NCBI GenBank assembly: GCA_949130485.1
Contig: OX422196.1
Location: 923,388 to 987,387, forward strand
Source of the DNA: Agelas oroides
Lineage: Eukaryota; Porifera; Demospongiae; Agelasida; Agelasidae
Length of the DNA stretch: 64,000 nucleotides
Direction: 5' to 3'
Below are positions 1-64,000 of the stretch, piece by piece. Every line of letters starts with the position of its first letter. Within the stretch, counting starts at the first letter, position 1. Made by a program: the position numbers and the translations under genes. A model generated the notes under the pieces. The model saw only the letters and a list, made by a program, of their open reading frames with translations, had not been told where the DNA came from and did not search any database.

Positions 1-266
1 GAAAACAGTTACTCTGATTTGTCTTGAGTATACTTTCTTTTCCTCCCCATTCCTTGGGCCTTTACAAACTTTGATCTGCTGACAGAGTTAGAGAAGATTT
101 GTCACCTAAAAACTAATTTTCTCCTCCTCAGTCTTCAGAGGACAGGAAGTCCACTGGGGCAGCCCCTGCCATTGTGTCTGATTTCCTGTGTGTTGTCCAT
201 GACTGTGAAGTGCTGTGTCAGCAGGTAAGTCACATGCAAGTCTGCAATGAATGCCTGCCTATTTGT

Positions 267-332
<66 letters not shown>

Positions 333-3300
333 CGTGCATGCGTGCGGCGTGCGTGCGTGCGTGTGTGTCTGTGTGTGTGTGTGTGTGTGTGAGTGAGTGA
401 GTGAGAAGGGGATAACAGTTGCTACCTCTGAATGTGTGTGCAACAGAGATGACACTGCTAGACCACAACTACCCAGTGTGCACCCCCAAACTTAGTATCA
501 GTCTGACACTTTGTGGCAGGAAGGCATCATCCTCTAAGTTTGCCTTCTTTCAAAGTTCAACATTCAAGGTTCAAGGTTCAAGGTTCAAGACTCTCACATG
601 TTTGCTACATGAGCCCCTGGGACATATGCTTACAAAAACGAAATGCAGCTATAATGTCATCTTCCAACATTGTACAGTGCTAGCAGCCTCATTTTCAGCC
701 GTGCTATTGCATTCATTATGTGAGATGTTTCATCGGGTGGGTGTCCTTGAATTGTGTGGTTTTATACACATGCATGTTTTTAGTATTACTGCAGTAATAC
801 TAAAATGGTGTCCACGGGCTAAAAAGTTTATGTGTGCGTAATAGCTACTCAAATAGTTACATGAGAAATACTTGATTCAAATTTGCATATACATGTACAA
901 TAAATGCTATTGGGGGGGGGGGGGAGGGTTGGGGAGACAAATGACAGTTAGTGATTACTTTATTTAGAATGCATAATTATGCAATAATCTAATTGAGCAG
1001 TTTTGGGTAGTGAGTTCTGGGTAGTAAGTGATACTTTGTTGCAAGGTGATGTATTGACAGCTCAGTAACGGACACAAGCCACGGCAATCTGCTCCAGTCT
1101 CCACTCCCAGTTGCTCTTCTTGGTAAAGATATCACAGCCTGTTGTGTAAAGCGCTGGAACAGGATAGGTCACTGTTCTACAACGATATTCTTCAGTGATA
1201 GGACTGGTACATTCTGCATGAAAGAGGTATGGGGGGATTCGTTGGGCGTTGTAGTCGCACACATATTCCCATTGGCAATCGGAATTTCCAAATATCTGGT
1301 TGGAGTGTGCATTGCCACACACTTTATTCTGTGGGTCCATCCTGGAGTGAAAGTTGCTAAGGAATTGTGCAGAGGGTTCATCAAATCTGCCTGGCAAGGT
1401 GACATTCGCACTAATTTGAAGGGAAGGTGGAGTCATATCGAGCTGGTGTTCATAACGACTCATAAACTCACAGAGTGTTGGAGTAGTGCAGTTTCTTTCT
1501 TCAGTTGGTGTGATTTGTGTGCTATTGCCAGTTGAACTCGGCTCAGTTGACATTGGCTCAGTCGAAGTTGGCTCAGCTGAAGTTGGCTCAGTTGGCTGTT
1601 CACTACTTGGGGCACCACACACAGATAGTGCCAGCACTACTCCTACAAGTACCAGTCGCAGGATGATTGCCTGTGGGGATGCACTTGTAGAATAAGGCCT
1701 TCAGATATACATATACTGAAGCCAGCACTCACTAGACACAAATGAGCATGCAGCAGCCTTACAGCTCTAAGCAATCTTATTCACACTACTGGCTCATGCA
1801 TTTGTGCTCTTCCATAGCAGCAATCTATACTAGAATGCACACAAAAGGATGCACTCACTGCTATGCAGCTCTCTGCATACTGGTACTTAGCAGCTCTCTG
1901 TATACTGGTACTTAGCAGCTCTCTGTATACTTGTATACTGTACACTTGTACTTAACATGCATTGTTATATTATGCATGCAGAAATAGCTCGCCTCGTTCG
2001 GTCATTCTAAAGCCACAACTACCAAGTGAAACGTAAACACTATACTTACTATACTATACTATACTGTAGTACTATACTATACTATACTATACTATACTGT
2101 AGTACTATAATTATTTGTAGCAGTTAATTATTCATACCATCGTTGCTTTCACACTTCAAGTTGCTTCTGCAAAGAGATTATAACATACAAGGCTGCAGTA
2201 GTAAATTTCGTGCAGTGTTGTTCTTGAGCTTTGGCTGTTTTTTGTTGTCTCAGACTTGCATCAGCCTACTTTATATAGGCAGCTTGTTCGTTAATGGACA
2301 GGGGGTATTTCTGTTTCACACAAGTCTGCACATCCTCTCTATTCTAAAACTTGTGCAATACTCTGATGCAGACGTGTTAAATGTTGGATGGATAATTGTG
2401 TAGTGAAACTACTATAGTAATGTGTCATGGGTCAGGCATGTGGATAGATGAGTAAAATGTATGGAAAGTGGATCGAATGTAACACCTTCCATTCCCCAAT
2501 GTTGTTATACATTATTGGGAGCAGGAGATGGGAAATATAAACAAATTTCCCCGTTTGTTTGTTTGTTGTTTGTTTACCACCACATGAGTATAGTTGCTTT
2601 TCACCTCCTTGTTGTCTTTTAATCATTATGTGACACGGTAGATCCAAGTTTATTAATAGTAGTGCTATACTCACATCTTTTATCTTATGTTGTTTATGTA
2701 TAAGATTATGCAATTAGTGTATGAATATGCACAGTACTACATGGCTAGGACCCCCCTCCCCACATGCAGCACACATACACCATGGATTAGTGTATGAATA
2801 TGCACAGTACTACATGGCTAGGACCCCCCTCCCCACATGCAGCACACATACACCATGGATTAGTGTATGAATATGCACAGTACTACATGGCTAGGACCCC
2901 CCTCCCCACATGCAGCACACATACACCATGGATTCTCTTCACTTGTGGATATTTTTGAAGTGTCTTAGAAGGGGTTATTGTTCAAACATCATATGACCTG
3001 TTTCACATCACATTGCACGTATGCCAATATGATTTCATCACGGACACTGCATGGGTTGATCTCTATCATCACGGACACTGCATGGGTTGATCTCTATCAT
3101 CAAATTCATCTGAACCTGTAGGCTCACACTGACCCATGATGTAAGCTAAATACACCCATGCTTGGTATGTATCTCCAGTGATCCTATCACTGCATTATCT
3201 TCACCTACTAGCACCACCAAGTCTATAATCAAAAAATTGAAGCAGATTGCTACGTAATCTCGTTCCCAGACCTCTTTCAGTGCGTATATATATCATATAA

Positions 3301-6300
3301 TACTGAAAGCAACCTTCACTGGGGTTGGTTTTGGTCCTTCATGCAACTGAGACTCTACGCTACACAGCCAGTCGCAATGTCTAGGCAAAAGCATCCCATC
3401 TCACAATATGCAACTGGATGGTCAGGATTCTGCCCTGCTGCTGTCACAGGTCTTATACTCTTGAACACCGCTGCAGCTTATTCTGCTTGGAACTTTGCCT
3501 CACATTGGAAATAGACTTGGATGTTTTGAGACAAAAATAGAGACGACAAAAATGAAAAGGCTGGCTCTTACTGGGAATTGAACCCAGGACCCCTGACTTG
3601 AGCTGCCAGTGCTCCAGCCGCTGAGCTACAACAACCAGACAACCACTAGCCTCACAATGCGAGTGGCTGCTAGGTGTGTGACTGAGGCACTCAGTATCAA
3701 TTGTGCAGTACATATAGAGGATTGTGAAGGCTGGTGGTTGTCTGGTTGTCATAGCTCAGTGGCAGAGCACTGGCAGCTCAAGAAGCTTATTGCTTTGATT
3801 GTGTCATATTATGTTTAGACAGTGCATCTTTCATCTAGATCTTCCATCAGCTAGCTATATCATCAGAGTATGGAGATAACATACACTTTGCATACTAATT
3901 TAGACTGCAATTGTATATACAACAGTGAACAATCATGTATAAGGAGGCATAAATATAATAGTTACTACATCTCTAAAAGCTAGTCAAATATGCAATACAG
4001 TGGACAATCATGTATCAGGAGACATAACTACATCTTATTACACTAACACCACAATTATGATGCAAAAGAATGGTTCTGTAATGTATTGTCCATCTTGTTT
4101 CAGTCGCACTTCAAACTGCAGGTACAGGAGACAGGAACCTCTTCAAGTCTCCATGACCATATGGCATCTTGGATTGAGAATGGGTTACAGTTCTGTGTGT
4201 TGCTATCCAGCGTCAGCACTGGGATTTTGTAGTAGACAGGCGTGCATTCGTAATAGGTGTTTCTACAGTCACCACGTGTTCCTGTTAGTCCTGGTGGAGG
4301 AAGGCTATGTGAGCAGTCAGCGTGCCACAGGTACTGTGGGATCCTGTTTCGATTGTAGTCAGATGTGTAGTTCCAGGAACAGATTGGTATACCTTCAGGC
4401 ACGTCTGGCAGTGTAAGGTTGCAGCCATTAACAAGGCTTGAGTTACACATATCTGGGATCTCCTTGTACAGTATAACATTTCCATGGAAAAACCTGTATG
4501 TGTCTACGTTGTTCAGAAGGTCACCAAGTGTTGCATTGACTGCAAGATGAAGTTTCGTGTTGCTGTCTTTTACAGTGCTATGGACTGTAAAATCAGATAC
4601 TGGAGAACATGACAGATCGCCCATCAGAGGACATGCACTGCTTTTCACTATGATATTAAGCACAAACAACGCTACTACGATAAACACCATTTTGTGGGAT
4701 GTCGGTTTAAACTGGTTCTTTGTTACGAGTCTCTCTTGGCTGTGCTGCAGATTTGTAGTTAATGGCTTATATACCAATTTTAATCGAGGGACCCCTATAT
4801 TTCACCACAGTGGAAGGCAACCATAGCAGGATACCATTATGGAAGTTGCACCCCGTTTGTTGAAGGGGTTAGAGGGTTGGTATTACCTAGTCCAGTGTCT
4901 AGGAACTGATAACGACAAGTGTGTGTCCCCCACAGCAGAAGAAAATATTGATGAGCCAGATTACCAGTTGTTTTGTCTGTTTACATAATATTATTTTCAG
5001 TATAAATGTATATCCTCACATTACATCACACGAGATTATACACTTTTAATGGCCCTTTGGGGGAGATGCAGCACCTCTGCAATACTTAACACACTATCAG
5101 TGGAGGAAGTGAATTGGTAGAATATTATCATCTATTTGTGTTAACAAAAACTAGTCTTATCTACTTGTAACAAGTTTAGGAATACTTCCTTTCCCCCTTG
5201 CCATGTCACTGCACTGTGATGTCATGGAGGGCCTGGGTTCTAACCTATTTTAGAAGTTACACCACCAGCAAAGACTATTTCACCTCAAAGTCTTGAGCAG
5301 GAAAAAAAAACTTCAAAAAGGGCTGGTGGCAAGCTCTTGGGATCAAAGCTATCACTCTGTGCCCGCATAAAGCTTCTCTGGGGCAAGTATACCCACACAA
5401 TTCAGTTCAGAGTAATACACTGTTTGCTATTGAATGTTGGTGTACAACTTGGCAATTATTGCCAGCTTTTTTTTTATGATACTCATCGCGATGTGCAGCC
5501 GTTTTGGCCACACATCTTGGTGGTGCTCTGTGGTAGCAGAAAGTTCTCTCTCTGCATGTTAGCTAACATACAACACCCAGTTAGCTACTGCATTAGGTAT
5601 TTTGTTGTTGCTGTTGTTGTTTTTGGTTTGTTTGTTTTGTTTTCTAGTGACACTATGAATATCATCAAAGGCTATGAATATTGCTGCGTTAAATACAAAA
5701 TGGGGCGTGGTCCGCGCTCCAAACGCGCGATAACTCGCAGTGCTCAATCGCACCTGACTGCGGCTACAAAAGATGGAGCACAGATAGAGAAGCACTTCAT
5801 GGGTATACACGGCCAGAAGGAATAGGCTACCTTGTACGAGCGGTCTTTTATGGACGGTCAAATTTTGAAAACTTTTGAACCAAAATCTGACCGTCCAAGC
5901 AACTGAAAGCGACGAACGATACTCTAGATCGACAGTTTTCAACGTACTCGAGGGCCAGACGGAGCGTTTTGCTGCAAACGTTGTTCGGTTTTTGAGAGAA
6001 ATAGCCCGTTGTCCAGTAAAACTGTACACACCTCACGACTTTACGCCTCGGTAAAATTACGACAGCCAACGATATTCAAAAAATGGCTCCGTCAGGCCCT
6101 GCATTGTCCATCGTTATTTTAGGTTCATACTCGACAGCACTACAGTTCAAAGTCCATGGAGAGTCGTCGTGCGCATGCGCAGTTGAACGTTACGAACAAA
6201 GTAGCTCCTCAACTCGACGCTTGCAAAATTTGGTTTGCCTTGCCTTAGATATATATATCAAGAGCACATTATGCGCTCTTGATATGTATATGCCCTGGAT

Positions 6301-9300
6301 GTCGTAGCGAAACAGTTTTATCGCCGGACTACGCTCGCTTGTTCACAGAACCATAGATAATAGAGTGACTCTACTATCAGAGAACCGAATGTGTCTTATC
6401 ATGGCGTACGGTAGTACGCCATATGTAGGGATGACCCCGAAAAAAAATGGCCGCCACATTAAAAGTGCACAAATAACACGCTCGAAATGTCTTCGTTAGA
6501 TTAGTCAAAGGCCTGTATGAGCTATATCAGGCATTATCGAGTGTTTTCATGAGCAAAAAGACTGTTAAGTTTGCTGGAAAGTATCGCTAAGCACCAGACC
6601 GGCAAGTCGCCAAAACGGACAAATCGTCTATCTTCTGACTTTCTTCTTCTTCTTCTTCTTCTTCTTCTTCTTCTTCTGCCTTTCACCGCGATAGCACGAT
6701 AACGGCTGGAGCTTTTACAACGATTCAAACGCAAAACAACAGGATAAATCACTAAGTATTGCACCTGCCACTTATCGGTCTAAAAGAAAGAACTCAAACT
6801 TGTCGGCGATTCTCAGGTAATCTCACACTTACGCTAGCTGCTACACGCCATTTTGCTTGAATTAAATATTACTCATAATTACGTCACCAGGGTTCAACTG
6901 AGCACGTGGTTCAGTACTTCGTAGTACAGAGAAGGTGAGAATTGAGTGTTGCAGTTTGCAAATCTGATTTCGTGGATCAGTTGACGTGGTTGTGCTGCAC
7001 TTTACATCGAACGCAATATGCATAATGTCCGCAAGAAACGAGCGCAGGACAAGCAGAACTACCTGCGAAACAAAGGGGAATAAAAGGCAAGCGTCCCGTA
7101 ATAATTACTGGAAGGACCCGGAGAAACACAGGGCATCTTCCCGGGCGTCCTCCTATGCCTGTTATTGGAAGGACCCTGAGACGAAAAGGGCGTCCTCCCA
7201 TGCCTGTTATTGGAAGGACCCTGAGACGAAAAGGGCGTCCTCCCATACCCGTTATTGGAAGGACCCTGAGACGAAAAGGGCGTCCTCCCATGCCCGTTAT
7301 TGGAAGGACCCTGAGACGAAAAGGGCGTCCTCCCATGCCTGTTATTGGAAGGACCCTGAGACGAAAAGGGCGTCCTCCCATACCCGTTATTGGGAGGACC
7401 CTGAGACCAAAAGGGCATCTTCCAGGGCATCCTCCCATACCCGTTATTGGGAGGACCCTGAGAAAGGAAGGGCAGCTTCCCGCATATCCTCCCATACCCG
7501 CTATTGGGAGGACCCTGAGAAAGGAAGGGCAGCTTCCCGCATATCCTCCCATAGTAGTTATTGGAGGAACCCTGACAAAAAAAGGGCAGCAGCTCGTATG
7601 ACTAATTTGAAGGCTGCAAAAGCCAAGCTCAAGTGGTATAGACGGTACTATGCCAGCTAGTGTTTTAACCATCAAGTACTTCATATGACTTAGAACACTA
7701 GCCACTGATATTCAATTTCAAGTTTTATTGTCAACTTTCACATTTCAAATTTGCTTGTTATAGTCATTTACATGCATATAGTGCACATACAATGTTTACT
7801 GCGAGTTGATGGTAGCACTTTGGCTGGTGTCTTCTTAACATCCTCCTTTTGTGTTGTGCCTGAGTCTTCATATTCTTCCAACGAAGCAAGTGGCAGCCTA
7901 TTGGTAGCTTGGTATACTCAAACTCTAGTAGCACCGAGTCAACAGTGCATGGCTTCATTCCAAACTTCTGCACTAGATGTGGCCACAGAACTGGCAGTTG
8001 TTCAGCTCCACAGACCCCTATGCGTTCGTTTCAAACCCATTTAGACTATAGCTACTCACCATGCATCAAACAGTTCTGTAATGGGGTCTTACGACTCAAT
8101 ACTCTGGTGACAGTCTATGGAGGGTTTTTCGGTGAACCCATTAGTAGTCCACGTGAAATGAGCACAGGATTTATAAGCTTGCATGCAAAGCCTTATTAAA
8201 CTCATCTGCTTTTCACTTGGTTTTTATGAGGCTTTGCTTGGACTGTACTTCTAAACCCCCCGAAGTTTGATGTTTGGATTGACGATTTCACTTCAAAGCG
8301 TTTGAATTTATGACAATTCTTAGCTCTTTCTACTATCATACTGTACACACCATGCATCTTCCCCTCGGCCTACCCTCCCATGTCACTTCTGTCTTACCAT
8401 TCCTAAAAAGCAATACAAAAAAAAAAAAAAGAGCAGGAACAAGTCACAAAAAAGTTTTCTGAATGAAAACAAGTGCATGTAGGGATGGAACCCTCAAAAA
8501 CCAACCAAACTAGATGGGAATGACACCACAACAATTTCACACCATCCCTACATCTTGTGCCATTTTGCCAACTATGCACACCAGTAAACTCTCTAGCCTA
8601 TTCACACCCACTAAATGAATACTAGCTGTAGTTAGCGCTGCTCATTCCACAGCCTTTTACATAAAGACAATCCATATCTGCCATGTTCAGCAGCAATAAA
8701 ATTTCACAACATAACTTACTCCAACAGACCCAGCTCATGCACTCGACAGTTTCTGCATTCAAGACTAGTCTCACAAGCCAGACCCTTTCCGTTCCACAGT
8801 GCAGATCGCTTTCAGTATCGGCACGCAGAGGAAGGCACTAAGAATCGTCATAAATGCTTTGAAGTGAAATTGTAAATCCAAACATCAAACTTCTTCCCTC
8901 TGTGTGCCACATACTGAAAGTGATCAGTGCTGCGCAGAAAGGGTCTGGCTTGCAAGACTAATTCAAGACAGACCATACCTGCCATTCTCAGCATAGCAAC
9001 TACATCACAGCCACCCACAACATAACTCACCCCCCATGCACATCAACATGCACTCCACACCCAGCACTACCCATCCCACTGCCTTCCACAACCCTCCTAT
9101 GAACACAACTAACAAACACAAAGCATAGTTGGCAAAATGGCACAAGATGTAGGGATGGTGTGAAATTGTTGTGGTGTCATTCCCATCTAGTTTGGTTGGT
9201 TTTTGAGGGTTCCATCCCTACATGCACTTGTTTTCATTCAGAAAACTTTTTTGTGACTTTTATATTACACCCCAAGATGGGACCTGCGTAATAATATAAT

Positions 9301-12300
9301 ATAAATAATACGCAGGCCAGAGGAAGCGTTGGACATCCAATCTGAGTTGATATTAATTCGTTAATGGCATGGTGCACTTACCCCATGAATGAAACTTTGG
9401 TACACCAACAACTCTCCCTTCACCAGCTACACCACTGTCACCCCTCACAGCGAAGCGCTTACATGACGTCACACGTTCAATATACCTACGTATAAAATCA
9501 TTGCTACGTGTATTGAGCGCGCTACTGTGCTTCGGGCTAATATTATGCATGTAACGCGCGAGTATAAAGCAGGTGAAGGCGTGCCTTTGTTGATAAACTG
9601 ATGTCTGGCTCCTCCCTTGGGGGTATTAAAAGCTTTTTTAAGAAACCACAAAACTCTGAACTCTAAGCCTTTCTACTTCAGGTCTTGTAGCTAAGTAGCA
9701 CCTAAGCCTACTAACAAAGATTTCACCTATGTATAGCACTGAACTCTAAAGTGTTCGAGCCAAGGTAAACCTGCAGCACTAACCTCCTATGAACATCTTT
9801 GTTACTTTGCTCATACATACCATAGATAATCTACGCTACGTAATGTTACGTAGTCGCCGCGCAGCACGTCTCGGACTTTTATGACAGTGGTGTCTTGTGA
9901 TTGTGACAATATACTTTTATTATGCATGTGGTAAAAAAATAATTAAGCTTATACAGCAGTAGCTACTAATACAGTCCTGCTGTCTAAATCTCACTACGCA
10001 CCCCAAGTTGCTCAAAGTAATATTCCTATGGTGCGGGGATGGTTTAAAATGAAATGAAATTATAGTTATATAACATAAAATAGGAAGAAACTTTACAATT
10101 CATTTGCCGCCTGGAGCTGGCCCAATACATTTGCACCCCTCGGTGACGACCGTAGGCTGGCAGAACCATTCTCCTCTCGGGAGACCCTGCCCACTGCTCT
10201 CTTCGACTACCGGTAGCCTGTGGGTCATGAGAGTCTTCGGATCATATTCCCGAGGTCTGGCTATAGCATTTTGTTGAGATGCAAGTTCGTCCTGATCGTA
10301 ATACTTCAGTATCAGGACTCGTTTCTCAACTGACACGCAGTCTCCTACAACTTTTTTGCCGTCAACCATCCTGTCGGTGTAGCAGTATGCATTGGTGCAC
10401 GTTGTAGAGATCATGACGGCTGGGAAGCGGTTCGGATCAAAGGAACAGTGGTACTTAACGCGACAGTCGCCTCTTGCATAGGGGGATTGTGCCTCAAGGT
10501 TTGCCACGTATTGTTTGCAGATTTCCATCGCCTCTGACTCACTGGAAAAATTCGCATTCCAAAGTGCAAATGCACTGGAGTTTAGTTGGTCGAATACCAT
10601 GGTCATCAGCCGTTGTCGGTCCCATATTGCTGCGAGGGGTGGGTCGACGCTTTCGGAAGAAACGGTGGTCGGCTTCACCGCTTGTAGCGTGCTGTCCTTC
10701 GAATTCGAACTCAGCGATGTGGGCGCGGACAGTACGCTTCCTGTATCAGCAAAAATAAGGAGTAGTAGAACAAGAAGGGATAGCATGCTTAGCGATAAAG
10801 CCAGCTGGGTTTCTTCTGCCGTTACTGATCTAGAAACAAAACGCTGGCCATACGCCCGGAATGGAAACTGAAAATAGATGTGATGCACAAGGGGATTTCC
10901 ATTTAAATTAAGACATCAGACATCAGTGCAATGGACAATGGCTCGTCTATTTATTCATTTATTTTTTTCTATGCCTTCTATGCCACAGATACCTTTGCTG
11001 TTTCATGATGTTATTCGACCAAACTTACCAGTCTTGACTCTAAGAAATCCAAGTATTATGGAAGGTATATCACAGTAGCTGAGTATATCAGTCTATAGCC
11101 TCGTTTCCAGGCCTTCTGCAAGAGAGCGGCCATGAAGCCCCCCATATCAGGAGCTTCAGGTTAATTCTTGACGCTCATGATCAGTTGGGATATATTTGGC
11201 ACAAGCCTTGCTTGGTGACCATCAATATTTATCTGTGTTGCATCACAGGCAATGCTCACAGGCAACGCTGGACAAATCCTAGTTATAGCTTTAGAACCTT
11301 CTTCAACTTCTTCTGTACTGTAGTTTATATAACCTTTTGCTACGTCTAGAACATGCGGTCATATTGTGCAAACTAGAGGAAGGAAATTTGATGCATGCAG
11401 ACTGGATTCTTACCATCATACTGAGACATAGGCTATGATATCATATATGCTCTTCTGTACAGAGAGTCTGAAGGAAACCACAAGCCAACTCAAAGAGCTA
11501 ATTCCAAAATGTGCAACATGTATTGTCGGCAAAATTTCTCAACACTGTATCCAGAATCTTGAACCTGCACACACCATTCCAAGACTATATCGCAGGACTA
11601 ATCGAGAGGTACATAAGCTATATAGTTCTCAATTTTCTGATGATGTTAGTATTTTCTGTTGGCTTTAATTTAGCCTTATATGGGTCTACCTCAGCTTTGA
11701 TACCAAAATAGTCAGTTTCCTGGTAGGTCACTGGTTTGGAGTTCAGTAAAACCGTGCATTAACGGTTTGTCGTGTGTAGGAGTTCGCAACACAGTCTCAG
11801 TGTCTATATAAACATGTTATGTTGACAGCATTGTACACTTTTCCTCCTAGAAAGCTATGCCTTCAATATAAACACATCATTATATGTTATCCTCATAACA
11901 TGAACTATGCAATGATGCATGCACTTATTTCAAGCTTCATGCACCATTGAATGCAGGCTTGTTCTTGTCTAGGTACCCCAAAAGCCATCAAGTTATGTTG
12001 GTAATATTCTACGACCATTGCTAGGAATTCTGGAGGAACTCCCTGATCAGTACAGGAAGGAATGGAGTTGCAATATCATTGAAGCAGTCAGTGAGAGGTA
12101 TCTCGGGGATTCCTTATTGGTCTCTAAAATATTTTAAGCATGCTATCATATTGGGGCCTTCCCAACACCAGGATAGACATTCTATTAACTTCCTTCTCTT
12201 TTCCTTGATGAAATTGTTTATACATACAGATACTTTGAGATCACTTCTGAGGTCCTGACGTCTGTCAAACGAACCGAAGACAGCTTACTGAAGCTCAAGA

Positions 12301-12706
12301 GGAACAGAAAGTCCCAGGCTCCTACTTTATCTGGTGGCATGAGTGACGATAATAAGATTCGCATCCAGCTAGCTATTGACATTGAGGAGTATATATCTCA
12401 GGTACTAATACACACAGCAAGCAATTTGACATTGGTTTACTTTCCACATAAAAACTGTCTTCAACAGTATCCTGCATACATTTATGGTGCCAAGTGTCTG
12501 TCATGCTCAAGATGTTAACGTGTTGCTCTTATCCAGTGATAACTTCCTCCCACTGATATACTTTACAGCAACTGTTTTTAGTTTCATATTCCTTGCTACT
12601 GTAGGTTGCTGTACTTGGTCTGAGTACGAGTGAAGTGCCGTCCCTTGCACAATTACTAGATGTGGGAAGCAGCGCAAAAACTACAGCTCTTGCTCCATCT
12701 GTTTAA
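1..12706 (+). CDS. COG2: COG2, C-terminal exons (5' end outside window)
   Basis: Subunit 2 of the conserved oligomeric Golgi (COG) tether, which acts in retrograde intra-Golgi vesicle traffic. Visible coding exons: 132-224, 10989-11064, 11463-11608, 11973-12097, 12230-12401, 12605-12706 (stop TAA); phases agree, giving about 237 C-terminal residues. Recognised by IPRLYRRTNRE (human VPRLYRRTNKE), YFEITSEVLTSVKRTEDSLL, GGMSDDNKIRIQLAIDIEEY and VAVLGLSTSEVPSLAQLL, all in the COG2 order. The small exon at 10989 (IPLLFHDVIRPNLPVL) bridges the two halves exactly where the human protein has a similar stretch. Intron 225-10988 is about 10.8 kb, far larger than any other here, and holds three antisense genes. 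The 3' end faces ZNRD2 across about 216 bp. Identification is firm; the start of the first exon (132 or 138) is less so. Confidence 0.93.
225..1061. repeat. COG2 intron: (GT)n array and TTCAAGG repeats
   Basis: Start of the giant COG2 intron. A (GT)n microsatellite with CGTG interruptions runs from about 263 to 390, followed by four to five TTCAAGG-like heptamers near 556-587 and a G-run near 913-927. Long apparent ORFs of Thr-His or Val-Cys repeats here are simple-repeat artefacts. No coding exon seen. Confidence 0.85.
1062..2140 (-). CDS. IL-17-like secreted cytokine A (nested in COG2 intron)
   Basis: Predicted small secreted cystine-knot cytokine, about 203 aa. Proposed exons (minus): 2138-2140 (ATG alone, donor gtatga) and 1062-1670. 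The ATG joins in phase to AIILRLVLVGVVLALSVCGA, a good signal peptide. Residues about 25-50 are a Ser/Thr/Pro/Glu-rich stretch with repeated (T/S)EPTS units, probably O-glycosylated. The C-terminal half carries the IL-17 signature order: C-x-W-x-Y-x-C-DYNAQRIPPYLFHAEC, then C, YPVPAL, C, a Trp-rich strand (WEWRLEQIAVAC). This matches the IL-17 pattern W-x-Y/L-x(3)-D-x(2)-R-x-P-x(2)-(I/L)-x(2)-A-x-C followed by a V-x-V-x-C end strand. Paralogue B has the same frame of residues. Family assignment is by motif only; another cystine-knot family is the main alternative. The ATG-only exon is an inference. Confidence 0.68.
2713..2931. repeat. 73-bp minisatellite, 3 copies
   Basis: Three consecutive near-identical 73-bp units, each beginning ATTAGTGTATGAATATGC and ending in ACACATACACCATGG. 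The near-identity implies recent duplication. Confidence 0.92.
3562..3643 (-). repeat. tRNA-like sequence (SINE head or tRNA pseudogene)
   Basis: On the minus strand it reads as a tRNA-like cloverleaf: D-arm GCTCAGCGGCTGGAGC with an A-box, anticodon-type stem CTGGC/GTCAG around a 7-nt loop, and a perfect T-arm CTGGG-TTCAATT-CCCAG with a B-box. Position 33 of the loop is G instead of T and the acceptor stem has a mismatch, so a functional tRNA is unlikely. A shorter copy on the plus strand lies about 100 bp away. Confidence 0.6.
3728..3785 (+). repeat. Truncated tRNA-like copy
   Basis: Repeats the D-arm and anticodon-stem part of the neighbouring minus-strand element (TAGCTCAGTGGCAGAGC, then ACTGGCAGCTCAAG) and stops before the T-arm. 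The opposite orientation and close spacing suggest a SINE pair or a local inverted duplication. Confidence 0.5.
4100..4690 (-). CDS. IL-17-like secreted cytokine B (nested in COG2 intron)
   Basis: Single-exon ORF of 196 aa. The start at 4690 is chosen because it opens a signal peptide (MVFIVVALFVLNIIVKSSA); the reading frame continues upstream without a leader. Several N-x-S/T sites. Best IL-17 match in the window: C-S-W-N-Y-T-S-D-Y-N, then RNRIPQYLWHADC, a Cys-containing loop, YYKIPVL (like the IL-17 PV.....VL strand), and WSWRLEEVPVSCTCSLKCD, close to the vertebrate ending V-P-V-G-C-T-C. Gene A shares WxWRLExxxVxC and RIPxYLxHAxC, so the two are paralogues. Likely a secreted dimeric ligand. 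Opposite strand to COG2, about 2 kb from A. Lack of introns may mean a missing 5' exon. Family-level call is by eye. Confidence 0.75.
   Translation of the reverse strand: MVFIVVALFVLNIIVKSSACPLMGDLSCSPVSDFTVHSTVKDSNTKLHLAVNATLGDLLNNVDTYRFFHGNVILYKEIPDMCNSSLVNGCNLTLPDVPEGIPICSWNYTSDYNRNRIPQYLWHADCSHSLPPPGLTGTRGDCRNTYYECTPVYYKIPVLTLDSNTQNCNPFSIQDAIWSWRLEEVPVSCTCSLKCD
4691..7024. other. Intronic stretch with CpG-rich block, no clear gene
   Basis: Between IL-17-like gene B and the repeat ORF. About 5690-6480 is CpG-rich and contains an inverted pair around 5850-5905 (GGACGGTCAAATTTTG / CAAAATCTGACCGTCC), a perfect AAGAGC...GCTCTT palindrome at about 6248-6275, a TACGCCAT-type palindrome near 6404-6423 and a (TTC)n array at 6641-6676. 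ORFs here show no recognisable protein. The CpG block could be a promoter or a decayed DNA element; I cannot tell which. Confidence 0.6.
7025..7660 (+). CDS. Repetitive basic protein with 15-residue YWKDPETKRASS repeats
   Basis: 211-residue ORF from ATG 7025; no function is recognised. It is built from a 45-bp tandem unit encoding YWKDPETKRASSHA(R/C). Five near-identical copies run from about 7157 to 7381; longer 57-63-bp variants with DPEKGRAASR follow. It ends in a diverged unit, YWRNPDKKRAAARM, and a basic tail. Proteins with repeated (N/D)PEKKRAAxRAxY units are, as I remember, common among predicted proteins of sponges and some other invertebrates, including some mobile-element proteins. 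Because 45 is divisible by three, two other frames are also open. Same strand as COG2, inside its giant intron. Real expression is uncertain. Confidence 0.45.
   Translation: MSARNERRTSRTTCETKGNKRQASRNNYWKDPEKHRASSRASSYACYWKDPETKRASSHACYWKDPETKRASSHTRYWKDPETKRASSHARYWKDPETKRASSHACYWKDPETKRASSHTRYWEDPETKRASSRASSHTRYWEDPEKGRAASRISSHTRYWEDPEKGRAASRISSHSSYWRNPDKKRAAARMTNLKAAKAKLKWYRRYYAS
7661..10099. other. Intronic stretch with nested inverted repeats
   Basis: No coding exon seen. Dominated by the inverted-repeat structure at 8258-9259 listed separately. Short ORFs are unrelated to known proteins. A stretch near 9280-9320 is AT-rich with ATAATATAATATAAATAATA. Confidence 0.7.
8258..9259. mobile_element. 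Nested foldback DNA element with 137-bp inverted arms
   Basis: Arms 8441-8577 and 9123-9259 appear to be exact reverse complements over 137 bp, beginning AAGTCACAAAAAAGTTTTC. A second inverted pair (about 8262-8320 and 8840-8893, around TTTGATGTTTGGATT) overlaps the first, and a third shorter pair reads AAGCCAGACCCTTTC / GAAAGGGTCTGGCTT (8776-8790 and 8938-8952). No transposase ORF lies inside, so this is a non-autonomous, composite foldback or MITE cluster. Confidence 0.72.
10100..10786 (-). CDS. IL-17-like secreted cytokine C (nested in COG2 intron)
   Basis: 228 aa from the ATG at 10786, which opens a signal peptide (MLSLLVLLLLIFADTGSVLS). A possible acceptor (tttgtttctag) lies just upstream, so a 5' exon may exist. 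A Ser/Thr-rich linker precedes the conserved domain. Core pattern: GDCRVKYHCSFDPNRFPAVM, then STTCTNAYC, a loop, GDCVSVEKRVLIL (PV....VLVL strand of IL-17), and VTEGCKCI near the C-terminus, equivalent to V-P-V-G-C-T-C. The DPNR(F/Y)P motif is typical of IL-17D/B-like ligands. It differs from A and B by a roughly 50-residue insertion before the final strand and by lacking the WxWRLE motif, so it is an older paralogue. It ends about 880 bp before the next COG2 exon. Confidence 0.7.
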   Translation of the reverse strand: MLSLLVLLLLIFADTGSVLSAPTSLSSNSKDSTLQAVKPTTVSSESVDPPLAAIWDRQRLMTMVFDQLNSSAFALWNANFSSESEAMEICKQYVANLEAQSPYARGDCRVKYHCSFDPNRFPAVMISTTCTNAYCYTDRMVDGKKVVGDCVSVEKRVLILKYYDQDELASQQNAIARPREYDPKTLMTHRLPVVEESSGQGLPRGEWFCQPTVVTEGCKCIGPAPGGK

Positions 12707-12922
12707 GATGTGAAAATACATGACATGCTTATCATTTCTGGGGCAACTGAAACCTATTGCTACTGTATAAAATGCTCATATGTACATCACTACAGATAGT
12801 TTATATAAGTCAGTAGTGATTTCACATAGTGTTACAAATGAATAACATACTGTGCAATGTATTTATGACAATCATAATTCCAGGAAGAGTCCTTTAGCTG
12901 TAATACCAAACTGAAAGTTTGA

Positions 12923-14499
12923 CTAATGGAGATCATGAAGTGATAATTCTCTAGTGCTCCTCAGAGCATCAGTACATTCTTTGATTAAGCTACACAGTTG
13001 TGTGGCATGGTCCACAGAACTTGTAGCCTCTAATTCCTGAGTTGCCCAGCATAGTTTTGAGATTAGTGTGTGCTGGGTGGACTGGAGCACATCTGTCAAC
13101 TGTACTGGCAGTCCCTTGCCGTCTGTGTATGGAACCATAGTGTTACTAGTCATCTGGTGGCCTTCTGAGACTGGATGACTGCGCCCATGGATGGGTGATA
13201 CACCGTCTTGATGCTGTGCTTGGTGAAGACCATCACTGACCTCAGGAGCCACCTGGTTGTTGGGGGTCAGGTCTTTCGGGGGTGTAGCTCCTTGGTTCTT
13301 CACTGCACAGAAGAAATCTTGTTTGTCAAGAACAGTACCAAGTGCATGAGATCTGTACTAACATCCCCTGACTGTTGATTTTACATTAGGTTTTGCTTCT
13401 ATAATACCTGCTTCAAATTGTCTCTTGGCCCTGTTTAGTAAACACAATACAACAACAACAACAACAATGTAGATGTTGGTACAGCACCTAAGAGTTGTTT
13501 ATGACATGTCCTAATACCTTTTTGTTCTATTTCTGTGCAGAATACGCAAAGGTCGACTCCATCTCTTGTCCTAAGAAGAATGTTCTGTAAGGAAAAGTTT
13601 TAAAAAAAAAATTTGGGAGACCAGGATAATCAATAATCTGTAACTTGTTATTTTGGAACTGAAAACTGTATATTTACATAATCATACTTATTGGTTGTAG
13701 CTAATGGGTCATGCAACAGCATTTGGTCTGATAATGGAGGTGACATATTGACAAACTAAGTTGTATGAAACAATAGTTTTTAGACAAGTTGGATTGAAAT
13801 GCTCAGTCTTATCAACCCCACATGAGGAGCATTTGATCTGTCAATTAAGTAATATTCTTCTCTTAACTTTTTATAACAGTCAAGGTGAATATCATGGGAC
13901 ATTGATGTCATATGTCTGATATCACTTTTCAAAGCCATTGTATGCCTGTAGGTGATCCATGCTAGAACATGGGGGATGAGGCCACCCCATGAGGCCAAGG
14001 TGCTGGGAGGACTTGTGTAGTACAGTACTGAAATTTGCTGGACTAACACAGCTGAATAGAAATTATAATAGCAATGTTTTGAACAGTCTGTGCAAGGCCT
14101 AAAGAAGATTAGCATAGGCTATTCAAAATGTTGCCATTAAAAGTTCTATTCTCTGTGTGTTAGTCCAGCAAATCTCAAAATATCTATTCAGCCAGAAGTT
14201 CGTCCAGCAAATCTCAGTAAATTCGGTTATGTCTCTCAACAGCTATGTGACTGTGAAGACTTACACCACAGTCCTTGCAGTTGGTACCAAGCATGCGATA
14301 TCCCTTGAGCAGGTACTGTCCCATCGTGTTGGACAGCTTCTCCCTCTTCTGCTGCCGCTCCTCCCATGCTAAACGCTCCTCCTCAGTCGGCCTCCCCATC
14401 CATTGATCCTCCTCTAAATCAGCTAGGAGAACATAAAATTGATGTCAATGATCATAACAACTATGCAGGTAAACCACTGCTCAACTCACCCATGACCAT
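12923..14499 (-). CDS. ZNRD2: ZNRD2 (SSSCA1/p27), zinc-ribbon protein
   Basis: Small zinc-ribbon protein, 204 aa in this model (human about 199); human ZNRD2 is an autoantigen proposed to work in mitosis. Exons (minus): 14490-14499, 14265-14422, 13518-13584, 12923-13302. The start is the ATG at 14499, followed after 10 nt by a gtgagt donor. N-terminal half: MGQYLLKGYRMLGTNCKDCG then ILLRTRDGVDLCVFC, a C-x2-C ... C-x2-C zinc ribbon with the family's LLxGxxML signature. The C-terminal half has the conserved helical domain TQHTLISKLCWATQELEA ... QLCSLIKECTDALRS, as in the human C-terminus. A Pro/Gln-rich linker joins them. Tail-to-tail with COG2. Confidence 0.93.
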
Positions 14500-15257
14500 G
14501 TAATGAACTACTTACAATCGCTGGCCTACCATTGCGTCATCTATCTGGTCTCGCAAGCCACACCCATCGCTAGCCTCGGTCCCAGGCCTCCCCGTTTTAC
14601 CTTCCGTTTGCGTTCACAATAATACACGGGAGCGGAAGACCAGCGAAAAACGGTTTTCGCTGGTCTTCCGCTCCCGTGTATTCGCTGGTCTTCCGCTCCC
14701 GTGTATTATTGTGAACGCAAACGGAAGGTAAAAACGGGGAGGCCTGGGAACCGGGGCTAACCATCGCAGCTGCCTGGTTGGTCTACCATTGCGTCATCTA
14801 TCTGGTCCCGCAAGCCACACCCATCGCTAGCCTCGGTCCCAGGCCTCCCCGTTTTTACCTTCCGTTTGCGTTCACAATAATACCGTTTTTCGCTGGTCTT
14901 CCGCTCCCGTGTATTATTGTGAATGCAAACGGAAGGTAAAAACGGGGAGGCTGGGAACCGAGGCTAACCTATCTGCGAGCGCGATCGCGCGAGAAGGGTG
15001 TGGCTTGCGAGACATGCGTCTAGCCTCGTTCCCAGGCTCTCCAGAACGCGAATTGTACACGCGTGTACAACTTCAATTTCGCGTTCCGGAGCGGAGGAGC
15101 CTGGGAACGAGGCTAACATGCGTCATCATGGTCGATTTCTTGTCCTCGTTCCCAGGCCGACCTGGGAACGGACCCATGGCATTGGCATGGTAACAGCGCA
15201 GTTTATGGTGGGCCGGGCTCAAAGCAAATAGGGAGAGTAACTTTCCTGTTGACAGTG
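14500..15257. mobile_element. Composite MITE cluster in the ZNRD2/QRICH2 intergenic region
   Basis: Head-to-head intergenic region filled with foldbacks. Outer inverted ends TCTCGCAAGCCACACCC (14550-14566; reverse complement near 14998-15013) enclose two large TAGCCTCGG-TCCCAGGC foldbacks, 14571-14759 and 14828-14966. A third foldback follows at 15021-15115. Each has terminal inverted repeats and internal complementary arms such as CGGTTTTCGCTGGTCTTCC. An additional copy of the outer end is at 14800-14818. No transposase. Both genes' promoters must lie in or around this DNA. Confidence 0.82.
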
Positions 15258-18200
15258 ATGGCTGCAGCGGATTTAGTTCAGCTGATTGATCTCTCCCTTG
15301 GAAGCCAGCCGTGCGGTGTGGTAAACTTCAACTACCTTCACGGCCTCCTGCACGAGATTGTCAAACGCCTCTTGCAGTTGGAACAAGACCAGTCCGCTGG
15401 GAGACATACAGTAGGCCCAGTCGGCCTCAAACAAACGGAATATTCTCACACACAACCTCAAGATGGGGGTACCAGTACTGGGCAAGTTGGCACTTCAGCT
15501 AGTACTGAAAAGGAGGGAGGTGGAGGGGGTGGTGAGAGAGGAGGGTCCCCAGAGTCTGCTGGTGGGACGCCAATCCATCCCTCAGGTAGTACACTGGACC
15601 CACGTGGAAGCCAGCTACTGAGTCCACGATCTCGACCTAGCATCGTGACAGCTGCAAATGATCTGAGTGCTCTTGAGCGGAAGTTGCAAGCACTAGAGTT
15701 AAGGGTGAACACAATGGAAAGCCTACCAGATATGCTTGAGAGGAAATCTTCCGACAGTCAGGCTACTCCTGTGCATGACATGTGGAACTTCACCATTCTT
15801 GGCAAAAGGTTGAGTGCCACTGAAGATGGTCTAGATAAAGTGAGTGACTCCACAGTGTCTAGTCCTAATTTGTGTAACTTTTTCTCCAAAAGAGATGCAG
15901 TAATTGATGATCAGGCACTAAATAGTTCTTTATCTTCTCTCTTCCCCACTCTTCTTTTTCTCCCTTCTTCCTTTTCCACTTCCTCTCCTTTCTCTCCCTC
16001 TTCCCTCCCCTTCCTCCCTTCTCTTCCCCTTCCCTCCCCTTCTTCCTTTCTCTTCCCCTTCCCTCCCCTTCCTCCCTTCTCTTCCTCTTCCCTCCCCTTC
16101 CTCCCCTTCCTCCCTTCTCTTCCCCTTCTCTCCCCCTTCCCCTCCCCCCCCCCCCCTCCCCATTCACAGACCTCCAGGTTAGTGGATGAGCTGCTCGGAG
16201 AGGTGCAGGGACTAAGGTCTCAGGTTGATGGTTCCATGAGAGATATGGAGGATAAGGTACAACAAGTAGCCTAAGTGTGTGGGACTGTCAGCATAAGGAC
16301 AAACTTATCTATAAAGTACTACAAATGGTATATACCCTCCCCCCCTCCCTTAGCTCACTGCTAACATGACTAACATGACCACGCTAGAGGAGAAGCTAAA
16401 TGCTTTGGAAGCCCTGAACCTCGCCGCAGCACAAGACTCCATGGGAGGTGCTGCTGCAGGTGAGACATGGCTTGTTGCTCCTCTTCACACTGTGTGTGGC
16501 ACACAACTTTTAATATATTTGTTTGTTTGTTTGTTGTTTTTGTTTACTTGTATATTTATTGTCGTACCATTATGATGATACAGCCCTGCTAGCTGAGCTT
16601 CAGGAGAAAATTGATGCTGTGCAGAAGGAGACCAAAGACATGAAGGTAAGATTACAACTCACGTCTGGAGCCAAAAAGCCAAAAATCTTCAGCATCACCA
16701 TCTCTGCCAACCCCCAGCAAGCTGTGGATGCACTGGACCCAACGGCCTATGTTAGCCCCTCCCAACTGGAGCAAGCACTGAGACAGCAGGAAGAAGCCAT
16801 GAAGAGACAGATAGAGACACTGGGAGCCCTCGACAGCAAGGTGGACGCCATCAATGGAGACCTGGACAAGCTTGCACAGCAGATGAAGGAGGCAGAGGTG
16901 AGAAAGATCAGAGGACTAATGGCCAATTTGCAATGTGGTCTTTTCTTCAGCTACACATACCCAGCTATTGACTAAAAGCTATGTTCTGAACCCGACTCAA
17001 TCCTCTCCTTTTCTGCAGTCCTCCCTCGCCCAGAAGGTGAATGCCGTGGATCTTGCCTCCCTCATTCCCCAAGGTGGCTCTGATGAAGGTGCCAGCTTTA
17101 TGCCAAAGCTGATTGAGCTGCAGAACAAGCTAGCACAGACAGAAGGTGTGACTCATTCCCAGGCACACCCACCAGCTTTTCGTCACTTGCAGTGGTGAAA
17201 TAATGAAGCTACTGCAAGTGACAACAAAGCCGATGGGTGAGCCTACAAGACATGGTTGAATGGTGGGCCACATCATGCATCCCAGCATCTGTCTTTCACT
17301 GCAAGATTCTGGTCTCCCCTTGCAGCTCTGTTGGGGACACTGCCTCCAGACATTGCACACCAGGTTGTCTCAATGCAGAAGGCAATTGACAATCTCTCAG
17401 CAGAAATGGCTTCAGTGAGTCATTTGATGCAAGCAACTTTCGCCTTTGTCTGCTAGTAGCTACAACACAAATTCATAAAGAGTTATTGTCCTAGATATAG
17501 TGTGCAACTGAAGCAAATTAGCGATCTGTTCCACCATATACACACACACACACAGCTCTCTTCGCTAGTTACCTCAGGAGGGGAGGATCGGGGCAGGCTG
17601 GATGACCTGGGTTCGCAGGTGGCACAGCTCCGGGAGAGGCTAGCAGAGCTGGACAGGGCCGTCACTGCACTCAGCAACACTGGTACACACAGTAGTAATT
17701 CTCTCCCAAGATACAAGTTACTTTAGCCCAAGTACGGTAGAACCCTGACGCTTGTCCCAAACTACTCTTCCTGAAAACAAGGACACCCTCACTACATTTT
17801 TGTTCCTAAAGATATCTGTAATAGTGATTCTGCCATACCAAAAATTTATAGATCTTTCACAGCACAATGAGTCTAGGCTAGCTCTCCTCTTCCCCCTTCT
17901 CTTCTCCCCCTCTCCTCTTCCCCCTCTCCTCTTCTCCCCCTTTCTACTTCTCCCCCTCCTCTTCTCCCCCTCTCCTCTTCTCCCCCTTTCTTCTTCTCCC
18001 CCTTCTCCTCTTCTCCCCCTTCTCCTCTTCTCCCCCTTCTCCTCTTCTCCCCCTTCTCCTCTTCTCCCCTTCTCCTCTTCTCCCCCTCTCCTCTTCCCCC
18101 CTCTCCTCTTCTCCCCTCTCCTCTTCTCCCCCTCTCCTCTTCTCCCCCTCTCCTCTTCTCCCCCTCTCCTCTTCTCCCCCTTCTCCTCTTCTCCCCCTTC

Positions 18201-20470
18201 TCCTCTTCTCCCCCTCTCCTCTTCCCCTTCTCCTCTTCTCCCCCTTCTCCTCTTCTCCCCCTCTCCTCTTCTCCCCCTTCTCCTCTTCTCCCCCTCTCCT
18301 CTTCCCCCCTCTCCTCTTCTCCCCCTCTCCTCTTCTCCCCCTCCGTCTTTCTTTCCCTCCCTCCTTCCCCCCTGCCCCTCCTTCCTTCTTCTCTCCCCAC
18401 TCCTACAGTATCCTCAGCTCAGCTAGGTGCCCAGGCAGAGGAGGAGGAAGAGGGTGCCAACTATGTGAGCACAGACTCCTTTGAGGCACTGCAGGCTACT
18501 GTTGGACAGATGCAGCAGGAGCACGAAAGACTGATCGGCACTGCTGCACATCTTTCTCACGAGCAAGAGATCAACACGGAACACATCAAAGTGAGAGAGA
18601 CACAGTGACTGCTTTCTGTGTGGCTAAGACTGCAGGCTAGTCACTGGGTGCTATACAGCAAGTGATGGGCCTGTATAGCTAGCCTCATCCCAGGCTGGTA
18701 TAGCCTTGCATGTATAGCTAGCCTCATCCCAGGCTGGTATAGCCTTGCATGTATAGCTAGCCTCATCCCAGGCTGGTATAGCCTTGTTTCCTTGTGTTGC
18801 ACAATACACAAACACAATGGGACGAGAGCCGGAACAAGGCTAGATGGGTGCATACCTGCCAGTGCCAGCATTTTTTGTGAATAACATTGACTCAGAAGCT
18901 GGCCAACAGACATTAAGGTAACATGTTACTCTGTTCTGCATGCAGTCTCTCTACTCTGCTGTGGATGACCTGAGGGATGTCAAGGCTGACAAAGAGCAGT
19001 TGGAGATTGAAGTCAAAGAGGTACATGCATGCATGTGTGCTTGTATGATCATCACGCAGCTGCTATTCATTAGGGAAGATTACTCAGTAAACATACCAGT
19101 ACATTTGCATGCATTGTACAATCTCAGTGATTTGATTGGACATTTATACTCGGACCATTGCGTCTCTCTTTTCACACAACAGAAAGCAGACCGTGCTGCA
19201 CTGGAGGGGAAGGCAAGCCGGGATTGGGTAGACTCCACGTTTGAGCGTCTGGATCGTGAGATCCGTGATGCAAGGTCAAAGCTGATGGGCCAAGAGGAGG
19301 CATTCCGAAGTGCCGTCTCCCAGCTGACTGATGACGTAGACGGGAAGCTAGACCGCCTAGAACTGGAGCCCCTGAAGGCATATTTTGGTGGGTGGTCTAT
19401 CAACTGGAGTGTGATGCCACGCATTGAGACTTTCCTTCTCGCTCATTTCCTCAGACAAGAAGTTGGAGAGGGCCAAGACGGCTCCTGTCACCGTACCAAG
19501 GGAGGAGGCCATGGTGGACGATGCTGCAGGATTCAGAAAGTAGAGACTGTCATACTCTTGTTTGTGTGCTAAATATAACTGCTGTTTCCTACCCCTCTTT
19601 CTGTAGGCCACTGCGTTTCAGATGCATCTCCTGTGACAAGCCAGTAGGCATCAAACCACTGCAGTGAGCAATTGTAGATACGATCTCATTTCCAAACCAT
19701 GCATAGGAAATTTGAATTCTCATTCCCAGACCAACAACCACCGTGGGACTCTGTCATTAGTAATAGTGTTACACTGTGGAGACGTGTACATTCAATACTA
19801 GTTAAACAGCTCAATTTGCGCTTACCAATATCTGACGGCCCTTTCCTCCCAACCTACAGAGCAATTCCTGCCCTCCCCTCCATCTCGAACTTTCCCGGAA
19901 ACCGCTCCTTTAGACCTTACACTACATATGAGCTGGAGGTCATCCGCAGGCAACAGCGACTGTAAGCACACTAAGATGATATCAACATTGCGACTGCTGA
20001 TTTGCAGCCAGGTTGATCTTTTGTGTATGTATCTTTCTTCAGTGGCTATCCTCTGGCAATGCCAGCTGCGGCAGAGTTATCCAGGAGCGTACGCAGTGCA
20101 GGGGGCACGCACACCCTATCCCGGGCCCGCCAGAAAGTTAGGGTGGCCCCCCACAGCTCAGTCTACACCCCTGAACCCACCAGTCGTATAAGGTCTGCAT
20201 GCCTGTGTCAGTCTGTCTGTCTGTCTTATTGCTCTAAATAATAACCTTATATTATCTATGTCTAAATCTTGTCGATTTTGCTTTTTTTGCTGCAGTCCTA
20301 CTGTTCATGACGAGCTTGATATCATAGGCCAAGATGGACACATTTACAAGGGGAGATTGGCCAAGGACAGACTGCCTCGCATTGGGAACAGCAAAGGGAG
20401 TCACTTTGGCCGAGCATCACACCCTTCCCGCCCCTCCACCTCACCCCACCAGCAACCTGTAGCCTATTGA
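15258..20470 (+). CDS. QRICH2: QRICH2-like flagellar/ciliary protein (DUF4795)
   Basis: Coiled-coil DUF4795 protein, 796 aa in this model; mammalian QRICH2 is needed for sperm flagellum assembly. Exons: 15258-15839, 16170-16256, 16354-16459, 16584-16645, 16718-16897, 17019-17145, 17326-17414, 17556-17682, 18409-18590, 18946-19020, 19183-19387, 19455-19539, 19607-19663, 19860-19961, 20043-20192, 20296-20470; all phases close. N-terminus MAAADLVQLIDLSLGSQPCG plus VNFNYLHGLLHEIV matches the QRICH2 opening. Long coiled coil in the middle. The C-terminal zinc-binding-like motif FRCISCDKPVG, the FRPYTTYELEVIRR motif and DGHIYKGR are diagnostic. The glutamine-rich mammalian insert is absent. Long pyrimidine tracts fill introns 1 (15902-16160) and 8 (17882-18400). 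The boundary at 16646/16718 is the least certain. Confidence 0.88.
15902..16168. repeat. Pyrimidine tract (CCCTTCC)n before QRICH2 exon 2
   Basis: Nearly pure C/T on the plus strand, imperfect (CTTCCCTCCCCTTCCTCC)n, ending in a C-run and a consensus acceptor. Mirrored ORFs rich in Ser-Phe-Pro or Gly-Arg-Glu are artefacts. Confidence 0.9.
17882..18400. repeat. Pyrimidine minisatellite before QRICH2 exon 9
   Basis: About 500 bp of (CCCCCTCTCCTCTTCT)n variants on the plus strand immediately upstream of the acceptor of the exon at 18409. Confidence 0.92.
18671..18787. repeat. 39-bp tandem repeat, 3 copies, in QRICH2 intron 9
   Basis: Three copies of a 39-bp unit that reads GTATAGCTAGCCTCATCCCA followed by GGCTGGTATAGCCTTGCAT. 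Each carries one TAGCCTC-CCCAGGC half-palindrome of the MITE family abundant in this window. Confidence 0.85.
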
Positions 20471-20595
20471 AGCAAAGCTTGGGCTAGTCAAGTGACTGTC
20501 AAAAAAGTGTCTATTTTTGTCCTCATAGAACAGTATGTACAATGTTACATTGATATGCTATCATACGTTACACTCTTCTGGAGGTGAAGTTTTGA

Positions 20596-20640
20596 TAGCC
20601 TCGTACCCAGGCTCCCACCAAGAGCCTGGGTACGAGGCTA
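20596..20640. mobile_element. Short TAGCCTCG foldback between QRICH2 and CIAO2A
   Basis: TAGCCTCGTACCCAGGCTC and its reverse complement separated by only a few bases, 30 bp upstream of the CIAO2A start codon. Confidence 0.85.
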
Positions 20641-20670
20641 AAATTTTGAAAACTAAGATGGCTTGCTGTG

Positions 20671-21668
20671 ATGGCAGAGAGTTCCCCTCTGAGCAATCCC
20701 AACCCCGTAATAGTGCACCAGCGTGCCGCGTCAATAAGAGCAGCAGGCGAAGCTGAGGACGCCCTAGTTTCCGAAGTGTTTGGTGAGCTGGAAGTAGACC
20801 AGATGGATCTGGTATCCCTCTTGCATATATCTATTCTGGACCCCAGACCCTCCTGCCCGGTCAGAAGGGTCTGAGGTCCAGATTACTATTCATATTTGCA
20901 GCTGCTACATGATTCTCCTGCCTATGAGCCCGTTGCACAATATAGTTTTCATGGATCAGTCTAGTGGGCCAGCCTCTCTGTGCAGAAAAAAAATAGTCGT
21001 ACTCCATGTTAAGGTCATGGTCACGTGATACGATACTACAATCTGATTGGGGGATAATGTTGCATGCAATCCAGTATACTTGAATTGCCAGATAGGCTAC
21101 AGCTTTCATACAAGATGTGACTGATCAGTTGAAAATACAGCACTGTACCGGGAACCCTGTTAACCTAACCCTTGCCCTACCTGTACTCCGACACAAATCT
21201 AGAGTTCCAGTGCTGTGTAGTTCTGACTTGACAGCTGTATACAGGTGCTTATGGTGTTGCCTGCAAAAATTTCAGATATGCTATTCGTTCTCAGATCTGG
21301 TCCGGGATATCAAAGACCCTGAGCACCCCCACACTCTCGAGGAGCTGAACGTTGTCAGAGAGGACCTGATTACAGTGAAACAGGTGAACAGAACTGGAAA
21401 CCAAGAGGAACTTTGGATCAAGATTGAGTTTACCCCTACTGTTCCCCATTGCTCCCTGGCAACATTAATTGGACTCTGCCTAAGGGTGAAGCTAGAGCGA
21501 ACTCTCCAGTATGCATTCAAACTGGACATCTTTGTTGCTGAAGGCACCCACTCCATAGAGGGGGACGTGAATAAGCAGATCAATGATAAAGAGAGGGTGG
21601 CAGCTGCCATGGAGAACCCCAACCTCAGAGAGATGGTGGAGGAGTGTATCAAGGAGGTGGAATACTGA
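20671..21668 (+). CDS. CIAO2A: CIAO2A (FAM96A), cytosolic Fe-S assembly component
   Basis: MIP18-family protein, 161 aa (human 160), of the cytosolic iron-sulfur targeting machinery; CIAO2A serves IRP1 and related clients with CIAO1. Exons 20671-20782 and 21295-21668. The splice G|AT gives [20 protein letters not shown], matching human [38 protein letters not shown], with the reactive-type Cys after PH, and [20 protein letters not shown] are closer to CIAO2A than to CIAO2B. The N-terminus before EDALVSEVF is unlike the human leader. It starts only 200 bp after QRICH2 ends, same strand. Confidence 0.94.
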
Positions 21669-22064
21669 GTGCTAACAGGAGCCAATCTTCATTTGTGCTG
21701 CGGATTGTGGATTATGATAATAATTTCTGAAGTCAAAGTCTTGTGCTTTCTATCTAGCTTCTCACACCCCAGCAGTGGGTGGGAACCAGCTACCTTTGGA
21801 CCTAGTTTGGTTCCAATCGTTCTGGAAATTCGGTAGGCCTGACTTAGCCTCATTCTGAGGCCTTCTCCAGCTCCAGTTTTGGTTGCTTGCAGTGTTTTAC
21901 TGTAAACTGATCAAAACTGGGTGCAAGTGGTGATGAAGGACTGAGGACGAGGCTAGGTCTGACTCACGTTCACCTCGCCCCCTCCACTGGGAACCTAAGT
22001 TGCGTGGTAGGTTTTTCGACTTCCGTACAAATTTCGTGAGGGGCGGGGTGATAGCGAATGTGAC

Positions 22065-22984
22065 ATGGCAGAAAAAGAAAGCGAAGGTGGTGGCGAGTCG
22101 TTCAGGGCGCTGCTGCCATCAGAGCTGCGGCTGGACCCGTGCCAGTGGGAGGAGAGGCCGGGGGACGGAGAGCTGCGGGGCCAGTGCCTGGAAGTGGACT
22201 GCATGGTTAGCTAGTATGGCTTCATACATGTGTAGCTAGCTGGAGGATTTTGGGGGGGGACTGAGAGAGGCATTTATTTGGTTGTTCTTAGCTGGGCCTT
22301 CCATTGTAAGGTTCCCCATGTGAGATTCTGAAAGCGATCCCTGCTGGTGGCAGTGAACCAATCTGGTGTGATGGAATCAGGTTGGTTGCAAACTAGGCTA
22401 AGTTTCACTGGGCTTGAGATTCTTTAAATTGCTTACCTCCATCCTGTGTGTGGCTGGCTAGGTAAAAACTGTTTATATCACCTGACTAGGTTCACGATGA
22501 GTGGCTCTCAGGTGCAGTGGCTGGTCGTCTGACCACGTCCCACATACCCACGATGCATCTTGAAGAGATTCACTGGCTATTGCAGCCATCTTGTGAGTCT
22601 GTCCTCCCCAAGTCGTGGCAGCGGGTCCACATCTCCTGCATCAAGAAGTCACACACACCGGGGAGGAGGGGAGAGAGGTACGTATGTGCAGAATCATAAT
22701 TATAGCTCCTAAGGCCCCAATTCGTTGATTAGTAGTTTCTCATTAGCCGCCCGCACGGTTTTCTGCGATAGAATTTCTCACCATTATTTTAGTAATGAAC
22801 AGATAAGCGTAGCGATGAACATAAGGGCGGAACTGTCTCACGGGGCTCATTTGTGCTGTCCAAGGGCGGAACTGTCTAATGGGGATCATTTGTGCTGTCC
22901 GGAACTGAAATCCGTTGTGTTGTTATAGCAAATTCTACAGTCAGTGATTATGACTGATGTATAAAAACATGGAGTACCTGTATA

Positions 22985-23022
<38 letters not shown>

Positions 23023-23319
23023 AATATCATATGGAGCCATGGTGACTGCTGCCAGCTTCCGTTTCTTCTCTGAACTTGCCGGGTGCTTGTACCTCAGTTT
23101 GTCCATCTACACCAATACTAGGAGATGACTGCTACCTGCTTTTCTGAATTTGCAGGGTGCTCGTCCCTCAGTGCAGTAGTTACCGTCTGGATAGCATCCA
23201 TCAGTTTTTGACAGAGGTGGCACAGGAAAACGTTCTGCTCGCCTGGAAAGAGCTATTGCTGCTTTTGCAGCAGCTGCCCGAGAGCAACGCGACAAGGAGG
23301 GCAGTGACAAGCGTGAGTC

Positions 23320-23388
<69 letters not shown>

Positions 23389-26300
23389 CCTTCGATAGAG
23401 CCTCCTTTATCTTCAGACTTTTCCCTGCAGGCCTTTGTGCAACAGGTAGTGAAACAGCTGTATGGTACAGATCTAAAGTACCTCCAGAGTGAGGGGGAAG
23501 GAACCGATTCCCCAGACCAGAACCAGACTGAGACTGAGAAAGAGGCTGCATCACATTCCAGAACTAATGGTCTGTCCTCTTCAGGGGAGTGTCATAGAAC
23601 CAAGCCACCAGAGAACAGGGTACACTCGAATTTAACCCCACTTCTGGCCGCACTTGAAACAAAAAACGCTTTCTATCTCATCTACCCTTACGCAAGATTC
23701 ACTTTGTTTGATATCACCATTCATAGTCCAGCCATGTTTGACGACTCCGTTGCAAAGGTTCTGTTTGTCATTTACCAGCTGCTGAAGCTGTTGGACCACT
23801 GCCACAGTAAGGGAGTCACTTTGGGGGAGCTGAGTTTGAAGAATATTTTTGTCGACACCAGACTCTGGGTCCAACTGAGGCTACCCCCCTCAGTCATTTG
23901 TGATGGTGAGTCACACGAAGAGAGTGTCGAGGAAGAAGAAGAAAGTAGCACCCCCGTCGAGGGTGAAGAAAGTGTAGCTGCAGACACCAAGCTTCCTGTC
24001 TCCATTCCTCCAGAGCTACCCAGCCCACAATCCATTCCAGCTGCTTCAACAGCAGCTCTCACAGATGCAACCCAAAGCTCTGTCTCTGCTGTTACCACGA
24101 CTACTGACAAACTGGTGTGTAATTCTCTCAGTTACACTCCACCTGCCCTCCATCTTGCAGAGGCGGTAGAGAAATGGCGTAGGGGATATCTTAGCAATTT
24201 TGACTATTTGATGGTGCTGAACTATCACGCAGGTCGGCATCTTGGTGATCCCAACAATCACCCCATGTTTCCCTGGGTGATGGACTTTACACATAGCAAC
24301 GGTGGATACCGGGACTTCTCAAAATCCAAACACCGCATCACAAAGGGAGACAGACAACTTGACTTCACCTACCTCTCTGCCCAGGAAGAAATTCGACTTG
24401 TCCCCGATCAAGATGCTCTCGTTCCCCACCACATCGGTGATGTCTCATCCGACATAACTTACTATGTCTACCTAGCTCGGAGGACACCCAAGGAGGTTCT
24501 CTGCGCTCACGTTCGTCCGAGGTGGGTCCCGGAAGAGTATCCCTCTTCCATCGAGAAGATGTACATTTGGTCTCCAGACGAGTGCATCCCGGAGTATTTT
24601 GTCGATCCTAACGTTTTCAAGTCAATCCATCCCGACCTGCCAGATTTAGAAGTTCCCTCTTGGTGTAGCTCCCCCGAAGAGCTGATTAGTGTCCACCGGG
24701 CCGTTCTGGAGGGAGAAATAGTGTCCTCCCATCTTCACAACTGGATTGATTTAGTCTTTGGCTACAAACTTTCCGGCGAGGCTGCCTCCCGAGCAAAAAA
24801 CGTCCACCTTTCTCTCGTTGACAAGCACAAGAATCCAACCAATTATGGAATCGTGCAGCTGTTTCGGTCTGCACATCCGAAACGTATCCAGACCACCGGT
24901 GCACCTCTAGCTCTCTTTGATTGGCACTCATACCTTAACATGAGCAGCATCATGAACGTCAACGAGTTCTCTGCCGAGCAGCTGCAAGACAGGGGGATAA
25001 CTGAGTCTGCCGCAGCCGAGCAGCACCAGTCTCGTGACTCCAAAACCCTAGACATGATTTTAAGTTGCCAGACAGTCACCCCCAGTGACAAGGTATCGCT
25101 GAAGACTGATGCAGATGGGCACCTTGGTAACCATGACAACACTGAGGATGAGATGTATGGGTCTTATGAGTATGTGAACTATCCGGATGAGGTTACTGGG
25201 GGAAAACCCTTGCGTCCTGCCAAATCAGGCCTTCCTAATGCTGACATCAGGATTGACTATGGGGAAGTCCCCATAGCACTTACATCACCCAGCAAGCCTA
25301 GTACAGTCACTGCCTCTCAGCAGAAGGAAAGTATTGTGCTTTCAGCGTCACAATCCAGCCGCTTTCGATCGGTTCCAGTCGTGAACTATATCTTTCCTTT
25401 CCGGCAGCGCAAGTCCAACATGACTGACCTCCCAGGTGAGGGCCCAGAGGGACAGAGTGCGGACGTGTCTTTTCCCAAGGACTCCAAGTTGCTGCAGCAG
25501 CTGGGAAGGTTGGAAGAACTCACACACTTTGTAAACAGGTCTTGCAAGGATGACGGAGGCATCTTCAAGGACCAGTGGAAGCCAGAAGACCTCCCTCTGT
25601 TCAAAGTGAGCCATCTTTGTACATAGTATCATTACTTCATCATTACATCATATTTAAATGTTGTGTGACATCACCATATCAAGAGTGCATGATGATGTCA
25701 TTTTTTTCCCCTCCGCAATGAAAATGACGTCATCATGCGCTCTTGACCATATACATTCATATTTATAGGCCACACTCTCCCTATGACCTTGCACTTTTGA
25801 CCTTTGCACTTTACCTTGGACTCTGTGCTGTCTATCTCTCTCCCATTAGTCTTCTCAAAAGGCGTTTCCAGGCCGGTCGGTGCTCGATGTGCTCCAGAAA
25901 CAACAAGAAAACCCATCCTTCTACCCCTCCTTTGAGGAGCGAGTGAGCATTGACATCACGGCTGTCGTGTGCACAGTGATTGAGATGTGTTGTGTCAGAC
26001 ACCTGAGGGCTGCCATGCCGACCAATGCTGGTCTGCTCGAGAGAGTATCAACCATTAGGAGACTACTACAACGGCTACACCTACCCTCGTGAGTTACACG
26101 TACAGAGAAACCTGTCTATATTGTTGAGTAATGTTTTATCGTCTGGTTTCTTATGGTTGCTATGAGACAAGTGTTTTTATTGGCTCTTGTATAGACACGT
26201 TGCACACTTCTCCCGAGCTTTTCAGCACATTGAGCACCCGGCTTCTCCCTAGCTTTTCAGTCACATTGAGCACCCAGCTTCTCCCTAGCTTTTCAGTCAC

Positions 26301-28617
26301 ATAGCCGGGGGGAAGCCCAGCTTCTGTCACATATAACACTTTGGGTCAGATTAGCCGCATGACAGCCTGGGAACGAGACTAGAATCAAAACTGACAGGGC
26401 AAAATCCCAAGTGGCATCTATCAAAAATTCATGATTTTCTCCACTTCTTTCTATCCAGCTATTTGCTGAACCTAGCTGAATTTGTCCTCTGCCCTGACAT
26501 TGACAATCCCCCCGCCTTTGACGACTTGAGACTCTCCACACTTTCTGCCGACCTCCTTCTGCAGCCGTTCATCCCCATTGTCTCCTTCCCGACTTACTTT
26601 GAGCCTCTCTACAAGTTTGTCTACAAGCTGGAACAGCTGTGTAGAGACAGCTTGCTTGCAAATAGAGACACAAAGCAGCTGGTCGTTCAGAAAGCCCGGG
26701 GGTCTGTCTCTACCCACACCCTACCACCTGCTGATCTTAATCACATCGTCAGCTTCATTTCAGACCACCTAGAATCTGTTCTTGGAGTTGTGAACAACGA
26801 AGGGTTTACGCTTCTCCTTCTGCACCTCATTCCTTACTTTCAGTTCCCCGAAACCTCCTTCGAGGCCATCTGCAATTTCTTGAACCCCTTAGCTCAACGG
26901 ATGAGCAAGAAGAACGTCGAGAGGTTGTTCTCAGCTCCCATCATCTACATGTTTGACTCACCGACTGAACCTTACCAGCGGGGACAGCTCTTGAGCCGGC
27001 CAATGGCGGACATGCTCATCAAGAGATTTGGCCTCAGCACATTTCTGATACGGTTTCTCGGCTACATCATTGAGGCTGTCATAGAGCCCTCCAGAATTGC
27101 TTCCAGTGGGCAGCATCGGAAAAACAGCTCCAGCAAGGTCCAGCATCCGTCAGGAAGCATGCTTACCCTTGTGCAATCTGACCTCATGCAGTCACCTAGG
27201 GTCGAGGAGTTTCCATCTGATTTCACCTTTAGCCTTGCCCTCTCAGATGTTCGAGTGTATGATTCAGACGAAGACGACTGCAGCAGTGAAGAGTCAGACA
27301 TTGAAGACGCCCCGGAGAGCTCATTGCTTGCAAATCCGCGAATGGTTCTCAGTTCGCTTGTTGGGATGAATGATGCTGACTCCCAGGAGGACACAGGAGC
27401 AGGAAGAGGGGAATCCCCAACCAGAAGTCTCAAACCCTGGGATCAGTTATTTGACCAGGGATCTGCGAACAAAGCAACTTTAGACCATATTGACACGCAA
27501 AGTGAGCAGCCAGCAGATTCACCTTTGACCTCTAGTGTCAACTATGATATGCCTCTGAGGCTTGACACAAGCATGGCCGATTACAAGCCTTCTCCAGCTA
27601 GTCCATTAACAGCAGGAGCTGGCGGCGCTCCAAGCTTTGGGTCATCAATGACTGACTCTCTTCAGTCCGCGCAGTCGTACAATGAAATCACTAACTCATT
27701 TCCACCTATCACCGGGCAACCTCACTTCAACAGCTTCAGTGGAATCAAACGGCAGACTTCCCTGCCTGTGAGCCGTTTGCGTACACTTGGGATCTCGATC
27801 GATGACGTCCTTACAAAGGAGGCAAGTGAAAGCGAAGATGAAGAACAAACTCCAGCAACTGAGAGCTCGTGTTCGGCTAACCCAGAGATGCTAACCATCA
27901 ACACCCACATATCACAGATTGCGGCCGATTGCATTTGCTGGTTGGTACGACGACTGGGGCCAATTTTAGCCACAAGGTACATTGCAAAGCCACTCCTCGA
28001 GAACTTGTATCGCTGCTTCACTGGAATCCTCCACCCAAAGGGGCGTGGCACAATGGTCCTCAAGTGCCTATCCACCATTGCCAAGCTGTACGGTGAGAAG
28101 GTTCTATTGCGGCTGTATCTCCCCCATGCTGAAAATCTGGTGAGGGTTTTTGTTAGTTATGTAAAAGCATGTTCATTTGATTTACGTCAACAAAATAATG
28201 AACACATTGTTTACATATAAGCGTATATAATCCCCACTTGATCAATGTTTCTATGGTAACAAGGGTATTAGTCTTACATGTACAGCATGTATACACATGG
28301 GTACATACAGGTTGATTTTTCCAATTGAAGCCCCTTTTCTTCATTTTATCTAATTGAAGCCCCTTTTCTTCATTTTATCTAATTGAAGCCCCCTTTTCTT
28401 CATTTTATCGCCAGATTTCAGCTGCTATGGCTCGCATGACGGTGAAGTCCGAGGCTGGATTAGCCGCCTCCCTTGCACTTGAACGGCTGTGTGTGCAATT
28501 CATGTCTTCAGAGCTGCTAGCTACCACTGTCCAGGTACACACACACACACACACACACACATGCACACACATGCACACACATGCACACACACGCACGCAC
28601 GCACACACACACACACG

Positions 28618-28660
<43 letters not shown>

Positions 28661-31600
28661 TCTCAGTTACAAAGACTTCCTCTTTTCCTCCATAGGACTT
28701 GTGTGAGAACCATTTCATTCCCCTCATCCAGCTACTCTCTTCTCAGACTACATTCCCCAGTGGAGGGAAGGCTAGGGCCACCATTTGCCAGTCCCTCGTC
28801 CACCTGCTCATTCACACAGGAGAGAAACTCGGGCGAGAGAAAGCCTCTCCACTTCTTCCAGCCCTTCAGTGTTTCTTTGCCTGTTTCAGTGGCGTGCATG
28901 AGAACAACGGCGGGAGGGGAACATCAGGTAAAGAAATGGATCAGTCACAACTAAATACGGAAGAAAGTGCGGGAGGGGAGAACGAAAATGCTGTAACCAA
29001 GCCAGAAACCCCGACCAATGAAAGTACGTTGGAGGGATTGCAGCTGACTGGCTCCAGTACTGTGGAGAGTCCCTTGACAACAGGGGTTAGATCCCATCCA
29101 TTGAGCCCCAGTCCTGATTCCCTGAATGAAGAGGAAGGGGGGGAGTGTGAGAAGGGTGAGGGGAGGAGAGACACGGTGACAGCGGCCCCCTCCACAAAAG
29201 ACACTACAACTCTTATCGAAAACAGTGAGGCATTCCGACAAGTGTGTGCAACTTTCTCTACTGCAATGGCACACGCAGCGTATGTCCCCTTCTGTCGCTT
29301 GCTCGGACAGTTCACACTCAACGACAAGCTTTACAATACTGAACTAATTGAAAGCATCGCATACGGTCACGACCAGAAAGCCCAGCCCAGCCCCCTACAA
29401 ACCATCTTTGATGTTTTAGAGGAAGAGTCTGAGGCATCATCGGATTCAAAAACTGATGAAGATTCGGAAGAAGACCTTGATGGCATCCTGGCCTTGAAAT
29501 TGGGGCCTGTGGCTGCGATCAGTGGCAAGAGTGGGCTGGGGGGGGATTCGGCGAGTTTCGGTAAATCCTTGTGGTTCGTGAAACTCAATGATGATGGAGA
29601 CGGTATGAAGAATGAGGAGGTGAGTGAGAGCGCAGGTGTTGTAGTAGACACGTTCCCGTGCCTGGGAATGAGGCTAGTGTCGTAGCTGTTTGGAACACAC
29701 AATTCTGTAGCCCACATTTCTGACTGCGTGAGATTTGCAATCTTCTTCTTTCTGCAGAGCTCCAAGACAATCGGTGGGAGTGGAGGAGGGGCAGGAGGGG
29801 GAGGGGGAGGAACGGGAGGGGGAGGAGGAGGAGGAGTGGGTGAAGGAGGAGGAGGTGGAGGTGGAGGAGGAGGAGGAGGAGTGATTGGTGGTGTGGTGGG
29901 TGGTGTGGTGGGTGGTGTGGTGGGTGGGGTAGTGGGTGGTGGAAAGTCTCTGCTACAGTTCTGGAACCGTGCCTCCTCAGACAGGCCGGAACTCTCCAAG
30001 TCAGACTCCCTGGGCCGTCAGTCTGCTACCTTCGATGCCAAGTTTCCCACCGTACAGCCCCAGACCTCTCCTGAATCCAAGGAACCAGTGACCAACACAG
30101 GGAGGTAAGAGAAGATGACACTTGGTAATTTAAGGACTTTGACTTCCTGTCTAGACACTGAATGTGGCCCTCTGATTGGTTGAATTGTCAGTATAGGAAA
30201 ACATGTATTGCTACTAAAAAGGAGATAGTCTGGTGCAGCTATATGGCACCATAGTAACCTCCGCAGCGTTCATCGCTAGCCTTGTCCCCAGGCCCGTTCG
30301 AACGGGCCTGGGGACAAGGCTACATTCATCGCTTGCAGTGCAAAATCCTGTACAAATTTACTGCTGCAAACGCTGCGGAAGCCTGGGAACAAGGCTATGT
30401 CATAGGGGTAGGACAAGCGTGAAACTTGTAGGTCATGGAAGTGGAAGAGCGTCTAGCTTAGGGTAGCCTCATTCCCAGGCCTTCTGCTACCAGTGTTGAC
30501 TAATACTGGGAGGCAGCGAAGGCCTGGGAATGAGGCTAAGTCTCAAGTGGATAGCACCTCCAGAGAGAAACCTACAGTGGTGGAAGGGCATGCAGTTGTG
30601 TGTTGATGAGTGACGTGTTCTCTGCTCACAGTATGGAGGAGGTGGACTGCACACTGGAAGGGAACTGGTTATCACTCTGGGAAGAGCAGATGCATGTTGG
30701 TAAGCCCATGGGAGGCCTCAACCCCAGTCCTTGTTGGAGAGGATGTACCACACCTGGAAACAAAGCCAAGGGAATCATTCCACTTACTTCTTCTTCTGTA
30801 CATAGGTCTGTATTCACAGGAGCCTTATAACCACTTTCGAAACATCAAGCTCCAGACTTTTTCAGGTACTGAAATGTGTGTGTGCGTGTGTAAAGGTCCA
30901 CACACTAAGTCTCTGTGCAAATGCATAGGTATAAACCTCTCTTCCCTCCCCTGCCTCCTCCTCCTCTCCTCCTCCTCCTCCTCCTCCTCCTCCTCTCCTC
31001 CTCCTCTCCTCCTCCTCCTCCCTCTCCTCCTCCTCCCTCTCCTCCTCCTCCCTCTCCTCCTCCTCCCTCCTCATTCCTTCTCCAGGTCACAAAGGTACCA
31101 TCAGAGCTTTGGCAGTAGCTGACAGTGAGCATTATTTCGTCAGCAGCAGCAAAGACAAGACTGTGAGGATTTGGTCTCTCCGTAACTATGGTGACGGCAG
31201 TGCATCAGTTGCAAGCAGGTATGCAAGTACCAGTACCAATAGTTTTGATGAGATCATTGATTCCTTCCCCCCCTCACTCCCCCCCCCCCCCCCCCTTCCC
31301 TCCCAATAAACACACACACACACACAAGGTACACATACATGGGACATCAGAAGTCCGTATCAGCTGTGGAGCTGCTAGAACCCATGGATAGCATCCTCTC
31401 CTGCGATGGCACTGTACATGTAAGCACATACACAGGTGCATAGCCTCAGTCCCAGGCCCTACCCAGCTTTACCCACGTTTCCATACTAGCCTGGGCAGGG
31501 GCCTAGGAACAAGGCTACGGCTGCCTACGTATGCTTACATGTGGATCTCTGTCCATACTGTAGAAATAGGTTCATGTAGTGTTCCAATTGTGTACTCTTC

Positions 31601-33334
31601 CTCTCTTTGCAGCTGTGGGACCCGGAGACTGGCTACTGCCTGCAGCAGTTCTCATCTCCAAGAGGCACACAGTTTGTCACCATGAAGTCCCTCCCCCCGC
31701 CCCACCCCACTATTGCAGTGGCAACATCTGACCTCCAGCTCAGGTGAGCTCTGTCACATGACAGCTGTGTGATTGTAATGTGGTGTCATGTGATAGTCAT
31801 GTGACAATCATGTGACTGGCATGTGATGTCGTGCCTGTCAGGTGAGCTCTGTCACATGACAGTTGTGTGATTGTAATGTGGTGTCATGTGATAGTCATGT
31901 GACAATCATGTGATGTCGTGTGACGGTCATGTGATGTTGTGTGACAGTCATGTGGGTTGCACAATAGTCATGTGATATGTTGGTCTCAAACGTCCTGATG
32001 TAGGTTCATAGATGTGCGTGCCAAGTCCTACTTGCACTTATGGAGACTGCAGTTCCCCACTGGTGGTATGCTAATATACTGTTCCACTGCATTAGACACT
32101 CACCTCCATCCTCTCTCCCTCTCAGCAGGTATCATCCGGTCACTGGCCTGTGCCGAGAACTGGATAGCCGTGGGCAACTACAATGGTGTGATCAACACAC
32201 TTGATTTCCGCACTGGAGAGCTGCTGGGTAACTGGAGGCCCAGTGAATTTTCCCCCATGCAGGTCAGCAATGAATGTAGCTGCATATATATAGCATGCAT
32301 AGTGACTTACTGGTGCCTTTTCTAAGCTGCTTCAACATAGCCTTATACCCAGACCACTCTTATCTCCTCTCACAAGGCCTGGGTACAAGGCTAGTGTAAG
32401 GGCATAACAGGAGAGGTTAGCCTTATGTTGAATACTCAATGTTATTTCATCCATCTTCCTTCCCCCTCCCCTCCCCCCTCCCCTCCCCTCCCCTCCCCCC
32501 TCCCCTCCCCTCCCCTCCCCCCTCCCCTCCCCTCCCCCCTCCCCTCCCCTCCCCTCCCCTCCCCTCCCCTCCCCTCCCCTCTCCTCTCCTCTCCTCTCCT
32601 CTCCTCTCCTCTCCTCTCCTCTCCTCTCCTCTCCTCTCCTCTCCTCTCCTCCCCTCCCAAACCCTCCACTCTCCTCAACAGGCCACGTCATGGAATGAGA
32701 GTTTGCTTCAGTTGAAGGCAACTCGAAGGGGGAATCTAGTCTCCAGTGTTGGCAATGGGTTGCTAACGCTATGGAAACCAGCATGTGTCCGAACTCCACA
32801 CGGCAGGTTGCTACACCACCTCAGGGGTGAGTGGACAACAGCAACTGTTGATAGGGACTTCACTAGATGCACAGCTCATTTTCGTAGCAGCCTATGTGAT
32901 TAGGAGTGTACATCAACAAAACACTCGTCACATTCAATAACTAGACATCAAACATTTTGACATACAGTGGTGATGGAGATTAGATATCAGCCATTACTCT
33001 CTTTCCTCCCCACTCTCTTTTTAGGCCAGTCTTCAACCACTCCCTGTCTTGAGATTATCGGAAACCAGCTTATAAGTGTTTCCTCCAATGGCCAGCTGGT
33101 CGTGCACAACAACTTTGAACTGGTAGTAAGTTTCAAGAAAGCTACCTCTTTCTGCTCTTTGTTCTTCTTGTACTTTGATCTTTCCTGTCACGCCCACAGA
33201 AGGACTCTGCCCACATGTCTACCAGGATTCGTAACAGGGTCGAGGTACGCTCCATCTCTTCCCTGGCAGCTCTCCAGGAGAACCGTCTTCTGTTGCTTGG
33301 GGGCGACTCTGGACAAATTGTCCTCATGGCTTAG
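22065..33334 (+). CDS. WDR81: WDR81, BEACH and WD40 endosomal regulator
   Basis: Large BEACH/WD40 protein, 2341 aa in this model (human 1941). WDR81 acts with WDR91 to limit endosomal PI3-kinase activity and in aggrephagy. Exons: 22065-22205, 22490-22677, 23156-23312, 23431-25605, 25850-26088, 26459-28139, 28415-28534, 28696-29619, 29758-30104, 30632-30699, 30806-30865, 31086-31218, 31329-31419, 31613-31743, 32004-32062, 32129-32262, 32682-32826, 33025-33122, 33200-33334; every phase closes. The BEACH domain lies in exon 4 ([28 protein letters not shown]-like run, [10 protein letters not shown]). C-terminal WD repeats include [31 protein letters not shown] and a final [11 protein letters not shown]. 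Exon 9 has a long Gly/Val-rich insert (29770-29945). A possible degenerate kinase-like N-terminal region precedes BEACH ([20 protein letters not shown]). Confidence 0.96.
23321..23388. repeat. (GT)n array at WDR81 exon 3 donor
   Basis: Pure GT dinucleotides start 8 bp after the exon 3 donor gtgagt. Confidence 0.93.
25678..25747. mobile_element. Short AAGAGCGCATGATGACGTCAT foldback, WDR81 intron 4
   Basis: TCAAGAGTGCATGATGATGTC and its near-perfect reverse complement flank about 20 bp. Termini resemble those of the element at 54426-54690 and the palindrome near 6248-6275, so this looks like a small MITE family. Confidence 0.7.
28317..28409. repeat. 34-bp tandem repeat before WDR81 exon 7
   Basis: Three copies of AATTGAAGCCCCTTTTCTTC plus ATTTTATCT, directly abutting the acceptor of the exon at 28415. 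Confidence 0.85.
28535..28668. repeat. (AC)n array starting at WDR81 exon 7 donor
   Basis: The donor itself is gtacacacac, so the microsatellite begins inside the 5' splice site and fills most of the intron. Confidence 0.93.
30277..30322. mobile_element. Perfect 46-bp palindrome of the TAGCCTTGTCCCCAGG family
   Basis: TAGCCTTGTCCCCAGGCCC + GTTC is followed immediately by its exact reverse complement with no loop. It lies in WDR81 intron 9; another foldback of the same family is at 30464-30539. Confidence 0.88.
30464..30539. mobile_element. TAGCCTCATTCCCAGGCC foldback, WDR81 intron 9
   Basis: Terminal inverted repeats TAGCCTCATTCCCAGGCCTT / AAGGCCTGGGAATGAGGCTA around a roughly 35-bp loop. 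Related copies are at 31442-31526, 34138-34247, 40522-40648, 50286-50340, 51251-51326, 53708-53750, 57877-58010, 59309-59352 and 63392-63442. Confidence 0.88.
30950..31085. repeat. (CTCCTC)n pyrimidine tract before WDR81 exon 12
   Basis: CT-only trinucleotide-type repeats running into the acceptor ttctccag. Confidence 0.92.
31745..31960. repeat. GTCATGTGAC-rich tandem repeat, WDR81 intron 14
   Basis: About eight GTCATGTGA(C/T) or TCATGTGA units in a degenerate tandem of roughly 20-100 bp periods. A further trio lies just past the stop codon at about 33339-33371. It could be a simple satellite; the E-box-like core is noted in the findings. Confidence 0.75.
32455..32660. repeat. (CCCCT)n and (CTCTC)n tract before WDR81 exon 17
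   Basis: Two blocks of pentamers, first CCCCT then CTCTC, on the coding strand of the intron. Confidence 0.92.
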
Positions 33335-33816
33335 TGTGATCATGTGACTGTCATGTGACTGTCATGTGACCATAATGGGTTGCCTTGTGTTATTTCTGTC
33401 ACTGATTGTGTTTTCAACATCTTTGTACTTTGTTTTCTACTAAATCAGGTAAAATTAACAAACCATTGGTTACGTACTTAATAATGATTTCCTGTACCAC
33501 CATGCAGACGTCATGCTGATCCAGTTTGTACGGGTCTCAAAAATTATTGGTTTCAAGGAAGCTGTATCATGCAATGGTGAACAGCGGGTGAACGAGACCA
33601 CATGTACGTAACCTGGAGGTGGGGAAGGGCTGAAAACAAGGCTAAAAGAGTATGCACGCTGAAGTGAAAATTCTAGGTTTTCCCTCATGCCCAGTACTCC
33701 AGAGAACTACAATCAGGATGGAGGGGGTGGGGCAGATAAGTTAAGAATGAGGCCACAGCACAAACACTCTTGTGATCATTATCACACATACACTGTGCAC
33801 TAGCATGTACTGGTCA
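33335..33816. other. Convergent intergenic region WDR81/VASH
   Basis: About 480 bp between two stop codons. Contains three CATGTGACTGT units near 33342-33372. No gene seen; both 3' UTRs must lie here. Confidence 0.7.
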
Positions 33817-33962
33817 CTAAGACTGCATGGTTCTCATGGTTCTGGAGAATTTCTCCACCATTTTCTTTACCTCCTCCGTGTGAAGCTGGCCGAGAGGGAG
33901 GCACAGAAACTGGAGAGAGAGGCACATGATCATGAAAAGTTTTGTATTCAGATACACACACA

Positions 33963-33996
<34 letters not shown>

Positions 33997-34637
33997 GTTG
34001 ACTATCCTTACCTTCCACTGGATCTGTTCACAGCTGTGCAAGTCGTGCACAACTGGTGGACTCAATTTCACCTTCATCACTGTGTGCTGGTCTGGACAAA
34101 CATCACAGGGAGACAAATGTCACATGGAGGCAAATGTTAGCCTCATTCCCAGGCCACTCCCAGATTTTATCTCGCAGCTGTAGAGAAAACTCGGGTTTTC
34201 TCCACAGCTGCGAGATAAAATCTGGGAGTGGCCTGGGGACGAGGCTAGGCAAACGTCACATGGAGACCAATGTCACACAGATCGAGACAATCGTGCAACT
34301 GACAGTGGTGACTGTGACATGCAGCCAGGCTTACATACAAAGACAATCATGCAACTGACAGTGGTGACTGTGACATGCAGCCAAGCTTACATACAAAGAC
34401 AATCATGCATTGTGCGTGCAGCCAAGCTTACATACAAAGACAATCATGCATTGTGCGTGCAGCCAGGCTTACATACAAAGACAATCATGCATTGTGCGTG
34501 CAGCCAGGCTTACAGTGCTCATAGGAGTCAATGAAATCTTGTATGAGGTCCATCAGTGACTGTGTATAGGGTGTTAGAAAGAAACAGATAGCAGATAAGA
34601 GTTATTTTACCACCTCTCATGTCTCTTCACAAAGTCA

Positions 34638-34671
<34 letters not shown>

Positions 34672-34681
34672 TGCTGATTCT

Positions 34682-34716
<35 letters not shown>

Positions 34717-36830
34717 TTTTATGTGGTACAGTGTGATGAGAGTGTACCAGTATAAGGAGAGTTTTGTACACAAGCCTTCTAACCCTTGCTTTGCAGGTAG
34801 GTTACAGGCCTTTGTCCACATTAGTATTGCAAGTGACCAACAAGGTTAGAAGGCCTGGGTACGAGGATAGGGAGGAGGGGGGTGTTACCTTGTGTACCAG
34901 CGGTTTGTACATCAGATCTTTCCTGCGGCTCAGCCCCAGGGCACCGTAGCTCCCACTGTGGTACACACCAAGAACAACATGCCTATGTATGGAGGTCAGA
35001 GGTCACCCTCAATGGAGGTGATACCTATGCACATGGTACTCAGGCCTGACCGCCCCTGGGTACAAGGCTAATGTCACATAGCGTGCAAAAGAAGTTCACT
35101 ATGCCATCTATTTGCAGCCTTGCTCCCAGGCCTTTGTTGTCTGCTAGTTTTCTTCAACCGATTATAATGGAATACAATTAGCCTCGACCATTGTTCTTGG
35201 ATCATCGGACGGGATCAATGACTGGAGATAGTTGAAGCCTGGGAACAAGGCTAATTTGGGGGCACTTGTGTTAGGGAGCCACATAGTCATGTGATTGTAT
35301 TCCAGAAACCTGATTGGTCAAAAGACCTTGTCTCCTGTTTTGCCTCTTCCTTACCTGTAATACATATCTCCACACTTGGATTTGAACCCGACAGTGAACC
35401 TCTCCACGGTGAGTGGTGCAGTGAGGTACAGCGCCACAATCACTGCCTCCAGACACTTGATGGGCAGAGAGTCGTGGATCATCTCTTTAGCCGTCTCCAT
35501 TAACCTGTGGGAGAGGATTACTGGTTGGCTCATGGCAGTGTGACGTACATGACATCTCTTCTAGTGAGATCAAATCAACGTACCTTGAAAGAGGTCTGTT
35601 TTTACGTATTTCAAAGAACTGGGTGCCCGTGTGGTTGTATCTGATAACATTGGTCAAAGTTTTGGAATAACAGCCCACACGTGGGAGGACAAACACCCAT
35701 CCAGGGACCCCCGCAGGTGGACCTAAGACCACTGACATGTATGTACATGCTGCATGCATGTGACAGCCATTAGAAGTTACTCACTTGTTTCCGTTACATC
35801 ACCATGCACTGTCATAACCAGTCAGTATTTGCTCTTAGCCTCATATCATGAACAGGAGGAAAAGCACTTTGAATTTCTCCACCAACATGGCCTGGCCGGG
35901 TACATGTTCTGTGAGCGAGTGACTCATTTAGGTCTGCCCTTTTAGCATGCGGTTCATTCGTGGCTCGTGAACAAGAAAGTGACGAATTTCTGTCTCTTAA
36001 GCACTAGCTAGCCTTGTTTCCAGGCTCTCTCCAACATGAACATCCAGGAGGTATGAAAGCCACCTTCTGCTAATGCAGTAGTCTCGCAAGCCAGACCCAA
36101 CCCCAGCACGGATCGCTTTCAGTATTCCCCGTGCGTGATACTGAAAGCGATCCGCGCTGGGGTTGGTTGGGTCTGGCTTGCGAGACTACTAATGCAGCAA
36201 TGTGTGTGTGGGGGAGAGAGGATACTGCAGTTGCTGTAGGTACGTCTGCACTGCGACCAGGCTGTCCTGCACACTGTGGTGGGGTACACTAGGAACTGGG
36301 GGAAATGGAACCTAACATGGGAATGAGACAAAACACCAACTAACATGGGAATGAGACAAAACACCAACTACATGGGAATGAGACAAAGCACCACCACAAC
36401 GTTTTCAACCAGTGTATTCTGATCGAGTGAATGCACTGTGAGTACAAGCTGTGTGCACGCACATAGATATATGGCTGACCCTTCTGCATGGTCTCTCCCG
36501 AATGGACTCCGGTACGGCGGCTCCATTGGGGTGTGTATCAGTGACATGCTGCCACATCTTCTCCCAGGTTGCTTTGGGAATGGGGAATCCCCCTTTGTTC
36601 ACATGCCACCATTGCCCTTCAGCTGTCACACCCTGACTGGCATTACCTGCCTCCACCTCACGACCCCTCGGAGGACAAACATCCACCCCGGGACCCCTCG
36701 GAGGACAAATATCCATCTCGTGATGACCCCTCAGATCTTGGTTTGCATACAGAGACAGCTCTGTGGTCGTTTCAGAGCTAGTGCGATCCTCAGGAAGATC
36801 ATGTATTGTGCCACCCTGCACCGTCTCCAT
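33817..36830 (-). CDS. VASH1: Vasohibin (VASH1/2-like) tubulin tyrosine carboxypeptidase
   Basis: Transglutaminase-like cysteine protease that, bound to SVBP, removes the C-terminal Tyr of alpha-tubulin. 314 aa in this model. Exons (minus): 36480-36830, 36226-36311, 35584-35640, 35355-35504, 34889-34982, 34514-34559, 34012-34079, 33817-33909; phases close. Landmarks: NKGGFPIPKATWEKMWQHV, YNHTGTQFFEIRKNRPLS, LPIKCLEAVI and HVVLGVYHSGSYGALGLSRR, then KVKLSPPVVHDLHSCEQIQW. The catalytic triad is intact: Cys182, His216 and Ser233 here, equivalent to C169, H204 and S221 of human VASH1 with nearly the same spacing. The frame continues upstream of ATG 36830 to a GTG at 36848, so a further 5' exon is possible. 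VASH1 versus VASH2 cannot be decided for a pre-duplication lineage. Confidence 0.94.
34316..34512. repeat. About 42-bp tandem repeat in VASH intron
   Basis: Four to five copies of CAGCCAGGCTTACATACAAA + GACAATCATGCA, with a variable GTGCG or CTGACAGTGG spacer. It runs up to the donor of the exon at 34514, and the sequence GGCTTAC in each unit is the reverse complement of that donor (gtaagcc). Confidence 0.85.
36080..36188. mobile_element. TAGTCTCGCAAGCCAGACCC foldback, VASH intron
   Basis: Perfect terminal inverted repeats of more than 40 bp including GATCGCTTTCAGTAT. Second MITE family of the window; related ends occur near 8776, 8938, 14550 and 43797. Confidence 0.88.
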
Positions 36831-37100
36831 ACCTCTTTCTTTCTCCACCCATGAAGGAGGAGATTAACAGCTCTGATGATCTTGATTCTGGTGTTGTTTT
36901 GTTTACTGCAACAACAAAAAGTTTGCAACAAAAAACTTGAGCAGGGCCAGCAGAAATTATTCTAATTATTGCCCATCAATCCTAAACAAACTTTATTGCT
37001 ATGGCAACAAGCATGTAGTGAAAGGGTTAACTTAATTTGTGCATGGGTTAAATCTAAAATTGCGTGCAGCTCGGGGAGTTGTCTCAGTTGATCTGGCGAG
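36831..37100. promoter_or_regulatory. Shared promoter region VASH / TRIP11
   Basis: 270 bp between divergent start codons. No TATA box is obvious. Includes TTATTGCTATGGCAACAAG (about 36992), a good RFX/X-box-like half (GTTGCCATAGCAAT on the minus strand). Regulatory role inferred from position. Confidence 0.45.
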
Positions 37101-40100
37101 ATGTCTTGGTTTGGTGGCGGATTGTCTCAGTTCTCCTCACTCACCGACCAGATCTCCACCTTCACGAAAGACGTGCTCACAGAAACCACGGAAGAGGTGG
37201 AAGGTGCGCTACCAATTGCCTATTTACGTCCACCTGACTTGGCTGTGTTTACAGCCTACATAATTCAGTATCATGAATAGTAGAGTAGTGGTACGCTACT
37301 CTACTATCTGTGTCACTACATGATTTGAAATTGAATGAATTTGGTTTTGATGTCAAGAATTTTCCATGCTTGGGGACCGAAACACATTTTGGCAAGTGTC
37401 TTGAGTCGCAAATATTCACCACTTGCCCCCCTCCCCTCCCCTCCCCTCCCCTCCCCTCCCCTCCCCTCCCCACACATGCACACACACCAGATATTCACCA
37501 CTTGCCCCCCTCCCCTTCCCACACACCAGATATTCACCACTTGCCCCCCTCCCCTCCCCACACACCAGATATTCACCACTTGCCCCCCTCCCCTTCCCAC
37601 ATGCACACACACCAGATCCTGCTGCAGAGCTGCATGTAGCCCGCAAAAAGATTGAGGACTTGGAACACTTGAACAGACACATCCAGACAGAAGTATGTGT
37701 AGGCTAAACATCCACCATAAGATTCTATCACTGTCTCTAATTAGAGGAGTTCTACTCACATGAGAATTTGCAGCACAGCGACAACCACATGGTAGCTGCA
37801 ATAAGGCCATGCAGTAATCGTGTCTCATCAGCACTCACTTCATCTAAGACCTGCTGTCATTACTGCCTTCCAGACCATGCCACGCCCACTTTTGTAGCAC
37901 TATAGCTACTTGTACAGCGTTTGCTAGTAGTGTGTAGTGCCATGGATTTGCTGGCTAGCTTACAGCACGTATAGTGTTCACTGGTTAGTTTAAAAGCAAC
38001 CAGCCTCAGGGCTATATCTAGCTTGGTACCCAGGCCATGGGGAAATAGGAGGCCATTTCTTCTCCGATGGGGCCTTGGTACAAAAAGAATAGTTGAACCA
38101 AGTAAGTGAGAGATATTGTACAAATAAGGACCACCTGCCCACATGCAAATTGAGTAAACAATAACTTTGCATGGCCTAAATGTGGGCGGAGGTTGAGTAA
38201 CGAGGTTGAGTGAGAGCAAGAAATTCCTCGGGACAACAACAATAGCTTGCTAAGTTACACCGTTGTCACGAAGCAGTTTCACTCTCTGCATCTGTCAGTG
38301 TTACCTCACCTCATTGTTGTTCATTTGTTGTTGTTTGTTACCTCACCTCATTGTTGTTCATTTGTTGTTGTTGTTGTTTGTTACCTCACCTCGTTGTTGT
38401 TCATTTGTTGTTGTTTGTTACCTCACCTCATTGTTGTTCATTTGTTGTTGTTTGTTGTTGTTTGTTACCTACCTCATTGTTGTTCATTTGTTGTTTGTTG
38501 TTGTTTGTTACCTACCTCATTGTTGTTCATTTGTTGTTGTTTGTTGTTGTTTGTTACCTACCTCATTGTTGTTCATTTTCAGTGGGAGAAACTGAAGAAA
38601 CACAGCGAGGAACTGAACGAAAGGGCTGAAACTGCCGAGTACCAGATTGCTACCATCTCCCAGGAATACCGCAAACTCTTCCAAGACAAGGACAGTGAAC
38701 TTCGCAGACTGAAGACAGAAAATGAAAATCTGAAGGAACAGCAAAAAAGATTGATCCCCCTAGACGGCTCTGTAACACAATCTCCTCTCAAAGAACTAGC
38801 CACTCAGTCACAGCGGAAGGAATTTTCTTTCGGAGGCTTTGATGATGTGAGTGGTGGAGGACTGGGGGGTGCTGGTGGTGCGATGATGGTGGATGGGTGG
38901 GGTGAGGAGTTCCACGACTTTAGTGATGTTGTCAGCTCCCAGAGTGAGATAAACCGGCTACAGTCGGAGCTGGGCAGCCTCAAGGTGGAATGCCAGCATT
39001 GGAAGACAGTAGCTCAGGAGAAGGTATGTGATACCCAGTTATTGGATCACTTACAGTAATGTTGCCTCCAAAGGGTCTTCGTCACTTCACCTCATTTTGT
39101 GATGGGAGTCTGGGAAGGAATGTGTGTATGAAGTTGGTGTTATCTTTCTACCATGGTAGATGTCTGCTCACCCAGAAGCTTCTCGTTCAGAGGACGATAG
39201 TACGAACTTCAGAGAGCAGATTAAGGTAACAGTCATGCCTGGAGGCCTCTTTGTTCTGTTTATTGATCACACACACACACACACACACACCAGGAGCTCC
39301 AGCACTCCCTGCGACAGGAGCAAGAACAGCATCAGAGAGAACTGACTGCGTTGCAGACGGTTCAATCCCAGAGGCTGCAGTCCCTCAGCAAGAGACACCA
39401 GCAAGAGGTGGACCAGCTGCAGCAACAGCTCCAAGAGATGCAGGGAGGTAAGCTGAGGGCATGCCCCTGTAATCACATGGGGAAATTAACTTCAGTGGAG
39501 ACCCTGGGAGTGTGTAGCCTCATTCGCAGGAAACTTCCCTGTCTCCTGTGTTTGTAGAGTTTTTGATCACACACTGGAGGCAGGGAAGGCCTGAGGTTAG
39601 GAAGCGTTTTAGGAGGTTTAGTAATACTGGTAGCCTTGTCCTTCCCAGGCCTTCCCTAGCTCTCGTTTTTCCTCCCCTCGCAGTATGCAGTAATGCTGGC
39701 AGGTTTAACGTGTGGGGTGTTTTGTGCAGTATTAAACATGTGCAGAAAACTGGTGCACGTTGTAACGCTTGCTGTGTGTAGTGCTCAACTTTCAGATGTG
39801 GTGATGTGATGTATTTTGTGAACTCTTTTTCTTTTGTTCTGCTGGTGCAGTTGGCAAACTTAGAGACAGGAATCCATACGTGGAGGAGGACCATCCTACA
39901 ACCGATGCAGCTGAATCAATCACAGCTCTGCAGAGATCTTTGGAAGAATCACAGACTAGATGTACTGATCTTGAAGGTGAAGTGTTACAACTCCGGGAGA
40001 AGATGGAGGGTGGGCAACCCTTTTTGTCTGGACTGGAGCCAAGCAGGTCGTCTTTAGAAGAGACAAACACAGAGCTGTCAGAGAGGGTTGCTGCGCTGGA

Positions 40101-43100
40101 GGAAGAGAGGAAGGTGCTGGAAGGGCAGGTGGGGGAACTGATGGCAGAGTTGGAGGAGGTGAGAGGGGAGAGGGAGAGGGTGGTGAGTGCTCAGGAACAG
40201 AGAGGGAGGCAGCTGGAGGCAGCTCTGCAAGAGAAAGAGCAGCTAAACAAAGGTGAGTGGGTGGCTGGCTGTGTGTGAGCCCACCTCATCAAACTGATAA
40301 GTTGAACAACCGGCTGCCATATTCTGCCCGATGCTGGCAGCTGCATTCATTGGCAACATCTGTTTCCAACATACTTTGATCTTCTTCATCTTGACAACCT
40401 CTTCTCTGTGCTGCAGACTTGAGAGAGCAGTTGGAGCTCGCAAACTCGAGGCATACAGCATTACAGGAGTCCAATACTCAGCTGATGGCTGAACTTGAGA
40501 AGGAACAGGTGTGCCCATAACTAGCCTCGTTCCCAGGTTCCTCCTGTTTTTGGTCACATAACAACTGAAAAGCTAGCCTCATACCCAGGCCATACAGCCT
40601 GGGTATGAGGCTACCAAAAGGGTCGGGAGGAGCCTGGGAATGAAGCTAGCCATAGCCCTGCCACTTCCTGACTGTTTCAAGTCGATCAATCTTTGTAATT
40701 TGTATCTCTCATGTTTGCAGTTGACTACGTCTCAGCTTTGTGAGGAAACCAGTGCCCTTAAGCAACAGGTCATGAGAGAGAAGGATGCCCAAATCCACCT
40801 TTTGGAGGAGGAGAAGGAAAAGTTGGCATCAAACCTTTCAGAGATGCAATCTGGTATTGCAAGACACGAGGAGAGTGTCTGCAGAATTCAGGAACAGCAC
40901 GGGAGATCACTGAAAGAGGTGGAGGTGTTGAATTCACAAATTGAAGCTCTTGCGCTGGAGGTGAGGAGCAAGGAAGGAGAGATCGCCACTTTGAAAGAAG
41001 GAATTTGTTCTGAGGAAGCGGAAGAGCTGAAGGCTCTGCTAGAAGAATCAGAATCGGCCAGGACTGAACTGCAACAAGAGAACAAACGATTGAGGAACGC
41101 AGAAGCAGAGCTGAAATCACAGCTTGCTAATCAATGCACCAGTACGAAACCAGATGCAGAATTGAGTGATGAATTGACAGCTGGAGGTTACACTGACCGT
41201 GTTGAGCAGCTGGAAGCTGAATTGCAGAAACAGAGATCAGAGAATGAAGACATAAGCAAGGAGCTTTCTAGACTCAGAGGGAGGAGTGATGATCGGGACT
41301 GTGGTGACTCCTCATTTGTGATCAACAAGGTTGGGACAGAGGACTCCACAGAGGATGTGGAGCTGAGGGTGAAAACTGAGTCTGAGAAATGTAAGAGACT
41401 TCAAGTGCACCTTGCCCAAATGGTCGAGGAGCATGATGCCGAGCTCGGGCAGCTCTTGAGTGAGAAAGAGAGCCTTGAGAAGAAAGTTGTCTCCCTTAAG
41501 GAGGAGCTGGATACCAGCCTGCTGACACAGAATGACGCACTGTTTGAGAGCAACCGACTGAAGATGGAGAACTCACAGCTATTGGAGGACATTTCACAGC
41601 AGAGAGAAGCAGCATCTAGGCTTGAAACACAGCTAGAGAGCCTGCAAGTCTCTCAAAACATGGCCACAGGTACTATGAGTCGCACTCACCAGGAAACTGG
41701 ACAATTTGAAGACGTTGATCTCTCTTACCAGCAGCTGCCAGTAGGAAGTGCGACTAACTCTCAGCTCACGGAAAGACTCCAGAGCCTGGAAGCTGAAATT
41801 GCCAGGAAGAACGGCATCATAGCAACGCTGGAGGCTGCTAGTGCAAAGTTTGAAGCATCACGGAGGAAGTTTGAGGGCAGTCTTGAGCGACTGGGAGGAG
41901 AGAAGGCCAGACTAGAGAAGGAGGTACAATCAATGGAAGTAGAAAACGGAGAACTTAGGTCAGATCTACAAGATCTCAAGGACGAGTTGGAGGAGAACAG
42001 GCACAAGTCTTCACAAGAGTTACAGACGTGTGTTCAGCAGAAAGAAGAGCAAATATTGCAGCTTCGTGTAGAGCTGCAAAGACTTGAGCAGGAAGGTTCT
42101 GAGAAGGAGAAGGCCGTGCTACAGCTGGCAGAGCTGCAGACACACTTGGAAGAATGCTCAGAGACAGTGAAATCCCATGAGAAGAACCTCCAGGAGATGA
42201 GAGATATATTGAGTAAGCGTGAGAACGAGATATCAGAACTGAGAAAGCGGCGTGAGGAAGGGAGATTAGCGGAAGAGAAGCTCATGTCAAAGTGTGCTGA
42301 GCTTGAAAGAGGCCACATGGAAGAGAAAACTGCGTTGCTGGAAAGGCTAGCACATTTGGAGCAACAAGAGATCAAATTAGTTCATTCTGAGCGTCAGACA
42401 GATACTCCAGGAGAACCCCGAGATGATGGTTCGAACGACCTACGATCCTTCTCAGAACAACAGAGCAGAGAACTTGCACAGGTAATTTCTGATAGAGACA
42501 GCTTGAAAATTAGCCTGATAGCTAAGGAAGAGGAGATAGATCGGCTGTCTGGAGAACTCGCTCAAGCTAAACATGACTTGAGTCACCAGGTAGCAAGCCT
42601 GAGCGCTGACAATGAGAAACTAGTGCAAGAGCTGGATGCACTAAAACCTGAAGCAAGCAACCTTAAAGCTGTCAGAAGCCAGTTGCAGATGCGTGTTGAG
42701 GTGCTGGAGGGGAGTTACAATGCTCTGCAGAGGGAGATGGAGGAGAAATTGGGTACCAAACAGTCTGAGTGTGTCCGATACACAAAGGAACTGTCACGTC
42801 TGAAGAAACATCTTGTGGAGGTAGGTGTGTGTGTGTGTGTGTGTGTACAAAGTCCTGTGTGCAGTCACTTGTTTGCTACCACAGTCGATCATGATGGTTC
42901 TTCTCTCGCCCTCACCTCCTCGTGCCTAGCCTGATATAACTAAGGAAATTGGGTCCCCAGGAGCTTGTGTGTGGCCTGCACTGACCATATATAGAAGTTA
43001 GCTGCCTTTATCACCGCTACATGGCTTTAGTAATCACCAACTGTGCTTGTGCCACCTAAGAAACTAGACATACAGCAATTTGGTTGGCTGCGTTCAAATA

Positions 43101-46100
43101 TCTCGGCCAAAGTGTGAAAAGCCCAAGAATTGAGTATGATGTTACCAGACAGGTTTTCCATTGTTATGGCATGAAACTACCACCTCCTCAAACACACATT
43201 CCCACGCAGGTGGAGGAACAGTATACCCAGGAAGCCCTGAGGGCAGATGAGCAGGTGGCGGGACTGAAACAACAGATCGCTGACCTCAAGGACAAACTCC
43301 AAAACTCCAGCATGGCCGGACAAGTACAGAGGTAAGTCCCTAACTCTAATTAATGAACACTGACGTGGCTTTTACTGATCAAGATATATACTGATAATGC
43401 AACTAAATTAGTCCCACTCTCCATTCACTTCCTCTCACCCACTCCGGACCCCTCACCACCTTTCTCCCTCTTCCTTTTCTCTTTCCCTTTTCTCTTACCC
43501 TCCCTCCCCTCTCCATCCTCTTCCACTCACCCTTCACAGTGAGCATAATCAACAGCAGCTAGAGGATCTTCGTGAGCAACTGCATGTGTTGGCTGCTCAG
43601 AGAGACGATGCCTTCCTGCAACTAGCCAGTGCCCAGGAAGAGACCACCCGTAAAGCTGAAGCGTTACACAACCTCCAGGCAGTGCTGGAACAGTTCCAAA
43701 AAGGTATTGTAGTGAGCCTCGCCATATTGCATTTCAGACCTCCCTGTACTTGATACACATGGCTCCGACCAGACTCTGGTAACCCATGAAGGAGTGTGGT
43801 AGTCTCGGAACCAGACCCAGGAGGAGGGTTAGTGTGCGGGTCTGGTATGGATGAGCCTGGTATGGGGGTCCTGTGCAGTAGGTGACTCTGGTGACATCTG
43901 CTTTTATAAAAGGGGATGTGGTCATTGATTTAACCCTTTCCTCTCCAGCCTTATTACACGCTATATACTGCCATAGTGGTGTGTGCATGTTCTTTCCCCT
44001 CTCTTTCTCCTCTCTTCCTCCTCCTCTCTGCAGACAAGGCATCTGAGTTGAGTGTTGCATTGAAGCGCTCACAGATGGAGCTATCTGCCGCACTGCAGGA
44101 GAGTGAGAGGATGAGGAGAAAGCACCAGACAACACTGGTAAAATACAGACGCAACATAATAATAATTTACTTCCTGTCTAGATGTTAAATGCAGCCTTCT
44201 GATTGGTCAAAACTAAACCATTGGATTGACACTGAACCATTGAGCTTTCCAAGTACATGTGGATGAACCCATTCATTTGTCAACATTTGATGCTGTCTGC
44301 ATACAATGGGGGTGTTGGCGGGAAATTTACGATATTTGGCAAATTGCCTTTTTACTTCACTTTCATCTCCCACCAGGATGAGCTGGAGGAGATGAGAGGT
44401 GCCGTGGAGGCTGCTGATGTCCTGGGGCAGGAACTAGAGGAGAAGGAGAAGAGGATAGATGAGCTCACAAAGGAGGGTAGGTGCCTTCTTTACTGTACAT
44501 GTGTAAGAATAGTCCCGTGCCTATGACTAACCTTATAATGTACATTTTGTGATCGAAAAGCTGGGAAGAGCCTGGGAGGCTATCTCATGCCCCCGTTCCT
44601 TCTGAATCGGGTGGTTTGGGCATGAGACTAGTGCAGGAGTTGCTTACACCCACTCACCCATCTCTCTGCAGTGGAGAAGCTTCATGTTACGCTGGATGAG
44701 ACCCAGCAGAAGATGGAGGCACTGTCCAGAAACGACAGAGATTGTGTTGACAGGTTAGTATGGTTTCATACCTTGGGCACGTGGAAGGTGAAGTGAGCGA
44801 GAGGTAGGGGAGGTGGAGCAGAGATCCTCCTTTCATAGAAACTTATGACCACTGGCTCTTATAACAACTTGGGTTCTCAAGAGAGTCTTCTCTAACGGTA
44901 TGGTCTACTTGTGTGTTTAGTCAACATTGTTCACAGGACGAATGTACATGCAAGCATTGAATACTGTGTGAGGTTTGGAAACAGAGCTACTATACATTTG
45001 TATGACTGTATGTATGTATGTATGTACCGTAGATCGGGAAATCTTCGCCGTTAAAATTTTTTTCGCCAGTTGCTTAGGCGGCGAAAATTAAACGCGCGAA
45101 AATTAAACGCGCGAAAATTTAAAGTTTAATTTTCGGCACTTGGCCACGCGGCGAAAATTAAACGTGCGAACATTTCTTACGCGAAAATTCCCCGATCTAC
45201 GGTGTATATTTATGTATGTATGTATGTATGTATTTCTACCAGGAGTCTTGTGAAGAACCTTGTGCTGGGATACCTTCATGCCCCAGACCGTAAAAAACCG
45301 GAGGTTCTCAGCCTTATCAGCAAGATACTGGGCTTCACCCAAGAGGAACTAGACCAGGTGTGTGTGTATGGGGAGAGGAGGAGGGGAATATGTACTTACA
45401 ATGTCTGCTATGTATCTCTCTTAGGCTCTAGGAGGGGGATCAGGTTGGATTTCTCGATGGTGGCCAAGGACTCCTTCCTCTCCACAGCCTAACACAAGAG
45501 AGGTACTGTGTGATTAAGTGATTGTTACCCCCCCTTCTCTTCAACTTTCAGCAATCAGTCTAGTTTTGAACCCAGATCCCCAGTGGCCACAATCATTCAT
45601 ATGACTGTGACAACCCTCTCTTTTGACAGGCATCATTTTCGCAGACATTTATCAAGTTCTTGGAGACTGAATCTACCCCACCTCAGACACCAAACTCTCT
45701 CCCTTCCTCTCACATCCCCAGCAGCATGATTGGGTACGTGGACCCCCGGACTGACCCAGACAGGCCTTCACTTGCCACTGCTGCCATTATTGGTCGGCCT
45801 CCACCTCTTCCCTCTCATCCTAACGTCTCCCTTTCTGGTTCAGGAAAACTTAGCCATCTCCCCTCTCTGCCCTCATTTCCAACTGCACAAACCCCCAAGA
45901 GTTTGGGGCTGTCAACGTCAGAACTACTTCACAACCCAAAGCCAGCAGTGCAGTCTTCCCCAATAGTGAACCCAACACCACCTGAACTCAACTTACATCC
46001 TGAGCCGACACACATGTCAGCAGCTGCCACCGAAACTGGACATAGGTCACACCCTGTCTCTACAACTGGTAACAGTGCCCAACTTTCTCACTCAATGACA

Positions 46101-46262
46101 GACACATTTATGACCCATCCCTCACCCTCGGCTCCTCATACTGATGCCACCAACAATCGCAAGACAGACTCATCCAGTCTCTTTGCCTTCTCTCCAATCC
46201 GGCAGGCAAACAGAACTCAGTCCTTTCAATCTTCACTGCTGAGAAGTGTACTTTCAGACTAG
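37101..46262 (+). CDS. TRIP11: TRIP11 / GMAP-210 golgin
   Basis: cis-Golgi golgin that captures small vesicles and binds ARF1; 1610 aa in this model (human 1979). Exons: 37101-37203, 37616-37692, 38583-39023, 39160-39225, 39294-39447, 39851-40252, 40417-40508, 40721-42820, 43210-43331, 43540-43703, 44034-44137, 44377-44476, 44672-44753, 45243-45357, 45425-45502, 45630-46262; all phases close. N-terminus MSWFGGGLSQFSSLTDQIS + FTKDVLTETTEEVE is the ALPS-type membrane-curvature sensor seen in GMAP-210. FSDVVSSQSEINRLQSELGS matches the conserved post-ALPS block. The centre is continuous coiled coil. The C-terminal GRAB domain reads LVKNLVLGYLHAPDRKKPEV ... ILGFTQEEL, followed by a Trp-rich WISRWWP segment and a Pro/Ser tail. 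AATAAA at about 46277 and 46311 can end the mRNA. Confidence 0.95.
37425..37615. repeat. 40-bp pyrimidine-rich tandem repeat, TRIP11 intron 1
   Basis: Four copies of ACCAGATATTCACCACTTGC + CCCCCTCCCC, the last running into exon 2, whose acceptor is the repeat's own CACCAG|AT. Upstream copies carry the same potential acceptor. Confidence 0.88.
38298..38575. repeat. TTACCTCACCTCATTGTTGTTCATT tandem array, TRIP11 intron 2
   Basis: Seven to eight units of about 35-40 bp with TTGTTGTTTG spacers, ending 7 bp before the acceptor of exon 3. Confidence 0.88.
40522..40648. mobile_element. Nested TAGCCTCG foldbacks, TRIP11 intron 7
   Basis: Outer ends CTAGCCTCGTTCCCAGG / CCTGGGAATGAAGCTAG enclose a complete inner foldback at 40574-40613 (TAGCCTCATACCCAGGC...). 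One copy has inserted into another of the same family. Confidence 0.83.
45027..45204. mobile_element. CCGTAGATCGGG / TTCGC MITE, TRIP11 intron 13
   Basis: Terminal inverted repeats ACCGTAGATCGGGGAA-like with internal repeated GCGAAAATTAAACGCGCGAA, flanked by TATGTATG repeats. A related element lies at about 56260-56458 in CCDC61. Confidence 0.8.
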
Positions 46263-46937
46263 CAGTTTTTTACTTAAATAAATTTATCAAATATTCACCA
46301 ATATTTTTAAATAAACATCAGCCTGCAATACTCTATACACTACTGTATATGTAGCTAGCAGCTGAATGGGCCATTCAGCACACTCCTCAGTTGTACATTA
46401 TCACCACCCTCATTTCCTCCATGTTTTCAGTTTTCGAGTGCTAAATTGGGGGAGACCCAAGAACAAGACTATGTTAGATCTTTCCTCGTAATTGTACTAC
46501 AAAGCAAGGCAAATTAAAAGCCATGAATAGTATGTTCAAAAAAAGATCTAACATACTTGGTAGCCATCATACCTGTCATTGTAAACTGATTTTAATGAGC
46601 TCCTAGACTAAGGAAGAAAACCCTGTTACCATGGTGATAGCTACTCCAGTGAAATTCAGTGAGCAAATCAAAACAAATCTTTTCACATGCACTGCAATTA
46701 AAATTTAGCATCATGAAATGCATACTATATATCTACTTGTGCTCACAAATTAAATATTACTGCATGAATTTTTAGGTCGAGACTACTTTATCAGAAGCCA
46801 TAAATGGTAAACCATAACTGCAGACATCCACAAGAGTGCAATGTGAAACAAACGGAGAGCTAAATTTCCAAGTGAAAGTACTGTCACTCAAACTCAACTA
46901 ATATTATAATAATGATGTGGTCAGTTAATCTACTAAC
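46263..46937. other. Convergent intergenic region TRIP11/cofilin
   Basis: 675 bp, AT-rich, with AATAAA for TRIP11 at its left end. No ORF or RNA gene recognised. Confidence 0.7.
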
Positions 46938-47888
46938 TCATGCCTTCTTTTCTACTTCACCACAAAGACAATCATAATCAAAATCTCCAGCATCGTTGGC
47001 TTGAAATTCCAGTGAGAGCCCTGTGAATGCTTTCTTGATAGTGTCTTTGGTGGAGGCGTAGATCATTTTATCCCCTATCTTTGCATCATCAGGACACCTG
47101 GGAGGAGGCAGAGACAGAGTTGGAAAAATAAGTAAAGTTGAAAAAGCAGTTTGCTATCAGTAAAAAGTGCATTTTGTCATGTAGTGAACCCACTGTTCTC
47201 TACATGGGAGACAAGTGATCTTTACCTAGAAAACAAGCATTTATCTTATGCCATTATCGCTTAGTGCAGGATGGAAGTATAGACTTTGCTGCACTACCAT
47301 CTAACAAACAGTGAATGATAAAACCTCACCAGAAGATGAATGCCAGCTTCTTCAGTATGCGTCCATCTTTTTCAAGTGTGAAGCCAAAATCATATAAAAT
47401 GTAACGAGGTTCTTTCGTAAGTTTGCCCTTTAGTTCATCGAACCATTTCTTATCATCCTCCTTTGATTCTGTTGAGCAAGCATCTCCTGTTTCATCCAAA
47501 ATAATCTTCTTCTTCTTTTCGATCTTGAAGGTGGCCCACTTGTGAATTGAACGCAATTTCATATCATTGAACAGTGTGACAATGTCAGGATCGATCTCAA
47601 TACCAGACATCGACTGCAAAGGGTAGATAGATAAAAAAAAAAAGCACTGAACAAGGTGATCACTCCTTTCACTACTACAGAAGGGTCTGGAGTCCAGACT
47701 AAAGCCACTAATGCATGCAATCACTGCACGCTCTCTGTGACCACGTGGCAAAAAGTTCAGTCATTTTCCTGCGCCTAGCAAGACTAAACGAACGCCCACA
47801 GGAACCCATAATGACATTGATTTCAGGTCACTGCCAGTCCCACGTCAGAACGACACCTATGGTCTAGGTAGCACTAAGAACTCACCAT
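46938..47888 (-). CDS. CFL1: Cofilin/ADF actin-depolymerising factor
   Basis: ADF-homology protein that severs and depolymerises actin filaments; 148 aa. Exons (minus): 47886-47888 (ATG only), 47330-47613, 46938-47097. The intron straight after the ATG is a known, widely conserved feature of ADF/cofilin genes, which supports the model. Start MSMSGIEIDPDIVTLFNDMK has the phosphorylatable N-terminal Ser region; RYILYDFGFTLE, KKLAFIFWCPDDAKIGDKMI and YASTKDTIKKAFTG are the G-actin and F-actin binding core. Divergent from COA6 by about 360 bp. The paralogue name is by convention only. Confidence 0.95.
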
Positions 47889-48247
47889 TTTGCTCGCTTT
47901 TTCCTTGTGGCGGTTCACTTCGGTTGATGATTCTCCAGCACGCAGCTCCTACCCAGCACTAGCTCCTCGACCTAATTTTGTACCCGACGGACCACAAACG
48001 GAAGAGGCACTTTTCTTCCAAATAAGGCAATTTGATAAAACACGTGCACGCCGGAAGTGAACTTTGCACACGTCAGCACACCCACTCCGCGCAGACGTCG
48101 CGACATGCGTCAGCATACTGGTCTCCAATGCTCTTCACCCCACTTTTGGTCAAAAATGTGCTCCAGCAATAGTATCAATAACCTATTTTTAGATGCAATA
48201 ACAATTACGTTATTTTTATTATAGTGGGCTTTGTTTGGAACACTGAT
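47889..48247. promoter_or_regulatory. Divergent promoter region cofilin / COA6
   Basis: 359 bp between start codons; GC-rich near the cofilin side, with ACACGTGCACGCC and GACGTCGCGACATGCG. Role inferred from position. Confidence 0.4.
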
Positions 48248-49623
48248 ATGGGGTAAGTAAATTATGCCAGCTGTGAGTAGGGAATTAAGTAGTCTCGCGG
48301 AGCTAGACTTCGTGTGAGAGTCTGGCTCCGCGAGACTAGGAATTATATACGTCTCATGGCATATCCAAAATCTAATGACTCCCTAATAGATCAGCTATTT
48401 GTAATTTGCAGGGTAGTTCTGTCAAACTTCTATGTACATCAACCTCCTGCAGGCTCTTAAATAGCTGGCTGCAGGCTAGACTGCAACATGCAACAAATGT
48501 AATTTGTTTAACAGCCCTGCATTAGCCTGGACCTTGCCTGGCCAGCAGTGTCTAGGGACCAGAAGGGTCTGGGATCCTAAAGTCTGGGAAGGACAGCCGT
48601 ATTCCTATTTATTTTCTAGTCTCGTTACCAGACAAAATCAATTTCCATTAACAACAGTACGTTACCATCCGTATGCTATACAGTGATTTATATGGTTAGG
48701 GTTGGGTTAGGGCTGGTATAAATACAGTATAGCATATGGATGGTAACATACTGTTGTTAACGGCTTGTGACCAAATCTTTTGTACCTGTAGAACAAAGGG
48801 TTTTCTTGTTTGGTGTGAGTAGAAGACATTTCCTTCTCTTGTTCTTCCCACACACAGTGTGGTGGAGTGGAGACCACTGTTTAGTATATTCATCAACTTG
48901 CATCTTTGTTCCAGGGAGAAATCTGCCCCAAATGTTAGCCAGCGTCAGATCTGCTACGAGGCACGGGATGCCTTTTATGAGTGCAAAGTGAAGCATAATG
49001 AAGAAGAGTTACCATGTGAGGAGCTGAAAAAAGTGTACCACAGTAGCTGCCTGGCATCGTGGGTAAGTTAGGCAAATGCTACAATAGTGAGAGTATGCTT
49101 GTACAGCCAATCTACCCCAGGCCTGCAACCCCATTTGTAGGCAATTTTCATTTACAATGGGCAATTTACTGAGACCTCTAGCCTAGCTTGTTCATAGGCC
49201 TTTCTACTGTCCAGTTTCTGCATACTGTAAGCGGTCAAAAACTGGATGGTGGGAAGGCTTGGGAAGGAGGCAACTTCCACTCCTCTGCTGTGTGTCCAGT
49301 GGCTCGGTGGTAAGAGTGTTGAGCTAGTATCCATGGGTTCAATTCCCAGCTGGAGTCCTATGGATTTCTCTTTCTTTCTCTCTTCTCAAAACTTGCATCA
49401 AATACTAGGCTACACTAGGACATTATGTTGTGTTTACAAGTGCAAACAGTGGATGCCGGCCCTTCTTTCTCTTCCTGTGAGAGGAAGATAAATATTTGGC
49501 CTCCTTGTTTCCTCTTGCTAGGTGAAGTATTTTGACAAGAAGCGTGTGTATGAGGAGTACAAGAAGAAGTTGGAAAGTGAAGGCTTCCGCCCTCTTCCTC
49601 TCGATGGGGACGGAAAGCAATAA
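48248..49623 (+). CDS. COA6: COA6, cytochrome c oxidase assembly factor
   Basis: Twin-Cys intermembrane-space protein needed for COX2/CuA maturation; 84 aa (human COA6 isoform about 79-125). Exons: 48248-48252 (ATG GG, then gtaagt), 48915-49062, 49522-49623. ATG GG|G joins in phase to EKSAPNVSQRQICYEARDAF. Motifs are C-x9-C (CYEARDAFYEC) and C-x10-C (CEELKKVYHSSC), followed by WVKYFDKKRVYEEYKKKL, as in human COA6 WIKYFDKRRDYLKFKEKF. The 5-nt first coding exon is an inference; exons 2-3 are certain. A MITE sits in intron 1 and a tRNA-like element in intron 2. Confidence 0.92.
48290..48338. mobile_element. TAGTCTCGCGGAGC foldback, COA6 intron 1
   Basis: TAGTCTCGCGGAGCTAGACT and near-perfect reverse complement around an 8-bp loop. 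Confidence 0.85.
49294..49358 (+). repeat. tRNA-like sequence in COA6 intron 2
   Basis: D-arm GGCTCGGTGGTAAGAGT (A-box), T-arm with GGGTTCAATTCCC (B-box), and acceptor-like TCCAG / CTGGA ends, about 65 nt. Too short and with an irregular anticodon arm, so more likely a SINE head or pseudogene than a working tRNA. Confidence 0.5.
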
Positions 49624-49881
49624 GCTGGGAGACGAGGTGACACCAGGAAGGGACCCTGCCGGCACACAGAAACAGCACTTGCTGAAACTGCAAGTCATTG
49701 TGGAGGGATAGCATGCTAAATGATTGACTAGTAAAATACTGTGTACTGACAGACGGTATGCAACTTTACAAAATGTGTAATAATTACTAACTCATATATT
49801 GTGTATCAGTGAAGGAAGGTGACTTCAGTCCAATAATAAGGTCAGAAGGTCTAGTCTGTTTTTCTTTGGCTTTCGGTTCCT

Positions 49882-52534
49882 TCAAGTCTTCAGTGACGAT
49901 TCCAGCAATTGTGAAGGGACTAGCAAGCCCCTGCAATTATTGAACATGGCAAGATTGAACAGGGAGAAATGACTAGCACTACCACCAGCCTCACCTGTGC
50001 ATGTGGCAGCGGTTTGAATCCTCCTCGTCTGAACAGAACACCATCTCCAGATACCTCCAACCCTGCATGTGTTTGAAATTCCCTTTTGTGGACATTGTTG
50101 CCTCATTCAACCTACTAAGCTGGAGAACTAAGTTGGTCCTTCCATGAATATTGTTGACATCAAATCCCTGCCTGGCTTTGTACTCAACTCTCCGGTTCTT
50201 GGAAACAAAATTAGGTCAACAAATTACTAATTTCCAGGTCCCAGCTATACATTGATTCCAGTGTAGTTTTCATCACTACAACTGCTAGTCTCATTCCCAG
50301 GCTGTTTTGTAGGAGGAGAAAACAGCCTGGGAACGAGGATTTGCAACTGCAGGGGTGGAAGGAGGTTAGTACTTACCATGTGCCTTGCAAAACTCAGATG
50401 CTGTTTCTAGATCATCCCACAAAAGCCACCGACATAACACTCTGCATAGTAGTGGAAAGGTCTTTAATTCTCATGCCATATTTGGCAATGTAAAGTTTGT
50501 GTGTGTAATACCTGAGTGGAAAATGAGCATTTCTGGTGCTGTAAGCAGTACACAAAGTCTGCAGGGCTTGTCTGCGTGAAGTGAAAACAATACTTTGTCT
50601 TCTCCCCAGACTGTCTGGGAACAATAGTTTTGTACCTTCTTATTGTGTTGATGTGGGGGTAGAGTGCACACTTCCCCAGGGGTGAAAGCCGGTCTGCTAG
50701 TTTGAACACACGCACAAAGTTGTTCTGTAGAAAGTGTAGACTGAGAGACAGAGCCAACTGGACAGCAGGAGCATGTCTGGGGGACAGGAGGATAGTTAGA
50801 CCACACAGAATTAACAGAAGGGTAATATTAGAGTTGTAGAAATAGAACAGTGGACCTTATCTGCTCCTTGAGTTCCAAGGCATGTGTGATGGCCTCTGAG
50901 GATCCTGCAAGATCATGTAGACATCAAACTTTTTATTGAGCATGACTTCATATCCATATCTCAACGATCGATTAGCCAGGCTCTCGTTCCCAGTATGACC
51001 CCTGAAATACATCACGCATGTATTAAGGTAGCAGAGAAGTTTAGCTACTTACCCAAGTTTGTTAGGAGGTAGTAGCTTTCAAACTCTGCCATATTTGGAG
51101 GGAGGTCTCCAACTTGGTTTGTATAGAGTTTCAGTAACTTGAGCAGACACTGTTGCAAGTGGTCTCGGTTCAACTTGGGATCAAATCTATCCACACCAGC
51201 TGCCAAGAGTCTGTCAACAGTCAACATGACACAGAACGTTACTTCATCTTTAGCCTCATGTCCAGGTCACCTAGGAGAGGAGAAGTGTACTTTCCTCTCC
51301 TCCCATGTAGCCTGGGTATGAGGCTAATTTCATCTTGGTCTCATTCTGAGGCAGTTTGAGAATGAGTCTGATATTACCTGTACTGAGCATACAAGCAGAA
51401 CCTGGAAGCCAGCTCGTAGACGTAAACCACTTCTGGCCCTTCCAGTTGCTATGTAAATGGAAATTCCAATGACAACACTTAACTGAGATGGCCATATATG
51501 GAAAAACAAATGCTGCTTCTCTGAGTATGGAATTTGATCACCGTGTTTAGCTACCAATCTAATGGTGTTTGGTTACACACCCTTATTAGTGTGATTTAGT
51601 TGTGCATGGCTACACAATGGGTTACAAGTTGTGTACTTGCATGGACTATATTCACGAAGAAACCCTGCCCTTATCATATGTCCCTTAAACCCTAGGGTGC
51701 AGATGATAAGTTAATTGTGGTGAATGAATCACCTGGTAGGTGATATCCAGTCTGATGGCTTGAACTCTATTATCCAGGAAGTAGTAAACCGTGTGCCATG
51801 GATGGTCTTCCCTGTCAATCACACTGCAATTATGAAATCATGAACGTGAATCAGTAACATTGTCAGAGTATGGGTCAAATGAAATCATACACATGAATAA
51901 CAAGCTGGTTGCTACACAACACAAGTACAAGTGGTGAAATTTCCATATTTGGTAATGTATGCATGTTGTCCACCTTTGCAAGCCAAGTTGCTTTGTGTTC
52001 AAGTTTAAAGTTGAACTATTTATAATTATAATCTGTCCACTAGAAATTATGATGTCATCATGAGTCACAGTTTGAGCTTAAAAATAGATCTATCTAGTTG
52101 ATGAATATGGTGGCTATATTTCAATTGTCAACATTACTTTTTCATGAGATGATCAATGGTCTTCATTAGAACAGGTGGAGGCCGTAGGTCATGGAGGTCT
52201 GGCACTTGCTGGCCTGCACCAGCTCGAATGTATTCCTTCACTGCCAGGCATGGGGAGCTGCATGGATGGCAAACAATATTTTGCCATCCAAAAATTGACA
52301 ATGTGGAGCTCAACACTGTTGGTGAAGTATATTAATGTACCTCTTGTGTCCGTCTCTAGCTGAGTGATGGATTTCAAACACACTGAGTTGTTTCTGCTGC
52401 TCTCTCCTGTAGTTTCAATGCAAATTATCAGGAAAACACAGTTTAGATCTAATCCTGGTACAGTCCTACCTGATCCTCTCCTTCTCTGGACACATTAGCA
52501 TGCATTTTCCCACGCGAGCCCCGCCCCTTTCCAT
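49882..52534 (-). CDS. SAC3D1: SAC3D1 (SHD1), SAC3/GANP-domain centrosome protein
   Basis: SAC3/GANP-family protein linked in mammals to centrosome duplication and spindle function; 355 aa in this model (human about 358). Exons (minus): 52470-52534, 52341-52406, 52138-52257, 51733-51823, 51378-51448, 51053-51210, 50856-50904, 50636-50776, 50377-50441, 49995-50187, 49882-49930; phases close. Start MERGGARVGKCMLMCPEKER holds the diagnostic G-x-C-x2-M-C-P-x2-E motif, then RREQQKQLSVFEI, LAVKEYIRAGAG, LRPPPVLMKTIDHLM, and NMAEFESYYLLTNLG. The 50187 acceptor lacks a strong pyrimidine tract and is the weakest junction. Confidence 0.9.
51251..51326. mobile_element. TAGCCTCATGTCCAGG foldback, SAC3D1 intron
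   Basis: Terminal inverted repeats TAGCCTCAT / ATGAGGCTA with an internal GAGGAGAAG / CTTTCCTCTC pairing. Confidence 0.8.
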
Positions 52535-52795
52535 CTTGTACCGCAGTATCAAGCCCCACCCCTTTCTATCTTCTGGCAACTGGCAACTGGTCAACGCATG
52601 ACCTTTGACCCTGTGCCGCTCTACGTTTACGTTCCCGTTCCCCGTACCAGTAATTCTGGGAATGTGGTTGCGTGACCTTTAACCCGCAACTGGATTACAA
52701 ACAAAATCGCGGGAATGCCGACACAGTGACTGACCGTCTGACCGTCTCATCTGGAGTTGAGAAGGCTGTTCTTGTCTTGAAAATCATCAGTTGAC
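52535..52795. promoter_or_regulatory. Shared promoter region SAC3D1 / CCDC61
   Basis: 261 bp between divergent start codons of two centrosome/basal-body genes. No TATA. TGGCAACTGGCAACTGGTCAA (about 52574-52594) resembles tandem half X-boxes (RFX), inferred only. Confidence 0.45.
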
Positions 52796-55700
52796 ATGGA
52801 GCCTCCGCAGCGATGGTCGGTGTCTGCTCCCTGGGTCTTCCGGGATACAGAGTATACCGTGTCCGCTGACGTGAGGAACGACGTGTTAGTGGTGGAGGTA
52901 GAGGAGAAACTCACCTCCGACCAGTGGAGGGGCCAGTTCGAGGCAAAACGTGAGTGTGGAGTGAGTATATGGGGGTGTCATACCCTGGATATTAGAGAGG
53001 GAAGTATAGTGTCTATGACTATGGTCATACAGATGTGTTTGCAGGTGCGCTTTAATTAGACCAGGCCGTCTGTAAACTGGGGAGGGGTACAGGGAAGGTA
53101 GAGAAAGACCAATTTCACAAGTCATATTTTTATCAACAGATATTGAAGAACTGACTCGCAAAACCGGAAACTTTAAACAATTCCCCATTTTCTTGAACAT
53201 GCTGGAATCTGCCATCTCCAAGGTAACGAAAGCGGTTTGATGCTGAAGCTACATATACCACCCATGCACCAAATTACCCAGTAACCTATCTTCAGTCCAG
53301 TGATTGTGTGACCCTCGACCTCCTGACGTACTCTGACCTTGAGGCTCTGAGGAACAAGAAGCTGGGAGTGCAAGGACCCTCCCCTGCTAAGAATGGCCGA
53401 CAGCTACAGGCCAAGAGATACCTCATTATAACATACTCTGTGGAGTTTGACAGGTAGAGAAATACACATGTACGTAAGAATAGTGACAGTGTAGTCTGCA
53501 GGTTCTGTCTGTGCTCCTAAACTGGGCCCAAGCTTGTTAGATTTATATCGTCTACTTGTTCATCTGTCACATTTACACTGCAGGATTCACTACCCACTTG
53601 CCTTGCCGTACACTGGAAAACCAGACCCTGTACTGTTACAGGGAACCATAAGAACATTACGGACTGAACTGGAGAGAAGCAGAAAACAGGTACTGCAAGT
53701 GCACACCTAGCCTCGCCCCCAGGCTCTCTCCTAGCCTGGGGACGAGGCTAGTGCACACCATGCAGTCATGGAGATATCATTGGTAATGGTGTGTCCTTCT
53801 CCTTGCTATAGGGACAAAAACCTTCTGCGTTATATCGACTACAGAAAGAGTAAGTCTGCCCTACCAGTCGTGCTGATTTATGACTCATTCTAAATGCTGT
53901 TACTTACTGTAACTGTCATTATACAAGTAGCCTCGTTCCCAGGCTCTTGGTGGGTGGGGTACTGGTGGGGTACTGGGTATGTTATCAGCTACAGTTCCAA
54001 CCGATCTCCTTGACATTGATAAGTTCTTTATGAGGAGGGATTCTCAGTGGGCATATCACATTCAGTCTGAGAGTCTAACTATGGTAGAGCTACAATTCTA
54101 GAGCTTTGGATGGTGCCATGCCAGGTTAGCAGTCTCCTTTCCTCTCCCCAGGTATGATGCCCTCTTGCAGGAGAAAGAGGAGGTAGAGGAGGCGTTTGAG
54201 AGCTTCAAACAAGAGGTGATGCTCACGAGAGAGGGCAATGCCAGCAAGGAGATACGAGTCCTGAAGAAAGTCATCAAGAACCTAGAGGTATGAGAGTGTC
54301 GGTCTAGTTGCACTCACCAACCCTTGCTCTCCCAGGCCTTTTCTTTCCTTTGAGAGGGTGTAGGACGCCTGTGAATGGGGCATGGGGCAGGAGAGAGGTT
54401 TCCTGGGAGGGAACCAGGCTACTATACCATACCAAGAGCACATAAGAACGGGTGGCTTGAGTAAGAGCGTGTAATTTCGTATTAAAATTTGAAACTGGTC
54501 GGAATTTAGTGCTAGTACTAAAAATAGTAACACGTACTGCACAGCTGCTTGTAGACGTAAGTCATTGTTGGTAAGTACATGATCAGGTGTTCTATTTTTA
54601 GTACAGTTCAATAAGTTTGACTGGGCTATGGGCTTCTGTTGGAGTTACGCACTCTTACTCGAGCCGCTCATTCTTATGCGCTCTTGACCATACATCATGT
54701 ATATGTATGTGATTGAAGAGGTAGCTTGCTAACGTGTATCACCTGTTGCTATAGGAGGACATTTTGAAGGAGAGGACAAAGCACCAAAGATACGCTAACA
54801 AGAAGAATGAGGAAATGAGAGCTTTGCTCCAAGAGGTAACACTGCTGCTGTATAAGAGCCATAGTCAACATTCTCTTACTCTCCTTCCTACATGCATGAA
54901 CTTCAGGTTGAAGAACTGAGGTCCTCCGAAAGAACACTGCGCACTCGAGTGAAGAGTCTCACTAATGAACTGGCTGTGTTAAAAAGAAAGTGAGGGAAAA
55001 ACTCTGCACCTAACTCCAACTCACATTTAGGCATTTTGTTTCTCTTTTCTTCAGTCTCCGGTCCTCCCCGTTGTCCTTCCGAGCCAGTACCTCCACTACT
55101 AGGAAACCCTCCCACTTGCGGAAACGCTCCTCCTCTGCTGAAAGACATCACCACACTGCCAGTGGAGGGCGCACCCACTCTAGAATAAGAACACCGTCTC
55201 CTTCAGGTAAAATTAGTGTTAATTTTCACTGGTTCAGTGTGTAGGTACATGTAGGTATTTTGTTGGTGTTCTCCCCACAGGAGCAAGGGTCCCCAGGTTT
55301 GACCCCACCTCCTTTATTGAGAACAGGAAGAGAAAACAGCAAGATATTGACATTAGACTGGGGTGAGTCAAGTTATTTGACCTAGTTCCTTTCTGTGCTC
55401 CAGCACTGTAGCTTGTACTCGTAGAAATCTTCTCCATTTTGTCTTGTATGCACACTTTCATTAGGAGGGTGAAGTTGCCTTCGGGTAGGTCAAGAGTGAT
55501 GCGATCACGCACCAACTCAGGGGAGAGACCGCCCAAACCCACCAGCAGTGTGGAGAAGTCTGCTGGCAACTCGAGGAGGTTATACAGTGGTGAGTGAGAG
55601 ATGTGAGATGCACGCGCAAGCTTAGGTAAGCAGCGTGATGTGCCCTTCCTTTCTCTCTCTTGCTCAGGATCAAGAGGAAGACCAAGAAGAACCTCTTCTG

Positions 55701-56629
55701 GTGGGTGGCATATTCCGAGCTCTTGTTTGTTATGACATAACTGACACTCTTCATTCAATACACCCTCCTTACCAATGGCAGCCTGCAGTGTGTCAAGTTG
55801 TGGCTCCAGCCGAGGTTCTTCCAGACGATCTTCAACTGACCTCTCCGGCAGTAACATGATCGTCATTGGTTCAGGCCACCAGGGATCTGGAAGCAAGGGG
55901 TTAGTCTCTTCTCTTCACCAGAAGCTGACTTGCATGTGGTCATGACATGTATTTACATGTCTCGTACCTCTCTTCCATGTTAACAATGCAACTAAAGAGT
56001 TTCTTCACAAAAGAGGAGAAAGAGAAGACAGGCATGGGGGAGTCCCACCATCTCAGCTAGTACTCCAGTAGAAAGAAGACCAGCCAAATCCAATGCACAC
56101 AATGGTACTCCACTTCAGAATTGATAATTATCATAGATTCAAAGTTCTCGAGTATTGTTCCCAGACGTTTTATAGTGTTTATGTAAAAGTGATGAATGCT
56201 GCAAGACCTGGGAACAGGGCTAGGTTTGGTTGCAGTTTCCACCTTGATCTGTAGCAATACCGTATAGCGGGTTTATTTCGTGGGAGAAAATTTTCGCGAA
56301 TGGCTGGCAATTTGCGTATTTCGCGAATAAAATTTTCGCGGATTGCCATTATATTAGCTGCGGCATGGGATCCGGATCCAATATCAATGCAATATTTGCG
56401 AACTGGGACAGATCTGCGAAATTTGCGAAAATTTTCTCCCGCGAAATAGTAAAATACCATGCTACATAGAATATATCGGTTACAGGTGGAGGTGACTGAA
56501 GTTTGTCTTGTCCCATGTGCAGACTCGGGTCACACTGCTGAAATCTCGGAGATCGATGCAAGACTGATGGCGTTACAACAATTCATGAAGAGATCATTGG
56601 AAACAACTAAGAACTACTCCAGCAGGTGA
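52796..56629 (+). CDS. CCDC61: CCDC61 (VFL3 homologue), centrosomal/basal-body protein
   Basis: XRCC4/SAS6-superfamily coiled-coil protein of centrioles and centriolar satellites, needed for basal-foot or rootlet organisation; 513 aa here (human 512). Exons: 52796-52949, 53140-53222, 53296-53453, 53584-53689, 53812-53849, 54152-54287, 54755-54835, 54907-54989, 55055-55206, 55281-55362, 55465-55589, 55668-55700, 55782-55899, about 56019-56104, 56523-56629. The head domain shows VVEVEEKLTSDQWRGQFEA, LTRKTGNFKQFPIFLNMLES and YSVEFDRIHYPLPLPY-like sequence. Coiled coil follows, then a Ser/Arg-rich region with RFDPTSFIENRKRKQ and the conserved end ISEIDARLMALQQFMKRSLE. The acceptor at 56016 or 56019 is ambiguous by one codon. 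Confidence 0.95.
54426..54690. mobile_element. CAAGAGCACATAAGAACG MITE, CCDC61 intron 6
   Basis: Terminal inverted repeats (CAAGAGCACATAAGAACG... / ...ATTCTTATGCGCTCTTG), second pair GAGTAAGAGCGT / ACGCACTCTTACTC, about 265 bp, no ORF. Confidence 0.78.
56260..56458. mobile_element. TTTCGCGGGAGAAAATTTTCGC element, CCDC61 intron 14
   Basis: Inverted GGGAGAAAATTTTCGCGAA / TTTGCGAAAATTTTCTCCC ends about 150 bp apart, AT-rich with GCGAA repeats. Confidence 0.75.
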
Positions 56630-56832
56630 AACTTCCTCTTTCTATACAGACAGCTTATTTTTATTTCTTTCTGTGATGTAAATAATTGTACAGTCTTTAA
56701 TCTCCTACCTTATCTAACACAAACTACACTATGTTCTTGCAAACCTTTGATGTAAGACCACGTCCATCTTATTAACATTTCTGAATTAAATAACCACTCT
56801 GCAATAAAACACAACAAACTTTGCACAATAAA

Positions 56833-57377
56833 TCATTTGTTGTTTTGTGAAGGTTGACTACCTGTCATGTTCTGTTCCAAAACTTGTACCTTTGCCTTCA
56901 TGTCGTTCATCTCTTTGTCGAGTGCTTTCAGTCTCTCGTGCATTTTAGCTAGTTTCAAGTCTTGAGAGTCGTCTCTCTGTTGATCCTTCCTAACACTTCT
57001 GTAGTATTCGTACAAGAGGAAGGATGCTGCCACACTGTAGAGAAACACCTCTCCAATGATTTCAGACCCCAACTGAACAGCCCTTTCTTCTTTCAATGGC
57101 TGATATTCGGCAGGACCAGACAGTCCCATGAGACGCATCTTGACAAACACCTCCAAATAATGCAGAGCTGCACAGAAAGAAAACGTGCAGGCTCATGGAT
57201 GACTTTGCTGCGCATTATTTAGGCTACTATGCACTTACCATGTGCTGGAGGCGTGCATATGTACCGTCTGAAGAACGCGCTCCGTACTGCTACATTTTGT
57301 AGTTGCTTTGCTACGGGTTTGGAGACCTGCCTAACTCCAAGATAAAGTAGCTTTCCTAATGGAAATGCAGCTACCAT
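56833..57377 (-). CDS. OPA3: OPA3, mitochondrial membrane protein
   Basis: Mitochondrial OPA3-family protein, 157 aa (human 179). Exons (minus): 57239-57377 and 56833-57167, phase 1 junction. Start [20 protein letters not shown] + PVAKQL matches human [24 protein letters not shown]. Continues [20 protein letters not shown], then [20 protein letters not shown] (hydrophobic segment) and a C-terminal coiled coil ending in QNNK. Convergent with CCDC61 (203 bp between stops); only 134 bp separate its start from the NUP133 stop. Confidence 0.95.
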
Positions 57378-57511
57378 CTCTACAAGATCTCACTTCGCTC
57401 AAGACTATTTCATCAGCCAATTTGATTTTTAGCGCGGAATTCACCATCTTGTTGCGGAACAAATTGGAATATGGAAATGATTAAAAATCACTTTGTATAT
57501 TGGGAATAAAG

Positions 57512-60500
57512 TCAATCGGAGTTGGCAGTCTGCACCCTCTCTATCTGTTCATAGCATGCCTTCATCAGGAACTGAAAGATGGGGCTCTCAGCCAGTCCCG
57601 CAGCCACAAGCTGCTGGGAGGTAAGTAGAGTCTCCAACTCTGGAAGCAATAACAGCACATCAGAACCTGGTGGACAAGAAACACAGTTCTCTAATCAGAC
57701 AACAACATACAGGTAGCCAGCCACCTCCTCCATCTTCCTAACTAGCTATTGTAGCTTGCAGCACAAAAGAATTTGCATATTACAAAAAAAGCTGGGGGAG
57801 AGTCTCTTCATGTAAAATACAGTCAAATAGCTCTGGCTGAACTTCTCCTAGAGCTAAAAGCTGTTAAAAACCTTTGTAGCCTCATTCCCAGGCCTCACAG
57901 CTAACATAGCTGAAGTGTGCACTCAAAGATTGATCTGACTATTCGTTCGCGAATACCCTCATATAATGTAAACCGTGTTAGCTGTGATAGAAGGCCTGGG
58001 AACGAGGCTAAGACCTTTGTATATACTTCTGTTGTAAGCTTCCTCCACCAAACGAGAGAAGAAAGTGCCCTGGAGCTCTGCAAGTGGATCATCTGTAGAC
58101 AACTGTGACCAACTGTAACATAAGATAGATCAGAGGTATGGCTGACTTTGAGACATAGCTGAGTATTAGTAGAGTATAGCAGTACAATGGTCTACAGATT
58201 ATTGAGACATGACAGAGCCATGGTAGTGAGCACTCACTCATCTTTGAGTGCAGCTTGGCTCCAAATGTACAGCCTTAACTCTTGCGATTCTTCAGTGGTG
58301 CGGTCCTGTGAAAAAGAGGTGGTACACTCTGTAAAACACACCACACATCATACATATCATCCTGCTACCACCCACTGGGTAAGCCAGGTCCAGAAACTCC
58401 AATGCAAATATGTATTGCATCTCATCTCCATCGAAGTTCTTATCTCCAACGTACAGCTGAAGAAGAGGAACAATTCTTGTATCAAAATAATTCCTGTGTG
58501 TACGAGGACATGTATCATACCTGGATGATTTCTTCTGGTTGTAACGGTGGCATTTCTTCAGGAACTAGACCATTTGCCTGCAGAAGAGAACAGTGAATAC
58601 CCAGCCTGGCTCCTAGCCACCCAGCTTTCCTTTACTTGCAGTACCACTGGGAATGACAAGGCTGGGAATACCCACATGCTCTGCCAATTTGCACAACTGA
58701 CCTCTAGTGCTTCAGTTGGGATGTTCTGTTGAAACTCAATCACTTGGAGCTCTCTGTTCAAGGTTTGTAGAGTCTCTGTGTCTGTACTGTCTGAGGCCAG
58801 CATTGACAGCTTGCTCAAGCTAAGTAGAGTCTTGTGTTTTTTTTTTGTTTTTTTTTTGTTTTTGTGTGTGTGTGTGTGTGCCCATGCCGTCAAAAGAGCA
58901 CAGCCAAATGACATGTACATGGCATACAGTGTACACATAACTCACCTTTTTCTTGCCAACATATTTGGCCTCCCCTTTCGCCATTCTATGCAAGGTCTGG
59001 TGAGCCTATTGTGACAATATATGTGTAGGCAGAGTAATAATGCTGCCTTCAACACATGGTGCAACGAAAGGTCCTCAGGGAGACCTCTTACCTTGTTGTA
59101 ATCCTGTGTGACAACCTGATGCATCCAGCTGAGGTTGTCGTGTGGTTCAAGAAACTTGCCAAGCTCTTGGGGGAAGTCTTCAGAGAAGGATAGGAGCTGC
59201 TGCAACTTGCCTGGCAGGAGCACAAGCCAACGACACAAGTGAGGGACCTATTAGAGGGTACTACTACACTAGAGACTATAGTGACTTGTTGGGAAAGGGG
59301 TCTCATACTAGTCTCATTCCCAGATTCCCATTCCAGTCTGGGAATGAGTCTACTCTCATTCTCCATACCACATCACATACCTTGGTCCAGGTATTGCTTG
59401 AACAAAAAGTCAGCAAATCCCTGGGTGCAAAGACAGGACAAGAGAATCATAACTACACCTCCAAAGAAGTGAATCTAGAGAAAACCGTGAGGAACAAGGG
59501 TCTACACGATCATGGATGGTACTGACTGTTGCTGCCACAGCGAATGAAGGTCTGGCTAGCTTGACCACATGACTACGACTAACCTTAGTTGAGAAGCGTT
59601 TCATGTACTCCTGGAGCTGTCTTCTGCTCCCCATCCTCTCACAGAGCTGCACTAGCACTTGGAAGTCTCCATACCTCTCACCTAGCTCCCCCGCCTGCTG
59701 GTACTGCCCATGCTCCACTGTGTGTGTGTGTGTGTGTATGTGTGGGGGGGAGGGGGGGAGGGGGAGAGGAGGGAGGGGGGGAGGGGGAGAGGAGGGTGGG
59801 GAGAGGGGGAAGAGGAGGGTGGGGAGAGGGGGGATAAGGAAATGATAGAAGTCCACAAAGATAAAGCATATGTGCAGCGCATTTTAGTGTCTGGCTAGGT
59901 CACTGGTAACACTACTCACACAGAGGCATAAGAAATCTCTCCCTGTCCTCCTCAAAGTGTTTCGTAACTCCTGCCAGCCGCTCACTCAGGGCGGGGTTCT
60001 TCCTGCAAAACAACCAGCACTTGAGCTCACAAGGACAAGGACTAATGCAAGTGGGGGTCCATGTGTTGTAACAACTGCACCTCAATGTGGCACATACGTA
60101 CAACTGCACCTTCAATGTGGTTCATACGTACAACAAGCATAGCTTGTATCACAGCAGTGCTGCTCATAATGTGCTTACTCAATGGAAGCAATCTGTGCCA
60201 TGTAGCCATCAAACAAAAGGTCACAGAGATCAACCACAAGTCTCCAGAGGTGCTCTTGGTCCTATCCCAAAATGAGCACACACATAAACACATCTGATGG
60301 CATGAGGAAAATTGAACAAAGGAACCGAAAAACAACAATCACTGGGACTCAAACCCACAGCCACTGGGACTCAGACTCACAATCACTGGGACTCAGACCC
60401 ACAGCCACTGGGACTCAGACCCACAGCCACTGGGACTCAAAATCCACATCCACTGGCTATGCTCTGACCACTATTATATGTTGCCACAGATTTCTACTCC

Positions 60501-62893
60501 TGACCGTGTAACGCTACTCTAAATACACATCATAGTACAAATCTTACCTGTGCAGTCTCAGCGTCCCTGACTCCCACATCCAACATGAGTTGTAGCTACA
60601 GAAAGAACAGTGAATACTTACACAGTTAGCGTCATAGCCAGGCTCTCCTGTGCGCGGAAAGAGGAAATGAGGGTACGAGGCCAACTGAGGTCGCCACTGG
60701 TACATGCAAGTTCCTACCTGTTGTGAAATGCACTTTCTGGTGCCACTGGAGCCAAGGGAAGCTGTAGAATATTGGTTAGATTTGTATGTCATCCATAGAC
60801 AAAATATCTTGCTATTCTAATCATAATGACTTCCAGTCTGTATGCATGAACAATCAACGAACCACATCTCCCTTATTAAACAGGCCTAGATGTTATGCAA
60901 AGTCACCCACTGCGCAGGACGCGTATGCACGTGTTTGCGCATCAATAACGTGTGATGATTATGATTGTTACAATCTTCAAACGAAAGACAGCTGCACAAA
61001 GAGACGATGCCTTCGAGGAGCTTTTATCGACCTTTTGGATAAGGCCAGCCACCTGACTGCCTTTCTCATGCATGAGATAGCAGTCCCCATCTCCCGGTCA
61101 TCCCAGCGCAGCTGATGAGGCCTGATATTGACCGAAACGTGTCCTGTGCAGTGGGTGACTTTACATAATATCTTTAGGGAGATGTGGTTCGTTGAATGTT
61201 CATGTATTATACAGGACCTGTCCATAGGACCAGGGCTATTCTTGCCTTGTAAGTATTACATAATCACATCTACAACATCTACAAGCCGAACCTGTCCATG
61301 GTAGCCATTCCGGCTCCGGAACCTCTGAGGTGAGACAAGACTGGTAGAGGCCGGACTTTGCCTGGCGGTACTGCACTGCTTCATGTAACATGGCCTCCAA
61401 AATGGCTGCCATGCTCAGAACCAGTTGGATCCTCTCGTTTGGTGAGCTAAACGAAGGGAGCAGGTCTTCCTCTGTGGCTAGAAGCGCTGGAAAAATGTCT
61501 TCCAAGTAGGATACATGGCTGTAGAAGTTCTCCTGGTTTGTGAAACTTGGATGTGAGGGGAGGGAGGAGGGTCGCTGGCGTAGGGCAAGCTTGATCGCTT
61601 GATCCACCACCCTAGGTGAAGGATAAAATGGCAAGTGTTTCCAAGTGTCAAATGTAGGAAGGCTACCATCTTATAACCAATCATCAACTCAGGGTTTCAT
61701 ACAGAGGCGGGGGGGGGAGGGGTGCACTGGGATTCTCCCCCCCCCCCCCCCCCAGCGTGTGACAACACAATTTCTACTACACCTCCTTCTGCGATAAAAC
61801 TGATATTGTCGAGCACTCTTGAGCGTCCAACTACTCCATTCAGTGAACAGAAATGTGTCTAATGACGAAACGTTGCTCACTGATTGTGCATTTTCCTCAG
61901 TGCAACGGCAGCCGTGATCTTCTCTGCATGTTCACAAATCAGATGTCGAGTCAGCATTGGGCGTCCTCGTACATGCACACAGGTCAGCTGGAGAGAGAGA
62001 GAGAAGACATCGTTACTGTCCTAGCTAGCATGGGGTGCTACACTACAGTCAAACTATAGAGAGAGAGAAGACATCGTTACTGTCCTAGCTAGCATGGGGT
62101 GCTACACTACAGTCAAACTATAGAGAGAGAGAAGACATCGTTACTGTCCTAGCTAGCATGGGGTGCTACACTACAATCAAACTATAGAGAGAGAGAAGAC
62201 ATCGTTACTGTCCTAGCTAGCATGGGGTGCTACACTACAGTCAAACTATAGAGAGAGAGAGAGAAGACATCGTTACTGTCCTAGCTAGCATGGGGTGCTA
62301 CACTACAGTCAAACTATATAGGCTGAATGCTGCTGCACTCCAATCATTCATGTGGCTCTTTCATCCAACAATGCAGGGTGCCCTATCCTCTCACTTTGTC
62401 CAGTAGTCCAATGTCGGTGATGAACTGGAGGTACCTGCTGTGTGCTTTCAGCTTGTCCTCCAACTGGTAGATAATGATCACAGACGAGCTGCTGCCAGGA
62501 ATGTCTGGAGAGATGGGAGGGGAGCATGCATGTCAGTGAGGCAACTGATGGTGAGAGGGTATAAACTAGTTATCATACAGCATGCCACATACTGACAAAT
62601 AAAAATTGCAGTAAATTAACACAAAACCACAGTAAACCACAGTAAACCACAGTAAACTACACGATAAGTTGGTCAGTGTACCTCTACTCATGGTCTCAGT
62701 CTGCCTGGGGTCGGTGCCAGGAATATCATCCAACACCAACTCACTGAGCCTCATCACTGCAAGGTCACCTGGGGTGTCCTGGCGAAGAGAGAAGGACTCG
62801 GCAGGGAAGTGGTACTCACATGATGCAGCAGCCTCCACCTAGGCAGTGAGGAGAAGAGGGACATTAGTAGAGAGTGGGTATGCAATGTGGATG

Positions 62894-62955
<62 letters not shown>

Positions 62956-63620
62956 CCTCACCATGTTTTCACTCAGGTACTCCAAGAAGGCATTCTTCAG
63001 TGCCTCTATCTTGTCAGCGCTGGCCTCACGTGATAAGGAGAGAGCCGTTGTAGGGAGCCCCAGGGAGGGAGTGGCCAACAGGAAGGAGGAGGAGGAGGAG
63101 GGAGGAGGCATGCTGCGGGAAGCACGCCCACTGGACTGGTGCGCCACTGACACCACTCCCTGGTTCAAAGTGAAGAACAACAGGCCTCCGTTGTACACTC
63201 CTGCAGCAGACACACAGTTGAATAAACTCCTCAGACACGTTACTAGGCCTTTACCAATTCCAGTATTTGATAGCTTGCAGTTTACAAACATAGAAGTCAC
63301 CAGACTCAGATAGACGGAGAATATACAGTAGCGCTCAAACAATCAGATGTCACACATGATCAGATCTCCCCATCATATATGTATACTGTAGTAGCCTCGT
63401 TCCCAGGCCCTCCTCAGCAGGGAGAGCCTGGGAATGAGGCTATACTGCAGGGAATCAAAGGCTGAAGGGGGTGACAAGACTAACAAACAAACTCGTACAA
63501 TAGATGTGACCAGTAGCGACAGCAATACTCTGGCAATAGTGGTACCTGTGCCAATGATGCCATTAGGGTGTGGAAAGTTGACCAAGTCTGGCGCACTTCC
63601 AGCCTGGGGTGTTTGTTCAA
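57512..63620 (-). CDS. NUP133: NUP133, C-terminal 740 residues (5' part beyond window)
   Basis: Y-complex (Nup107-160) scaffold nucleoporin. Exons (minus): 63546-63620, 62962-63200, 62682-62838, 62395-62504, 61881-61987, 61292-61611, 60718-60761, 60548-60595, 60179-60261, 59920-60002, 59584-59717, 59381-59420, 59092-59210, 58946-59005, 58702-58830, 58521-58577, 58369-58456, 58238-58328, 58027-58112, 57512-57666; phases close. Landmarks against human NUP133: LDDIPGTDPRQTETM, IIIYQLEDKLKAHSRYLQF, VRGRPMLTRHLICEHAEKIT, PEWLPWT, EPHDNLSWMHQVV and KKKTLLSLSKLSMLASD. The fragment holds the end of the beta-propeller and the whole alpha-helical stack. More exons lie beyond 64000. Confidence 0.95.
59728..59835. 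repeat. Purine (GGGGAGA)n tract, pyrimidine on NUP133 strand
   Basis: Directly follows the acceptor side of exon 59584-59717 (minus strand), together with a short (GT)n. Confidence 0.92.
60340..60480 (-). repeat. tRNA-like element with tandem B-box (22-bp units)
   Basis: On the minus strand an A-box-like TGGTCAGAGCATAG is followed by about five 22-bp units, GTGGCTGTGGGTTTGAGTCC and variants, each holding a pol III B-box (GGTTTGAGTCC; consensus GGTTCGANTCC). In a NUP133 intron. Confidence 0.6.
60845..61204. mobile_element. Inverted-arm retroelement-like remnant with hammerhead motif
   Basis: Arms 60845-60920 and 61141-61204 are imperfect reverse complements (AACGAACCACATCTCCC / GGGAGATGTGGTTCGTT; AGTCACCCACTGCGCAGGAC / GTCCTGTGCAGTGGGTGACT). 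About 220 bp between. The hammerhead motif at the right arm resembles the terminal repeats of Penelope-like elements; family assignment is inference. No reverse transcriptase remains in the window. Confidence 0.55.
61102..61155 (+). ncRNA. Type I hammerhead ribozyme motif
   Basis: All catalytic-core blocks are present in order: stem I 5' strand CCCAGCGCAG, core CTGATGA (61112-61118), stem II GGCC-TGATATT-GACC (one mismatch), core GAAA (61134-61137), a minimal stem III (AC-GT-GT, 2 bp) with cleavage triplet GTC (61141-61143), and stem I 3' strand CTGTGCAGTGGG. Short stem III is typical of retroelement-associated hammerheads that work as dimers. It lies in a NUP133 intron, on the strand opposite to that gene. 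Confidence 0.72.
61991..62319. repeat. 65-bp minisatellite, 5 copies, NUP133 intron
   Basis: Five nearly identical units of AGAGAGAGAAGACATCGTTA + CTGTCCTAGCTAGCATGGGG + TGCTACACTACAGTCAAACT + AT. The first unit abuts the acceptor of the exon at 61881-61987. Confidence 0.93.
62892..62955. repeat. (GATA)n microsatellite
   Basis: About 16 GATA units just 3' (plus strand) of exon 62682-62838 and up to the donor of exon 62962-63200. Confidence 0.95.
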
Positions 63621-63636
63621 CTACCAAACAAGACAA

Positions 63637-64000
63637 GGGGAGGAGGAAGGGAGGAAGGAAGGGAGAAGGGAAGGGAGGAGGGAAGGGAGGAGGAAAGGGA
63701 GGAGGAAAGGGAGGAGGAAAGGGAGGAGGAAAGGGAGGAGGAAAGGGAGGAGGAAAGGGAGGAGGAAAGGGAGGAGGAAAGGGAGGAAGGAAGGGAGGAG
63801 GAAAGGGAGGAGGAAAGGGAGGAGGAAAGGGAGGAGGAAAGGGAGGAAGGAAGGGAGGAGGAAAAGGACAAAGGGAGGAGGAAAGGGAGGAGGAAAGGGA
63901 GGAAGAAAGGGAGGAGGAAAAGGAGGAAGGAAGGGAGGAGGAAAGGGAGGAGGAAAGGGAGGAGGAAGGAAGGGAGGAGAAAAGGAGAAAGGGAGGAGGA
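63637..64000. repeat. (GGAGGAAAGG)n tract to the window end
   Basis: Purine-only 10-mer repeats with occasional GGAAGGAAGG. On the NUP133 strand it is a pyrimidine tract ending 16 bp before the acceptor of exon 63546-63620. Ser-rich ORFs here are artefacts. Confidence 0.95.

Follow-up and report, generated by a model that had tools for sequence, protein, structure and literature searches.

Here, we describe three genes of a sponge, P1, P2 and P3, which lie antisense to COG2 within a single COG2 intron and whose products resemble IL-17 cytokines beyond chance, as judged by profile searches and, for P2 and P3, by predicted folds. On these grounds P2 is a clear member of the IL-17 family, and P1 and P3 show a family likeness to IL-17, both scoring below the curated profile cut-off. 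The same genome contains SEFIR receptor-type genes as well as SEFIR exons with adjoining Death exons. Our results suggest that immune signalling by the IL-17 route arose earlier than published surveys had concluded. In the window, i.e. the whole stretch of 64,000 nucleotides that was analysed, the features are arranged as follows:

132..224, plus strand: COG2 exon preceding the host intron (PF12022 match of the joined pieces; splice sites read)
225..10988, plus strand: COG2 intron of 10,764 bases, phase 0, holding the three IL-17-type genes on the opposite strand
1062..1670, minus strand: putative main exon of P1, IL-17-like secreted-type protein (PF06083 match, relatives)
1671..2137, minus strand: putative P1 intron of 467 bases (GTATGA ... 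CCCCACAG)
2138..2140, minus strand: putative P1 exon 1, the start codon alone, with the GTATG donor next to it (would give MAIILRLVLVGVVLALSVCGA, a signal-peptide-like start)
4100..4690, minus strand: P2, IL-17 family cytokine by profile match (PF06083) and IL-17 fold of the model, single exon
10100..10786, minus strand: P3, IL-17-like secreted-type protein, single exon, insert of some 40 residues (PF06083 match; IL-17 fold of the model)
10989..11064, plus strand: next COG2 exon, 3' end approximate (the frame continues IPLLFHDVIRPNLPVLTLRNPSIMEG; part of the COG2_C match)

COG2 is read on the plus strand, and the joined open pieces flanking the intron match PF12022 (COG2_C) with an E-value of 2.3e-53. 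The intron is bounded by the donor CAG/GTAAGT and the acceptor CCACAG/ATA, with codon boundaries at both ends. A sequence-only reading of this DNA had described the three ORFs as nested antisense to COG2 in one intron; their positions on the minus strand were confirmed, and both the COG2_C match and the splice sites agree with the nesting. In our gene models, P1 spans 1062-2140, P2 4100-4690 and P3 10100-10786. Searches of the 259-Mb assembly detected no other intact IL-17 genes. The intron additionally contains a perfect inverted repeat of 137 nt, several tandem repeats and an ORF that codes for repeats. For the relatives P0005 (P2-type) and P0008 (P1-type), the longest contig is 5863 in both cases, an observation which suggests that the linkage of P1 and P2 has been kept and which is silent on COG2.

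When compared with the IL-17 profile PF06083, all three proteins gave matches, and PF06083 was the sole Pfam family found at E<=10 for each of the three listed ORFs. P2 (E 3.8e-13) reached 50.1 bits and thus exceeds the curated cut-off of 24, whereas P1 (1062-1553; E 9.2e-5) and P3 (E 9.1e-5) reached 23.2 bits each, 0.8 bit below it. Inclusion of the upstream part of P1 (1062-1670) yielded 22.5 bits; for this longer P1, a second and meaningless-looking Pfam family, New_glue, also appeared at E 0.014. Our search for relatives yielded 29 proteins, from which P0001 (the window's own) and P0020, P0026 and P0027 (partial) were dropped before the alignment (A2); no further relatives were confirmed in viral contigs or genome contigs. 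Each of the 28 family members in the alignment has an IL17 match at E<=1, as have eight of eight P1-type and five of five P3-type rows. P2 has 14 relatives with 30-89% identity and P1 has seven; identities to the window's gene amount to 78-87% in the P1-type and 54-88% in the P3-type, both with full open frames and invariant cysteines. In the precomputed table, PF06083 is carried by the P3-type relatives P0002 and P0015 and by no P1-type relative. A joint profile of the three types, searched against solved structures, found IL-17A, IL-17F and IL-25 alone at E<=0.01 (best E 2.2e-7). Taken singly, the P2-type profile weakly matched IL-25 (E 0.0055) and the P3-type profile weakly matched IL-17F (E 0.051). 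The sole match of the P1-type profile at E<=0.1 was venom NGF (E 0.048), with no IL-17, and venom NGF was likewise the sole PDB match of the P1 sequence at E<=10 (E 0.46). Apart from this weak P1 match to a PDB sequence, no other family matched better than IL-17. As IL-17 rather than another knot family, P1 remains the weakest of the three.

Fold comparison pointed in the same direction as the sole Pfam match. IL-17A, IL-17F and IL-25 come first for the AlphaFold models of both P2 (Foldseek E never <1e-3; Z <8) and P3 (all Z <8), models of intermediate confidence (mean pLDDT 60.8 and 65.3) that were built from alignments mixing the three types. Further down, a PTTH-Torso complex occupies Foldseek rank 8 for P2, and BMP-Noggin complexes occupy ranks 49-50 for P3. 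Of the refuting outcomes that the sequence-only reading had named, neither the lack of an IL-17 hit by profile or fold nor a confident match to another cystine-rich family occurred.

Regarding the knot cysteines (A-x-C or a similar motif, a second Cys five positions further on, and C-x-C), P3 carries all four (C130, C135, C218 and C220), which are invariant within the P3-type, and C130 and C135 align with two IL-17F cysteines. The insert of about 40 residues lies ahead of its last strand. In P2, C126, C189 and C191 are in place; a further Cys (142) occupies the expected loop without being aligned to its human counterpart. P1 does not carry the full set: its C-terminus reads VACVRY without C-x-C and it is therefore classed as IL-17-like, not as a full IL-17 member. 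The C-x-C near the C-terminus, put forward earlier as common to all three proteins, thus fits P2 and P3, but is absent from eight of eight P1-type rows, which all have Arg at the second C-x-C position. Besides this second place of C-x-C, P1-type rows have no Cys in the loop after A-x-C. By the vertebrate pairing, these two residues would form one whole disulfide, and we therefore regard their absence as a paired loss, not as decay. Signal peptides had also been ascribed to all three ORFs. All three gene models begin with a visibly hydrophobic stretch. The listed P1 ORF (ATG 1553) lacks a signal peptide; the hydrophobic start of P1 is located upstream of this ATG in the same frame. Our best model of P1 would consist of an ATG-only exon 1 (2138-2140), a GTATG...CAG intron and exon 2 at 1062-1670.

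How do the three genes relate to each other? A two-sequence BLASTP aligned P1 and P2 with an E-value of 2e-14, whereas no convincing alignment of P3 with P2, to which it is 18% identical, was obtained by BLASTP (E 0.047), and comparison of the P3 family with P2 by profile gave a weak match (hhalign probability 44%, E 2.3e-4). In the tree, which drew a program warning about long branches coming together and which included no relative of a named phylum, the P1-type (support 100/99) and the P3-type (100/100) form clades and the P2-type is not one clean clade. The cluster had been called tandemly expanded; there are indeed three genes in one intron, but they are very different paralogues and not a recent expansion. 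A recent tandem burst was hence rejected, as each of the three falls together with relatives of its own from elsewhere (P1-type 100/99, P3-type 100/100).

A search of the same genome for SEFIR-domain receptors, proposed in the sequence-only reading, found receptor-type genes. The 259-Mb assembly encodes four TM-SEFIR receptor-type genes, one of them full-length and conserved; in two other SEFIR genes (C12 and C5), a Death exon lies close by. In the C15 gene (L016), the SEFIR domain scores 28.5 bits (cut-off 23) and follows a TM helix (hydropathy peak 3.03); fn3 scores 20.3 bits against a cut-off of 25. Among the receptor rows, fn3 was found at E<=0.1 in 11 of 11, IL17R_D_N in one of 11 (E 0.098), and a Torso FN3 model was touched by six of 11 (best E 0.0057); by sequence, no IL-17R in the PDB matched the receptor. 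The receptor alignment (A5) comprises 10 of 17 relatives. For C7, two of three SEFIR exons stay below the cut-off of 23 by hmmscan (21.4 and 21.8), and neither of the two exons examined upstream in the C7 receptors matched a Pfam family.

The identity of the host was read from the mitochondrial contig C141 (22,436 bases). It encodes atp9 (ATP-synt_C match, E 3.9e-13) and 23 tRNAs that were found, trnR(ucu) among them, and has TGA codons in cox1, which is interrupted at about nt 726 by an intron whose position is known from sponges. Coral mtDNA is not known to carry atp9 or this tRNA set. Excerpts of PMC2444032 give atp9, trnR(ucu), TGA=Trp and 24-25 tRNAs as features of demosponge mtDNA, and excerpts of PMC5360047 list an intron at this cox1 position for several sponge orders. 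As the excerpts of PMC2444032 also report the same intron in stony corals, it is not host-diagnostic alone; atp9 and the tRNA set are. Hence, the host is a sponge, as the initial interpretation had presupposed for an early IL-17-type system. It is most likely a demosponge; Homoscleromorpha are still counted among demosponges in the excerpted PMC2444032, and the mtDNA features thus do not separate the two.

Taken together, we consider it very probable that P1, P2 and P3 are independent antisense units within the COG2 intron and encode IL-17-type cytokines that are secreted, form dimers, contain a cystine knot and act via SEFIR receptors in the host sponge, which is most likely a demosponge. Each protein would be made with a signal peptide and fold into an IL-17 knot. 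Outside the cell, the ligands would most likely be bound by receptors that span the membrane once and carry a SEFIR domain on the cytoplasmic side, four of which are encoded in the genome; among these candidates, a fibronectin-III ectodomain is seen in the one full-length gene only. In the cytosol, the receptors may engage an adaptor that combines SEFIR and Death domains, for which the genome offers two candidates, provided that the SEFIR and Death exons are joined into one protein. Such an adaptor could trigger signalling of the NF-kB/TRAF type when microbes or injury are encountered. We infer secretion, dimerisation, ligand binding, downstream signalling and the immune role. The antisense nesting itself probably has no special function.

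Alternatively, P2 may be a working IL-17, with P1 and P3 being degenerate or re-purposed relatives (decoys or structural secreted proteins) devoid of cytokine function. The missing second C of C-x-C in P1-type rows, the long insert of P3 and its low identity to P2 fit this assumption, which we nevertheless find doubtful: both families are conserved with open frames and invariant cysteines, and the P1-type absences would correspond to the paired loss discussed above. One might also argue that all three proteins are other cystine-knot factors (NGF-, Trunk/PTTH- or Noggin-like) resembling IL-17 by knot geometry, with the SEFIR receptors serving other ligands. The venom NGF matches of P1 and of its profile, the Foldseek ranks of the PTTH-Torso and BMP-Noggin complexes and the Torso FN3 matches of the receptor rows can be cited in its favour. 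We regard this as very unlikely given that PF06083 is the only Pfam family found for each ORF, that the joint profile finds nothing but IL-17A, IL-17F and IL-25 at its threshold, that the Y...D-x-N-x-x-R-I-P...A-x-C core is like motif 1 of Huang 2015 in the excerpt of that paper, and that SEFIR receptor-type genes exist in the same genome. Other knot families were hence rejected as first choice on account of the Pfam result and the joint profile.

Two further explanations concern the intron. Mutual regulation of the IL-17 cluster and COG2 transcription might be suspected as all three genes run opposite to COG2 within a single long intron, and no intact IL-17 gene was detected anywhere else in the genome. 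Gene nesting is a common arrangement in animals, and we deem such regulation improbable. That the ORFs are chance or transposon-derived frames, as the repeats and the repeat-coding ORF of the intron might suggest, has a negligible probability in view of the profile E-values, the conservation of each gene among its relatives from other assemblies, the signal-peptide-like starts and the conserved cysteines; the first two of these led us to discard chance ORFs. Returning to secreted IL-17-type ligands as our preferred explanation, a sponge with three such ligands, SEFIR receptor-type and SEFIR/Death genes makes an origin before the sponge split likely. We think it rather probable that a complete IL-17 axis of ligands, SEFIR receptors and SEFIR-Death adaptors already existed in the last ancestor that sponges share with other animals, that the six-cysteine knot is ancestral, and that the whole detectable ligand set of this demosponge comprises three anciently diverged genes kept in one antisense cluster in the COG2 intron.

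According to their excerpts, one survey places the IL-17 origin in nematodes (PMC4517768) and another in cnidarians (PMC8353272), and both report no IL-17 in Amphimedon, the one sponge examined. Among the titles and abstract openings listed by searches of open-licence PMC papers for IL-17 or SEFIR with sponges or other early animals, none describes an IL-17 ligand in a sponge. The Amphimedon queenslandica entry A0A1X7VXB1 shows an IL17 domain in a sponge, too, but from residue 359 (359-442) in a longer protein; it is an unconfirmed Pfam entry whose gene was not found in the genome by the authors of PMC8353272, as excerpted. Our data would shift the likely origin of IL-17 back, ahead of the split of sponges from other animals, and the first role of IL-17 signalling becomes directly testable in a simple animal without nerves or lymphocytes.

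Like the IL-17 family (PF06083; human IL-17A, IL-17F, IL-25), P1-P3 are small secreted-type proteins with an IL17 profile match and, in P2 and P3, an IL-17 fold; they share the family motif C/S-x-W/V-x-Y ... D-x-N-x-x-R-I/F-P ... x-x-C, with C-x-C in addition in P2 and P3. They differ by the absent C-x-C of the P1-type, the long insert of the P3-type and the sponge as host. The C15 gene resembles IL-17 receptors (fnIII-TM-SEFIR) in its fn3-like, TM and SEFIR parts, but its ectodomain has no significant match to IL-17R models. C12 and C5 are SEFIR-bearing like adaptors of the CIKS/Act1 type, with a Death exon nearby, a pairing which is not known from vertebrate Act1. The same pairing of SEFIR and Death characterises a placozoan protein in the excerpt of PMC6321704. 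Human IL-17A has Ser where the sponge proteins have two extra knot cysteines in the alignment; a third disulfide pair is also present in the invertebrate six-cysteine-knot IL-17s of the excerpted PMC4517768 and PMC8353272, unlike in chordates. With their six cysteines, the sponge proteins offer an outgroup for the question of how a disulfide disappeared from the knot in chordates.

The window is located on contig 14 of the assembly (259.3 Mb, 141 contigs), and its first 11 kb are occupied by a partial COG2 gene on the plus strand, for which the joined open pieces from both sides of an intron gave a Pfam COG2_C match (E 2.3e-53). The splice sites at both ends delimit a single intron:

132-224, plus strand, COG2 exon, 3' end reading CAG/GTAAGT
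225-10988, plus strand, COG2 intron, phase 0
starting at 10989, plus strand, next COG2 exon, acceptor CCACAG/ATA

The IL-17-type genes P1, P2 and P3 all lie inside this intron on the opposite strand, so the nesting of three genes antisense to COG2 proposed in the sequence-only reading was borne out, although the arrangement is probably incidental. The same intron contains an open frame with repeats of about 15 residues (YWKDPETKRASS...; 7025-7660, plus strand; Pfam DUF7215, E 5.5e-8). A perfect 137-nt inverted repeat (8441-8577 and 9123-9259, spacing 545 nt) resembles a young non-autonomous DNA transposon. Further downstream (23317-25626, plus strand), we found a BEACH-domain gene (E 4.8e-38, plus a weak kinase match), which we take to be WDR81-like.

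P2 and P3 each consist of one open frame starting with a hydrophobic stretch. P1 as listed in the sequence-only reading begins at an internal ATG, and its frame can be followed upstream as far as a splice acceptor (CCCCACAG/GCA). An ATG at 2138-2140, immediately followed by GTATG, completes the P1 model (product MAIILRLVLVGVVLALSVCGA...) and presumably constitutes the start-codon exon.

In the family alignment of 28 rows (P2 numbering), C104, C126 and C189 are present throughout, C149 in 24 rows and C191 in 20; the eight rows without C191 are exactly those of the P1 type, for which the C-x-C motif attributed to all three proteins thus fails. P1-type rows lack Cys at two places, the loop after A-x-C and the second C-x-C position, which in the vertebrate pairing form one whole disulfide. 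The C-x(4)-C spacing of P3 is identical to that of IL-17F, while Cys 142 of P2 is located in the same loop without aligning to the human Cys. In HMMER alignments, C104 and C149 stand opposite serines of human IL-17A, the one preceding P-W and that of N-S-V-P, respectively. Excerpts of Huang et al. 2015 (PMC4517768) describe a third knot disulfide in invertebrate IL-17s and two serines there in chordates, a difference named CPW/SPW in the part of Saco et al. 2021 (PMC8353272) consulted. The sponge proteins share this invertebrate six-cysteine type, which is therefore likely to be the ancestral state, as judged from sequence.

Whole-assembly searches with the IL17 family, P1, P2, P3 and two relatives returned only P1, P2 and P3, all remaining matches having E values of 0.06 or worse. 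One of these, a 146-base piece of P3 (window 10226-10371, 84% identical) on contig 13 (L005:1501-1644, from 964901), is probably a relic copy, since its open frame spans just 28 residues. In this exon-by-exon search, the COG2 intron holds every intact IL-17 gene found in the genome. A P2-type and a P1-type relative (P0005 and P0008) have the same longest-contig figure (5863), which suggests P1-P2 linkage in relatives.

The search for SEFIR genes (PF08357) advised earlier found them at five places in the same genome. In the contig 15 gene, an open frame of 666 residues encodes a signal-peptide-like start, an fn3-like ectodomain, a TM segment (hydropathy 3.03) and SEFIR (28.5 bits, cut-off 23). 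A search for relatives of this gene yielded 17 at E<=1.6e-155; in an alignment of it with ten of them, fn3 and SEFIR matched in 11/11 rows at E<=0.1. IL17R_D_N matched one of these rows, at E 0.098, and the ectodomain found no IL-17R match in PDB; at sequence level, it is without statistical tie to IL-17R. On contig 7, three TM-plus-SEFIR exons, two from the SEFIR search and a third spotted by reading the sequence, stand one after another over some 8.4 kb (L014:4386-8924, L013:1003-1995) as tandem receptor-type genes with 26-46% mutual identity over aligned parts; one exceeds the hmmscan cut-off (31.1 bits) and two fall below it (21.8, 21.4). Two exons upstream, fnIII-like by eye, matched no Pfam family. 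On contigs 12 and 5, Death-domain exons (E 7e-8 and 3.3e-14) come after SEFIR exons, each pair presumably forming one protein; the arrangement resembles a placozoan SEFIR-Death protein compared with CIKS and MyD88 in the part of PMC6321704 consulted.

The genome thus contains the parts list of a pathway, namely ligand, TM-SEFIR and SEFIR-Death genes. P1, P2 and P3 are most likely secreted dimeric cytokines, which would most likely bind to and signal through TM-SEFIR receptors, with SEFIR-Death proteins most likely serving as candidate adaptors and with a putative immune role.

The age attributed to these genes had been tied to a sponge or other non-bilaterian host. The mitochondrial contig 141 (22,436 bases), found via a COX1 search and with TGA codons within the cox1 frame, encodes atp9 (E 3.9e-13) and 23 tRNA genes by ARAGORN (6, 16 and 1, from three stretches), including two arginine tRNAs, trnR(ucu) among them, and adjacent trnG and trnV. 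Its cox1 is split near nt 726, the '723' site of sponges and corals, by an intron encoding a LAGLIDADG homing endonuclease (L023:4641-5777) with the motifs LAGLIEGDG and LAGFLDADG. Excerpts of PMC2444032 report trnR(ucu), the gene order rns-trnG-trnV-rnl, and atp9 in all demosponges studied except Amphimedon queenslandica. They also describe, in two sponges, the identical cox1 intron site and motifs, the intron being common to corals too; those of PMC5360047 place intron '723' in Homoscleromorpha as well as in several orders of demosponges. Going by atp9, trnR(ucu) and the cox1 intron, the assembly comes from a sponge and most likely from a demosponge. A further COX1-like match, on contig 107 (L021; 16176-16808), lacks TGA codons and perhaps stems from the contig of a bacterial symbiont or from some other organism in the assembly.

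According to the parts consulted, Huang 2015 (PMC4517768) did not find IL-17 in Amphimedon, Hydra, Nematostella and Trichoplax, and Saco 2021 (PMC8353272) did not find it in Amphimedon and Hydra, naming Cnidaria as the earliest phylum with IL-17 and mentioning one Amphimedon Pfam entry unconfirmed in the genome. Reports of SEFIR domains cover two of three ctenophores (PMC11797021, in part) and Dysidea avara, a sponge (PMC12909245, in part). Among the titles and abstract beginnings that text searches of open-licence PMC papers listed, we found no description of sponge IL-17 ligands. Given the Amphimedon surveys and this literature result, the sponge genes are members of the known IL-17 family, newly placed in a phylum thought to lack it, rather than a new type of system.
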